A DNA stretch of 49,531 bases from Candidatus Bathyarchaeota archaeon (lineage in GTDB: Archaea > Thermoproteota > Bathyarchaeia > Bathyarchaeales > SOJC01). The translations under genes and the position numbers were made by a program. Positions 1 to 49,531 of this stretch are shown in pieces. The stretch spans positions 1 to 49,531 of the forward strand of contig JAOZHR010000005.1 in the NCBI GenBank assembly GCA_026014805.1, given 5' to 3'. Below the pieces are notes generated by a model. The model did not search any database and was not told where the DNA came from. It saw only the letters and a program-made list of their open reading frames with translations. How positions within the stretch are numbered: position 1 is the first letter of the stretch; every line of letters starts with the position of its first letter.

Positions 1-780
1 AACTTCTGAAGAATTACGCTCTTCTATCTTCACAAGCTGCCCTAGCATAGTTTCTGGACTGAACTTGTAAGTTTCTGCAGCAACAAAGAATAGAACTCTT
101 GATTCATGTGCAGCCAAAGCCACCATCGAAGTTCCGATCTTGTTTACAACAGCACCATTAGCGGCTACTGCATCAGCTCCAACAATCGCCTTGTCCATTT
201 TTGCCATAAAAAAGTGAGCCGCTCCGTCAACAATTAACGAGGTAGGTATTCCAATGTCACTCAACGCTTTAGCAGTTATCCTTCCTTGAAAGCGAGGTCT
301 CGTTTCACATACAAAAACTTTGAAGTGCTTGCCTTGACTAAAGGCTGTTTTAAGCACCGCCGTGACTACAGCGCTGTTGCAGTGGGTTACGATTAAATCG
401 CCGTCCTCTACTCGCCTAGCACCGATTTCACCAATGCGTTTCACGGCTTTCATTGAATTTTGAATGAAATCTGTCGCGGTCTTCAGAACAATTTGTCGCA
501 AGTCTTCCAATTCTACCTCTTTTTTTTGAGCTTCCCTAACTCTAAACATAATGTAGCGTATGCTATTCGGTAATGATACTGCTGTTGGCCGCGTGTTTAG
601 AAGGAGTTTTGCTGAGACCTCAAGTTCCTTAACCAAAGTTGAAGACTTCTTAGCTGTAGACTGTTGAGCTGTTATAAGTAGCGCTTCAGCAGCGGACCTT
701 GCAATTTTTCCTGCGCCACGTATTTTCATTCTTTTCATGTCGCGAGCGATTTCATTGACTTTCTCATTAGCTTTTAGCAT
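1..780 (-). CDS. Ribose-1,5-bisphosphate isomerase (eIF2B-like), C-terminus cut off by window edge
   Basis: The frame is open from an ATG at 780 to base 1 (260 residues, no stop), so the gene continues off the left edge. An in-frame TGA lies three codons upstream, which fixes the ATG. The protein belongs to the eIF2B/methylthioribose-1-phosphate isomerase fold. Family signatures are RGAGKIARSA (res 21-30), NSIRYIMF (72-79), VTHCNS (131-136) and VGADAVAANGAVVNKIGT (200-217). Cys134 and Asp203 sit almost exactly where the Thermococcus ribose-1,5-bisphosphate isomerase has its catalytic Cys133 and Asp202. In the archaeal AMP-degradation pathway this enzyme makes ribulose-1,5-bisphosphate for form III RuBisCO. 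The partners (AMP phosphorylase, RuBisCO) are not in the window. The alternative is an eIF2B-like paralogue of unknown role, but the Cys/Asp pair favours the isomerase. Confidence 0.88.
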   Translation of the reverse strand, partial: MLKANEKVNEIARDMKRMKIRGAGKIARSAAEALLITAQQSTAKKSSTLVKELEVSAKLLLNTRPTAVSLPNSIRYIMFRVREAQKKEVELEDLRQIVLKTATDFIQNSMKAVKRIGEIGARRVEDGDLIVTHCNSAVVTAVLKTAFSQGKHFKVFVCETRPRFQGRITAKALSDIGIPTSLIVDGAAHFFMAKMDKAIVGADAVAANGAVVNKIGTSMVALAAHESRVLFFVAAETYKFSPETMLGQLVKIEERNSSEV

Positions 781-977
781 TTCTTCTCAAACTATGTTAA
801 CAACGTCTGGAAAAAAGCTTTGCTGCGTTGCCATTCACGTTCCTTGAGCGATTAACGAGGTTCGCTGAATTGTGTGCACCACTCTCTTAAAAACTCAAAA
901 ACCAGCTATGCACATTAGTTTTATGCGTAAGATTTATAATGAGTTAGCAATGATAACTAAAGTTTTGTGGGTTTAAA

Positions 978-1385
978 ATGGAAACGGACGAGATAGCAAG
1001 ATATGCGTACATCGCCTTCCTTGTCATAGCAATCGTAGCGGGTCTAGCAGTCGGCTTCATGGCCTTTGGCGTACATGCAGACGGTGGCTTTGATGAAACT
1101 GGAGTCGCGGATACCAACGGCTATGTCATCCTAATCATGCTAATCCTAGGAATCATCATCGGTCTGACAAGCATTACTATGAAAGAGGTCACTCCATTCC
1201 TTATAGCAACAATTGCCCTGATGGTTGCTGCTACTGGAGGAGTCTGGTCTCCGCTGCTAAAAATCGAAGTATTGCAAGTGTTCTATTACATTGCCACAGC
1301 GGTCACAACCTATATCGCAGCTTTCGCAGCTCCAGCCGCAGTCATAATTGCAATTAAAGCTGTCTTAGCTATGACAAAAGACTGA
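978..1385 (+). CDS. Small integral membrane protein, four predicted helices
   Basis: A 135-residue hydrophobic protein with about four membrane segments, near residues 9-31, 48-66, 73-92 and 103-130. A polar loop around residues 32-46 (HADGGFDETGVADTNGY) should face one side of the membrane. Gly/Ala-rich helices and the motif KEVTPFL between helices 2 and 3 look conserved-family-like, but I cannot name a function. A TATA-like element (tttataat, about 931-938) lies some 45 bp upstream. A long T-tract follows the stop, so the gene is probably monocistronic. It is divergent from the isomerase gene to its left. Function unknown. Confidence 0.75.
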   Translation: METDEIARYAYIAFLVIAIVAGLAVGFMAFGVHADGGFDETGVADTNGYVILIMLILGIIIGLTSITMKEVTPFLIATIALMVAATGGVWSPLLKIEVLQVFYYIATAVTTYIAAFAAPAAVIIAIKAVLAMTKD

Positions 1386-1399
1386 ATGCGCGCAAAACC

Positions 1400-1424
1400 C
1401 CCCCAATTTTTCTTTTTTTTTATT
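1400..1424 (+). terminator. T-rich transcription terminator
   Basis: A C-run is followed by a tract of about 18 bases that is nearly all T, starting 22 bp after the stop of the membrane protein gene. Oligo-T without a required hairpin is the usual archaeal intrinsic terminator. Confidence 0.6.
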
Positions 1425-1638
1425 TCAGTTTTTCATACGCACTGATTTTGAACCAACGATCTTTACTTAGAAATATATGCGCACATATCCATTTAAAAGA
1501 CGGAGAAGTAGAACAGAGGCCCTTCCTGTTTAGACTATTAGGTTATTCGCTTTTCTTTCTAGTTGAGTTTGATGGAGTAGCATGAACTCTGAAAGACGCC
1601 GATTTGTTCTTGCAGCATGATGTGGATACTTGGGGGGC

Positions 1639-1861
1639 TCAGAAAAAAGGACTGTTGAGAAAACTCGTGAACGTGTCGAAGCTACAATAAACTTGCGGAA
1701 AATATACTTCTAAAAACGTTGATTATAGATACTGCACTTCTTTCTGTTGTTGTCGTCCTTGTAGTTTTACTGATAAAGAGAAAAGGAAAACAATGGTCAT
1801 ATACCACTTATGAAGCAACAATAGAACAACTACCGCCCTCTTTCGAGTCTAGAAAACATTA
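1639..1861 (+). pseudogene. Possible remnant of a membrane-anchored protein C-terminus
   Basis: The gap 1386-1897 has no intact gene. Joining two frames gives a plausible tail. The first frame reads SEKRTVEKTRERVEATINL from 1639. A +1 or -2 shift near 1695 moves into a frame reading LAENILLKTLIID, then a hydrophobic stretch (ALLSVVVVLVVLLI), a basic stop-transfer KRKGK and a short tail ending at 1861. This is the layout of a C-terminal membrane anchor on an extracellular protein. No start codon or full domain is visible, so I treat it as decayed sequence. It may simply be chance. Confidence 0.25.
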
Positions 1862-1897
1862 AAAAGGTCAAAGTAATTTCTAAGATTGTGATTTCTT

Positions 1898-2725
1898 GTG
1901 GGAAACATATTGAATGAGTTGAAGGTTAACCCGCTGAGTTATGTTGAAAATCTCGAGTCACCTGTCGGCATTTACCTTAGAAGAGTCATATTTGAGAAGG
2001 AAACTAGAACTGACATTGTCCTAAAGAGACAACTGTATGAGAAAATTGTTACTGAGCAGTCAGCAGATGGAAGTTGGGACCAAATATTTGTTCACACAGC
2101 CAACAATCTTTGGAATCTTGCTCTCCTAGGCTACGGTGCAAAAGATATAAGCGTCAAAAAAGGGCTGGAGTGGCTTTTTTCAATTCAGAAACATCAATAT
2201 AAAGGCTATCAAGGTTTTTTCCTCTCAAGCAACAGAAAAGATGCACGTGTGATGCGTTCAACATTTTATGGAGAATTTGGGCCAGGCTGTACGATTTTTT
2301 ATCAAACGACCTATGCGGTTCACTTGTTTCATATATTTGGTTTTGACAATAATAAGCAAGTCCAAACCACCGTGAAATCATATCTTCAGTTCTGGAGACC
2401 TAACTGGTGTGGTTCGTGGTGCACAATTAACGTGTTGCGCATGTTAATCGAGCATCCGTTAAGCATTGACTCCCAACAAGTTGAGAGTGGCGTGAAATAT
2501 CTAGCGAAGCGACAGACAAAAATGGGGGCTTGGAAAGGTTTTCCTTTCTATCACACATTTCATGCTTTATCCAGAATGCATCATGTCTTAGCAAAGAAGC
2601 AGCTTAAGAAGGCGTTTCCGTTAGTTGTTAGGAGACAGAATCAAGATGGAAGTTGGGGTAGAAAAGAGCGGGAGACTGAAACTTTTTTGGTTCTAGACGC
2701 TCTGAGGAACTCTGGTTTCATCTGA
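1898..2725 (+). CDS. Prenyltransferase/squalene-cyclase-like alpha-alpha toroid protein
   Basis: A 275-residue protein with a GTG start. It has repeats of the type found in terpenoid cyclases and prenyltransferases: QSADGSWD (about res 53-60), a second helical unit around GLEWLFSIQ (88-96), and a C-terminal QNQDGSWGR (about 247-255). The Q-x-x-D-G-S-W motif is the hallmark of the squalene-hopene cyclase alpha/alpha barrel. At 275 residues it is less than half a true squalene cyclase (over 600). No DxDD protonation motif is visible and there is no signal peptide, so cyclase activity is doubtful. It may be a single-barrel member with a binding role. It stands alone, with no isoprenoid genes nearby. 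Confidence 0.65.
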   Translation: MGNILNELKVNPLSYVENLESPVGIYLRRVIFEKETRTDIVLKRQLYEKIVTEQSADGSWDQIFVHTANNLWNLALLGYGAKDISVKKGLEWLFSIQKHQYKGYQGFFLSSNRKDARVMRSTFYGEFGPGCTIFYQTTYAVHLFHIFGFDNNKQVQTTVKSYLQFWRPNWCGSWCTINVLRMLIEHPLSIDSQQVESGVKYLAKRQTKMGAWKGFPFYHTFHALSRMHHVLAKKQLKKAFPLVVRRQNQDGSWGRKERETETFLVLDALRNSGFI

Positions 2726-2787
2726 CAGAAACATTGCTATAATTGTAGCCACAAAAATTCTGCCCTCCTCAATAATATTACAGAAAA

Positions 2788-3354
2788 TCAGACGATGCTT
2801 TCTTTTTCAAGTCCACGCAGGCGCTTCTGATGTTCCACCTGCATCCTATTCCAATTGCACACTAGCGTTGCTTCTCCAAAGTTGAGATAATACCTTTTTT
2901 GGTAATATACACCGCCAACTGCCCCATCGACGTACCATTCGCCGCCCAAGCTGATTCTACCACTCTCAACACCGCGAGAAACCTTCAACACAAGAGCGTC
3001 ACTTCTCTGTCGCCTTGTTGCAGGGTGATAGTAATCCACAATCTTCTCACCAACTTGAATACCATTCTTAAAGACAGGGACGACTTCGAAGCTGCCGGGT
3101 TTGGGTACGTTGATTCTATAAGAAGTTTCGTGGCGACACTCAAAACAATGGAGACGGATAATCTCGTATTTCTTGTCGTGGCGCAGCTCAAAATTATATT
3201 CATGACACTTTGGACAGCCAGTTGCGGCGACGGTTTGAAGAGCAGTGTTATTTGCACTAGCCCACTTTAAGTATTGAGCTTCAGGTGAAAATCCGTTTTC
3301 CAGATCCTTAAAGGCAAACCACCTGTGTTTTCGTGGTCGTCCACGTTGTGTCAT
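2788..3354 (-). CDS. AT-hook and zinc-ribbon protein, function unknown
   Basis: The frame is open from a TTG at 3414 (208 aa), but ATG 3354 gives the natural start MTQRGRPRKH. RGRPRKH is an AT-hook core that binds the minor groove of A/T-rich DNA. A zinc ribbon follows about 45 residues later: CPKCHEYNF and then CFECRH, a CxxC-x22-CxxC pair. The remaining 100 residues are beta-rich with many Tyr/Trp and are not recognised. The combination suggests a DNA- or RNA-binding protein, possibly a regulator. No operon partner is adjacent. A short antisense ORF across this gene is a shadow. Confidence 0.6.
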   Translation of the reverse strand: MTQRGRPRKHRWFAFKDLENGFSPEAQYLKWASANNTALQTVAATGCPKCHEYNFELRHDKKYEIIRLHCFECRHETSYRINVPKPGSFEVVPVFKNGIQVGEKIVDYYHPATRRQRSDALVLKVSRGVESGRISLGGEWYVDGAVGGVYYQKRYYLNFGEATLVCNWNRMQVEHQKRLRGLEKESIV

Positions 3355-3621
3355 AGTTCTCAAGATATAACTGGGGGTTCTTGCTTTTTTTGCTTTCCCT
3401 AAAATGCACAACAATCACTGTAGGAGAAAAATACAGGATACAGTCACTACTAAGCGTGCTTGAGATAATGCTTGGTGGGCGCTGCGCTCGAAATCAAGGC
3501 ACAACATGATTATGCGCGCGTGTGGGAACAATTATAGTTCATAGCACTAATATCGCAAACCTTATTTTAATAGTAATATAGTTTCTCGTGAAAACTTCAC
3601 GCAGAGAGGTTAGCAAGAAAG

Positions 3622-5604
3622 ATGAGAGAACCACTTTGGACCGCTTCCAACGCACGCATGAAAGAGGCTAACATAACACGGTTTATCAGTTTTGTCAATA
3701 AAAAACACAGCCTCAAAATCGATTCCTATGATCAATTGTATAGATGGTCGATAGAAAACGTATTTGATTTCTGGGCAGCCATGTGGAATTTTGGGGAGAT
3801 GAAAGCTTCTCGAAGATATGAGCGGGTAGTGGATGACTTGAACAAGTTCCCTGGCGCAAGGTGGTTTGTCGGCGCGGAATTAAATTTTGCCGAGAACCTT
3901 CTAAGATATAGAGATGATCATATAGCTTTCGTATTCAAAGGGGAAACCAAGAAATCAACCAGAATGACCTATGCAGAACTATACGATTCTGTAGCACGTT
4001 TGGCAAAATCACTACGCGAAATAGGTGTTGCCATTGGGGACCGCGTAGCTGCGTATATGTCTAACCTCATGGAAACCGCCATCGCGATGCTTGCGGTTAC
4101 AAGTATAGGTGCTATCTGGTCTTCTTGTGGTACTGAACTGGGTCCAAAAGCAGTCCTTGACCGTTTTGGCCAAATCGAGCCCAAAGTTTTGTTCACTACT
4201 GATGGATACTACTACAAGGGGAAGAAGTTCAGCGTTTTGTTGAATGCTGCGGAAGTCACAAAAGGAATATCCTCACTAGAGAAAACCATTGTAATTCCTT
4301 ATACTGAAGAAAAACCTGATATTAGTTCTATTTCCAACTCTGTGCTTTTCAATGAATTTATATCTCAAGGTGACCAACGAGAGATTCAATTTGAACAGCT
4401 GCCTTTTGATCACCCTGCATATATTATGTTTTCCTCGGGCACAACAGGTAAGCCAAAGTGTATGGTTCAAGGAGCCGGCGGCGTTCTTATCAATCATCTA
4501 AAAGAACTAATACTTCATACGGATCTAAGACACAATGATAGGATATTCTACATAACAACCCCCAGTTGGATGATGTGGAATTGGTTACTAAGCTCTTTGG
4601 CTGTAGGAGCCACCATAGTGTTGTACGATGGCAATCCCATCTACCCAGATTGGCGCACTATGTGGCGATTAGTTCAAGATGAAAGAATAACCATATTTGG
4701 TTGCAGTGCGAGTTATATCAATTACCTCAAAAACATGGACGTTAGACCAGCTGAGACTTTTGATTTGTCATCATTACGAGAGATGTCTCAAACTGGTTCA
4801 CCCCTTTCAGCTGAGGGATTTGAATATGTTTACCATGAGATCAAAGAAGACTTGCACTTTAATTCTATTGCGGGAGGCACAGATATTAATGGTTGTTTTG
4901 CTGCTGGGACTCCAATCCAGCCTGTATATGCTGGTGAACTACAGGGTCCAGCTTTAGGAATGAACGTGAAAGCATATGATGAAAATGGTAATCACGTAGT
5001 TGATCAACAGGCAGAACTTGTTTGTGAAGCTCCCGCTCCATCAATGCCACTTTTTTTCTGGAACGACGTCAATTACGACAAGTATAGAGATGCCTACTTC
5101 AATGTTTATCCAAATGTTTGGCGACATGGTGATTGGATTCTAATCCATAGCGATACCGGTGGAATAACTTTCTTAGGTCGCTCTGATTTCACCTTAAAAC
5201 CATCTGGAGTGCGCATAGGGCCATCTGAAATATATAATGTTGTGGAAAGATTAGGGGAAATCGCTGACAGCCTAGTTGTAGGACAAGATTGGAAAGGAGA
5301 TCAACGCATTATCCTCTTTGTTAAACTCGCGTTGAGAACCTCTCAATTGACAGAGGATCTGAAAAATGAGGTAAGAAAAGCCTTGCGCGAAAAGGCTTCT
5401 CCTAGACATGTTCCAGCCTTAATTGTTAGAGCACCCGATATTCCGTACACTTTCAACATGAAGAAAGTTGAGAGTGCAGTCTCAAATATAGCAAATGGTA
5501 GGCCAGTCACCAATAGAGACGCGTTAGTTAATCCGGAATCGCTAGATTTCTATGAAAAATTCTTTTTGAGCTTCAAAAAGAATAGTGCAACATTAGATGG
5601 TTAA
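3622..5604 (+). CDS. aacS: Acetoacetyl-CoA synthetase (acetoacetate-CoA ligase)
   Basis: A 660-residue member of the ANL (acyl/aryl-CoA synthetase) superfamily, full length for acetoacetyl-CoA synthetases (about 650). It activates acetoacetate with ATP and CoA, through an acyl-adenylate, to acetoacetyl-CoA in the cytosol. The P-loop-like motif SSGTTGKPK starts at residue 271. Later come GGTDINGCFAAGTP, which is typical of the acetoacetate branch, and the hinge region FLGRSDFTLKPSGVRIGPSEIY. The C-terminal catalytic lysine region is PYTFNMKKVE. The N-terminal segment has the ACS N domain (FDFWAAMWNF). A TATA-like AT-rich stretch lies near 3562-3580. It converges with the biotin carrier gene, whose stop is 24 bp past its own. 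Confidence 0.92.
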   Translation: MREPLWTASNARMKEANITRFISFVNKKHSLKIDSYDQLYRWSIENVFDFWAAMWNFGEMKASRRYERVVDDLNKFPGARWFVGAELNFAENLLRYRDDHIAFVFKGETKKSTRMTYAELYDSVARLAKSLREIGVAIGDRVAAYMSNLMETAIAMLAVTSIGAIWSSCGTELGPKAVLDRFGQIEPKVLFTTDGYYYKGKKFSVLLNAAEVTKGISSLEKTIVIPYTEEKPDISSISNSVLFNEFISQGDQREIQFEQLPFDHPAYIMFSSGTTGKPKCMVQGAGGVLINHLKELILHTDLRHNDRIFYITTPSWMMWNWLLSSLAVGATIVLYDGNPIYPDWRTMWRLVQDERITIFGCSASYINYLKNMDVRPAETFDLSSLREMSQTGSPLSAEGFEYVYHEIKEDLHFNSIAGGTDINGCFAAGTPIQPVYAGELQGPALGMNVKAYDENGNHVVDQQAELVCEAPAPSMPLFFWNDVNYDKYRDAYFNVYPNVWRHGDWILIHSDTGGITFLGRSDFTLKPSGVRIGPSEIYNVVERLGEIADSLVVGQDWKGDQRIILFVKLALRTSQLTEDLKNEVRKALREKASPRHVPALIVRAPDIPYTFNMKKVESAVSNIANGRPVTNRDALVNPESLDFYEKFFLSFKKNSATLDG

Positions 5605-5628
5605 AAAGAACTGAACTATAAAACACAA

Positions 5629-6234
5629 TTAGGATTCACTAATTGTGACCAAGATTTCCCCTAGGGTTACAGCTGCGCCTTCAGAAACCTTAACCTCTTT
5701 AACAATCCCGCTCACTTGCGAAACAATTTCATTTTCCATTTTCATCGACTCCAAAACAAGCAAAACGTCTCCCACATGCACTCGGTCTCCTGTCTTAACT
5801 CTGAGTAGAACAACCTTTCCAGGCATGCAGGCGGATACAACACTCTTATCCAAGGTCTGAGTTTTAATAACCTTCTTTTCAACTGCAGGCAAATTGAGTC
5901 TAAATGCTTGCGAAATAACTTGGCTCTTGTTTTTCATCTGCGCTGAGTAAGAGACGCCATCAACCTTAACAGTAATAGACGTACCTACGCCATCACTATT
6001 TAATTCCACTCTGTACGGCTTTCCACCAACATTTATGAAAAAAGGTTTACCGTAACAGATGTCCTCTGAAAGTTCCACTATGATTGACTTGCCGTCAACC
6101 TCCACTTCAAAGGTGGGTTCCTTTCCTAAATCTGGCAATTTGACCTTGCGTGGTTTTTTGTCGATAAGAAGATTGTATTCGGTCAATTTAGACGCTCTAC
6201 CTAAAGGCTTCAAGTTCACAATATCTTTTTCCAA
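5629..6234 (-). CDS. Biotin carboxyl carrier protein of an acyl-CoA/pyruvate carboxylase
   Basis: A 201-residue protein ending in a biotinyl/lipoyl domain (about res 125-200) with the biotinylation motif ESMKMENE; the modified lysine is Lys165. The N-terminal 120 residues hold beta repeats of the type seen before the carrier domain in carboxylases (FEVEVDGKSIIVE, VGGKPYRVE, VKVDGVSYS). It receives CO2 on biotin from the biotin carboxylase encoded just upstream. The two frames overlap by 38 bp (6197-6234), so they are translationally coupled. No carboxyltransferase subunit lies next to the pair, so the substrate (acetyl-, propionyl-CoA or pyruvate) cannot be fixed from context. Confidence 0.88.
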   Translation of the reverse strand: MEKDIVNLKPLGRASKLTEYNLLIDKKPRKVKLPDLGKEPTFEVEVDGKSIIVELSEDICYGKPFFINVGGKPYRVELNSDGVGTSITVKVDGVSYSAQMKNKSQVISQAFRLNLPAVEKKVIKTQTLDKSVVSACMPGKVVLLRVKTGDRVHVGDVLLVLESMKMENEIVSQVSGIVKEVKVSEGAAVTLGEILVTISES

Positions 6235-7714
6235 AAACCCTCCATTGCGACTTCGTAGCGATTTTTCTGTTAGGAATAACAGCGCGCACAGATTTGCTTT
6301 TATGCATTGAGAAGTTTAGGGCCACAACTAAAGCCGCAACATCTTCACTTTCTACCTCTCTTTCTAATATGAAACTTCCTATTCTGTCTTTCATGAAACC
6401 AGTGTGGATTTGACCTTCAATAAAATGTTTATCATCCATGATTTTTCTATGCAGTGGGATAGTAGTTTCAATACCTTCGATTTGATATTCTGCGAGAGCG
6501 TTTCTCATGCGTTGTATGGCTTCTTTGCGACTTTTGTCCCAAACAGCCAGTTTGGCTACTAATGAATCGTAGAACACGGGTATGGTGTAGCCTGCGTACA
6601 GGGCGCTATCCACTCTGACTCCAGGGCCTCCAGGTGCACGATATCTTGTTATAGTGCCAGGGCAGGGCAAGAAATCTTTATTCGGGTCTTCTGCGTTGAT
6701 TCTGCAGTTTATGGCATGTCCACTGATTGTAATATCTTCTTGTTTGTATTGCAGCGGTTCTCCAGCGGCTATTCGAATCTGTTCCTTAACTATGTCAATC
6801 CCTGAAACCATCTCAGTTATAAGGTGTTCAACTTGCAAGCGCGTGTTCATTTCCAAAAAGTAAAATTTGTCTTCTTCATCAACTAGAAACTCAACGGTTC
6901 CAGCGTTGGTGTAGTTTACAGCTTTCGCTGCCCGTGTAGCTGCTTCTCCCATGGTTTTTCGCAGTTTATCGGTCATCACGGGAGACGGTGTTTCCTCTAT
7001 GAGTTTTTGATACTTCCGCTGGATAGAGCATTCTCGTTCGCCGATATGGACAATATTGCCCTTTTTGTCGGTGAGTATCTGAAATTCGATGTGACTTGGA
7101 TTCGCCAACCACTTTTCAATGTAGACATGGGAGCTTCCAAAGGAAGCCTCTGCCTCTACTCGTGCTAATTCAAAGGCTTTGTCAATGTCATGCTTGTGCT
7201 TGACGACGCGCATGCCTCGTCCTCCTCCGCCATAAACCGCTTTTATGATTATTGGGTAACCGAGTTTTTCAGCAGCTTCTTTTGCATCGCTTACGTTTTT
7301 AATTGTATCCATGACTCCTGGAATAACCGGCAATCCAGCTTTTTCCATTGTCTTGCGTGCCACAACTTTGTTGCCCATTTTCTCTAGAACTCTGCTGGTT
7401 GGTCCGATGAATTCCATGTTGTTTCTTTCGCAGGCTTCAGCAAATTTCGGTATCTGGGCCAAGAAGCCGTACCCAGGATGAATAGCTTCGGACGCGGATT
7501 TTTTGGCGGCCTGTATGATTTTTTCGATGTTTAGATAGCTTTGGGCTGGCTGTGCGGGTCCAATGAAGTGGGGTTCGTCGGCGAGTTTTACATGAAGCGA
7601 TTCCTTGTCAGCTTCAGAATATATTCCGACGGTTCTGATGTTGAGTTCTTTGCCTGCTCTTATTATGCGCAGTGCAATCTCGGATCGGTTGGCGATTAAG
7701 ATCTTTTTGAACAT
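6197..7714 (-). CDS. accC: Biotin carboxylase subunit (AccC/PycA type)
   Basis: A 505-residue ATP-grasp enzyme that carboxylates biotin on the carrier protein using ATP and bicarbonate. The N-terminal Rossmann-like domain starts KKILIANRSEIALRIIRA. The glycine-rich ATP lid KAVYGGGGRGMR lies near residue 165, the metal-binding FLEMNTRLQVEH near 290, and the C-terminal biotin carboxylase domain (INAEDP) follows. The final 50 residues after the conserved core are unusual in sequence. A Shine-Dalgarno (agaaggag) sits about 9 nt before the ATG, and a TATA-like element lies around 7748-7758. The gene is first in a two-gene operon with the carrier protein. Confidence 0.92.
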   Translation of the reverse strand: MFKKILIANRSEIALRIIRAGKELNIRTVGIYSEADKESLHVKLADEPHFIGPAQPAQSYLNIEKIIQAAKKSASEAIHPGYGFLAQIPKFAEACERNNMEFIGPTSRVLEKMGNKVVARKTMEKAGLPVIPGVMDTIKNVSDAKEAAEKLGYPIIIKAVYGGGGRGMRVVKHKHDIDKAFELARVEAEASFGSSHVYIEKWLANPSHIEFQILTDKKGNIVHIGERECSIQRKYQKLIEETPSPVMTDKLRKTMGEAATRAAKAVNYTNAGTVEFLVDEEDKFYFLEMNTRLQVEHLITEMVSGIDIVKEQIRIAAGEPLQYKQEDITISGHAINCRINAEDPNKDFLPCPGTITRYRAPGGPGVRVDSALYAGYTIPVFYDSLVAKLAVWDKSRKEAIQRMRNALAEYQIEGIETTIPLHRKIMDDKHFIEGQIHTGFMKDRIGSFILEREVESEDVAALVVALNFSMHKSKSVRAVIPNRKIATKSQWRVFGKRYCELEAFR

Positions 7715-8045
7715 TCCGGTTTCTCCTTCTCTTCTTTGCGTGTGTGCATAAAATATGTTATGCCATTACATGTGCAATTCTCATGGAAGACTTTGACAGG
7801 TAGGTTATTTTCGATAAGATGTGGGCAACGCAGCTTTCGGCAAAGGGCTGGGTTGAGTAGTAAAAGTTGTTTTGGAACGTTATTGAATTGATCTCGCAAG
7901 CGCAAAGGTTTGATCGAGAGTGATCTGGACGAGAGAAGCAAATCGAATTAAGCCAGCTTCCTTGGTTAATAACTGTGTTGGAGAAACGATCCGATTGTTT
8001 CGAAAGCACTCCATATACATGCGGTGCTAGGAGTCTGTTAAAAAG
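7715..8045. other. Intergenic region, no gene seen
   Basis: Between accC and tRNA-Leu I see only the accC promoter (TATA-like sequence at about 7748-7758, minus strand) and Shine-Dalgarno. Short ORFs here, including one running through tRNA-Leu, have no protein-like composition and are left out. Confidence 0.5.
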
Positions 8046-8130
8046 TGCGGGGGGTGGGATTTGAACCCACGAACGCCTACGCGACAAGGTCCTAAGCCTT
8101 GCTCCTTTGACCAGGCTCGGAGACCCCCGC
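8046..8130 (-). tRNA. tRNA-Leu (anticodon TAG)
   Basis: An 85-nt class II tRNA. Acceptor GCGGGGG/CCCCCGC pairs perfectly. The T-arm is GTGGG-TTCAAAT-CCCAC on the minus strand, and a long variable arm lies between the anticodon and T-arms. The anticodon stem CAAGG/CCTTG encloses loop CTTAGGA, giving anticodon TAG, which reads CUA Leu codons. The discriminator is A. CCA is not encoded and no intron is present. Confidence 0.93.
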
Positions 8131-8159
8131 TTAAACAGCAATCCAAAAGATTGAAACTG

Positions 8160-8167
8160 TATATAAA
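8160..8167 (-). promoter_or_regulatory. TATA box of tRNA-Leu
   Basis: TTTATATA on the minus strand, centred about 33 bp upstream of the mature tRNA 5' end. This predicts a transcript starting a few bases before the tRNA. Confidence 0.6.
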
Positions 8168-8232
8168 CGTAAACGTTCAGTTTTTCGAAATCCTTTAAAA
8201 CTGTTGAAAAGTAATTGTCTTAAATGATGTGT

Positions 8233-8306
8233 GCCTCGGTGGCCTAGCTCGGTAGGGCATCGCCTTGGTAAGGCGGCGGTCGCGGGTTCAAATCCCGCCC
8301 GAGGCT
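8233..8306 (+). tRNA. tRNA-Thr (anticodon GGT)
   Basis: A 74-nt tRNA with acceptor GCCTCGG/CCGAGGC, D-arm GGCCTAGCTCGGTAGGGC, anticodon loop TTGGTAA (anticodon GGT), T-arm CGGGTTCAAATCCCG and discriminator T. It has no intron and no encoded CCA. It is divergent from tRNA-Leu, with about 100 bp between them. Confidence 0.93.
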
Positions 8307-8371
8307 TCTGTTTCTGAAATATGTAAGGACCCGCAATTATCTCTATATTTCTCTGTTCGTGAGTATTAATC

Positions 8372-8944
8372 ATGCGCTCCATAACCGTTCTAACAATCAA
8401 CGGAGAGTCTGAAAACGAGATAGACCTAGTCAAGATTGTTGAGGATGCAAGAACCTATTTTCCGTCGGAAACATGGGACGACATTAAATACCTCGGGAAA
8501 CTCAGTTTGGAGTACGATGTTAAGATAGCATTAAATAGAGAATCTTTTGCGGCTTTCCTTTTTGAAAAGCTGATTGAGAGAATTGGGAAAATAAATAGCT
8601 CCGATAGATTGATGAGCCTTTTGTTGGGAATAACACTAGATCCAATAGTGGCTGTGCACTATTTTTTTGATGGAGAAAACTTCAAGAAAACAGTTTATCT
8701 TGTTCACGATTATGTGGCTGAAAAGGTTGGAGTTGTGTCTCTTTTCCAAGTGGATAATGAGTCTTCAAGAAAAGTAGTGGCTCACGGGTTAGGCCATAAC
8801 AAAGGTCTACGGCATCATATGGAGCCAATTGACCTTATGTATTCTGAGTTTTTGCGATTCCCTAGATTGCAAGTAGAAGGGTTTTGTAAGGTTTGCCTGC
8901 GTAAGTTGACAGAAGGTCAGACGGGCATGTCAGATTTAAAATAA
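8372..8944 (+). CDS. Metzincin-like putative metallopeptidase (DUF6775-like)
   Basis: A 190-residue protein with the metal-site spacing of metzincins: His138-x3-His142-x2-Gly145-x2-His148, in the string AHGLGHNKGLRHH. In active metzincins the residue after the first His is the catalytic Glu (HExxH); here it is Gly139. A CxxC pair (CKVC) lies near the C-terminus, recalling the zinc-binding tail of archaemetzincin. The overall layout resembles archaeal proteins annotated as DUF6775 putative metallopeptidases, which I recall but cannot check. It could bind zinc without cleaving peptides. The start is 65 bp after tRNA-Thr. No secretion signal is present, so it is probably cytosolic. Confidence 0.6.
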   Translation: MRSITVLTINGESENEIDLVKIVEDARTYFPSETWDDIKYLGKLSLEYDVKIALNRESFAAFLFEKLIERIGKINSSDRLMSLLLGITLDPIVAVHYFFDGENFKKTVYLVHDYVAEKVGVVSLFQVDNESSRKVVAHGLGHNKGLRHHMEPIDLMYSEFLRFPRLQVEGFCKVCLRKLTEGQTGMSDLK

Positions 8945-8998
8945 GTACTGCGCCAACAAAAAGTGTTATAGAGCGAAGAGAGTTGCGTTTTTCCCTTT

Positions 8999-9898
8999 CT
9001 AAAAAATTCCATATATCTGATCTGGTGCGAGAATGTCGGGGAATTTCTTTCTTAACTTTAAACGAGTGGAATAGCACAGGTGGCATTCGTCAACGTAGCC
9101 TTCTTCATGTTCAACGTGGTGTTCTCTAACAAGTTCAGCTGGTCCTCCCTTTAGAATTGGTGCACATATGGGATGCTTTTCTGGGTTAAATTTGGCGAAC
9201 AATTTCGGCAGTGGGTTTTGCTTCATATTTCCTATTGTGATGCCTTGACAGACGTGGGCATAGCCAAAGGGGTCGATGTGGACTCGGCTTTGATTAGAAA
9301 AATCTTCGTCTAGGCATTTGCTAAATTCTGTCCAAGGCTTTCTTGGTAATCCTTCTACGAGTTTTTCAACCGCTCGACCTTTAAACAACACTCTGCCTTC
9401 GACAACTGGCTTGCCTTTCCACTCAATTTCCTTCAAGTATTTCTTTGGGTCTTCTATGATAATCTTGCCAACCGGTAAGCCAAGGTCCTTGGCGGCTTCG
9501 TAAGCGTATTTAGCAAGGTTCTCCTCTGTTTCGCCGGAATGATAGGTGTCGTCGCTTATGGACAAATCGGAAATGCCAATCTCCGAAATTGGGGTGAGCC
9601 ATTCTTTTGCATCTTCAACTGATGTAGCCCAGTAAGTGTTTGTGACTATACCCGTTTTGAAACCATATTCTTTTGCTGTGCGTAAGCCCCAAAGCATAGC
9701 TTGATAGTAGAGGAAAGGTTCACCGCCCTCAAAATATATCCACTTAATATTCCCAACCTGTTTTGCCTCTTTGAGAATTTCGTGTATATCTGAAATCTTC
9801 ATTACACCTTTTGCGTCGGGACAACTGTAAACGAAACAGTGGTCACACTCGAAATTGCATTGATAAGTTTGAAGAAGATGTAACCCAGTTATTGCCAT
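8999..9898 (-). CDS. Radical SAM protein with SPASM-like C-terminus
   Basis: The frame opens at 9925; the start preferred here is the internal ATG at 9898 (MAITGLHLLQ). The radical-SAM cluster motif is CNFECDHC (CX3CX2C; residues 23, 27 and 30 of the longer frame), which binds a [4Fe-4S] cluster and cleaves S-adenosylmethionine. FEGGEPFLYY is the SAM-binding GGEP motif. C-terminal cysteines (HVCQGITIGN, CAPIL, CHLC) suggest auxiliary Fe-S clusters, as in SPASM/twitch enzymes that modify peptides or mature enzymes. The substrate cannot be told: no precursor peptide or partner lies beside it. It is convergent with the metzincin-like gene. Confidence 0.8.
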   Translation of the reverse strand: MAITGLHLLQTYQCNFECDHCFVYSCPDAKGVMKISDIHEILKEAKQVGNIKWIYFEGGEPFLYYQAMLWGLRTAKEYGFKTGIVTNTYWATSVEDAKEWLTPISEIGISDLSISDDTYHSGETEENLAKYAYEAAKDLGLPVGKIIIEDPKKYLKEIEWKGKPVVEGRVLFKGRAVEKLVEGLPRKPWTEFSKCLDEDFSNQSRVHIDPFGYAHVCQGITIGNMKQNPLPKLFAKFNPEKHPICAPILKGGPAELVREHHVEHEEGYVDECHLCYSTRLKLRKKFPDILAPDQIYGIF

Positions 9899-10040
9899 AA
9901 TTTTATTTTTGGAGGCTTGGAGCATTTAGCTTTTTTGTGACGGTAAAACATAGGTGCTCAGCGAGTTTTTCACTATTTTAACGAAAAAGCTATAGGGGTT
10001 TATACATTAAATTAGACAAGTTCTTTGAAAGAATAAGCTC

Positions 10041-10049
10041 TATATATAA
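10041..10049 (+). promoter_or_regulatory. TATA box upstream of the coiled-coil/rpiA pair
   Basis: TATATATAA, about 35 bp before the GTG at 10079. A GAGGGG Shine-Dalgarno follows at about 10066. Confidence 0.5.
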
Positions 10050-10078
10050 CGTGACAGCAACATGATGAGGGGACTGTA

Positions 10079-10771
10079 GTGAGCTTTGAAGAGCTCTTGC
10101 CATATATGCTAGCCTTAATCGTAACACCAATCGCAGTCCTCATCGTCCTTTACGCCACGAAACTTAGAAAAAAGGAAGAAAATTCGGAACTTTCTCCAAA
10201 GCTAGAGGCTGCAGAAAGATGGCGCTATAGAGTTCAACGAAGCATCTCTTTGGGCAACGCAAAAGAGGCCAACGAAGAGCTGAGAACCTTAAGTTTGGAA
10301 AGAGAGATTTTAAGCGATGCTATACGCCGTCTTTACGAAGCCCACGCCGAAGGAAAAATAACTGAAGAGGAGCGCGAACGGCTGGCCAAGAGATACAAAT
10401 CGAGAATGATGAACGTCAAGGAAGCCATCGCAGAAAGCGAGTCAGTTGTGGCGCTTCATGAATTAGAGGCAATGCAGGAAGATTTGATTAGCCTATTCGA
10501 TGAACGATTCGACGAATTAAATGCCAAAATTGAAACTTTACGTTCACGAGTTGGGTTGGAAACAGAGGAATCAATCATTCCCACCTCTATACCTGTACAA
10601 ATTGAAGCGAAGCCCCTTGAAAAGGCATCTGCAAGAAAGACAAAAAAGGAAAAAACTTCGCGAAAGCCTCAGAAACCTCGTAAGACAGCAGCGGAGGAAA
10701 GAATAGAGAAAATCCGCGCGGAGGTGGAAAAAGTTTTAGATCGCCTTGAACAGATGGAGGTTGAGACCTAA
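10079..10771 (+). CDS. Membrane-anchored coiled-coil protein
   Basis: A 230-residue protein from a GTG start. One N-terminal membrane helix (about res 7-25, LLPYMLALIVTPIAVLIVLY) is followed by long charged helices predicted as coiled coil (about 35-165). A Lys/Arg-rich linker (175-205) and a last short coiled coil end the protein. The repeated EREILSDAIRRLYEAHAEGKITEEERERLAKRY region resembles archaeal helical-hairpin proteins of unknown role. Its stop is 2 bp before the rpiA start, so the two genes are co-transcribed, although a functional link is not obvious. Confidence 0.7.
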   Translation: MSFEELLPYMLALIVTPIAVLIVLYATKLRKKEENSELSPKLEAAERWRYRVQRSISLGNAKEANEELRTLSLEREILSDAIRRLYEAHAEGKITEEERERLAKRYKSRMMNVKEAIAESESVVALHELEAMQEDLISLFDERFDELNAKIETLRSRVGLETEESIIPTSIPVQIEAKPLEKASARKTKKEKTSRKPQKPRKTAAEERIEKIRAEVEKVLDRLEQMEVET

Positions 10772-10773
10772 GT

Positions 10774-11463
10774 TTGGATTGGCGAGAAAACGCCAAAAAG
10801 ATGGCGGCCATAAACGCAGTTAAACACGTTGAAGACGGGTTTATTGTGGGCTTAGGAAGTGGGACAACGGTTACTTACGCTTTTCAAGAAATTGGTAAGA
10901 GAATACACGAAGAGAAACTGCACATTTATGGGGTTCCTACATCCTATCAAGCTTTCCTGCTAGCTGTACAAAACAGTATTCCCGTAACCACACTGGACGA
11001 ACATCACCAACTCGACATAGCAATAGATGGTGCAGACCAAGTGGATGAAAAGCTTAATATGATTAAAGGCGTAGGCGGGGCGTTAACTCGAGAAAAAATA
11101 GTGGCGTCTGCATCAAAAATGAACGTTATCATAGTTGACGAGACAAAGTTGACAAAGAAACTGGGCGTTAATCAACCTGTTCCAGTCGAGGTTTTGCCTT
11201 TCGGTATGTCCACCATAGCAAAAAAATTGCGCATATTGGGCAGCAAATCTATTCTGCGTGAGGCGGAAAAGAAACTTGGTCCTGTGGTGACGGACAACGG
11301 AAATTTCATCCTTGATGTAGATTTCGGGCCAATTGACAACCCAAAAGAGTTGAACCGAACGTTAAAGGCTATCCCTGGAATAGTTGAAACTGGTCTGTTC
11401 GTGGGGATGGCAGACGTTGTTTATGTTGGTGGAAGAGAAGCTGTTCAGAAGCTTGAAAAGTAG
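10774..11463 (+). CDS. rpiA: Ribose-5-phosphate isomerase A
   Basis: A 229-residue protein, the usual RpiA length, from a TTG start that begins 2 bp after the preceding stop; ATG 10801 is a weaker alternative because it removes the first helix. It interconverts ribose-5-phosphate and ribulose-5-phosphate. Motifs are GLGSGTTVTY (phosphate loop), the DIAIDGADQVD active-site segment with its acidic residues, and KGVGGALTREKIVA, which holds the substrate-binding Lys and the catalytic Glu region. Genes of this type feed the archaeal ribulose-monophosphate or non-oxidative pentose phosphate pathways and PRPP synthesis. Confidence 0.93.
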   Translation: MDWRENAKKMAAINAVKHVEDGFIVGLGSGTTVTYAFQEIGKRIHEEKLHIYGVPTSYQAFLLAVQNSIPVTTLDEHHQLDIAIDGADQVDEKLNMIKGVGGALTREKIVASASKMNVIIVDETKLTKKLGVNQPVPVEVLPFGMSTIAKKLRILGSKSILREAEKKLGPVVTDNGNFILDVDFGPIDNPKELNRTLKAIPGIVETGLFVGMADVVYVGGREAVQKLEK

Positions 11464-11817
11464 TATGGCTGTCTGGTTGTAAGGTTTTATTATTTCTCTG
11501 ATAGTGAGGCTTCTGCAACCTCTCTCGCTTTTTTCCTGTAAAAGGATTGTTGATAATATTATATAATTAACTACAGTGTGACATAACTTTATTCTTTTTT
11601 GGGTTAGTATATGTTCATGAAATTTGCGGAGTACATCTAAGGGCCTAGAGAAACGTATAGACGCGCTTGAAAGCCTTCTCCGCCAGTACATTAATGGGAA
11701 GACAGAATAGTTCTAACGTTAGAAAAAAAGAAGGTGCTTGTTCTTCTATGAACCCAACAGAAATTTTCTCCAAAGCTTTTAAGCAAAAAATCGTAATCAT
11801 ACCACAAGTGAACCCAT
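11464..11817. other. Intergenic region with one tiny candidate ORF
   Basis: AT-rich sequence. The only protein-like item is a 28-codon ORF at 11624-11710 (+), TTG start, reading as an amphipathic helix (LEKRIDALESLLRQYINGK). A TATA-like stretch lies near 11557-11568. I give the ORF a low chance of being real. Confidence 0.3.
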
Positions 11818-12174
11818 GTGATTAAAATAACTTATGAACCCTTCAAAGAGGTAGTAATCAAAGAGTACATAAGGTTTAAAAAAATCGAAGATTTGATTTA
11901 CATATTCGCACAACTTAGAGCTGGAGGCGCACCGGCCTCCCTAAACTGGGCTAACGGTGTGGTGTTTGTGCACAGTCCATTGCCACCTGACACAGATGAA
12001 TTAATGGAAGAGTTTCTAAAGGGGAAAATTTATTGGACAAATGTGAGTTATGCCATCATGCCTGAATATAAGGCAGTTTTGGAAACAAGAGAGAAGATTC
12101 CAGTGCCAGTAATCAGAGTGGATTCTAGTCCTATAATGAGACAAGTTGCAGAGTGGATAAAGCAACAAAAGTAA
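11818..12174 (+). CDS. Hypothetical protein, 118 aa
   Basis: It starts at GTG 11818; the overlapping ATG at 11816 is followed at once by TGA. The protein is mixed alpha/beta and soluble, with no signal or membrane segment. The internal stretch RAGGAPASLNWANGVVFVHSPLPPDTDELMEEF has balanced, gene-like composition. I do not recognise the family. It sits at the left end of the accessory island, upstream of convergently transcribed small regulatory ORFs. Confidence 0.55.
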   Translation: MIKITYEPFKEVVIKEYIRFKKIEDLIYIFAQLRAGGAPASLNWANGVVFVHSPLPPDTDELMEEFLKGKIYWTNVSYAIMPEYKAVLETREKIPVPVIRVDSSPIMRQVAEWIKQQK

Positions 12175-12227
12175 TGCCTTTTGAAGCAGAATATGAAGCA
12201 AAAAAAGTGAGGGGTGTTGGCGAAAAG

Positions 12228-12383
12228 CTAGAGGCTTTTCATGAATTTGCTCTTAGAGAAGTCTTCCAGAATTTTGTCTACGAGTTGTTGAACGGTTAAG
12301 CCACGCTTCTTAGCTATCTTCTGTAACTTCGCATAGTCTTCACCGTCTAGTCTGATCCGTGTAAGGCCTTCTTTTTCACTCAT
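12228..12383 (-). CDS. Ribbon-helix-helix (Arc/CopG-like) small regulator, 51 aa
   Basis: An ATG-started ORF of 51 residues. The core TRIRLDGEDYAKLQKIAKKR followed by GLTVQQLVDKILEDF has the ribbon-helix-helix pattern: a short beta strand (TRIRLD), helix 1, a GLT turn and helix 2. Such dimers bind operator DNA through the strand. The upstream 92-aa gene overlaps it by 8 bp (its end reads GTGGGACATGAGTGA), so the two are translationally coupled. This resembles antitoxin or plasmid-copy regulators, but the coupled partner is not a toxin I recognise. Confidence 0.6.
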   Translation of the reverse strand: MSEKEGLTRIRLDGEDYAKLQKIAKKRGLTVQQLVDKILEDFSKSKFMKSL

Positions 12384-12654
12384 GTCCCACACCAACCTTT
12401 TCAGCTTTCTCTATTGTAGATTCTACAAAAACAGAGAACCCGAGAGTCTTCTTCACTTTTTCGTCATGACCCCCACTGGCAACGCTGTAAACTTCTTCGA
12501 GAACACACAGCAGAATAGAGAACCGTTCTTTCTCTGTAACTCTTGTGAGAATGTCTTGGCCGTAGCTTAGTAGTATGCTGTTGCAGTCGTGGAAGCCTCT
12601 GAGATATTGTAGTTCTAAATTGTTTAGTAGGTCTTCAGCGTATTTTTGGTTCAT
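12376..12654 (-). CDS. Hypothetical helical protein coupled to the ribbon-helix-helix gene
   Basis: A 92-residue, mostly helical protein from ATG 12654 (MNQKYAEDLLNNLELQYLRG at the start). It is acidic overall, with Cys residues at 24 and 50 and no zinc pairs. It is the first gene of a two-gene minus-strand operon with the ribbon-helix-helix protein. No toxin nuclease motif (PIN, RelE, MazF) is visible. It is divergent from the AbrB gene across a 127-bp promoter region. Confidence 0.5.
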   Translation of the reverse strand: MNQKYAEDLLNNLELQYLRGFHDCNSILLSYGQDILTRVTEKERFSILLCVLEEVYSVASGGHDEKVKKTLGFSVFVESTIEKAEKVGVGHE

Positions 12655-12736
12655 GTTGTTCTTTCACCTTCTCCATTTTGTTTATCTCTAACGTAAGAAA
12701 CTCTAAAAGTATTCCTACAATCTTCTATAGATACGC

Positions 12737-12744
12737 TTATATTT
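12737..12744 (+). promoter_or_regulatory. TATA box of the AbrB-like gene
   Basis: TTATATTT within CTTATATTTAAAA, about 40 bp before ATG 12782. A predicted leader of about 15 nt contains AAAGG. Confidence 0.45.
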
Positions 12745-12781
12745 AAAACCATCCCTAAGTATCCAGTGAAAGGTTTTGACT

Positions 12782-12937
12782 ATGCCTGTTAAGTTTGAGT
12801 TAAGCGTCATGCAAGTCGGAAACAGTTTGAGAATCACGATCCCCAAAGAAGTGTGCAAGCACTTTGACATAAAGAAAGGTGACGTTGTGGAGCTTTGGGT
12901 TGACAACAATCACATCATAGCAAAAAAGAAGGAATAG
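12782..12937 (+). CDS. SpoVT/AbrB-type swapped-hairpin regulator, 51 aa
   Basis: A 51-residue ORF too short for many gene callers. The AbrB fold signature is clear: FELSVMQVGNSLRITIPKEV, then CKHFDIKKGDVVELWVDNN. The R-x-T-I-P-K segment and the KKGD turn are diagnostic. Such proteins dimerise through swapped hairpins and bind DNA, often as antitoxins or autoregulators. Its stop is 2 bp before the next small gene, so they form an operon. Confidence 0.75.
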   Translation: MPVKFELSVMQVGNSLRITIPKEVCKHFDIKKGDVVELWVDNNHIIAKKKE

Positions 12938-12939
12938 CA

Positions 12940-13047
12940 GTGAAATGTGAAGTATGCGGAAAAGAAGCGGAATGGGCAACAAAACAAGGCTTACTCTTAC
13001 TCTGCAGTGATTGCTACGAAAAACAGAAAGGAGAAAAGAAGGAATAA
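12940..13047 (+). CDS. Tiny zinc-finger protein, 35 aa
   Basis: GTG-started ORF with two CxxC knuckles: KCEVCGKEAEW, then CSDCYEK, 18 residues between the pairs. This spacing fits a treble-clef or rubredoxin-like zinc knuckle. It lies 2 bp after the AbrB gene and 2 bp before the next ATG, which argues for real translation despite its size. Function unknown. Confidence 0.5.
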   Translation: MKCEVCGKEAEWATKQGLLLLCSDCYEKQKGEKKE

Positions 13048-13049
13048 AT

Positions 13050-13326
13050 ATGACTGACGAACTTTGCGTGTGGGCATACAAAATCTGAACATGGCGAGAT
13101 TATATGGGTTAGACCTAAGAAAGAAGGTGGAAAGACACTTCAAAGATGGGTTGCGAAAGGACAAGGCATGTGCTCAAGGTGTTCTTGTGTGGAATTCAAA
13201 ATGAAGGAAAAATCTCAACCACATATTAAAGAAAAAGAAAGGAAAAAGAGCGAGAGAAAGAAAGCACTCGCAAGGAGAGAAGGATCGCCACCTTCAGTAC
13301 CTTCCCGAGAACGCTCATATATCTAA
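13050..13326 (+). pseudogene. Frameshifted small zinc-binding basic protein
   Basis: The ATG at 13050, 2 bp after the preceding stop, opens a frame that stops after 12 codons (MTDELCVWAYKI). Removing one T in the ttt at 13063-13065 switches into a frame open to 13326: ACGHTKSEHGEIIWVRPKK, then CSRCSC and a long Lys/Arg-rich tail (KEKERKKSERKK). The corrected protein would be about 92 residues with a C-x2-C-x-C cluster and a basic, probably nucleic-acid-binding tail. The open frame alone has no ATG, GTG or TTG upstream, so this is a broken gene, a sequencing error or an unusual start. Confidence 0.45.
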
Positions 13327-13380
13327 GAAAAGAAGGAATAGGCTTTCGGAATTGATTCCCAACCTACTTGTAAAGCCGTG

Positions 13381-13394
13381 GGGAACGCGTTCCC
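13381..13394. repeat. 14-bp perfect palindrome
   Basis: GGGAACGCGTTCCC is its own reverse complement. A second partial copy of one arm (attcccaacc) lies at 13355-13364. It could be a dimeric regulator operator. Confidence 0.45.
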
Positions 13395-13479
13395 AACCTC
13401 TAAGGAAGAATAGCTTAAGTTCAAATGAACTGGAGCTATCGGAGGGGCAATCACGAGCTCTGTTGCTACATTATCAGAA

Positions 13480-13505
13480 AGTCTATGGGCACCTATAGAC
13501 TTTTT
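13480..13505 (+). terminator. Hairpin followed by T-run
   Basis: Stem AGTCTAT / ATAGACT (7 bp) with an 8-nt loop, followed at once by TTTTT. It is positioned to end transcription of the small-ORF operon to the left. Confidence 0.4.
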
Positions 13506-13542
13506 AACATAATCACTTAGTGCCAAATGACGCTAACAGAGA

Positions 13543-13578
13543 GAATGTCTATACTTTTGCTGTTTTGTCTAGACATTC
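13543..13578. repeat. Spaced inverted repeat, 9-bp arms
   Basis: GAATGTCTA and TAGACATTC are exact reverse complements separated by 18 bp. Role unknown; a protein-binding site upstream of the beta-helix gene is possible. Confidence 0.35.
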
Positions 13579-13695
13579 CATTAGAAGTTTAAACTTTTAA
13601 CTAAAAAGGCTAAAGGTATTCTGCTTAAAAAATGAACTTTCTTCCATAAACGATAATTAGTTTAAACGGTATATTGCTACGTGTTGGGTTTAAGG

Positions 13696-15294
13696 ATGAA
13701 GAGATCGCTTTCTGGAATAATGGTTATTCTTCTCTTAACAAGCACGTTAGCCTTGGCTTTTAGTATTCAACCTGTAGGAGCGACTGCAACTATTTACATT
13801 AGGGCTGATGGAAGCATAGACCCGCCGACTGCTCCTATTTCAACCGTTGACAATGTCACTTACACTTTTACTGATAACATTTACGAGTCGATTGTGGTGG
13901 AGAGAAGCAACATAACAATTGACGGCAATGGATGCACGGTTCAAGGCACAGGGGCTGCGCATTCAAAGGGGATAAGCCTTTCAGGCATTAATGTGACAGT
14001 CAAAAACACCAACATCAAAAACTTTGGTTATGGCATCTACCTCGATTATTATTCAAACTATAACAGCATTTCTGGAAACAACATAGCAAATAACTATGAT
14101 GGCATCAGCCTCTTTGATTCTTCAAATAACAGCATTTCTGGAAACAACATAGCAAATAACTATGATGGCATCAGCCTCTTTGGTTCTTCAAATAACAGCA
14201 TTTCTGGAAACAACATAACAGCAAACAAATGGTATGGTGTCCACCTCGATTATTATTCAAACTATAACAGCATTTCTGGAAACAACATAACAGCAAACAC
14301 ATCGTATGGTGTCCACCTCGAATATCATTCAAACTATAACAGCATTTCTGGAAACAACATAGCAAATAACTATGATGGCATATGGCTCTTTGGTTCTTCA
14401 AATAACAGCATTTCTGGAAACAACATAACAGCAAACAAATGGTATGGTGTCCACCTCGAATATTATTCAAACTATAACAGCATTTCTGGAAACAACATAA
14501 CAGCAAACACATCGTATGGTGTCCACCTCGAATATCATTCAAACTATAACAGCATTTTCCATAACAACTTTGTCAACAACACCATCCAAATTTATTCCCA
14601 CAACTCAGTGAATGTTTGGGATGATGGTTATCCTTCTGGCGGGAACTACTGGAGCGACTATGCGGGCATTGACGTGAAAAGTGGTCCAAATCAAGACCAG
14701 CTTGGAAGCGACGGGATAGGAGATACACCTTACGTTATTGATCTTAACAATCAAGACCGCTACCCGCTCATGAAGCCATATCCCTGGGATCCACACGACA
14801 TAGGGATAACGAATCTGGACGTGTCAAAAACTGTTGTGGGACAGGGATACACTCTGAATGTCAACGTAACGATGTTCAACTACGGCAACAACACTGAATA
14901 CTTAAATGTCACAGTGTACGCCAACACAACCATCATTCACACGTTTGAAAACATCATGCTTACAAGCAGAAACTATACAGCCATAACCTTCACGTGGAAC
15001 ACCACTGGCTTTGTTAGGGGCAACTACACCCTGAGCGCGGTGGCAGACACCGTTCCAGGCGAAACGGAAACAGCAGACAACACGTTCACAGACGACATTA
15101 TTACAGTAACCATTCCAGGCGACGTTGACGGAGACCGTGACGTAGACATTTTTGACATCGTACTTATGGCGGGGATCTATGGCACAACCGAGGAAGACCC
15201 GCAGTTCATAGCTAACTGTGACATCGATGGTGATGGAGACATAGACATCTACGACATAGTAGCCGCTGCTGGAAACTACGGAGAAAGCTGGTAG
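13696..15294 (+). CDS. Secreted parallel beta-helix (NosD-like) protein with C-terminal dockerin
   Basis: The frame opens at GTG 13681, but ATG 13696 gives a proper signal peptide (MKRSLSGIMVILLLTSTLAL, cleavage near VGA-TA). Domains: a right-handed beta-helix of about 22-24-residue coils (about res 60-300) made of near-identical ISGNNI units; a NosD-type cap with DDGYPSGGNYWSDY; a CARDB-like Ig module (about 365-470); and a C-terminal type I dockerin with two calcium loops, DVDGDRDVDIFDIV and DIDGDGDIDIYDIV. The protein should act outside the cell. Beta-helices often bind or cleave polysaccharide, and the dockerin should bind a cohesin partner. No catalytic residues are identifiable. Confidence 0.82.
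   Translation: MKRSLSGIMVILLLTSTLALAFSIQPVGATATIYIRADGSIDPPTAPISTVDNVTYTFTDNIYESIVVERSNITIDGNGCTVQGTGAAHSKGISLSGINVTVKNTNIKNFGYGIYLDYYSNYNSISGNNIANNYDGISLFDSSNNSISGNNIANNYDGISLFGSSNNSISGNNITANKWYGVHLDYYSNYNSISGNNITANTSYGVHLEYHSNYNSISGNNIANNYDGIWLFGSSNNSISGNNITANKWYGVHLEYYSNYNSISGNNITANTSYGVHLEYHSNYNSIFHNNFVNNTIQIYSHNSVNVWDDGYPSGGNYWSDYAGIDVKSGPNQDQLGSDGIGDTPYVIDLNNQDRYPLMKPYPWDPHDIGITNLDVSKTVVGQGYTLNVNVTMFNYGNNTEYLNVTVYANTTIIHTFENIMLTSRNYTAITFTWNTTGFVRGNYTLSAVADTVPGETETADNTFTDDIITVTIPGDVDGDRDVDIFDIVLMAGIYGTTEEDPQFIANCDIDGDGDIDIYDIVAAAGNYGESW
14062..14571 (+). repeat. Tandem 66/72-bp coding repeats
   Basis: The string aacagcattt recurs at 14062, 14128, 14194, 14266, 14338, 14404, 14476 and 14548, a spacing of 66 or 72 bp. 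Each unit encodes one 22- or 24-residue coil of the beta-helix. Units are nearly identical at the DNA level, so they expanded recently. Confidence 0.85.
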
Positions 15295-15530
15295 TTATAA
15301 GCAATCTGTAAGGTTTAGCTATGTCTTATGCGTGTGCTCGTTTTCTACTTTATCCATGTAATGTAGAACGAGAGGGGTTTCAAATGATGTTTTGTTTACC
15401 TACTGAATAGTCCGTTATATAGTGGTGGTCTTGTAGTAAAAACACAAAAACTACTTTTTGACAGTTTCTCCAAAGTCTTCATGCACGTCAGAAGAACATT
15501 TATTCTATAATAGTGGAATAATGTTAATTG

Positions 15531-16034
15531 ATGCTGACCAAAAAGAAATACGCATTGAGCTTGCTGATTTCTGCTGGACTGATTATCTTTGTTTCTGGAG
15601 CTTATCTTGCTTTCTTTTGGATGAAAGGAACTGTAGGAATAGGGGATTATAATGTTAAAGGAGGAGCTACGCTAGTACTATCTTGGTATCTTCAAGAAGG
15701 TGACAGGACTGAAGGTGGATTCGCGGTTAGCGGTGGAAACGAAGAGATAATATTCCACATCAAAAATCCTTCTGGAGTGATAATATATAATGCTGGGATT
15801 GTGAAAACCCAGCTTTGGTACGGTTTCACAGCAGAAAATTCTGGAATATATAGTTTTTATTTTGAGAATCAGGAATACTCCAGCCAAAAGATAGTACATG
15901 CAAGTTTTAACTCGCCCTATGAACCCAGGCTTACCGTTTATGATATATGGGGCTTATCGATGATGTTTGGAGGCTTAATGATTTTGGTTTATGGAATGAA
16001 AGGCATTGGAATTATATTCATTAAGAAGGATTGA
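15531..16034 (+). CDS. GOLD/emp24-like membrane protein
   Basis: A 167-residue protein from ATG 15531 (a TTG lies one codon upstream). It has an N-terminal membrane helix (about res 9-28), an extracytoplasmic beta-sandwich of about 100 residues and a C-terminal membrane helix (about 142-162). The beta domain (EEIIFHIKNPSGVIIYNAG, then FTAENSGIYSFYFENQ) matches the pattern of the GOLD domain of eukaryotic p24 cargo receptors: F-x-I-x-N-P-x-G and G-x-Y-x-F-x-F-x-N. Archaeal GOLD-like proteins are known, but their function is not. It sits between a dockerin protein and an integrase gene. Confidence 0.55.
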   Translation: MLTKKKYALSLLISAGLIIFVSGAYLAFFWMKGTVGIGDYNVKGGATLVLSWYLQEGDRTEGGFAVSGGNEEIIFHIKNPSGVIIYNAGIVKTQLWYGFTAENSGIYSFYFENQEYSSQKIVHASFNSPYEPRLTVYDIWGLSMMFGGLMILVYGMKGIGIIFIKKD

Positions 16035-16084
16035 GTCGCTACACGTAGGATGAGTATAGTAACTAGTTTCTTTATTCTGCCTTT

Positions 16085-16291
16085 TTAGTTTCCAAGTAGC
16101 TTTGCCTGATAGTCTCTCCATTGAGTCTTGACATAAGGTCCTGGGCTTTCTATGTCTGAAACTCCTACAAAGTCTCTCAGTGCGAATGGTGTGTTGAACA
16201 CGTATTTTCCATAATAGCTTTCAGCTTGACACCAGAACCAATGACACCACTGGAGGTAACCTGGTAGTTGAAATGTAGCTAATAACTGCAA
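16085..16291 (-). CDS. 68-aa hypothetical gene downstream of the integrase
   Basis: A TTG-started ORF lying 24 bp past the integrase stop, with a strong Shine-Dalgarno AAGGAG 6 nt before the start. That arrangement supports a real gene co-transcribed with the integrase. It is rich in aromatic residues: CHWFWCQAESYYGKY, then a tail with WRDYQAKLLGN. No family is recognised. It may be an integrase accessory factor or the last piece of an integrated element. Confidence 0.5.
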   Translation of the reverse strand: MQLLATFQLPGYLQWCHWFWCQAESYYGKYVFNTPFALRDFVGVSDIESPGPYVKTQWRDYQAKLLGN

Positions 16292-16314
16292 ATTGTACTC
16301 CTTGGGAAACAGTG

Positions 16315-17466
16315 CTAACTTTGCTGTTTTTCCATACGCTCTAGGCGCTTCAGCAACTCCACATACTTCGCTTCCAACCCTGTGAGTGCCTGTCTTATTC
16401 CAGTGTTCTCAGCTAGCTGTTTCTTTAACTCTTCAATTTCTTTAGTTTGCTTCGCTAATACTTCTTCTGTCTCCGACGGCGTAGGCTGCTCTATCCGTAG
16501 AAATGGCATAGCCTTCTCTACATACTGCTTTCTATGATAGTCCGAGTCTTCGCTAAAATAGTGGATGTCAACGCCTAATGTATGTCCCATCCAGAAGTTT
16601 ACGAAGTCGTTTCCTGCGTGTCCTGCCTGCTTTCTAAACCACTTTCTCAAGTTGTAAAGCCTTAATTGGCTCGGTTTTCCCCTAGCTTTCTGGCTAAATT
16701 CTATTGTTCCTTTTTCTTTCAGCTTCAGCAAGGCCCTTCTGAAAAGGTTGCTTGCGTTAGTTTTATTCATGGGTTTTTCGTGTCCATGTAAAGCAAAAAC
16801 GTAGCTTTCAGGCGTTAGTTTTGTCCTTGTTTTTAAGTAGGCCTTCAAATACTCAATGGCTTCTTCTCCTATGAAAGTAAAGAAACCACGATATTTCCCC
16901 TTCGCTAATTCTCTAGGTACTGTAATCTTACATGGAATTTTCCCTTCTGCAAAATCGGGTTGCAGATGTTCAAGACATAATTCGCATATTGTTTGAGGCC
17001 TCAAACCACTTTGAGCCATAACTGTGAAAAACGCTCTTTCCCTAGGGCTGCTAATGCTGAGGATTTGAGCGATTTCTTCTTTTCTTATATCTCTGTTAGT
17101 GTATTCAACCCATGCTTTAGACATAGCAACGAGACCGAGAGGCAAATCACCGTATTTAAAAAAGCTCTTAACTGCCGCAGCTTTAACTATGACGCTGTTT
17201 CTTGCGTAGCCTTCTCTTCTAAGAAGAGCTATCCACGTTTTCAGCAACCTTGCATACTTACGTTTGAAGTCTCTATCTGTGCTGTTTTCGTACTCTGCTA
17301 ATATCTGTGTTGGGCTTATCTCTATGAATTGGCAAAACTCTCTGAATGAATTGGTGTAAGCTCTTGCTGTGTTTTGGCTATCTGAATGGCTAAAGGATAC
17401 GGTATCTATCCAAAGTTGCACAGGAGTTATTTTGTTAACGCTGATGTTACTCTTCAACTTAATCAT
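16315..17466 (-). CDS. Tyrosine recombinase/integrase
   Basis: The frame opens at 17505; ATG 17466 fits a TATA box 24 bp upstream and would make a leaderless mRNA. The N-terminal part is a SAM-like core-binding domain (TARAYTNSFREFCQF). The C-terminal part is catalytic: SGLRPQT holds the first Arg, LYNLRKWFRKQAGH the second Arg region, WMGHT the His, and VDIHYFS the nucleophilic Tyr. In the box-II HxxR position, N replaces H. The end is a coiled coil (about 60 residues, EEVLAKQTKEIEELKKQL and onward). The closest types are archaeal virus or plasmid integrases. No tRNA attachment site is next to it. Confidence 0.85.
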   Translation of the reverse strand: MIKLKSNISVNKITPVQLWIDTVSFSHSDSQNTARAYTNSFREFCQFIEISPTQILAEYENSTDRDFKRKYARLLKTWIALLRREGYARNSVIVKAAAVKSFFKYGDLPLGLVAMSKAWVEYTNRDIRKEEIAQILSISSPRERAFFTVMAQSGLRPQTICELCLEHLQPDFAEGKIPCKITVPRELAKGKYRGFFTFIGEEAIEYLKAYLKTRTKLTPESYVFALHGHEKPMNKTNASNLFRRALLKLKEKGTIEFSQKARGKPSQLRLYNLRKWFRKQAGHAGNDFVNFWMGHTLGVDIHYFSEDSDYHRKQYVEKAMPFLRIEQPTPSETEEVLAKQTKEIEELKKQLAENTGIRQALTGLEAKYVELLKRLERMEKQQS

Positions 17467-17486
17467 GTAACCCATACACGTTGAAA

Positions 17487-17494
17487 TATATAAA
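17487..17494 (-). promoter_or_regulatory. TATA box of the integrase gene
   Basis: TTTATATA on the minus strand. The distance to ATG 17466 fits a start of transcription at or within 2-3 bases of the ATG, i.e. a leaderless transcript. This supports the shorter start. Confidence 0.55.
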
Positions 17495-17602
17495 GATAAC
17501 GCCAAAGTTAATTATTATTATTTAGATAATCTTTCCATGAAAGGTTTAAAGCCCTTTTCCACTAAGTTTCGATATGCCTTCTCGTGAAGCACGCAATAAT
17601 CT

Positions 17603-19714
17603 CTATTTTCTGCTTTTTTGCAGCATATCTTGCATTTCAACACGTTTCTTCCTCCATTCTTTTTTCGGACAGATAGGGTTTAAGCATAAACTCCAAGGCT
17701 TTTTTCCTCTCCTAAAGACCATTATGGTTGGCCAACCACAGGTGTTACACGTTCTTCTCGTTGGTTTAACCATGCCACGCTGAGGGAGGGGAAAAGAAGT
17801 TTTGCAGCTGCTTTTGAAATAGTTCGTGCATCCGACGAAGCGCTTGCCAGTTTTGCGGGAGCGGAGAATTATGAGTTTACCTGTTTTACATGCGGGGCAG
17901 TCGCTGATTATGCGCTCTTGTAGTCTCGCTTGTCTAACAGCGTCGCTTAGGACTTGACCTATTGCTTCCTCTCGGTTTTTTAGTTCTTTCAAGACTGGTC
18001 TTAAACGATTAATGGCTTCTGCAAGGACATTTTCACGTTTCTCTTCATTCTTTTTAATACATCGCATTTTTTCTTCGAGTTCACGTGTCAGTTTAACTGA
18101 AACTACTGTGGGCGCGTGTTTTTGGAGAATTTCTGTAACGCTATGACCCAGTTCTGTTACTCTAATGCTTTCTTCTGTGATGTAGTTTCTGTTGTAGAGT
18201 GTTTGAATGATGTTTGCTCTTGTGGCTTTGGTGCCAATTTCCTCTTTTTCCATCTTTTTTAGGAGACTGCTAGGGTTGTAACGGGGTGGTGGTTTAGTGA
18301 ATTTGTCTTCACGGATTACTTTGTTTACCCTAACTTCTTCACCTTCTTTGACGTCTGGAAGCTGAATTTCATCAGAGCGAACATATGGTTTGTAGAAGCG
18401 TATCCATCCCTCCTTGAGAATTTTGCGTCCAAACAGCAAAAACTGGTAGCCATTAACATCGATTTTAACCCTCATACTCTGTTTTTCAGCGGATTCACCG
18501 AACACTGCCATGAAGCGCTTCACAACTAGGTCCCAAAGCTTACGTTCAGAAGTATTCAGTTTGCGCTCTGGCAAGCTTCCTGTTGGGTAAACAGCTGGGT
18601 GTGCAGGATCTTCTTTCTTTCCTTCTTTTGGCTCCAATTTTTCAAAGCCAAGTAATTCTGAGGCTAGTTTTCGATAAACTGATTCTTTTCTCAGTCCAGC
18701 AAGGATAGATTTGTAATTTATTGTGGGCGGCAGTTTTTGGCTACTTGTTCTTGGATAAGAGATCAACGCGTTTAGATATAGACGTTCGGCTAGGCTTGCC
18801 GTTCTTCTCGGATTGTGTCCGAAAAGACAGTAAGCTTCGCTTTGCAATGTGCCTAGGTCAAAGGGAACTGGAGGGTTTTGCCTAAACACTTTTTCTTCGA
18901 TTTTTGCTATTTCCCCTATCTTTCCCCTGCAAGCTTCAATAATGGCGTCTGCCTCGGCTTTATTTTCAATCTTCTTCTTTTCGTGTTTCACCTCGTAAAA
19001 TTTGCTGTGTATTTCAACCTGGGCTTTAATAGTCCAATATGGTGAGGTGACGAAACGGGCGATAGAGTTCTCTCTTAGAACTAGAAACCTCAAAGTCGGA
19101 CCTTGCACTCTGCCAGTGCTTAGGGTTGCATATCTACCGCTCGCTCGTTTTACTGCCGAAGTTAGTGCTCTCGAGAGGTTTATGCCATATAACCAATCTA
19201 TTTCATGTCTTGCCTTCCCTGCTTCAATAAGGCTGAAATCGAGCGTCGGTGAACGGTGCTCGTAGGCTTGTTCCAGCTCGACATTTGTCAACGTGGAATA
19301 TTTCATTCTTTCAGCAACATCTGCCTTGCCACAAGCATAGTTAAGGATGCTATAGCCAATCAGGCTGCCTTCCATGTCATAATCACAGGCATCTATAAAT
19401 GTGTCAGCGTCAAGTGCAAGTCTAGAAATGGTTTCTATCCATACTTTGGTGCGTTGAGCGCGTTTCTCAGCTAAGTATCGGGGAGCCCACTTGAAACTGA
19501 AAACCGGATAAAGAGATTTCTTACCTTCTCTTTGGGTAACAGTGTAGAGATGTCCGAGGGCAGGAACGACAACAATCTTTCTATCTCTCTCAGCGACGAA
19601 ATAGGGAACTCCTTTTTCTTTATACTTCTTTGGTTTGTTATTCTTGTCTAGAGCTTTTGCAATTCGTTCAGCAGCGACCGGTTTTTCAGCGACAATCAAG
19701 GTATGGTCTTTCAT
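17603..19714 (-). CDS. topA: DNA topoisomerase I (type IA, archaeal)
   Basis: A 703-residue enzyme that relaxes negative supercoils by cutting one strand through a 5'-phosphotyrosine. The N-terminal TOPRIM domain starts TLIVAEKPVAAERIAKAL, with the acidic DACDYDMEGSLIG segment for Mg. The active-site tyrosine is Tyr320 in LISYPRTSSQ. The C-terminus carries two Cys4 zinc modules (CPACKTGK to CTNYFKSSC, and CNTCGWP to CLNPIC) that grip single-stranded DNA. Length and zinc tail fit archaeal topoisomerase I/III types. It is the last gene of the minus-strand information-processing cluster, 126 bp after the DUF2110 gene. Confidence 0.93.
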   Translation of the reverse strand: MKDHTLIVAEKPVAAERIAKALDKNNKPKKYKEKGVPYFVAERDRKIVVVPALGHLYTVTQREGKKSLYPVFSFKWAPRYLAEKRAQRTKVWIETISRLALDADTFIDACDYDMEGSLIGYSILNYACGKADVAERMKYSTLTNVELEQAYEHRSPTLDFSLIEAGKARHEIDWLYGINLSRALTSAVKRASGRYATLSTGRVQGPTLRFLVLRENSIARFVTSPYWTIKAQVEIHSKFYEVKHEKKKIENKAEADAIIEACRGKIGEIAKIEEKVFRQNPPVPFDLGTLQSEAYCLFGHNPRRTASLAERLYLNALISYPRTSSQKLPPTINYKSILAGLRKESVYRKLASELLGFEKLEPKEGKKEDPAHPAVYPTGSLPERKLNTSERKLWDLVVKRFMAVFGESAEKQSMRVKIDVNGYQFLLFGRKILKEGWIRFYKPYVRSDEIQLPDVKEGEEVRVNKVIREDKFTKPPPRYNPSSLLKKMEKEEIGTKATRANIIQTLYNRNYITEESIRVTELGHSVTEILQKHAPTVVSVKLTRELEEKMRCIKKNEEKRENVLAEAINRLRPVLKELKNREEAIGQVLSDAVRQARLQERIISDCPACKTGKLIILRSRKTGKRFVGCTNYFKSSCKTSFPLPQRGMVKPTRRTCNTCGWPTIMVFRRGKKPWSLCLNPICPKKEWRKKRVEMQDMLQKSRK

Positions 19715-19840
19715 AGGGCTCCCTCAAAACTGAGGGATTTCTCTCACACAGTCAAGACTAAGTTAGCTATAAATGATGATTCATTTGATAGGCAGCTCTT
19801 TCCACGCGCTTAAAACAACACAAACTGCAACACGCGAAAA

Positions 19841-20650
19841 TCACATTAATACCCTACCTGTAAGCTTCAAAACTTGCCGGGGAGAAAAACGCACAAAACT
19901 TGCCTTTGACAGCCATCTTCCAAGCTTTGGCACAAGTCCTGCAGCATCGGTCCCAAGTTTACAGACAACAACATGCTCCGAAATACCCAACGACTCAACC
20001 CCTAGTACATCACGCTCAAGCCTCATCCTTCTAATCGCCTCTATTACTTTGTGACCTAATGCTCCCAAAACAACCAAACGATCAGTCCGTGTGGCAATCC
20101 AGCGACCGTAAAGCTCCAATTGTTTCTCTGTCAACTCCGCCTTGAACTCGCCCGCACCAACCTTAACTATCCGAATTTCTAAGGGAAGCTTATCCACTAA
20201 CCCGTACAACTCAGCAATTCTCCCAAGCGTAAATTTCCTGCCATCAACCAATTGTCCCTGCAAACGTTGTAGAGGAATTGTTGCATAAACTGGTTCTGGT
20301 GAAAAAACGCCAACATCTACAAAAATCCCTATTTTGCTTCGCCCAGAAAAAATTATCCTTCCACACAGAACAGAGAGACGTTTAATATTCTTAATAGAGA
20401 TAGGGGCCAAACCTACATTCTTTCCCAGAAAACGCACTGCAACTTCTTCATCCTCACCAAAAACCTTGACGTTGATCCACTCATTCTCCACTCCACTCAA
20501 ACAAGTCAACTCAACTCTTAACCCTTTACATGATTCTCTCAGAATTTTTTCAATTCTTTCTAGAGAAACTGCGCCGTAAACTTTCTGAAGTAGCACAACT
20601 TCACGCAAAAAGGCACCCTCTTCACTCAAGGCAAAACGAAAGCTCTTCAT
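19841..20650 (-). CDS. DUF2110 family archaeal protein
   Basis: A 269-residue protein conserved in archaea and, as far as I recall, commonly found beside tfe, as here. It is a mixed alpha/beta cytosolic protein with no catalytic motif. FSPEPVYATIPLQRLQGQLVDG is a probable conserved loop. The likely role is in transcription or RNA metabolism because of its constant company. Its start overlaps the HD gene by 29 bp, so translation is coupled. Confidence 0.75.
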   Translation of the reverse strand: MKSFRFALSEEGAFLREVVLLQKVYGAVSLERIEKILRESCKGLRVELTCLSGVENEWINVKVFGEDEEVAVRFLGKNVGLAPISIKNIKRLSVLCGRIIFSGRSKIGIFVDVGVFSPEPVYATIPLQRLQGQLVDGRKFTLGRIAELYGLVDKLPLEIRIVKVGAGEFKAELTEKQLELYGRWIATRTDRLVVLGALGHKVIEAIRRMRLERDVLGVESLGISEHVVVCKLGTDAAGLVPKLGRWLSKASFVRFSPRQVLKLTGRVLM

Positions 20651-21149
20651 GCCACTGCTTCAAACGCTCAACAGAGGCCTCAGGAATGTGCTTATCTCGA
20701 CGAAACCGCTCAAAAACCACTTCAATGGGCATCCGCATCGAACCTTCAATCAACTTATCAGCATAAGCTACAATCCGCTCCTCAATAGACTCTGGAACAT
20801 AACTCTTCACAGGCCACCTTAACTTCTCAGCTTCACTTTCTGTAATTCCACTACCAACATGCCGCTCGATGATAGAAACTAGAGCATCTGGCAATCCTAA
20901 CTCCCTCGCAATATACGCTCCTACAATCCCATGATCTACGCTATGGGTCTTCGCCCGTCCAATATCATGTAAAAACGCGCCAATTCGCACAAGTTCAACA
21001 TTAACTACCAATCCCTTCTTCTTGCAAGCTTCAGCTATTTCCACCGCGAGATCTGCTGCTGCCCTACAATGTTGCACGACTTTCTTTGAACAACCCGCAT
21101 GCATTAGGAGTTTCAGCGCCGTCTCCTCAGACGGTAACCCTCTACTCAC
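20622..21149 (-). CDS. HD-domain phosphohydrolase (HDIG/TIGR00295 type)
   Basis: A 175-residue HD hydrolase with metal ligands in the conserved order: H in VQHCRAAADLA, FLHDIGRAKTHSVDHG (HD motif at about res 62-63), and the later IERHVGSGI. Such proteins hydrolyse nucleotide or RNA phosphoesters with two divalent metals; the substrate of this archaeal subgroup is not known. It overlaps tfe by 8 bp at its start and DUF2110 at its end, so it belongs to one tightly packed operon. Confidence 0.85.
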   Translation of the reverse strand: MSRGLPSEETALKLLMHAGCSKKVVQHCRAAADLAVEIAEACKKKGLVVNVELVRIGAFLHDIGRAKTHSVDHGIVGAYIARELGLPDALVSIIERHVGSGITESEAEKLRWPVKSYVPESIEERIVAYADKLIEGSMRMPIEVVFERFRRDKHIPEASVERLKQWHEELSFCLE

Positions 21150-21654
21150 CTAACTCCTTCCTTAATTGATCAACCTTTCGAGACAAGACCTCAACTACTT
21201 TACCATTATCAAAATGCATCATTGGCTCATTGCAAGTCGAGCACCGAAAAATTAGCTCCATTGCTTCCTCAAAGGGAACCCGTTTACATCCTTGTGTGCC
21301 ACAATAGTAGAAATCATGATTTTTCTCATAGCTAAGCCGTGCATCTAGCTTCTGCAAAACATGTCTTTTTTGGTTCATAATGAAACCCTCAAGCTGATCT
21401 GGTTGAAGCTTCCAATGAAATATGAACCAACCCGTGTGTGGGTCTCTTGATCTTCTCAACGATACAAGGGAATGGTCATATAGTCTGTAAAGTATCTTGC
21501 GAACAGAATTCAGCCGTATTCCAGTTTTGTTTGCTATCTGATCATCTGTAATTTCATCTGCATCCTTTAAAATGTAGATGATTTGAATGGCTTCTTCTTG
21601 TCCCAACACTTCTGCAACTTTGACCAATGTTTCATCGTCTACGAAAGTCAACAT
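21142..21654 (-). CDS. tfe: Transcription initiation factor E, alpha subunit
   Basis: A 170-residue homologue of eukaryotic TFIIE-alpha. It stabilises promoter melting by contacting the RNA polymerase clamp and stalk and the upstream bubble edge. The N-terminal extended winged helix (about res 15-85) includes DDQIANKTGIRLNSVRKILYRLYDHSLV. The C-terminal zinc ribbon uses CGTQGCKRV and CSTCNEP. The operon context (HD protein, DUF2110, Trm56, HflX, MBF1) is typical of archaea. Confidence 0.93.
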   Translation of the reverse strand: MLTFVDDETLVKVAEVLGQEEAIQIIYILKDADEITDDQIANKTGIRLNSVRKILYRLYDHSLVSLRRSRDPHTGWFIFHWKLQPDQLEGFIMNQKRHVLQKLDARLSYEKNHDFYYCGTQGCKRVPFEEAMELIFRCSTCNEPMMHFDNGKVVEVLSRKVDQLRKELGE

Positions 21655-21731
21655 AAGGTACCTCTATCACCAATTAATATACTATCTACATGAAACATAA
21701 ATTTCTTATCTATCGGATACAGATTTGCCTT

Positions 21732-22292
21732 TTAAACTTTACTTTTCAAAACAACCTTCTTTCCATGCTTTCGCGGGATGATCTGTAGTTTCGCAGTTTT
21801 AAACTTCTTCGCTAATTCCTTTCCCTCAAAAAATCTGTCGAGAAAAACTGCAAGGCCAGAACATTCAGAATGAGGCTGATTTCCAACAGCAACATTGAAA
21901 TCCGAAATTTCACGAGAAAAAAACTTACTTGGAACTTTCCTGCTTCCCACAATAACTAGCACATTTTTTCTAGTTGCTTGAATTCGTTGGATTACGTTAC
22001 TTGTTTGAATGTTTTCCCCATAAGCAGTTAAGTGAACAACTACGCCACCTTCAGCCTTCCAGTCTTTTAAAACCATTGTCCACGGAGTACCCACTTGAAA
22101 GAAGAAAGGGCCGCCCCAGTTCTCGACAACTTCATCTATGGTTTTCTTGATTTTCATATCTCCAACATCGGTAAGTATTATGCCTGACGAACCAAACGCT
22201 CTTGCAGTAAGAGCAACATGAGTTGTCAATCTCTCGTCTCTGAATCGATGTCCCCACCTCAAAACTACGACTTTAGGCAGCTTGTTCTTCAA
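21732..22292 (-). CDS. trm56: tRNA (cytidine-56-2'-O)-methyltransferase
   Basis: A 186-residue archaeal SPOUT methyltransferase that methylates the ribose of C56 in the tRNA T-loop. It starts with VVVLRWGHRFRDERLTTHVALTARAFG, the diagnostic N-terminus. The trefoil-knot SAM-binding region is VLVIVGSRKVP followed by NVAVGNQPHSE. It starts at TTG directly after the hflX stop (no gap), so the two are coupled. Typical archaeal length. Confidence 0.92.
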   Translation of the reverse strand: MKNKLPKVVVLRWGHRFRDERLTTHVALTARAFGSSGIILTDVGDMKIKKTIDEVVENWGGPFFFQVGTPWTMVLKDWKAEGGVVVHLTAYGENIQTSNVIQRIQATRKNVLVIVGSRKVPSKFFSREISDFNVAVGNQPHSECSGLAVFLDRFFEGKELAKKFKTAKLQIIPRKHGKKVVLKSKV

Positions 22293-23567
22293 CTATTTCA
22301 ACTCAACAAACTCTTTAACAGTTCCACCATACTGCTTTACGCGCCCAAGAACCTTGTCAGCGAAATCTGCCACTGCTTCAAAGCTAACATTAGCGTAATC
22401 GTTCTCGTATTTCACGTTTTTGACATCAGCGTAGTTGAAGATCCATGAAAGGAAGGAGAGAGTTTCATCTGAAAGAGGGATGGAAAAAGTTGCGTGGATA
22501 TAATTTGTGAGGTGTTTGACCAGTTCTTGTTCAAGAAGGCTAATGTTTACGTCATGTAAAGCAGAAATAGGAACAATGTTTGAAGCCAAGTCTTTCAATG
22601 CATCTGTTCGTTGTTGAATTTCATATTCTGAGAGTAAGTCAATTTTGTTAAGTGCGGTCACTACAGGGATTCCACGTACTCCAATTTTTTGCATTGTGTC
22701 AAGACTTATTGAATGTTTTCTCTTAATCTCTTTCAACGGCTCACTTGCATCCACAATTAGGAGTATCAAATCTGAAAAAATCGTTTCTTCAAGAGTTGAG
22801 CGGAAGGCCTCTATTAGCGTGAGTGGAAGTCTGTCAATAAACCCAACTGTATCGGTTAAAAGGACTCGTTTCCCAAGCAGATTCACGAGTCGCGTGGTAG
22901 TGGAGAGTGTCGTGAACAGCCCCTCACCTGTTGGAACAGCTTCATGAACCAGTGCGTTGAAAAGAGTGCTTTTTCCAGCATAAGTATACCCTCCCAACGA
23001 AACAGCTGAGAAACCAAGGTCTAGCCTTCGTTTTCTGTGTAAGCCTCTCTTTCTTTTGCATTGTTTCAACTTTTTTTGTATTGTATGAACTTGCCTTTGC
23101 ACCGCTTCGTGATAGACGTCTACTTCGTATGCACCTAGCCCCATGAAGCCTGGTTGCTCTTCCATTCTTGCAAGTCGCACTTTTTCTTTTGCATGTGCTG
23201 ATTCGTAGCGGAGTTTAGCAAGTTGGATTTGGAGCTTAGCTTCGGTTGTTGAAGCCCTCTGAGTGAATATTTCAAGAATTAGTTGAAATCGGTCTATTAC
23301 TTCTACGCCCGTTTCTTTAGCAAGGTTGTAAGCTTGAACTGATTTGAGGCGATTGTCAAAAATTATTTTCCTAGCATTGTGCTCTTTGACTAATCGTGCA
23401 AGTTCTTCTACCTTGCCTCTTCCTATTTGAAAGCGCGGATAGGCCTTTCGTACTTGTTCGACAGTTGCAACAACGGTGTATCCAGCGGATTCTGTTAGGT
23501 TTTCGAGTTCTTTCAAGCTGCTTGGTTCGTTCCTTAAGCGTCGTTGTACGATGATTGCTTTTGTTAT
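22293..23567 (-). CDS. hflX: GTPase HflX, probable AUA start
   Basis: A ribosome-binding GTPase. It has an N-terminal HflX domain with FDNRLKSVQAYNLAKETGVEVIDR, a coiled linker around EAKLQIQLAKLRYE, and a G domain with P-loop GGYTYAGKSTLFN, DTVGF (G3) and NKIDLL (G4). The frame called from the first conventional start, TTG 23516, lacks the conserved N-terminal strand. Upstream in the same frame lie 17 codons encoding ITKAIIVQRRLRNEPSS, which matches that strand. The only start-like codon there is ATA at 23565-23567. GGAGG lies 7 nt before it, and it overlaps the MBF1 stop. I therefore extend the gene to 23567. Confidence 0.85.
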   Translation of the reverse strand: MTKAIIVQRRLRNEPSSLKELENLTESAGYTVVATVEQVRKAYPRFQIGRGKVEELARLVKEHNARKIIFDNRLKSVQAYNLAKETGVEVIDRFQLILEIFTQRASTTEAKLQIQLAKLRYESAHAKEKVRLARMEEQPGFMGLGAYEVDVYHEAVQRQVHTIQKKLKQCKRKRGLHRKRRLDLGFSAVSLGGYTYAGKSTLFNALVHEAVPTGEGLFTTLSTTTRLVNLLGKRVLLTDTVGFIDRLPLTLIEAFRSTLEETIFSDLILLIVDASEPLKEIKRKHSISLDTMQKIGVRGIPVVTALNKIDLLSEYEIQQRTDALKDLASNIVPISALHDVNISLLEQELVKHLTNYIHATFSIPLSDETLSFLSWIFNYADVKNVKYENDYANVSFEAVADFADKVLGRVKQYGGTVKEFVELK

Positions 23568-24091
23568 TTTCCTGCCTCCGCCGGTTTCTTCTTACTTTTG
23601 ATTAGATCTCCCAATGTGATGTTTTTTGATGGAAGGGTCGTAGCTAAGAGTTTTTTCGAAATCTTCTTTTCGCTCGCTGGGACAAAAAGCTTGATTTTTA
23701 ATGCGTACTGGAGTTTTTCTGCAAGTCCCAAATCAGGTGCCATTTTGTGGCTTTCTAACTTTTTAAGCACAGAGACTTTTTCGTTTATTTTTCTGCCCAA
23801 GTCTTCATGGCTTAGTAGTTGTGCTTCTCTTGCTTGACGTATTCGAGTGTCAAAGTCCTTAACTAGTTCTAGAGTAGGCTCTAAAGGAGACTGATGCTTT
23901 GCTGAAACTTTTAATTTTCGCTTGAGCGGTCTTTGGAGTTTAACGGCTGATCTAGCTGGTTTCGGCGTTTTCACTTCCCAGCTTATTGAGCCGAGTGATG
24001 CGCACTCACTACATACTATAAGTCTTGCTCCTTCGATTATGGCTTTGTAAGGTTTGCCCATTATGGGGCGACCGCAAACTTCACACCGCAA
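23564..24091 (-). CDS. mbf1: Multiprotein bridging factor 1 (aMBF1)
   Basis: A 175-residue archaeal MBF1. The N-terminal zinc ribbon is CEVCGRPI and CSECAS. A basic linker (about res 40-75) precedes the cro/C1-type helix-turn-helix (about 80-140): ARQAREAQLLSHEDLGRKIN and SVLKKLESHKMAPDLGLAEKLQ. In eukaryotes MBF1 bridges activators and TBP; in archaea it associates with ribosomes and its role is still debated. It is the first gene of the seven-gene minus-strand run. Confidence 0.92.
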   Translation of the reverse strand: MRCEVCGRPIMGKPYKAIIEGARLIVCSECASLGSISWEVKTPKPARSAVKLQRPLKRKLKVSAKHQSPLEPTLELVKDFDTRIRQAREAQLLSHEDLGRKINEKVSVLKKLESHKMAPDLGLAEKLQYALKIKLFVPASEKKISKKLLATTLPSKNITLGDLIKSKKKPAEAGK

Positions 24092-24246
24092 GGCTGTGTC
24101 ACCTAAACTGCTATACGGACAAAGAGGCGAATGTAAGGTATAAAAGTAGCTTAACTCTCACACTAAAAATAGTTTGTGGACTTGGAGGCGTGCACGTTTA
24201 GTGATTTAGTATGATGCGTGAGCAACAGCCTTAAAGAAACAATCGG

Positions 24247-25028
24247 CTAAGAGTTTCCGTAGTTGGCGGCGAGTGTAACCAAATCATATATGTCGATTAG
24301 TTCCCATTGGGCGCTAAGTCTGCGCGTGGGTTCCAGTTGGGGTCGCAGGGTTTAGAGCCGTATGCTTCTGCCGCCAATACAATGTCGTATATGTTAACGA
24401 CTCCATCTTCATTAAGGTCACATTTAAGGCGAGCGTGTATCCCAACCGTTCCGTCGAAAACATCGTGTGGGATAGAACCGCCGCTGCTTGCGAGATTTGC
24501 GGATTGTATGTCTAATCGCATGTTTAATTATCCTTCGCCCGGTTCAGGTTGATATACCACTCTGAAAGCCATGATGAAAACAGTTCCACCACCGTCAAAG
24601 CCTGATCCTCCCAGCGTTGCAAGGGCAGCCCAATAGCTGCCAGGTGCGGGGTCCACCACTTCAGCGAGTCTTAGTGGTGGATCATGAATTATGCCTGCAT
24701 AGGGGCTTGGGTAGCTCTCAACTGTACTGGTTTGTGTGTGGGTTGTATATTTGATGTAGGTGGTATTCCAGCTGAACTATATGTCAAAGCCTAGGAGGTC
24801 TGTTACGTTTTCAACTACCACAGCAATCGTAGAAGTCTTGCCTACTACATTTTCAGGACCTAGCTCGATAATTTCAGGAATTACTCTTACAATAGTCTGA
24901 TCGCGAGTGGATGGTGAGTGGGTGTGGGACTAAATAGGTTGAATGTCAAACGTGAATAGAAGAAGAATGATAATTGGCAGGAAAATCATAACTGCTAATG
25001 CTGCTTTCTCACTTTTTCTCCCAGACAT
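24247..25028 (-). pseudogene. Decayed secreted cohesin/dockerin-like gene (three in-frame stops, one frameshift)
   Basis: One reading frame from ATG 25028 encodes a continuous secreted protein broken by TAG (24930-24932), TAG (24777-24779) and TAA (24528-24530). It starts with a signal/anchor (MSGRKSEKAALAVMIFLPII). Next is a cohesin-like beta domain (VIPEIIELGPENVVG, GFDI-stop-FSWNTTYIKYT, FDGGGTVFIMAFRV). A type I dockerin follows, with DLNEDGVVNIYDIVLAAEAYG. A one-base loss near 24300 then shifts into LIDIYDLVTLAANYGNS, the second dockerin loop, ending at 24247. The stop in GFDI-x-FSWN replaces what is usually Gln. The spread of stops and the frameshift indicate a pseudogene rather than recoding. 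24092-24246 holds no gene. Confidence 0.8.
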
Positions 25029-25261
25029 AATGTATCTTCAGAGTTATTTAGCGCTTTCTGAAGACGCAGATGCAGGAATACAAGCTTTGGGAGAACGCAT
25101 GTGAGTCATTATGCCTATTTGCGGAGAGCATGCAAAACCATCAAGAAAGGCGAGCACATTAAGCTTTCAATTTTCGCTCCAAAAATGTACTCTGAAGTTA
25201 CCCCAACTATTTTACATATCTTCGCTTCTTTATAGATGTCGTATCAACGAACGGTGCCAAT
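25029..25261. other. Promoter region between the pseudogene and the PUA gene
   Basis: No gene-like ORF. A TATA-like ctttatag at about 25229-25236 lies about 27 bp before ATG 25262 and suggests a nearly leaderless transcript for the PUA protein gene. Confidence 0.4.
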
Positions 25262-25741
25262 ATGCGAGACAATCCTTTGCAGAAAATCCGTTCTATTGCT
25301 GACTACCAGTTTGGGCGAGGAACTGGAAAGGTGCTTTTTCCCGACACAGTGGATATTGTTTTTTCTCGGCGGACTGGTAGGATAAGGCACATTTATTTAG
25401 ATGGCGAACTTTTGGCTACTTTGCGGCCTACCGACAGCTTTTTCTCGCTGACCATTGAGGGTGCACGCCACGTCACGCAGATTAAGCCTCAACAATTATG
25501 GGTGGAGGTTCAAGACAATGCAGCCGACTTTGTCGCTAAAGGTAAAAGCGTTTTCGCTAAGCACGTTGTTGATTGTGACGAGGAAATTAGACCTGAAGAA
25601 GAAGTGGTTGTCATAAATAGCAAATGTAAAGTTTTAGCTGTTGGCAGGGCGGTTCTGGCTGGAAGGGAGATGAAAGCGTTTAAAAATGGTGTTGCCGTTC
25701 GTGTTAGAAGGGGATCTGCTGAAGGGAAGAGGGAGAGTTAA
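25262..25741 (+). CDS. PUA-domain RNA-binding protein (archaeosine/TGT-related)
   Basis: A 159-residue protein. The C-terminal PUA domain (about res 75-150) reads LWVEVQDNAADFVAKGKSVF, then VINSKCKVLAVGRAVLAGREM, ending VRVRRG. The N-terminal half (ADYQFGRGTGKVLFPDTVDI) resembles the domain preceding the PUA domain in archaeal tRNA-guanine transglycosylase-like and pseudouridine-synthase-like proteins. The protein lacks a transglycosylase or synthase catalytic domain, so it probably binds tRNA or rRNA as an accessory factor. It is 40 bp upstream of the NAC gene. Confidence 0.8.
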   Translation: MRDNPLQKIRSIADYQFGRGTGKVLFPDTVDIVFSRRTGRIRHIYLDGELLATLRPTDSFFSLTIEGARHVTQIKPQQLWVEVQDNAADFVAKGKSVFAKHVVDCDEEIRPEEEVVVINSKCKVLAVGRAVLAGREMKAFKNGVAVRVRRGSAEGKRES

Positions 25742-25781
25742 GAAGGAGAAGCAAGAAAATTATGCGTGGAGTAAGTGAGAG

Positions 25782-26138
25782 TTGCGTAAAGGAATGAGTC
25801 CGAGGGATACTAAGCGGCTAATGAAGCGTATGGGCTTAAGCATGGACGCGATGCCTGACGTTCAGCAAGTTGTGTTCAAAACAAGCGTGAAGGAAATAAT
25901 CGTTGAAGAACCAGAAGTAGCTATATTGAACCTTAAAGGGCAAAAGGTGTTCCAGGTCACAGGAGGAAAGATTACGGAAAGAGCGTTAGCGGCTGAAGAA
26001 AAGAAACTAGCGGTTCCTGAGGAAGACATTAGATTGGTGGCCGACCAGACTGGGAAAAGTGTGGAAGAAGCAAGACAAGCGCTAGAGGAAAGCGGTGGAG
26101 ACCTCGCTAAGGCGATTCTTCTTCTTCAGACAAAATAG
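25782..26138 (+). CDS. nac: Nascent polypeptide-associated complex protein (alpha-NAC)
   Basis: A 118-residue archaeal NAC from a TTG start. It binds nascent chains at the ribosome exit as a homodimer. The NAC domain (about res 25-75) contains EEPEVAILNLKGQKVFQVTG. The C-terminal UBA domain (about 80-118) contains IRLVADQTGKSVEEARQALE and ends with GGDLAKAILLLQ. The N-terminal basic stretch (SPRDTKRLMKRMG) is the ribosome-binding region. It is convergent with pyrI, with stops 1 bp apart. Confidence 0.93.
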   Translation: MRKGMSPRDTKRLMKRMGLSMDAMPDVQQVVFKTSVKEIIVEEPEVAILNLKGQKVFQVTGGKITERALAAEEKKLAVPEEDIRLVADQTGKSVEEARQALEESGGDLAKAILLLQTK

Positions 26139-26139
26139 C

Positions 26140-26604
26140 CTAGAATTGTTTCAAAATATCTTGTTTCTCCATTATGTAGCCGCAGTAATGGCATCTTATC
26201 ATTAGAGGGTCTTGGTTTTTCACGTAGAATTTTGGCTGTACTGGCTCGTTGCTGTTGGATATGCATGCAGGGTTGCCGCATTTTACTGTTCCGCGTATGA
26301 TGTCTGGTAGTTTTACGCGTTTTTTATCAACCACTTTATAGTCGCGAATTATGTTTATTGAGGCGTGGGGGGCCAAAAGCGCTATCTTATCAACTTCCTC
26401 AGGTTCTAGTTCCCTGCCTTCTACTTTAACTATATCTTTTGTGCCTAGCTGTTTGCTCGGCACGTGCATCGCGATTAACACCGTTCCATTTGTTCGTCCT
26501 GTTATCCCCAAAATTTTCACGACATCTAGCGCGTGTCCACCTGTAATGTGATCGATGACTGTGCCATCTTTAATTTTTGAGACAAGAAGGGTTTTTTCAG
26601 CCAT
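26140..26604 (-). CDS. pyrI: Aspartate carbamoyltransferase regulatory subunit
   Basis: The frame opens at 26697, but the conserved N-terminus begins at ATG 26604 (MAEKTLLVSKIKDGTVIDHI), giving 154 residues, the normal PyrI size. The allosteric domain includes HITGGHALDVVKILG. The zinc domain uses CGNPAC and CHYCG to contact the catalytic subunit. It binds nucleotides to regulate pyrimidine synthesis. It is transcribed divergently from pyrB rather than from a pyrBI operon. Confidence 0.94.
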   Translation of the reverse strand: MAEKTLLVSKIKDGTVIDHITGGHALDVVKILGITGRTNGTVLIAMHVPSKQLGTKDIVKVEGRELEPEEVDKIALLAPHASINIIRDYKVVDKKRVKLPDIIRGTVKCGNPACISNSNEPVQPKFYVKNQDPLMIRCHYCGYIMEKQDILKQF

Positions 26605-26664
26605 TGTAGGTTTGCCTCTTGAATAGATTCGTAGCAAGAAGGCATATATTGCTTTTCCTAATAG

Positions 26665-27645
<981 letters not shown>

Positions 27646-27863
27646 AGAGGGGAATGATAGGTGTGCGGGGTTCCGAGACTAGACCATCTGCTACATGCTC
27701 AATAGAATCTAAACAGACGCTAAACATTAGGAAAACGCCTCAAATGCGCGTGTTCTTGATTTTACCTTGAGTTCTTGAAACCCCACCTATCTGTAATCTA
27801 CATTTTGATTTTCAAAGCCTTTGAGATTAAAAGCATACTACTTCTAATGGGCAAACTTAGTTG

Positions 27864-28421
27864 ATGGAAATGAATAAGACAATCAGAATTGCAGATTATG
27901 ATCCTCAATGGGCTGTATTGTATGAAGAGGAGAAACGTCGGATTCTTGAGGTTGTGGGGTATGTAATTGTGGGAGTTGAGCACATAGGGAGTACTGCTGT
28001 CCCCAACTTGGGAGCAAAACCCATTATCGACATAATAGTTGCTGTTTCTCAACTTAATGATGCCGAGAGGTGTATTGTGCCTCTTCGAAGCATTGGCTGC
28101 GAGTATGTTCCTGAACATGAGGATTCAATTCCAGAAAGACGTTATTTCTACAAAGGTCATCCTCCAATGGAACAGCACTATCACTTGCACATGGTTGAAC
28201 AAACAAGTAATTTCTGGAAGAACCGTTTGCTGTTTCGTGACTATCTCTGCACTCATCCTAAGGATGCTCAGGAGTATTATGAATTGAAAAAAGATTGGCC
28301 TTTGAGTCTGGTTCAGACCACCAGGCCTATACCGCGGCGAAAATGTCTTTTATTCAATCTGTACTCGCCAAGGCAAAGTCAGAATAAAGAAAATAACATT
28401 TCCTTAGGTAAGGTTTATTAG
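27864..28421 (+). CDS. GrpB/UPF0157 nucleotidyltransferase-like protein with frameshifted C-terminus
   Basis: A GrpB-family protein: DYDPQWAVLYEEEKRRI, then the VEHIGSTAVPNLGAKPIIDI motif with the GS-x(n)-D-x-I pattern of the nucleotidyltransferase fold, and YHLHM near residue 110. After YYELKK (about res 145) the family pattern is lost. Adding one A to the A6 run at 28287-28292 restores it: RLAFESGSDHQAYTAAKMSF, then IQSVLAKAKSE, ending at 28387. So the last 30 or so residues of the open frame are not native. This is either a recent indel or a sequencing error. The substrate of the family is unknown. Confidence 0.75.
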   Translation: MEMNKTIRIADYDPQWAVLYEEEKRRILEVVGYVIVGVEHIGSTAVPNLGAKPIIDIIVAVSQLNDAERCIVPLRSIGCEYVPEHEDSIPERRYFYKGHPPMEQHYHLHMVEQTSNFWKNRLLFRDYLCTHPKDAQEYYELKKDWPLSLVQTTRPIPRRKCLLFNLYSPRQSQNKENNISLGKVY

Positions 28422-28437
28422 ATACGACCATGACTCT

Positions 28438-28572
28438 ATGGCTTTAGTTCCAAAACGGACCATAAAAAATATAAGGAGACCCAACTTTTCGGGTCGGATG
28501 GCACCCGGCCCCGTTGGAGGAAACCCACAGTTTGGAAGAAAAAACCCTCAAAAGACCTCCCCTTCAATCTAA
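28438..28572 (+). CDS. Candidate 44-aa ORF or structured leader upstream of rpoB
   Basis: ATG 28438 opens 44 codons of basic, Pro/Gly-rich protein (MALVPKRTIKNIRRPNFSGR then MAPGPVGGNPQFGRK). It occupies the place where archaeal operons usually carry rpoH. It is not RpoH: the length and motifs do not fit. A TATA-like TTTATTA (28414-28420) lies slightly too close for a leaderless start. A hairpin CGGGT/ACCCG lies inside (about 28492-28509). It may be a small conserved protein or an rpoB leader; I cannot decide. Confidence 0.3.
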   Translation: MALVPKRTIKNIRRPNFSGRMAPGPVGGNPQFGRKNPQKTSPSI

Positions 28573-28606
28573 ACTAAACAATAGTTCTCAGGAGGCAAAT
28601 TGAAAA

Positions 28607-31600
28607 GTGTCAGAAATCACTCAAGACGAACTTTTACTTCTTCAAAAATCCTTCTTCAAAGAAAAAGGACTTGTTCGACAGCATTTAGACTCTTACAACG
28701 AATTCATCGACCACGGACTGCAAGAGATAATAGATGAAACCGGCGAAATAAAGATCGAACTTCCTGAAAGTCCCTATAAAATAAAACTTGGGCAAGCTTG
28801 GATAATCGACCCTCAATCCCGCATAAGTAGTCCCTACTTGACCGAAGTAGACGGCACAAAACATGAAATATACCCTATGGAAGCGAGGTTCCGCGATCTC
28901 TCTTACGTTGCGCCGATGGCTATTGAAATGACTCCGATAATGGACGGAAGAGAACAAGATACAGAACTCGTTTTGATTGGCAACATCCCCGTCATGCTCA
29001 AATCCAAACTATGCGTTCTCTCCCAACTGCAACCTGAAGAACTGATACTTCATGGCGAAGACCCGAATGACTCGGGTGGATACTTCCTGATAAATGGCTC
29101 AGAACGCGTGATTGTTGCCCTTGAAGACTTGGTACCAAACCGGATATTAGTAGACATCGACACAAGAGGCGCCCACCCTGTTTACCAAGCAAAAATCTTC
29201 TCCACAACTGTCGGCTTCAGAGCAAGAATAGAACTGCGTCTAAAATCAGATGGCGCCATCTACGTCACTATCCCCGGCGTGCCCTCTGAAGTTCCCTTCA
29301 TAATCGTAATGAGAGGCTTGGGACTTGAATCCGACAAAGAAATCGCTGAAATAGTCTCACCCGAACAATCTATACAAAACATGCTTGAATCTTCCTTTGA
29401 AAAGTCTGCAGGAGTGGAAACCGTCAGAGAAGCTCTTGAATACATAGGTAACCGCGTGGCACATGGGCAAGTATTAGAGTATCGTCTTCAAAGAGCTCAA
29501 AGTATCTTAGACCGAAACTTTCTTCCCCATCTAGACCGCACACCTGAAAAACGCATAGATAAAGCTATCTTCCTAGGTGAGATGACATGCCGCGTGATAG
29601 AATTAAAACTTCGAAAACGCACAACAGACGATAAAGATCACTTTAAAAACAAAAGGCTAAAACTTGCTGGTCCTCTACTCGCGGACCTCTTTCGCGTCGC
29701 CTTCAGAAACTTATGTAGAGATATAAAATATCAGTTGGAGAGAATGGGATTCAAACGACAGATGATCACAGTTTCCGCCGCTGTGCGCCCTGGCATAGTT
29801 TCAGACCGCCTCAAACATGCTTTGGCAACAGGCAATTGGGGCAGAGGGAGAGTGGGCATAACGCAACTCCTCGACAGGACAAATCTTGTTTCAACTCTTA
29901 GCCATCTACGTAGACTGCAGTCCCCTCTCAGTAGGAGCCAACCAAACTTTGAAGCCCGCGACTTGCATCCAACCCATTGGGGGCGTTTATGCCCAAACGA
30001 AACGCCTGAAGGCTCAAACTGTGGCTTGGTGAAGAATCTCGCTCTTTCTGCATGCATATCTGTAGCCGTAAACGTTGAAAAGGTAAAGCGAAGTGTTTAT
30101 GACATGGGAAGCATTCCGGCGCGAAACGCGGAGCAAGGAGTCCGCCTTTCAGGCGCGAAAATCTTCATAAATGGTTCTTTAATAGGATATCACCAATACC
30201 CCACAGAACTCGTCTCCGAATTAAGAGACAAACGCAGAAGAGGCGAAATCCCTTCAGAAATCAACATCGCCCACCTCAAAACTAAGGGTGGAAAAGAAGA
30301 AGTTTACGTCAATTGTAGCGAAGGTCGAGTTCGACGACCTCTCATAATAGTTGAAAACGGCGTCTCCAAACTCCAACCAGAACACATTGACAATATCCGC
30401 TCAGGAGAATGGTCATGGGAAGACCTTGTCAAAAACGCGATAATAGAATATATCGACGCAGAAGAAGAGGAAAACATCTACGTGGCTCTGAGTTTCGACG
30501 AAATAACTCATAAACACACACACGTAGAACTTTCACCCTACACAATTCTTGGTATATGCGCTTCCTTAATACCCTATCCAGAACACAATCAGTCGCCCCG
30601 AAACTCGTACGAGGCTGCCATGGCAAAACAAGCCCTTGGCGTTTACGCAACTAACTTTATTTACCGAGTGGACTCTCGTTCCCATGTCTTGCATTACCCT
30701 CAGACGCCTCTTGTCAAGACAAAACCCATGGAAATCTTAGGCTACAATCAAAGACCTTCAGGACAAAACTGTCTAGTTGCAGTCATGTCTTTCGAAGGAT
30801 ACAACATGGAAGACGCCCTCATTTTCAACAAAGCATCAATAGAACGCGGCTTGGGCCGTTCTACATTTTATCGAATTTATGAAGCTGAATGCCGCCAATA
30901 CCTGGGAGGATTGAAAGATCGATTTGTCATTCCAGAGGCAGGTATGAGAGGCTTTAGAGGCGAGCAATACTATCGTTTGCTTGAGCCTGATGGCATTGTA
31001 AACCTTGAAGCAAGCACGGTCGGTGGCGACGTTCTTATAGGAAGAACAAGCCCTCCCAGATTCCTCGAAGAATACAAAGAATTTGAGGTAAAAGGTCCAT
31101 CGATGCGCGATACATCTGTAGACGTAAGACAATCAGAAGCAGGCACCGCTGACGCCATTTTCATCACAGAATCCAGGGAAGGAAGCAAACTCGTCAAAGT
31201 CAGAGTACGCGATCAGCGCGTTCCAGAACTTGGCGACAAATTCGCCTCTCGCCATGGACAAAAAGGCGTCATTGGCATGATTATACCTCAAGAAGATCTC
31301 CCCTTTACCGCGTCAGGCATCGTTCCAGATATACTAATAAACCCTCACGCGATTCCCTCACGAATGACCATAGGCCAATTTCTGGAATCTATGGCTGGAA
31401 AAATGGCTGCAGCCCGCGGAAGACCAGCCGACGGAACGCCATTCGTCAACGAAAAATCCAGTGATATAAAGCAGACTTTGATCAATTACGGCTTTAGCCA
31501 CACTGGAAGAGAGGTTTTCTATAGCGGTGTAACTGGCGAAAAGTTTGTTGCGGACATTTTCATAGGAGTAGTTTACTATCAAAAACTTCACCACATGGTT

Positions 31601-31969
31601 TCTGATAAGATTCACGCTAGGGCGCGCGGACAAGTGCAGATGTTAACGCGGCAGCCAACTGAAGGCAGGGCAAGAGGTGGCGGATTAAGGTTTGGCGAGA
31701 TGGAGCGAGACTGCTTAGTTGGTCATGGCGCAGCGATGCTTTTGCGAGACCGACTCCTCGAAGAATCAGACAAATACATTCTCTATGTTTGCGAAAACTG
31801 CGGCTACATAGCTTACTACGATATAAAACAACGCGCATATGTTTGCCGAATGTGTGAAGAAAACGCACAGATTTCTCCAGTGGTTATCTCATATGCCTTC
31901 AAACTTTTGTTGCAGGAACTGATGAGTCTCTGCGTTGCACCCCGTCTAAAGTTAAAGGAGCGTGCTTAG
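28607..31969 (+). CDS. rpoB: DNA-directed RNA polymerase subunit B (Rpo2), unsplit
   Basis: 1120 residues in one chain, so B is not divided into B' and B''. GTG start, with AGGAGG at 28590-28595. Features in order: the N-terminal protrusion/lobe (QDELLLLQKSFFKEKGLVRQH), the lobe region around GGYFLINGSERVIV, the hybrid-binding domain with HPTHWGRLCPNETPEGSNCG, the catalytic-site segment GYNMEDALIFNK, KFASRHGQKGVIG near the active centre, and a C-terminal zinc site with CENCGYIAYYD and CRMC. The B subunit forms half of the active cleft. It overlaps rpoA by a few bases, so the subunits are co-translated. Confidence 0.97.
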   Translation: MSEITQDELLLLQKSFFKEKGLVRQHLDSYNEFIDHGLQEIIDETGEIKIELPESPYKIKLGQAWIIDPQSRISSPYLTEVDGTKHEIYPMEARFRDLSYVAPMAIEMTPIMDGREQDTELVLIGNIPVMLKSKLCVLSQLQPEELILHGEDPNDSGGYFLINGSERVIVALEDLVPNRILVDIDTRGAHPVYQAKIFSTTVGFRARIELRLKSDGAIYVTIPGVPSEVPFIIVMRGLGLESDKEIAEIVSPEQSIQNMLESSFEKSAGVETVREALEYIGNRVAHGQVLEYRLQRAQSILDRNFLPHLDRTPEKRIDKAIFLGEMTCRVIELKLRKRTTDDKDHFKNKRLKLAGPLLADLFRVAFRNLCRDIKYQLERMGFKRQMITVSAAVRPGIVSDRLKHALATGNWGRGRVGITQLLDRTNLVSTLSHLRRLQSPLSRSQPNFEARDLHPTHWGRLCPNETPEGSNCGLVKNLALSACISVAVNVEKVKRSVYDMGSIPARNAEQGVRLSGAKIFINGSLIGYHQYPTELVSELRDKRRRGEIPSEINIAHLKTKGGKEEVYVNCSEGRVRRPLIIVENGVSKLQPEHIDNIRSGEWSWEDLVKNAIIEYIDAEEEENIYVALSFDEITHKHTHVELSPYTILGICASLIPYPEHNQSPRNSYEAAMAKQALGVYATNFIYRVDSRSHVLHYPQTPLVKTKPMEILGYNQRPSGQNCLVAVMSFEGYNMEDALIFNKASIERGLGRSTFYRIYEAECRQYLGGLKDRFVIPEAGMRGFRGEQYYRLLEPDGIVNLEASTVGGDVLIGRTSPPRFLEEYKEFEVKGPSMRDTSVDVRQSEAGTADAIFITESREGSKLVKVRVRDQRVPELGDKFASRHGQKGVIGMIIPQEDLPFTASGIVPDILINPHAIPSRMTIGQFLESMAGKMAAARGRPADGTPFVNEKSSDIKQTLINYGFSHTGREVFYSGVTGEKFVADIFIGVVYYQKLHHMVSDKIHARARGQVQMLTRQPTEGRARGGGLRFGEMERDCLVGHGAAMLLRDRLLEESDKYILYVCENCGYIAYYDIKQRAYVCRMCEENAQISPVVISYAFKLLLQELMSLCVAPRLKLKERA

Positions 31970-31970
31970 A

Positions 31971-34900
31971 GTGGCCTTTGAAGAAGTTTCTCAGAAGATA
32001 ATCGATGAGCTTCGATTTGGATTGTTTTCACCACGGGAATTGAGAAGGCTTTCTGTCTCTGAGATACAAACTGCGGACACCTACGATGAAGATGGTGCTC
32101 CAATAATTTCCGGTTTGATGGATGGCAGATTAGGTACCCTTGAGCCGAGACAACGATGCAAAACATGCGGTAATACAGCCATTCGGTGCCCAGGCCATTT
32201 TGGCCATATTGAACTGGCAGTTCCTATAATTCACATTGTATTCACAAAAATCATCCATAAACTCTTAAATGCCACATGTAGAAACTGCGGGCGCGTAACA
32301 TTGCAAGACGAAGAAGTAGAAAAAATCAAGGGGCAAATTCAACGTACTCGCGAACTTCTTGGAGTAGTACCCGGCAGTGTCTATAAAAAGATCTTGAAGG
32401 ACGCAAAATCCAAGAAGTGTTCTCACTGTGGTACACCCCAATATAAGATAGTTTTCGAGAAGCCAACTCGCTTCCGTGAAGAAGTGGCTGAGGGAGGTTC
32501 ACCGCAGCTAACTCCAAGCATAGTTCGTGAAAGGCTTGAACGGATACCTGATGAAGATTTAGAGCTTTTCGGTTTCACTCCAAAAACTGCTAGACCCGAA
32601 TGGATGGTTCTCCAAGTCCTCCCAGTTCCACCAGTTTACGTTAGACCATCAATTACACTAGAATCTGGAATCCGTTCCGAAGACGACTTAACCCACAAGC
32701 TTGTAGACATCATAAGAATTAACCAGCGTCTTAAGGAAAACATGGAGGCAGGAGCACCCACACTTATTATCCAAGACTTATCAGAATTACTACAATATCA
32801 TGTAACCACCTACTTCAACAATGAGGCCTCTGGCATCCCCCCAGCTAGACATCGTTCTGGAAGGGCATTAAAAACACTGTCACAACGTCTTAAAGGAAAG
32901 GAAGGGCGTTTCAGAAGCAATCTTTCCGGGAAACGAGTAGATTTCTCTGCAAGAACCGTCATTTCTCCTGACCCGAACATAGACATTAGCGAAGTAGGAG
33001 TTCCTATAGATATCGCAATGAAACTTTCAATTCCAGAAAAAGTAACCAACTGGAACCTTGCAGAAATGAAGGCTTTCATCAAGAATGGACCTGATAATTA
33101 TCCGGGTGCCTTATACTTAGTTAGACCAGATGGTAAACGAATCCGGCTAGAATTCGTAGTAGACCGAGAAAAAGTCGCCGAGGCGATAGAATCAGGTTTC
33201 ATCGTGGAAAGACATCTTAAAGATGGCGACATTGCTATTTTTAACCGCCAACCGTCTCTACACCGTATGTCAATCATGGCGCATCGTGTTAGGGTGCTGC
33301 CCTACAAAACGTTTCGATTGCATCTCTGCGTCTGCCCACCTTACAACGCTGACTTTGATGGGGATGAAATGAACCTCCACGTGCCACAAAGCGAAGAAGC
33401 TCAGACAGAAGCGCTCATACTCATGCAAGTCCAAGATCAAATGCTTTCTCCAAGATTCGGAGGCCCCATAATAGGCGCAATTCGGGATTTCATAACCTCT
33501 GCCTACCTTCTTACCAAGGAATCCACTCTCCTGACTAAAGAAGAAGTTTGTACGCTGCTAGGAGCAGCTGGCTATGAAGGTTCCTTGCCAAAACCTGAGA
33601 TAAAAAAGCCAAAACCAATGTGGACAGGAAAACAGATATTCAGTCTGTTTTTGCCAAAAGATTTTAACTATTCACTGAAAGCCACAATCTGTCAAAACTG
33701 TGCGAAATGCCTCAAAGAAAAATGCTCATACGACGCTTTTGTTGTCATTAAGAACGGCGTGTTGAAATCAGGCGTCATTGACAGACGTTCTATAGGTGCT
33801 GAGCAGCCAGAAAGCATTCTCCACCGCATAATCAAAGATTACGGCGCCAAGCGAGGCCGAGAATTTTTGAACAAATGCTGTCAAGTGCTAAAACTTTTCA
33901 TGTCCATTCGTGGCTTTACATACTCTTTCGATGAACTGGAACTATCAGCAAAGGCACAGAACAAGATTGCCAAAACTTTGGGAAAATGTGAGAAAAACGT
34001 TCAAGAACTAATTGTAGCGTACAGGAAAGGAACACTTCAAAGACTCCCAGGAAAATCTCTTCACGACTCATTTGAAATCTACGTTATGAATGAGCTTGCG
34101 AAGGCAAGGGACAACGCTGGAAAAATCGCTGATGAGGATTTTACTCTTGAGAACGCCGGCATTATTATGACCAGAACTGGAGCACGAGGCTCTAGCCTAA
34201 ACATAGGTCAAATGACAGCTTCTGTTGGTCAGCAAGCCGTTCGAGGCAAACGTATCATGCGAGGTTACGTGCAACGTGCGTTACCTCACTTTGAGCCAGG
34301 TGACCCCTCTCCAAAGGCAAGAGGTTTCGTTCAATCCTCCTATCAATCAGGTCTTGATCCGGTAGAATATTTTTTCCACGCCATGGGCGGCCGTGAAGGC
34401 TTGGTGGACACAGCCGTGCGAACACAGCAAAGTGGCTACATGCAAAGACGTTTGATTAATGCGCTTGAACATCTACGTGTAGAATATGATGGAACAGTTC
34501 GTAATTCTGTAGGGGAGATCATACAGTTCCGCTATGGAGAAGATGGCGTAGACCCTGCAAAAAGCGATCATGGAAAAGCTGTGAACGTTAGCAGACTTGT
34601 TAATCAAGTCAGCATGATGATTGCAAGTGGCAGACCTGCTTCTGAAAAATACATTGAGAAAAAACTCGAGGATGTGGAGCATCAGCTTATACCGATCTTA
34701 ATAGACGAACTGAAGCGAGAGTTGAAGAAGGCAAAACTGAAAAAGAAAGGTGTAGATCAAATTATCGACTTGACATCGAAACATTATAAACGTGCCTTAG
34801 TCGAGGCGGGAGAAGCAGTTGGCATCGTGGCAGCACAATCTATAGGCGAACCAGGCACCCAGATGACTTTACGTACTTTTCACTATGCAGGTGTAAGAGA

Positions 34901-35795
34901 GCAAAACGTTACTCTGGGCTTGCCGCGTCTCATCGAGATTGTAGACGCCAGGCGAATTCCTTCCACGCCGATTATGTCCGTTTATCTCGATAAGAAAAAG
35001 AGAAAGAATAAGGAAAAAGCCACTGAAATTGCCCGCAGAATCATTTACACAGATGTAGAAGACATTGCAAAGTCAATTTACGATGACCCGAAACACGAAG
35101 AGATCGTTATCGATCTTGATAGGACTTTAATGGAGAATAGAGGCGTATCAATAGATGAATTGAAGGATGCATTACAACTTCCTATATGCACTATAAGAGC
35201 GCGAGGCAAAAAGATTTATGCAAAACCAAAGAAGCCTGAAGACCACAAGAAACTGATGGGCAAAATAATCTCTCAACAGGTAAAAGGAGTTTCTGGCGTT
35301 GAACGTGTTCTAGTTACTGAAGAGCAAGGAGAATGGGTCATTAGAACTGACGGATCGAATCTGCCAAAAATTCTTGAAACTATTGGTATTGATCCAACCA
35401 GAACTATTACAAACCACGTTCATGAAATCGCGAAAACATTGGGAATTGAAGCGGCCCGTAGTTCCCTCATTCAAGAAGCACTCAGCGTATTGGAAGAGCA
35501 AGGTCTAGAAGTTGACATTCGACATATAATGCTGGTCGCAGACATAATGACCGCCACAGGCGAAGTGAAGCAAATTGGCCGACACGGCATCAGTGGAGCC
35601 AAGTCTAGTATTTTGGCTCGTGCAGCCTTCGAAATCACAGTTCCCAACATTGTTGACGCAGCAATTAAGGGTGAAGCTGATCCGTTGCTGGGTGTAACCG
35701 AAAACGTTATAGTAGGGCAATCTATACCCATTGGAACTGGACTCGTTAACCTATATATGTCTACGTTATCCGACAAGCAGGAGAAAAGTGAATGA
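31971..35795 (+). CDS. rpoA: DNA-directed RNA polymerase subunit A, fused A'+A'' (Rpo1)
   Basis: About 1274 residues in a single uninterrupted frame that covers both archaeal A' and A''. The frame opens at GTG 31962, but AAAGGAG at 31954-31960 has better spacing to GTG 31971 (MAFEEVSQKIIDEL). Clamp zinc sites: CKTCGNTAIRCPGHFGH. The catalytic Mg loop is NADFDGDEMN. The bridge-helix region follows GARGSSLNIGQM. The usual A'/A'' break region (about res 880-960) reads straight through KRELKKAKLKKKGVDQIIDL into VGIVAAQSIGEPGTQMTLRT, the start region of A''. Most Euryarchaeota and Crenarchaeota split here; fused A is known in Thaumarchaeota and Korarchaeota-type lineages. Confidence 0.97.
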   Translation: MAFEEVSQKIIDELRFGLFSPRELRRLSVSEIQTADTYDEDGAPIISGLMDGRLGTLEPRQRCKTCGNTAIRCPGHFGHIELAVPIIHIVFTKIIHKLLNATCRNCGRVTLQDEEVEKIKGQIQRTRELLGVVPGSVYKKILKDAKSKKCSHCGTPQYKIVFEKPTRFREEVAEGGSPQLTPSIVRERLERIPDEDLELFGFTPKTARPEWMVLQVLPVPPVYVRPSITLESGIRSEDDLTHKLVDIIRINQRLKENMEAGAPTLIIQDLSELLQYHVTTYFNNEASGIPPARHRSGRALKTLSQRLKGKEGRFRSNLSGKRVDFSARTVISPDPNIDISEVGVPIDIAMKLSIPEKVTNWNLAEMKAFIKNGPDNYPGALYLVRPDGKRIRLEFVVDREKVAEAIESGFIVERHLKDGDIAIFNRQPSLHRMSIMAHRVRVLPYKTFRLHLCVCPPYNADFDGDEMNLHVPQSEEAQTEALILMQVQDQMLSPRFGGPIIGAIRDFITSAYLLTKESTLLTKEEVCTLLGAAGYEGSLPKPEIKKPKPMWTGKQIFSLFLPKDFNYSLKATICQNCAKCLKEKCSYDAFVVIKNGVLKSGVIDRRSIGAEQPESILHRIIKDYGAKRGREFLNKCCQVLKLFMSIRGFTYSFDELELSAKAQNKIAKTLGKCEKNVQELIVAYRKGTLQRLPGKSLHDSFEIYVMNELAKARDNAGKIADEDFTLENAGIIMTRTGARGSSLNIGQMTASVGQQAVRGKRIMRGYVQRALPHFEPGDPSPKARGFVQSSYQSGLDPVEYFFHAMGGREGLVDTAVRTQQSGYMQRRLINALEHLRVEYDGTVRNSVGEIIQFRYGEDGVDPAKSDHGKAVNVSRLVNQVSMMIASGRPASEKYIEKKLEDVEHQLIPILIDELKRELKKAKLKKKGVDQIIDLTSKHYKRALVEAGEAVGIVAAQSIGEPGTQMTLRTFHYAGVREQNVTLGLPRLIEIVDARRIPSTPIMSVYLDKKKRKNKEKATEIARRIIYTDVEDIAKSIYDDPKHEEIVIDLDRTLMENRGVSIDELKDALQLPICTIRARGKKIYAKPKKPEDHKKLMGKIISQQVKGVSGVERVLVTEEQGEWVIRTDGSNLPKILETIGIDPTRTITNHVHEIAKTLGIEAARSSLIQEALSVLEEQGLEVDIRHIMLVADIMTATGEVKQIGRHGISGAKSSILARAAFEITVPNIVDAAIKGEADPLLGVTENVIVGQSIPIGTGLVNLYMSTLSDKQEKSE

Positions 35796-36133
35796 TCGAT
35801 GTAGACAAGGCGATTGCCACCACAGTCAGGACTGGCAAGGTAGTTTTCGGAGTGAATGAAGCTATAAGAAGCACAAAAATCGGCAAAGCTCGACTTATCG
35901 TTGTGACCTCAAATACTCCATCCCATATACGCGATGATCTTAAGTACTACGGAAAGCTATCTCAAATTCCAGTTGTGACTTATAGGGGCAACAGCATCGA
36001 TTTGGGCATGGTTTGTGGAAAACGGTTTGCGGTTGCTACTTTGACTGTAAAAGAGTCCGGTGATTCTGACATCTTGAAGTTAGCTGAGAAACCTAAAACA
36101 GAGGAAGACGTTACTGAAGAGGAGGCGTTTTAG
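35792..36133 (+). CDS. rpl30e: Ribosomal protein L30e
   Basis: A 113-residue L7Ae/L30e/Gadd45 superfamily protein, starting at an ATGA overlap with the rpoA stop. The RNA-binding GNSIDLG-x-VCGKRF region and the N-terminal TGKVVFGVNEAIRSTKIGKA are typical of L30e. The last 18 residues form an acidic tail (KPKTEEDVTEEEAF) beyond the usual core of about 95. Its position in the rpo operon is the standard archaeal one. Confidence 0.93.
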   Translation: MIDVDKAIATTVRTGKVVFGVNEAIRSTKIGKARLIVVTSNTPSHIRDDLKYYGKLSQIPVVTYRGNSIDLGMVCGKRFAVATLTVKESGDSDILKLAEKPKTEEDVTEEEAF

Positions 36134-36134
36134 A

Positions 36135-36572
36135 ATGGCTACCGGAATCAAACTAACTAGTAAAGAAATGCGTTTCATCGCCCTTTTCGAAAGCATCACT
36201 GGTGCTTCAGTTAAAGATTGTATTCTTGACGAAAACGCAAATCGCGCCATCTTTATCGTAAAAGAAGGACACATAGGCATGGCAATAGGCAAAGGCGGCA
36301 AAAACATTCGTCTTCTAGAGCGAATGACAAGCAAAAAACACGAGATCATTGAATATTCAGATGACCCTGCTCAATTTATAAGAAACGCGTTAAAGCCCGC
36401 ACATGTGAGAGAAATTAGGTTAACAGAAAAGCTTGATGGAAAATCCATCGCGGTTGTAGCAGTTGATCCTAAGGATAAAGGCGTGGCTATTGGAAGAAAC
36501 GGAAGGAATGCTGAGCGAATACGCTTCTTAGCAAAGCGATACTTTCAAATTCAAAACGTGTCGATAACCTGA
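36135..36572 (+). CDS. nusA: NusA-like transcription factor (two KH domains)
   Basis: A 145-residue archaeal NusA, which consists of only the two KH domains of bacterial NusA. GxxG loops: GKGGKNIRLLE (about res 54) and GRNGRNAERIR (about res 120). It binds single-stranded RNA and is thought to act in elongation or termination. It starts 1 bp after the L30e stop. In many archaea rps12 and rps7 follow; here they do not. Confidence 0.94.
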   Translation: MATGIKLTSKEMRFIALFESITGASVKDCILDENANRAIFIVKEGHIGMAIGKGGKNIRLLERMTSKKHEIIEYSDDPAQFIRNALKPAHVREIRLTEKLDGKSIAVVAVDPKDKGVAIGRNGRNAERIRFLAKRYFQIQNVSIT

Positions 36573-36749
36573 CTTTGAACGGCGAAAACAGAGCCTCTAC
36601 AAATTAACTTCATATTAGCTAGCATTTTTCGTGTTCAAGTATATCATGCTAAAAATATGGTGTTCTCTATTGTTGAGAACACTGTTCGGCAATAAACTTT
36701 TAAACATGGATTCTCGGTTTTAAGACGGCTCTATCCAAGTTGTGATCGA

Positions 36750-37790
36750 ATGGTTGACCAGAGAATTGAGAAGCTCGCGAAACTATGCGTTCACTACAGT
36801 GTTGAAATGAACCCTGAAAAAAGTTCTCATAAGGGGAAGCGAACTAGCCTTCCCTCTGATTAACGAAATATATAAGGAGTGCTTGTTAAGCGATGCATAC
36901 CCGCTAATCATGCCAAACCTAGATGTTGCATACACGTTTTACAAATACGCAAAGGAGCACCAGCTAAAATTCGTTTCACCCTTCCACAAGTTCTTGTATG
37001 AAAACATCGACATATCAATAAACGTGTGGTGCCAACCAAACCCTAAGAAACTAACAAACATAAACTCTTCAAAGATAAGAATATTTGCAGCTTCCAGAAG
37101 GGAACTATCAAAAATTTTTAGTAAACGTGCTGTCGAAGGAAAACTCAAATGGACGGTTTTGCCTTATCCTATAAACGCTCAAGTACAAGAAGCCGCCATG
37201 TCACTTGTAGAATACGAAGATTTCGTTTGCAACAGCTGTCTAATTGACAAAGAAGATCCCATCTCAGAATGGAAGAAAATACATGATCAGAAGGAGAAAA
37301 TTTGTGAATTCCTAAACAAGACAAGCAAGATCCGCATAATAGGTGAAGATACAGACTTAACTTTCAATGTAGCAGGCAGAAAATGGATAAATTCTGATGG
37401 GAAAATAAGCATGCCAAGCGGCGAGGTGTTCACAGCTCCCGTTGAAAATTTGGCAAATGGCACAATTAGATTCACTTTTCCCGGAATCTTTCCAGCAGAG
37501 AAGTTGAAGACATAACGCTCACATTTAAAGATGGCAAAATTTTGAAAGCTTCAGCCACCAAGGGAGATGCCTTATTGCAGCAGATTTTGAAAATTGAAGA
37601 TGCAAACCGCATTGGAGAAGCTACCATAGGAACAAATTATGGCATAACAAAATTCGTAAAAACCATGGCTCTTCAAGAAAAGAAAAATTACGGCGCTTAT
37701 ATATCTAAGGATTTGCTCTACCAAATGGACGATAGCCATGAACTCCAGGTTGAGAGTCAAGGTAAGCAAGTATATGAGTTATCTTCTTAG
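36750..37790 (+). pseudogene. M29 family aminopeptidase (AmpS-like), broken and truncated
   Basis: Starting at ATG 36750 (MVDQRIEKLAKLCVHYSVEM), the family sequence runs through two frame changes. The first is at an A6 run (36817-36822), where one extra A would join NPEK to KVLIRGSELAFPLINE. The second is near 37485, joining FTFPGIF to SREVEDITLTFKDG. The metal-ligand Glu motifs are still present (PSGEVFTAP; RIGEATIGTN). The C-terminal ligands (the H of GGTIHI and the HWD motif) are missing: the coding sequence runs out about 50-70 residues early, where the kptA start lies inside it. The gene cannot make an active enzyme. Confidence 0.82.
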
Positions 37791-38271
37791 GCATAACCCT
37801 AAGGATTTGAAAATTGACGAAGAAGGTTTTGTATGTCTTGACGAGTTTCTGCGTGAACTTCGTGAGAAATACAATATCGATGAGCGTTTTATTAATGAGA
37901 TAGCGAATCAAGGAGTCAGAAAACGATTTGAAATAATTGGTGATAACATAAGGGCATTGTATGGGCATTCCATTGAAGTGAACGTTGGACTCGAGGAAGA
38001 TGGATCAGTTGCGGTACTTTATCATGGGACTACTCCCGAATCTGCGTCTAAAATTTTGAAGGCCGGTCTTAAGCCCACGAACAGAAAGTGGGTTCATTTG
38101 TCTCCTGCAAAGGAGATAGCGATTGAAGTTGGGCGAAGGAGAACATCGAAACCTATAGTTCTCGTAGTTAACGCGAAAGCTGCTAGAAGGAAAGGTTTAA
38201 GATTCTTCAGGGCAATAGATCGCGTATTTGTTTGCAAAGGAGTGCCTCCCGAGTACATCAAGCGTCTCTAA
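37738..38271 (+). CDS. kptA: RNA 2'-phosphotransferase (KptA/Tpt1)
   Basis: A 177-residue protein that removes a 2'-phosphate from RNA using NAD+, giving ADP-ribose 1'',2''-cyclic phosphate. The N-terminal winged helix holds SKYMSYLLRHNPKDL (the RH-x(n)-R family motif). The C-terminal ADP-ribosyltransferase-like domain has LYHGTTPESASKILKAGL, VHLSP, and RVFVCKGVPPEYI. In archaea, where tRNA ligation does not leave a 2'-phosphate, the role is unclear; tRNA or RNA repair is possible. It begins inside the remnant of the aminopeptidase gene. Confidence 0.93.
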   Translation: MNSRLRVKVSKYMSYLLRHNPKDLKIDEEGFVCLDEFLRELREKYNIDERFINEIANQGVRKRFEIIGDNIRALYGHSIEVNVGLEEDGSVAVLYHGTTPESASKILKAGLKPTNRKWVHLSPAKEIAIEVGRRRTSKPIVLVVNAKAARRKGLRFFRAIDRVFVCKGVPPEYIKRL

Positions 38272-38340
38272 TACTGCAAGCTGGGCTATTCAAGGCATTA
38301 CCTTATAAGAATTTCAATTTGAAAGAAGTTTTTAAGAAAA

Positions 38341-40779
38341 TCACTTTTGTGATCGTTGTTGTTTCTTAGCTAGCATTCTGTCTAAGATTGGCTTCAACTT
38401 TGCGTTTTCCGCCTTAATCTTCTCTAGTCCTAACTCTTCCAACTGCGCAGCCATCTCCTTCATTAGCTCTGCAAACTTTAGTCCTTCAGCGGCTGAAATA
38501 TATTCTACTCGAAAACGCTGAGGGCTTAACCCAAGCTTTTCCAGCATAGGTGCTAAGGCATCCATGCGAGCTTTCATTCTCGCGTTACCACTGATATAAT
38601 GGCAGTCATATGGTAGATGGCACGCACCGACTAGGACCATACCAGCTCCCCGTCTAAAGGCGTCTAACACAAAGTCCCTGTCTACACGACCTGAACACAT
38701 TACACGAATTGGCCTAATGAGGGGGGGATATTCGAAGCGGCTTGTACCAGCTAGGTCTGCACCTGCGTAGCAGCACCAGTTACATAGAAACCCTAGAATC
38801 TTATCTTCTGGTTTCTCTTCCAATGCCGTTCTTATTTGGGCGAAAATTTGTTCATCGGTGAAGTGATTCTGTGTAATAGCGTTTGTAGGGCATTCGGCTA
38901 CGCAAGTGCCGCAGCCGTGGCACATGGCTGTTATAACCTTTGCAGGCTGTTTTTCAGGGGCTTCTATGGATCCATAGGGGCATCGTTGGGCGCAAATGCC
39001 ACATTTCACTTTTGTGTTTCTGCATTTTTCAGGGTTAACCACTGCGACAATGGGTTCTATTTTCCATTTTTTCTTCGAAAGTATGGTTGCTGCTCGCGCT
39101 GCGGCTCCGCTTCCTTGAGAAACACTGTATGGAATGTCTTTGGGGGCTTGACAAGCACCTGCTAAGAAGACACCGTCCGCTGGTGTGTCAATGGGCTTCA
39201 GTTTCGGGTGGCTTTCCATGAAGAAGCCATCTGCTCCCCTTGAAATGTTAAGAATTCTTGCCATGTCGCCCGCATCGGATTTGGGAACGGCTGCTGTGCA
39301 TAAGACAACCATTTCGGCTGGTAGCTCAATAGGCTGTCCCAGTGTCATGTCTTCGGCTCGTATAACCAGATTTTTGGTTTCCGGATCTTCAAGGACGTGA
39401 CTTGCTCGTCCACGGATGAAAGTGACGCCCAAGTTTCGGGCTCTTCTGTAGAATTCCTCATATCCTTTGAAGGGTGTTCTCATTTCCATGTATAAGAGGT
39501 AAACTTCCACGTCATCTTTGTACTTCTCTTTGAGTAGAATAGCGTTTTTCAGCGCGTACATGCAGCAGAAGCCTGAACAGTATTCGTATTTCTTGAGGTT
39601 CCGTGATCCTACGCATTGGATGAAAGCCACGCTGTGAGGCTTTTTGCCATCTGATGCTCGAATAACTTTGCCGCCTGTTGGTCCAGCTGCAAGAATGAGC
39701 CGTTCGAACTCCAACGCAGTAATAACGTTGTCATACTTTCCATACCCATACAGCGGGTCATCATAGGGCAGGTAAATGTCAAAGCCGGTTGCAGCTATTA
39801 TGGCGCCAACTTCTAACTCGACTTCTTCTGGTTTTTGGTCGAAATTTATTGCTTGTCTTGCGCCGCAAGCGTCTACGCACTTGTAGCATTCGATGCAGTG
39901 GTCCATGTTAATAGTGTACACAAGCGGGACAGCCTGTTCGAATGGTATAGATATTGCTTTTCTTACCCCCATATCCATGTCCCACTCGTTTGGATACTCG
40001 ATGGGACAGACGTCTTTGCATTCACCACAGCCAGTGCACTCTTTATGAATGACATATCGTGGATTTTTCCTAATCTTAACTTTGAAGTTGCCCACAAAGC
40101 CCGAAACACTAACCAAGTCGGCGTAAGATATTATTTCAATGTTGGGATGGCGGCTTACATCTACCATCTTTGGGCCTTCAATGCATATGCTGCAGTCCAA
40201 AGTTGGGAAAGTTTTGTCCAGCTGAGCCATGTGGCCTCCAATGCTTTCAGTTTTTTCAAGCAAGTAAACTCTGAAGCCCATCTCGGCCAAGTCTAAGGTT
40301 GAGTTGATTCCAGCTATTCCGCCGCCAATGACGAGGGCTTTGTTAGTGACAGGTACTTCGATTTCTTTAAGGGGGTGAAGCAGTCTTGCCTTTGCAACAG
40401 CCATTCTCACGATTTCTTTGGCTTTCTCTGTGGCTTCCTTTGGCGTGCTGGGATGACACCAAGATGAAAACTCACGGATATTTGCCATCTCGAAAAGGTA
40501 GGGATTCAAATCTGCTTCGGTACAAGTCTTGCGGAAGGTTGGTTCATGCATACGTGGTGAACATGCAGCGACTACCACTCGGTTGAGTCTGTGCTCTTTT
40601 ATGCCCTTTCTGATTTCGTCTTGGCCTGGGTCGGCACATGTGTATCGGTTGTCCTTTGCATAAACCACGTCAGGCAGAGTTTTTGCATATTCTGTTAGTT
40701 CCTTTACGTCGATTACTCCAGCTATGTTGAGGCCGCAGTGGCATATGAATACGCCGATTCGAGGTTTTTCTTTGGTCAT
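38341..40779 (-). CDS. hdrA: Heterodisulfide reductase subunit A fused to MvhD
   Basis: 812 residues from ATG 40779 (a TTG lies two codons upstream, too close to the GGAGG). HdrA is the FAD-bearing, electron-bifurcating core. Order: N-terminal CHCGLNIAGVID; an Fe-S site around TCADPGQ; the FAD dinucleotide fold VIGGGIAGINSTLDLA; a ferredoxin domain with CTGCGECKDVCP and CIECYKCVDACG; the LGQPIELPAEMVVLCTAAVP region; and another ferredoxin pair (CGICAQRCPYGS, CHGCGTCVAECP). From about residue 665 a MvhD-type [2Fe-2S] domain follows (FLCNWCCYAGADLAG, VMCSGRVD, GACHLPYDCHY), which in methanogens links HdrA to a hydrogenase. No hydrogenase or formate dehydrogenase gene is in the window, so the electron donor is unknown. 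Confidence 0.94.
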   Translation of the reverse strand: MTKEKPRIGVFICHCGLNIAGVIDVKELTEYAKTLPDVVYAKDNRYTCADPGQDEIRKGIKEHRLNRVVVAACSPRMHEPTFRKTCTEADLNPYLFEMANIREFSSWCHPSTPKEATEKAKEIVRMAVAKARLLHPLKEIEVPVTNKALVIGGGIAGINSTLDLAEMGFRVYLLEKTESIGGHMAQLDKTFPTLDCSICIEGPKMVDVSRHPNIEIISYADLVSVSGFVGNFKVKIRKNPRYVIHKECTGCGECKDVCPIEYPNEWDMDMGVRKAISIPFEQAVPLVYTINMDHCIECYKCVDACGARQAINFDQKPEEVELEVGAIIAATGFDIYLPYDDPLYGYGKYDNVITALEFERLILAAGPTGGKVIRASDGKKPHSVAFIQCVGSRNLKKYEYCSGFCCMYALKNAILLKEKYKDDVEVYLLYMEMRTPFKGYEEFYRRARNLGVTFIRGRASHVLEDPETKNLVIRAEDMTLGQPIELPAEMVVLCTAAVPKSDAGDMARILNISRGADGFFMESHPKLKPIDTPADGVFLAGACQAPKDIPYSVSQGSGAAARAATILSKKKWKIEPIVAVVNPEKCRNTKVKCGICAQRCPYGSIEAPEKQPAKVITAMCHGCGTCVAECPTNAITQNHFTDEQIFAQIRTALEEKPEDKILGFLCNWCCYAGADLAGTSRFEYPPLIRPIRVMCSGRVDRDFVLDAFRRGAGMVLVGACHLPYDCHYISGNARMKARMDALAPMLEKLGLSPQRFRVEYISAAEGLKFAELMKEMAAQLEELGLEKIKAENAKLKPILDRMLAKKQQRSQK

Positions 40780-40781
40780 CT

Positions 40782-41696
40782 TCAATTGCCCTCCGCTTTG
40801 CCGTATATCTGCGAAACTATCTGCATCGGATCAACCCGCAAGCTTTTTAGAGCCAGTTCTTCAGGTGAGAACCCCATCGCTAAGCCGAGCAGTTGTGGGT
40901 AGTGAAGGACTGGAATTTTGAAGGTTTCGTTAAACATTCTCTCTATTCGAGGCTGGTTGGTGTCAAACATCATGTGGCAGAAGGGGCAAACGGTTATTAG
41001 TGCTTGGGCGCCTGCATCTTTTACGTGAACAAGTTTCTCCCTAGTAAGTTGGAGTGGAATTCTGTCGTTTACGCCTGCGATTGGAGCGCCGCAGCACGCT
41101 ATCTTATCTGTATACTCCACGTATCTAGCGCCAGTTGTTTCAATTAATTTTTTGAGAGTTTCTGGGTTTTCTGGGTTGTCGAAGCCAACACCCTCGACGG
41201 GGCGTGAAACGTGGCAGCCACTGTGCTCGGTCACTTGCACGTTGGTTAGAGGCTTTTTCACCACATTCTTAATCTTCTCTAAGCCCACGTCTTCCGCTAG
41301 CAGTTGGAGAAGATGTTTAGCCTCTATAGTACCTTTAAACTCCAGACCCGTTTCTTTCAAGTAGCCATTAATTCTCTCCCTAAGCTCCTTATCTTCTCTC
41401 AATTTTTTGTTCACTTTGCGCAGAGTCCCGGCACACCCTGGACAAAGGGCAACAATGTTAAGTCCTTGTTGTTCGGCTAAGCAGAGGTTTCTAGCTGCCA
41501 GCGTAAGCATCATTTCATGGTTTATAGGGTCTATAGGAAGACCGCAGCAGTTATACTCTGGCATTTCAACCAATTCTATTCCCAGCTTAGCTAGAACTTT
41601 TCGTGTGGAAATTTCATAACTTGAAACTCGGTAGGGAATAGCACAGCCTAGGAAAAGTAAGAATTTGGAGCTTGAGCTTCTCTCAGGAGTTGTCAC
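40782..41696 (-). CDS. hdrB: Heterodisulfide reductase subunit B
   Basis: A 304-residue protein from GTG 41696, overlapping hdrC by 14 bp. Two CCG cysteine-rich domains (CCGLPIDPINH with ALCPGCAGT, and CCGAPIAGVN with TVCPFCHMMFD) bind the two noncubane [4Fe-4S] clusters that split disulfides in HdrB. In methanogens the substrate is CoM-S-S-CoB. In a non-methanogen the disulfide may be different. It works with HdrC and HdrA encoded on either side. Confidence 0.94.
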   Translation of the reverse strand: MTTPERSSSSKFLLFLGCAIPYRVSSYEISTRKVLAKLGIELVEMPEYNCCGLPIDPINHEMMLTLAARNLCLAEQQGLNIVALCPGCAGTLRKVNKKLREDKELRERINGYLKETGLEFKGTIEAKHLLQLLAEDVGLEKIKNVVKKPLTNVQVTEHSGCHVSRPVEGVGFDNPENPETLKKLIETTGARYVEYTDKIACCGAPIAGVNDRIPLQLTREKLVHVKDAGAQALITVCPFCHMMFDTNQPRIERMFNETFKIPVLHYPQLLGLAMGFSPEELALKSLRVDPMQIVSQIYGKAEGN

Positions 41697-42351
41697 GTTT
41701 GCTCACCTTTCCAAGTATTTTCGAAAAACCGGTTACCTTGGCCAATTTCATCATAACCTCAGGGTTGCCCTTGGGCAGCGGGGGCAATCCAATTTGCTCT
41801 CTTTTCTTCAGTCGCAACTCTGGGATTCGGTAAGCGATGCCGCTTTCTAGAATGCTTAAACCTAAGTCTTTGAAGATTGAGGGCATTAATCCTTGTTCTG
41901 CGGCGGCATTTCTCAGTATTCGTATTACGCTTGCAACTTCTACGTCTTGGGGGCAACGATCGGTGCATGTGAAGCATGCTGCACACAGCCATAGGGTGTC
42001 GCTGGAGAGCACTCTGTTTTTTAGGCCAAGTTGTGTCATGCGGATTATTGCTCTAGGTCTGTAGGAGTCGCTGAATCTTGCAATCGGGCAGTCTGAGGTG
42101 CATGTGCCACATTGAAAACACTGCTTAAGTTTCTCGCCGCCGTGCATCTTGCCAATTTCATATTTGAAGTGAGGATCAAACTCGTGAGCTTTGATTGGCG
42201 CCATCTCCCCAATCTTTGGCTCTGATGCTTTTTCTTTGGCTTTCTGAGGCAATGTTTTCGGAGGAGGAGTGATTGCAACTTTCTTCATTGTCTTAGGAGA
42301 CTCCTTTCTTGCCTTGGCTTCTGGTTTTTGCTTTGGTTTAGTTTCAGCCAT
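41683..42351 (-). CDS. hdrC: Heterodisulfide reductase subunit C
   Basis: ATG 42351 (MAETKPKQ) lies 1 bp past the polyferredoxin stop, with gaggaagaag before it; an upstream start at 42372 would overlap. The two [4Fe-4S] motifs are CFQCGTCTSDCP and CAACFTCTDRCP, which pass electrons between HdrA and HdrB. The first 60 residues are a Lys/Ala/Pro-rich, probably disordered extension that is not usual in HdrC. The core length matches the family. Confidence 0.92.
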   Translation of the reverse strand: MAETKPKQKPEAKARKESPKTMKKVAITPPPKTLPQKAKEKASEPKIGEMAPIKAHEFDPHFKYEIGKMHGGEKLKQCFQCGTCTSDCPIARFSDSYRPRAIIRMTQLGLKNRVLSSDTLWLCAACFTCTDRCPQDVEVASVIRILRNAAAEQGLMPSIFKDLGLSILESGIAYRIPELRLKKREQIGLPPLPKGNPEVMMKLAKVTGFSKILGKVSKRDNS

Positions 42352-42352
42352 T

Positions 42353-43243
42353 TTACTTCTTCCTCGGTTCAAAACGTTTCTTCACTGCTTCCATAGTTCT
42401 TTTTCTTCCTTTTCCACGCAACTCTTTTGCCACTTCAACTGTAGAAGCTAACTTTTCAAGAGCTTTGTTCCATGTCCCTGAACGAACCGGGGTATGACGT
42501 ATTGTTGAGCGTGAAAGTTCTAACACTCCCTCTTCAGGACAGACAATGTTACACACGCCACAGTAGGTGCAGAGAAGCTCATTCACATATACCTTACCGT
42601 TTTCCTCGGAAAGATACAAAGCACCGGTTATTGGGCAAACATCTAAACAATCTCGGCAGCCAGAGGGACACTTTTCCTGGTTAATCTTAAGTTTTCCAGT
42701 GAAAATTCTTCGGACAAGAATAGCACCTTCTGGGCATTTGACTTCGCACACACGACAACAGGGACACTGTTCTTCTCTAATATCTACTGCAACTTTGTTG
42801 GTTTCAGGGTCTGACGTAACTTTGATGAGGTCTAAGGGGCAAGCTTCCTCACAGTCATTGCAATCTGTTGGACATTTTATTACGTCCACAGTAATTTCAC
42901 GGATAAGTTGCGGAAAACTTTCCTTCTCCACTACAGAGGCGATATTCTCACCGTCTATAGTAACTTGCACCGCACCGTAGGGGCAGATGGTGGCGCATAT
43001 GCCACAGTATTGACATTTCGCTTCATCTACGTCAATCAGGGGATGTTGAGCCTTTTGTCCCTCTTTTTTCGGTTGTCGGCTAACTGTGATAGCCTCTTTT
43101 GGACAAGTAAGGCTGCAGAGTTCGCACCCTACGCACAATTTGCGGTCAACAATTAATCTATAGCTTTTTGCGTGATGAATCCTTTCTACTATGAGTTGGT
43201 TGTTGGATTCGGTTTTTTGAATTTTCATGGGCATATTAAACAT
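42353..43243 (-). CDS. Polyferredoxin with six 4Fe-4S motifs
   Basis: The frame opens at 43306, but the TATA box at 43319-43326 places transcription start near 43295-43300, inside it. ATG 43243 (MFNMPMKIQ) is therefore more likely. Six CxxCxxCxxxCP-type sites are visible: CVGCELCSLTCP, CQYCGICATICP, CPTDCNDCEEACP, CPCCRVCEVKCP, CPSGCRDCLDVCP and CTYCGVCNIVCP. Two of them have a CX3CX2C start. It should wire electrons between HdrABC and partners, like MvhB in methanogens. It is the first gene of the operon. Confidence 0.88.
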   Translation of the reverse strand: MFNMPMKIQKTESNNQLIVERIHHAKSYRLIVDRKLCVGCELCSLTCPKEAITVSRQPKKEGQKAQHPLIDVDEAKCQYCGICATICPYGAVQVTIDGENIASVVEKESFPQLIREITVDVIKCPTDCNDCEEACPLDLIKVTSDPETNKVAVDIREEQCPCCRVCEVKCPEGAILVRRIFTGKLKINQEKCPSGCRDCLDVCPITGALYLSEENGKVYVNELLCTYCGVCNIVCPEEGVLELSRSTIRHTPVRSGTWNKALEKLASTVEVAKELRGKGRKRTMEAVKKRFEPRKK

Positions 43244-43318
43244 CCCACGTTGAATGTTAATTCTCTGAGAGACTTCGCTTGATGCTTGCTTATGAAAGTG
43301 TGACATATGTAACCGTAT

Positions 43319-43326
43319 ATTTTATA
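43319..43326 (-). promoter_or_regulatory. TATA box of the polyferredoxin-hdrCBA operon
   Basis: TATAAAAT within CTATAAAATATAC on the minus strand, about 76 bp before ATG 43243. It is too close to ATG 43306 for that to be the start. Confidence 0.6.
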
Positions 43327-43555
43327 GTTTCTGTGTTTGTTCCGCATTTATCTTCTTAACAATCTTGAGGAAAACTCTCGTAGATGCCTTCGAATTAGAG
43401 AAAAAACGCGATGGGCAGTAGCTTCCAAAGGAAAACTTAGTGAACCATTGAGATATTTGTTTTGCTTTTGAAATTTTAATTTTCTCAAGGATTTTGCATA
43501 TCAGAAAACATTCACAACATCCATAGGTACAACAGTGAAATTTATAACATTGCAA
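43322..43555 (-). CDS. Possible small cysteine-rich protein, 77 aa
   Basis: An ORF with a TTG start. The first 20 residues hold seven cysteines (QCYKFHCCTYGCCECFLICK), followed by a basic, non-repetitive tail. Cys clustering like this is unusual by chance in AT-rich DNA and could bind Fe-S or zinc. But the ORF has no clear Shine-Dalgarno and its end overlaps the hdr promoter. The rest of 43307-43737 shows no gene. Confidence 0.25.
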   Translation of the reverse strand: MQCYKFHCCTYGCCECFLICKILEKIKISKAKQISQWFTKFSFGSYCPSRFFSNSKASTRVFLKIVKKINAEQTQKL

Positions 43556-43768
43556 AAATTCATGGCAGACAATCTCGAAATTTTACAAAACTCAACCACG
43601 TTTTTTGTGTTAGGAGGCACAGTTCATATTTAGGCCTAAAAAATCTAGGTGAGATTACACATTACACCCGGAGAATTTCTGCCTTGTTTCGAAACGAAAC
43701 GCATAAATCACGTGAATTGGTTTTTATCCAACTAGGTCGGGCGATAGCTCAGCTTGGTAGAGCTTCCG

Positions 43769-43798
43769 AGTTTGCCAGCGTGCCTGGCAGACGGAGAC
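43769..43798 (+). other. Intron 1 of tRNA-Tyr, 30 nt, inside the anticodon stem (30/31)
   Basis: Fits a bulge-helix-bulge exactly. The 4-bp helix is CTTC/GGAG. The 3-nt bulges are CG|A and AC|G, each cut after the second base. A 9-bp inner helix is GTTTGCCAG/CTGGCAGAC (one G-T pair) with loop CGTGC. Non-canonical position. Confidence 0.8.
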
Positions 43799-43805
43799 GC
43801 TGTAG

Positions 43806-43865
43806 AGGCCTGCCCGTAAGGTAGGCATCACCCAGCCTGCCGAGCATACAGCCAATTAGGCAGAA
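43806..43865 (+). other. Intron 2 of tRNA-Tyr, 60 nt, canonical position 37/38
   Basis: The 4-bp helix is CTGT/GCAG (one T-G pair), with bulges AG|A and AA|A, adjacent to the anticodon stem. Inside is a hairpin GCCTGCC/GGTAGGC. The inner helix next to the 5' bulge is weak, so this is a relaxed motif. The boundary could move by one base (A806 and A866 are equivalent). Confidence 0.65.
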
Positions 43866-43992
43866 ACCGGATTGTCGCAGGTTCAAATCCTGCTCGCCCG
43901 ACCAGAAACCACTCTGTCAGCAAAGGACTGAACCCAACTTAGTATTCCGCTAATTGTTATATTTTCGCATAAGAATAGACTATTAAAACCCA

Positions 43993-45537
43993 ATGTCCTG
44001 TTGTATAAATGGAAAACCGAACATGAAAATACAGAGGAGAACGTGTGCTCGAATGAAACCGTTCTCGATGTCAAAGAAAACCGTCTACACAGTAATAATC
44101 ACACTGTTTCTATTGATCATATTATCGCTGAAAGTTGAGAATCAATCAGTTAAAGCAGAACCTGATAATATAACCGTTCCAGACGATTACGCGAAGATAC
44201 AATGGGCTATAGGAAATGCTACTGCGGGAGACACCATTTTTGTACGTAACGAAACATACTATGAACATCTAAATGTAAACAAGCCTCTAACTCTTGTTGG
44301 AGAAAGTAAAGAGAGCACCATCGTCGACGGAAGTGGAACAGGAACCGTTATCAAGGTAACTGCCAGGAACGTGGTCATTAGCGGGTTTACTGTACAAAAC
44401 GGCGGATCTCAGCCAGGGCCTTCATATGCGGGTATTTGGATTTCAAGACCCACAAACCTTACTGGTAACCACATAACAAAAAATTCTATCGGCATCTATG
44501 TAAATTCCTTTAAATGTAACATTGCAGAAAACAGCTTGACAAATAATGGACATGGCATATCCCTACATTCTTCCTCTGAAGTAACGGTTGAAGCGAATCA
44601 CTTCACTGCAAACACGTTCGGCATCTCTTTAGTTGCTTCTTCCTCTAATAACGTGATTGTGGATAATAATGTCACAAAAAGCTATTCTGGCGGTCACGGA
44701 ATTTTCGTGTCAGACTCCTTTGATAACGCGATTTCCAAGAACTACCTTATAGGCAATTTCCATGGTATGTGGCTGTCAAGCTCATCTAACAACTCGGTTT
44801 TAGAGAACACAATAGCTAACAACAAACTGCTTGGCATTGAACTCGCCAATTCTCCAGACAACACCTTTTATCACAATAACTTCATCAACAATGGGCTTCC
44901 TCCTCACGCGCCCAGCATAAAGCATGTAACCATTGATAGCAAATCAGAAAGCATTTGGGATGATGGCTATCCTTCTGGAGGCAACTACTGGCACGACTAC
45001 ACCAATGTCGATGAGGAGAGTGGTCCAAATCAAGACCAAGCCGGCGGAGACGAAATATGGGACGACTCATACGTCATAAACGAGAACAATCGAGACAGAT
45101 ACCCATCTGTAAGGCCTTATGGTGATATTTCTCACGTAATATCTGATGAAGAAGGGTTGAGTGCACAAGCTGGTCCAGATAGAAGTGGGAAGGTAGGAAC
45201 AACTGTTTCTTTTGATGCAAGGGACTCCACCGGCAATATTGTAGCCTATGAGTGGGATTTCGGAGATGGAACGACTGGAACAGGTGTCACACTTAACCAT
45301 ACATACCATGAAACTGGAACATACACAGTAACTCTAACTATAAGGGATGCGGCGGGAAACATCGACAAAGATCAACTAACTATCACAGTTATCACAGACA
45401 ACACATCGCCACTATTTGACTCCTCCTCTCTATGGATCAGCGCATTAGCTGGAGTGATCGTGATAGTTATGGTAGCAGCGCTATTTTGGAAACGTAAGGC
45501 GAGAAACAAGAGGAGGCGGCCTCGCAAGCATTATTAG
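43993..45537 (+). CDS. NosD-like beta-helix protein with PKD domain and C-terminal membrane anchor
   Basis: 514 residues from ATG 43993. Later ATGs (44023, 44053) are also possible; the signal segment follows the latter (MSKKTVYTVIITLFLLIILS). Next is a right-handed beta-helix (about res 55-300) with SLVASSSNNVIVDNNVTK-type coils. The NosD cap has DDGYPSGGNYWHDY, nearly the same as in the dockerin protein at 13.7 kb. A PKD domain (about 395-475) has YEWDFGDGTTGTG. The end is one membrane helix and a basic cytoplasmic tail (KRKARNKRRRPRK). It should be a cell-surface protein that binds carbohydrate or other polymers. It begins 88 bp after tRNA-Tyr. Confidence 0.83.
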   Translation: MSCCINGKPNMKIQRRTCARMKPFSMSKKTVYTVIITLFLLIILSLKVENQSVKAEPDNITVPDDYAKIQWAIGNATAGDTIFVRNETYYEHLNVNKPLTLVGESKESTIVDGSGTGTVIKVTARNVVISGFTVQNGGSQPGPSYAGIWISRPTNLTGNHITKNSIGIYVNSFKCNIAENSLTNNGHGISLHSSSEVTVEANHFTANTFGISLVASSSNNVIVDNNVTKSYSGGHGIFVSDSFDNAISKNYLIGNFHGMWLSSSSNNSVLENTIANNKLLGIELANSPDNTFYHNNFINNGLPPHAPSIKHVTIDSKSESIWDDGYPSGGNYWHDYTNVDEESGPNQDQAGGDEIWDDSYVINENNRDRYPSVRPYGDISHVISDEEGLSAQAGPDRSGKVGTTVSFDARDSTGNIVAYEWDFGDGTTGTGVTLNHTYHETGTYTVTLTIRDAAGNIDKDQLTITVITDNTSPLFDSSSLWISALAGVIVIVMVAALFWKRKARNKRRRPRKHY

Positions 45538-45952
45538 TTGTCAAAATATTGCCTCTCTTACATCACAGACACTCTAGAAAGTAAGCCCAAGGAGCCAAGC
45601 AGACTCAATTCTTACTTGGGTGAGACAGCTTGTAGGAAGACATGACATTCCGAAACCGTAATATTGGTGTTGCTGAAGCACTCCTTAAACGATCTCTAAC
45701 ATTTGTTTCTAAAGGTTGACATGGTTATCTCAGTCAACATTGACGTGTATATAGAAGATAAATCCATAACCTTTTTTACTCTGTGTACGAAGAGTTTCTT
45801 AGTCCTGAAAGGAGAAAGGAGTTCCGTCTGAATGAAAAGATTAGTGGTGGTTCTCGAAGAGCGATTCACCTGTCCATTTTTGCTGTTTTGTGTGTACCCC
45901 CACTGTTTTCGTCAAAACCTCTTTTTGGTAGTAAGAAAGGAGGAGGAACACT
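45538..45952. other. Intergenic region before the PKD protein, with doubtful overlapping ORFs
   Basis: A TATA-like gtgtatatag lies near 45747-45756. Two short ORFs overlap here: GTG 45783-46004 (73 aa, with a hydrophobic AIHLSIFAVLCVPPLF) and ATG 45832-45960 (42 aa). Neither has family features, and both run into the PKD gene in another frame. They may be leader ORFs or remnants of a longer N-terminus. Confidence 0.35.
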
Positions 45953-48900
45953 TTGCATAAAAGAAAACTCTCTCCACCCCGCCTACGCGTATTCTCTTTC
46001 GTAGTGTTGTTTCTTTTGGTTGGCGTATTGTTCCTCGGATTGGTGTATGCAGGTCCAGCTCCTAGTGTGATCAGTCAGCCTTCAAACTATATTGATGTTA
46101 ATGGGGAGTGGATAAATGAGCCAAACGCTTGGGACTGGAACAATTCAACCTATGCCGATGAAACCCAGCTGAGAGTTATTAATAATATATATTGGTCAGG
46201 TTTTAACGCTACGGATTTAGGGCCAATCAACAGGGTTGATCTCAGGATTGTGATTACTCTCGCAGGACTTACGAACGATTATGTAACACTGAAATATTAT
46301 GTAGGTGGAGTTGAAGGAGATCCGTGGACCTCGATTACATCTTCAGTTACTCAACAATGTTTTAGTTTAGACAATGCCACGGAACCGAACGACGGATCCT
46401 GGTCTTGGGCCGACATAGGCAGTTTAGAAATCCGTCAGATAGGAACACAAACCAAAGGACCGGATCCCCTAACTGCGTATAGAACTCATGAAGTTTGGGC
46501 AGTTATATATTATGGCCAGCCACCAGTGGCCTCCTTTACCTACACACCAGAATATCCGTACACTGGCGAAACCGTAACCTTCAATGCCTCAGCCAGCTAC
46601 GACCCAGACGGCTACATAGTTAGCTACGAGTGGGACTTTGGAGACGGAACCAATGGCACTGGCGAGATCGCAACCCACATCTATGCTAACGACGGAACCT
46701 ACACAGTTACACTCAACGTAACCGATAACCACGGACTATATGACATCACTTCTAAGGGCGTCACAGTGCTTAATAGACCGCCAATAGCCTCCTTCACCGA
46801 ATCCGCAGAAACCGTGCTAACGGCGGAGCCTATTTACTTTGATGCTTCAGCAAGTTATGATCCCGATGGCACAATTGCCAGTTATTTCTGGGATTTTGGA
46901 GATGGAAGCAATGCCACTGGCGTAATCGTGGAACATGCGTACGCCGACGATGGAACTTATACGGTAACATTGACTGTTACCGACGACGATGAAGCAACAG
47001 ACACAACCATGTCGACTAAGACTGTTTTGAACAGATATCCAATTGCATCCTTTACAGAGTCCGCTGAAACTGTTTACACCGGCGAAACTATTACATTTAA
47101 CGCATCTGACAGCTATGACCCAGACGGTACTATTACAAGTTACTTTTGGGATTTCGGCGACGGAACTAACGCAACAGGTGTCACCGTAGAGCACACGTAT
47201 GCTACCAACGGAACCTTTATCGTTACTCTAACTGTAACGGATGATGATGGAGCATCGGATTCGGCATCCTCCATCAAAACAATCCTTATGAATGAAACTC
47301 CAGTTGCATTATTCACCGAATCTGCAGAAACTGTCTATACTGGTGACGCTATCACATTCAACGCTAGCGACAGCTACGACCCTGACGGTACTATTGTCAG
47401 CTACGAGTGGAATTTCGGCGACGGAGCCAACGCCACTGGTGTTATTGTGGAACACACGTATATGGATGATGGCGTTTATACTGTTACCCTAACGGTTACA
47501 GATGACAAAGATGCAACCGACACCACAACCTCAACTAAAACGGTTTTAAACAGCCCCCCAGTTGCATCCTTCACCGAATCAGCGGAAACTGTCTATACAA
47601 ACGACGCCATAGCTTTCAACGCTTCAGAAAGTTATGATTCAGACGGCAATATTGTTAGTTACTTTTGGGATTTCGGCGACGGAACAAACACAACTGGAGC
47701 AATTGTTGAACACTCATATGTTGATGATGGAAACTACACGGTCACCCTAACAGTAACAGACGACGACGGAGCAACAGATTCTACATCTGCCACTAAGACT
47801 GTTTTGAACCGAGCACCGGTTGCATCATTTACCGAGTCTGCCGAAACAGTGTATACTGGTGAAGCTATCACTTTTAACGCAAGTGACAGTTACGATCCTG
47901 ACGGGGTTATTGTTAGTTACTTCTGGGACTTCAGTGACGGAACCAATGCAACAGGGGCTATTGTAGAACATACTTATGCTGACGATGGCAACTACACCGT
48001 CACTTTAACGGTAACTGATGATGACGGGGCTACTGCTTCAACCTCAGCAACCAAGACTGTTCTGAATAGTCCTCCCGTTGCCTTCTTCACCGAGTCTGCT
48101 GAAACAGCTTATACCAGCGAGACAATTACTTTCAACGCGTCGGGTAGTTATGATTCCGATGGCACTATTGTTAGTTACTTCTGGGACTTTGGCGATGGAA
48201 TGAACGCGACAGGCGTGGTAGTAGAGTACGCATATGCCCAAGATGGTAACTACACAGTAACCCTTACTGTAACAGATAATGATGGCGCAACTAACACTGC
48301 TACCTCGACAAAAACCGTACTGAATCGACCTCCTGTTGCCATTTTCACCGAGTCAGCTGAAACCGTGCTTACTGGTGAGACTATCTACTTTAATGCTTCT
48401 CAAAGCTACGACTTAGATGGGTGGATTGTTAGTTACTTCTGGGATTTCGGCGACGGAACAAATGCTACCGGTGTTGTTGTAGAGCACACGTACTCTGATA
48501 ATGGAGTGTATACGGTAACCTTGACGGTCACCGATGATGATAACGACACCGCCACGACCACAGCCACCAAGACTGTGTTGAACCGCCCTCCTGTGGCAAG
48601 CTTCACCGAGTCTGCAGAAACTATGTACACTGGTGAGATTATCTATTTCAGTGCCTCTGGCAGTTATGACGCGGATGGTACCATAGTGAGTTATTTCTGG
48701 GACTTTGGAGATGGAAGTAACGCAACTGGCGTCACTACACAACATGCCTATGCCGATGATGGTAACTATACTATTACTTTAACTGTGACAGACGACGATG
48801 GAGTATCTTCATCAACATCTGCCACTAAGACTGTTTTGAATAGTCCTCCCGTTGCCTTCTTCACCGAGTCTGCTGAAACAGCTTATACCAGCGAGACAAT

Positions 48901-49531
48901 TACTTTCAACGCGTCGGGTAGTTATGATTCCGATGGCACTATTGTTAGCTTTTTCTGGGACTTTGGCGATGGCGCAAATGCTACCGGTATCATTGTGAAC
49001 CATGCATATGTTGATGATGGAGTCTATACTGTCATTCTAACCGTAACAGATAATGATGGCGCATCAGCATCAGCATCCGCCAGCAAAACTGTCCTAAATA
49101 GGCCACCAGTTGCCATATTCACCGAGTCCGCGACGACAGTGCTTACAGATGAGGTCATCACATTCAACGCCTCAGCCAGTTACGACCCCGATGGTACCAT
49201 AGTGAGTTATTTCTGGGACTTTGGAGATGGAGTCAATGGCTCGGGAGTCATTGCAAATCACTCCTATGCAAATGATGGCACATACACGGTCACTTTAACA
49301 GTGACGGACAACGATGGCGCAACTGCATCAACCAACGCTACTAAGACGGTTTTGAACAGACCTCCGGTAGCCGTATTCACCGAGTCTGCAACAACAGTGC
49401 TTACAGGTGAAGTAATAACATTTAATGCGTCCAGCAGCTATGATCCTGATGGAGCCATTGTTAGCTACTTTTGGAACTTTGGCGACGGCACAAACACTAC
49501 TAATGTCATTGTGTCTCATGCATACACAGAT
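45953..49531 (+). CDS. Giant secreted PKD-repeat protein (C-terminus beyond window)
   Basis: Open for 1193 codons to the window edge. TTG start, with GGAGGAGG at 45939-45946 about 7 nt upstream. The signal/anchor is KLSPPRLRVFSFVVLFLLVG, with further hydrophobics ending near VYAGPA. A unique N-terminal beta domain of about 160 residues follows (NYIDVNGEWINEPNAWDWNN near the start). Then come eleven complete PKD domains and the start of a twelfth, each 86 residues (one has 87), with YFWDFGDG and HTYADDG-x-YTVTLTVTDD motifs. PKD repeats form Ig-like beta sandwiches that act as spacers or bind polymers on the cell surface. Because the end is missing, an anchor, protease or dockerin could follow. 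Confidence 0.88.
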   Translation, partial: MHKRKLSPPRLRVFSFVVLFLLVGVLFLGLVYAGPAPSVISQPSNYIDVNGEWINEPNAWDWNNSTYADETQLRVINNIYWSGFNATDLGPINRVDLRIVITLAGLTNDYVTLKYYVGGVEGDPWTSITSSVTQQCFSLDNATEPNDGSWSWADIGSLEIRQIGTQTKGPDPLTAYRTHEVWAVIYYGQPPVASFTYTPEYPYTGETVTFNASASYDPDGYIVSYEWDFGDGTNGTGEIATHIYANDGTYTVTLNVTDNHGLYDITSKGVTVLNRPPIASFTESAETVLTAEPIYFDASASYDPDGTIASYFWDFGDGSNATGVIVEHAYADDGTYTVTLTVTDDDEATDTTMSTKTVLNRYPIASFTESAETVYTGETITFNASDSYDPDGTITSYFWDFGDGTNATGVTVEHTYATNGTFIVTLTVTDDDGASDSASSIKTILMNETPVALFTESAETVYTGDAITFNASDSYDPDGTIVSYEWNFGDGANATGVIVEHTYMDDGVYTVTLTVTDDKDATDTTTSTKTVLNSPPVASFTESAETVYTNDAIAFNASESYDSDGNIVSYFWDFGDGTNTTGAIVEHSYVDDGNYTVTLTVTDDDGATDSTSATKTVLNRAPVASFTESAETVYTGEAITFNASDSYDPDGVIVSYFWDFSDGTNATGAIVEHTYADDGNYTVTLTVTDDDGATASTSATKTVLNSPPVAFFTESAETAYTSETITFNASGSYDSDGTIVSYFWDFGDGMNATGVVVEYAYAQDGNYTVTLTVTDNDGATNTATSTKTVLNRPPVAIFTESAETVLTGETIYFNASQSYDLDGWIVSYFWDFGDGTNATGVVVEHTYSDNGVYTVTLTVTDDDNDTATTTATKTVLNRPPVASFTESAETMYTGEIIYFSASGSYDADGTIVSYFWDFGDGSNATGVTTQHAYADDGNYTITLTVTDDDGVSSSTSATKTVLNSPPVAFFTESAETAYTSETITFNASGSYDSDGTIVSFFWDFGDGANATGIIVNHAYVDDGVYTVILTVTDNDGASASASASKTVLNRPPVAIFTESATTVLTDEVITFNASASYDPDGTIVSYFWDFGDGVNGSGVIANHSYANDGTYTVTLTVTDNDGATASTNATKTVLNRPPVAVFTESATTVLTGEVITFNASSSYDPDGAIVSYFWNFGDGTNTTNVIVSHAYTD
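46526..49531 (+). repeat. Tandem 258-bp PKD-coding repeats
   Basis: Unit starts at 46526, 46784, 47042, 47303, 47561, 47819, 48077, 48335, 48593, 48851, 49109 and 49367. Spacing is 258 bp, except one of 261. Bases 48063-48174 and 48837-48948 are identical over 112 bp, three units apart, pointing to recent duplication or gene conversion. The twelfth unit is cut by the window edge. Confidence 0.9.

Follow-up and report, generated by a model that had tools for sequence, protein, structure and literature searches.

Why introns persist in archaeal tRNA genes is an open question, and a review of 2014 knew of no essential intron-dependent modification (PMC4090602). The question arises at a tRNA-Tyr(GUA) gene in the window, the whole stretch of 49,531 nucleotides analysed here from a Candidatus Bathyarchaeota archaeon: are its two introns ordinary ones, or does one of them serve the tRNA that it interrupts? 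Its second intron contains an element, shared by many genomes, that is conserved and has a defined structure, and for which the target can be specified down to one nucleotide, U35.

The tRNA-Tyr gene and its two introns

The gene (Table 1) was missed by ARAGORN and Rfam, which report just two other tRNAs in the window, because its introns hide it. Removal of both introns leaves a normal 77-nt cloverleaf (-32.7 kcal/mol) with the anticodon GUA, C1-G72, A73 and an encoded CCA, and the coordinates, lengths and positions of the introns proposed from the sequence were found to be right. C1-G72 with A73 is the archaeal identity rule for tRNA-Tyr. In the 1.79-Mb genome, 41 tRNA hits from Rfam include no recognised GUA decoder, and the gene is therefore apparently its sole tRNA-Tyr; the sequence-only reading had tied a pseudogene to another intact tRNA-Tyr(GTA) in combination with missing spliced reads, and no such tRNA turned up among these hits. 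When the mature tRNA-Tyr sequence was used to search the order and genes were then extracted on exon similarity alone, 57 homologous genes with the same exons were obtained. A pseudogene, considered as a candidate, is rejected for a gene that is apparently single-copy and conserved across the order. Synteny followed through the adjacent ferredoxin gene connected two loci only. The genome is Bathyarchaeia-like, a protein from the neighbourhood having Candidatus Bathyarchaeum sp. as its closest named match. As for the neighbourhood, an ORF resembling KptA/Tpt1 RNA 2'-phosphotransferase by eye lies about 5.5 kb upstream (window 37738-38271, plus strand), and a cluster that by eye is HdrA/HdrB/HdrC-like and multi-ferredoxin lies directly upstream and divergent (window 38341-43306, minus strand).

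Table 1. Features of the tRNA-Tyr gene and of its introns in window coordinates
Feature	Coordinates	Strand	Remarks
tRNA-Tyr(GUA) gene	43738..43904	+	77-nt mature tRNA including encoded CCA, plus two introns
Exon 1 (positions 1-30)	43738..43768	+	basis: intron-1 empty sites in G002, G161, G090, G158, G092, G091, G098, G089, G160, G015, G016
D-loop strand GCUUGGUAG (positions 15-22), 5' strand of lower stem P1	43752..43760	+	99.6% of cells paired; double-sided changes at two positions
Intron 1, 30 nt, 30/31	43769..43798	+	predicted BHB: central helix 43763-43766:43793-43796; bulges 43767-43769 and 43797-43799; inner helix 43770-43778:43784-43792
Exon 2 GCUGUAG (positions 31-37)	43799..43805	+	GCUG (43799-43802) pairs with intron-2 CAGC; U35 = 43803
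Intron 2, 60 nt, 37/38	43806..43865	+	predicted relaxed BHB: central helix 43800-43803:43860-43863; bulges 43804-43806 and 43864-43866
Intron-2 hairpin P2 (GCCUGCC-CGUAA-GGUAGGC), upper stem	43808..43826	+	both-sided changes in 8/10 pairs
CAGC, guide-like	43833..43836	+	pairs with 31-34 beside U35
CUGCCGAGC, 3' strand of P1	43837..43845	+	complementary to D-loop 15-22
ACA box	43848..43850	+	15 nt from CAGC start
Exon 3 (A38 to CCA)	43866..43904	+	

Both introns are present in 48 of the 57 homologues, and the remaining nine carry intron 2 alone. The exact empty site of intron 1, TCCG/GCTGTAG, is seen in nine genes (the first nine genomes named for exon 1 in Table 1), and two further genes brought in by a motif search (G015 and G016) are likewise without it, which makes eleven such relatives in all. 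On this comparison intron 1 is the dispensable, patchily distributed member of the pair. It had been described as an exact bulge-helix-bulge (BHB), which holds for the predicted 4-bp central helix between CUUC (positions 25-28) and GGAG (once GAAG) and for the flanking 3-nt bulges, found in 48/48 genes; the refinement concerns the outer helix, of which this BHB has just 2 bp of its own. The inner helix shows a compensatory change of its first pair from G-C to A-U.

Intron 2 ranges from 46 to 76 nt among the 57 genes. Its predicted BHB has the outer helix, the bulges and a CUGU:GCAG central helix and is without a regular inner helix, that is, it is relaxed; one A can be assigned to either side of the junction, which puts it at 37/38 or 38/39. 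In 56/57 genes a strand of the [A/G]C[A/G]G type, two bases before the splice site, pairs with bases 32-35 (CUGU). The genome encodes two EndA paralogues, an alpha-type with the Tyr/His/Lys triad and a beta-type without the Tyr and the His. As expected, this pair fits an alpha2beta2 splicing endonuclease, and the presence of catalytic and non-catalytic subunits would match the heteromeric type suited to relaxed or non-canonical BHBs that had been called for at this locus.

The two BHBs of the window gene compete for bases 28-33, and removal in a fixed order is therefore likely in this gene; ordered removal is plausible for the tRNA-Tyr precursor. Neighbouring archaeal tRNA introns can require ordered splicing according to tRNAscan-SE 2.0, and tRNAs with several introns, up to three being reported, are frequent in this region of the tree (PMC8450103). 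Archaeal precedents thus exist for two or three introns and for their ordered splicing, and that part of the locus is ordinary. The sequence-only reading stands, as far as sequence can carry it, in its two spliced introns, its BHB for intron 1 and its heteromeric endonuclease, but it missed the conserved functional element of intron 2.

A conserved element in intron 2

The element consists of [C/U]AGC, 9 nt, 2 nt and ACA, and the remaining intron is unalignable. Its 9 nt are complementary to D-loop bases 15-22 and its CAGC to bases 31-34, leaving U35-A36 unpaired. It is found in 57/57 of the genes picked by their exons, in four of which the stem region differs by one inserted or deleted nucleotide, and is kept in full where intron 1 is absent. 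CAGC is nearly invariant, with its first C replaced by U in some genes and by A in some genes of genera g28 and g43. From CAGC to ACA the distance is nearly always 15 nt, the sole exceptions being 14 and 16, and ACA itself is present in 96/96 genes, including all 20 in which the splice site lies at least 10 nt further on and the flanks vary.

The D-loop match of the window gene by itself is modestly unusual (P = 0.019), and the case for the element rests on conservation for that reason. In 107 genes, position 17 and its partner form U-A in 64, C-G in 39, U-G in four and C-A in none; likewise, position 20 and its partner form U-A in 83, U-G in 13, C-G in 11 and C-A in none. Part of these genes were found by a pattern that demanded purines or pyrimidines at these sites, and since it allowed C-A as well as C-G, the zero counts of C-A are informative. 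Both states of position 17 are seen within each of the families f1, f5, f6, f9 and f15, and the change therefore arose more than once. In an alignment of 50 distinct sequences, the D-loop stem, the CAGC:GCUG helix and the hairpin together have 92.3% of their cells paired, versus 24-43% with slid partners, and show 99 double-sided changes versus 29.7 in shuffles. RNAalifold without structure input recovers the D-loop stem and the CAGC helix; the latter is without compensatory support of its own because CAGC hardly varies. Among the other introns of the genome, no D-loop complement beyond chance was found.

It may be asked whether these are ordinary introns of a plain multi-intron archaeal tRNA, with the conservation of intron 2 a matter of drift-limited sequence without a role. 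The frequency of multi-intron tRNAs in this part of the tree would suit such an account, which is nevertheless scarcely credible in view of covariation well above the slid and shuffled controls, an invariant ACA and a spacing fixed across the phylum within an intron that is otherwise unalignable. The comparison shows both introns, their predicted BHBs, the three helices as a covarying set, the ACA box and the fixed spacing. Judged on these grounds, the element of intron 2 is both conserved and functional, pairs with the D-loop and with bases 31-34 and is, as far as we know, new.

About 120 tRNA-Tyr genes of the class carry the element, which is also found in six more families of the phylum. 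A strict pattern matches in 95 of 257 class genomes, versus three chance matches for the reversed control. For genera in which the strict pattern was missing, among them g30 and g43, a search with the 5' exon only showed a variant of the element in 26/26 complete genes; in most of these, and in g30 and g43 by name, a 1-nt bulge of the stem is offset by a spacer 1 nt shorter, such that the distance from CAGC to ACA stays 15. The apparent absence from these two genera was hence an artefact of an over-strict pattern. Outside the class, 16 of the 20 inspected matches sit in tRNA-Tyr introns (families f29, f61, f32, f34, f35 and f50), all in genes without intron 1, and the other four are chance. 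Some genomes of the phylum gave no match, for example those of genus g144 of f29. A search with PF02461, which bears on an ammonia-oxidiser identity of f29 and f61, gave no match anywhere, controls included.

A predicted guide-like fold around U35

Archaeal H/ACA RNAs have a ruler of 14-16 nt, a lower stem of 7-9 bp and an ACA box, and in Sulfolobus solfataricus the pseudouridine at position 35 (Psi35) of pre-tRNA-Tyr is described as made by a trans H/ACA sRNA in the accounts given by PMC7991803 and PMC4652768. The best explanation of the element, to which we give a probability of roughly 0.6, is that the precursor, folded by its intron 2, serves as an H/ACA-like guide in cis for Psi35. Before splicing, intron 2 would shape the precursor into an H/ACA-type pseudouridine guide with the target built in: D-loop bases 15-22 and intron 2 would form a 9-bp lower stem, and pairing of the intron CAGC with GCUG at 31-34 would expose U35-A36 as unpaired bases beneath the hairpin of the intron, at 15 nt from the ACA box. 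The H/ACA machinery, with Cbf5 at the ACA box, would convert U35 to Psi35. The precursor would then refold, with bases 32-35 pairing with [A/G]CAG at the 3' end of the intron while the anticodon stem forms, to give the splice substrate, and the two BHB introns would be cut out by the two-subunit splicing endonuclease. Intron 1 would sit at the junction of the two composite helices, in a place compatible with the composite fold. From this layout we infer the binding of Cbf5, the formation of Psi35 and the order of the steps.

When compared with the features of the class, ACA lies 14-16 nt from the target-pairing position, and a lower stem of 9 bp, with the D-loop as one strand, ends 1-2 nt before ACA. 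Of the two guide strands that flank an unpaired UN in an H/ACA guide, the 3' strand only is present, and the 5' side is the target itself, which is covalently part of the pocket. Hairpin and CAGC are joined by a linker of a few nt (about 3-8). The loops of the hairpin are mostly short and without tandem G-A, and its inspection revealed neither a K-turn nor a K-loop for L7Ae. By the criteria of the class this is not a standard archaeal H/ACA guide, and it may work like one. A box C/D guide was considered for intron 2 and dropped, as direct reading found neither a C box (RUGAUGA) nor a D box (CUGA).

The need for a guide has to be weighed against the enzymes of these genomes. TruD/aPus7 makes Psi35 in many archaea. 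It is found with its AGIKD catalytic motif in 150 of the 163 genomes of the order and is thus apparently intact, and Psi35 may therefore need no guide. The idea that a guide exists because aPus7 was lost is unsupported, for TruD with the catalytic motif occurs in element-bearing genomes. In G002, a genome that has no intron 1, TruD appears as two partial pieces 0.73 Mb apart (G002:C1:581343-582179 and 1311105-1311863), which may be a split gene or an assembly artefact.

The predicted minimum free energy (MFE) structure of the window precursor is the composite fold, with U35-A36 unpaired between the CAGC:GCUG helix and the hairpin. Across the gene set this fold prevails in the predicted ensemble as long as intron 1 is present, though it is not the MFE structure of every gene. 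Among full precursors with intron 1, the predicted MFE structure has the lower stem in 48/57, an unpaired U35 in 50/57 and the CAGC helix in 33/57, and the last figure falls to 14/57 after removal of intron 1. Without intron 1 the window gene is close to balanced, at -57.1 for the composite and -55.5 for the splice-ready fold; such near-equal predicted energies suit a switch and prove nothing.

The same folds could be explained by splicing itself. As a folding lock or chaperone unrelated to pseudouridylation, the helix between the D-loop and intron 2 would delay the cloverleaf until intron 1 is gone, or would give the BHB of intron 1 an outer helix. In line with this, the composite fold excludes the BHB of intron 2 and accommodates that of intron 1 at almost no cost (-72.9 vs -73.9 kcal/mol), the CAGC helix is the commoner in predicted structures with intron 1, and ACAG doubles as the central-helix strand of BHB 2 in the short introns (17/57). 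A lock, however, would have no need of an ACA held 14-16 nt from CAGC while the splice site follows at anything from 3 to 18 nt, nor of the compensation between bulge and spacer, and would not require the element to be fully kept in genes without intron 1. It is the main rival to the cis guide, and we consider it unlikely.

The excised intron 2, possibly circular, could alternatively be a small RNA that acts in trans on spliced tRNA-Tyr or on tRNAs that share its D-loop. Archaeal tRNA introns circularise, and 13 nt of this one are complementary to mature tRNA-Tyr; for the tRNA-Trp intron with its box C/D guide, use in trans is on record (PMC4090602). The pairing, however, tracks the D-loop variants of the gene's own tRNA, and the lower stem would need to form between two molecules and against a folded tRNA, which makes a trans role distinctly improbable.

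Returning to the cis guide, we lean on balance towards the wider view that much of the phylum retains the canonical tRNA-Tyr intron because it makes the precursor a composite of guide and target for Psi35, the refolding of which couples modification to splicing. If true, no earlier H/ACA-type guide known to us would be joined in cis to its target or be located in a tRNA intron, and an anticodon modification would be tied to the order of splicing through an RNA switch. No description of an H/ACA guide inside a tRNA intron was found in the open-access literature, of which the coverage was incomplete.

Known systems and other tRNA introns

The nearest known system is the trans H/ACA sRNA for Psi35 of S. 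solfataricus and Aeropyrum pernix (Muller et al. 2009), which, as far as it is described in PMC7991803, PMC4652768 and PMC6313347, shares the U35 target, the unspliced precursor, the 9-bp lower stem, the ACA and the ruler of 14-16 nt. In those accounts the guide is a separate trans RNA with the standard archaeal H/ACA fold, whereas here a single pre-tRNA would contain guide, stem and target, and the D-loop would supply a strand of the stem. The H/ACA-like RNAs of Pyrobaculum without a lower stem are similar in retaining the ACA box and the spacing in a non-standard fold, but they are separate RNAs with a K-turn and two guide strands, while the predicted structure of tRNA-Tyr has a lower stem, built with the D-loop (PMC4652768). 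The box C/D guide in the tRNA-Trp intron of Haloferax volcanii is likewise a case of an intron that informs the modification of the anticodon region of its own tRNA; it differs in directing 2'-O-methylation with C and D boxes of its own and reportedly in trans, whereas the tRNA-Tyr layout is of the H/ACA type and pseudouridine is predicted (PMC4090602). In eukaryotes, Psi35 of pre-tRNA-Tyr is also made on the intron-containing precursor, but by Pus7, a stand-alone enzyme that is sensitive to local sequence and intron length and uses no guide pairing (PMC11408192).

Several other tRNAs of the same genome (Thr, Gln, Met, Ser and Phe; loci L197-L210) have canonical or non-canonical introns, because of which ARAGORN misnames some of their anticodons. 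The 97-nt intron of its tRNA-Trp (L203, G000:C6:8650-8990), in which GATGACGA is present, is a possible carrier of a box C/D-like guide; it also has 8 nt complementary to the D-loop, a match of doubtful significance (P = 0.13).

The multi-intron tRNAs of Thermoproteales and Thaumarchaeota resemble the present gene in having BHB introns at canonical and non-canonical sites with ordered removal; up to three introns are reported there, whereas some relatives of this tRNA-Tyr apparently have five (PMC8450103). In families f4 and f6 (L139, L140, L170-L180 and others) the T arm of many tRNA-Tyr genes is interrupted by another one or two introns (GCAGGAGAG...GGCGAATTCAAAA...), which are absent from f1 and most of f5. 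Four tRNA-Tyr genes of another order (L121, L122, L123 and L124, in G194, G197, G199 and G200) apparently contain five introns, near 9/10, 30/31 and 37/38 and two in the T arm. Removal of all five by hand from the gene of G200 gives a 77-nt tRNA-Tyr. The published maximum that was found is three introns.
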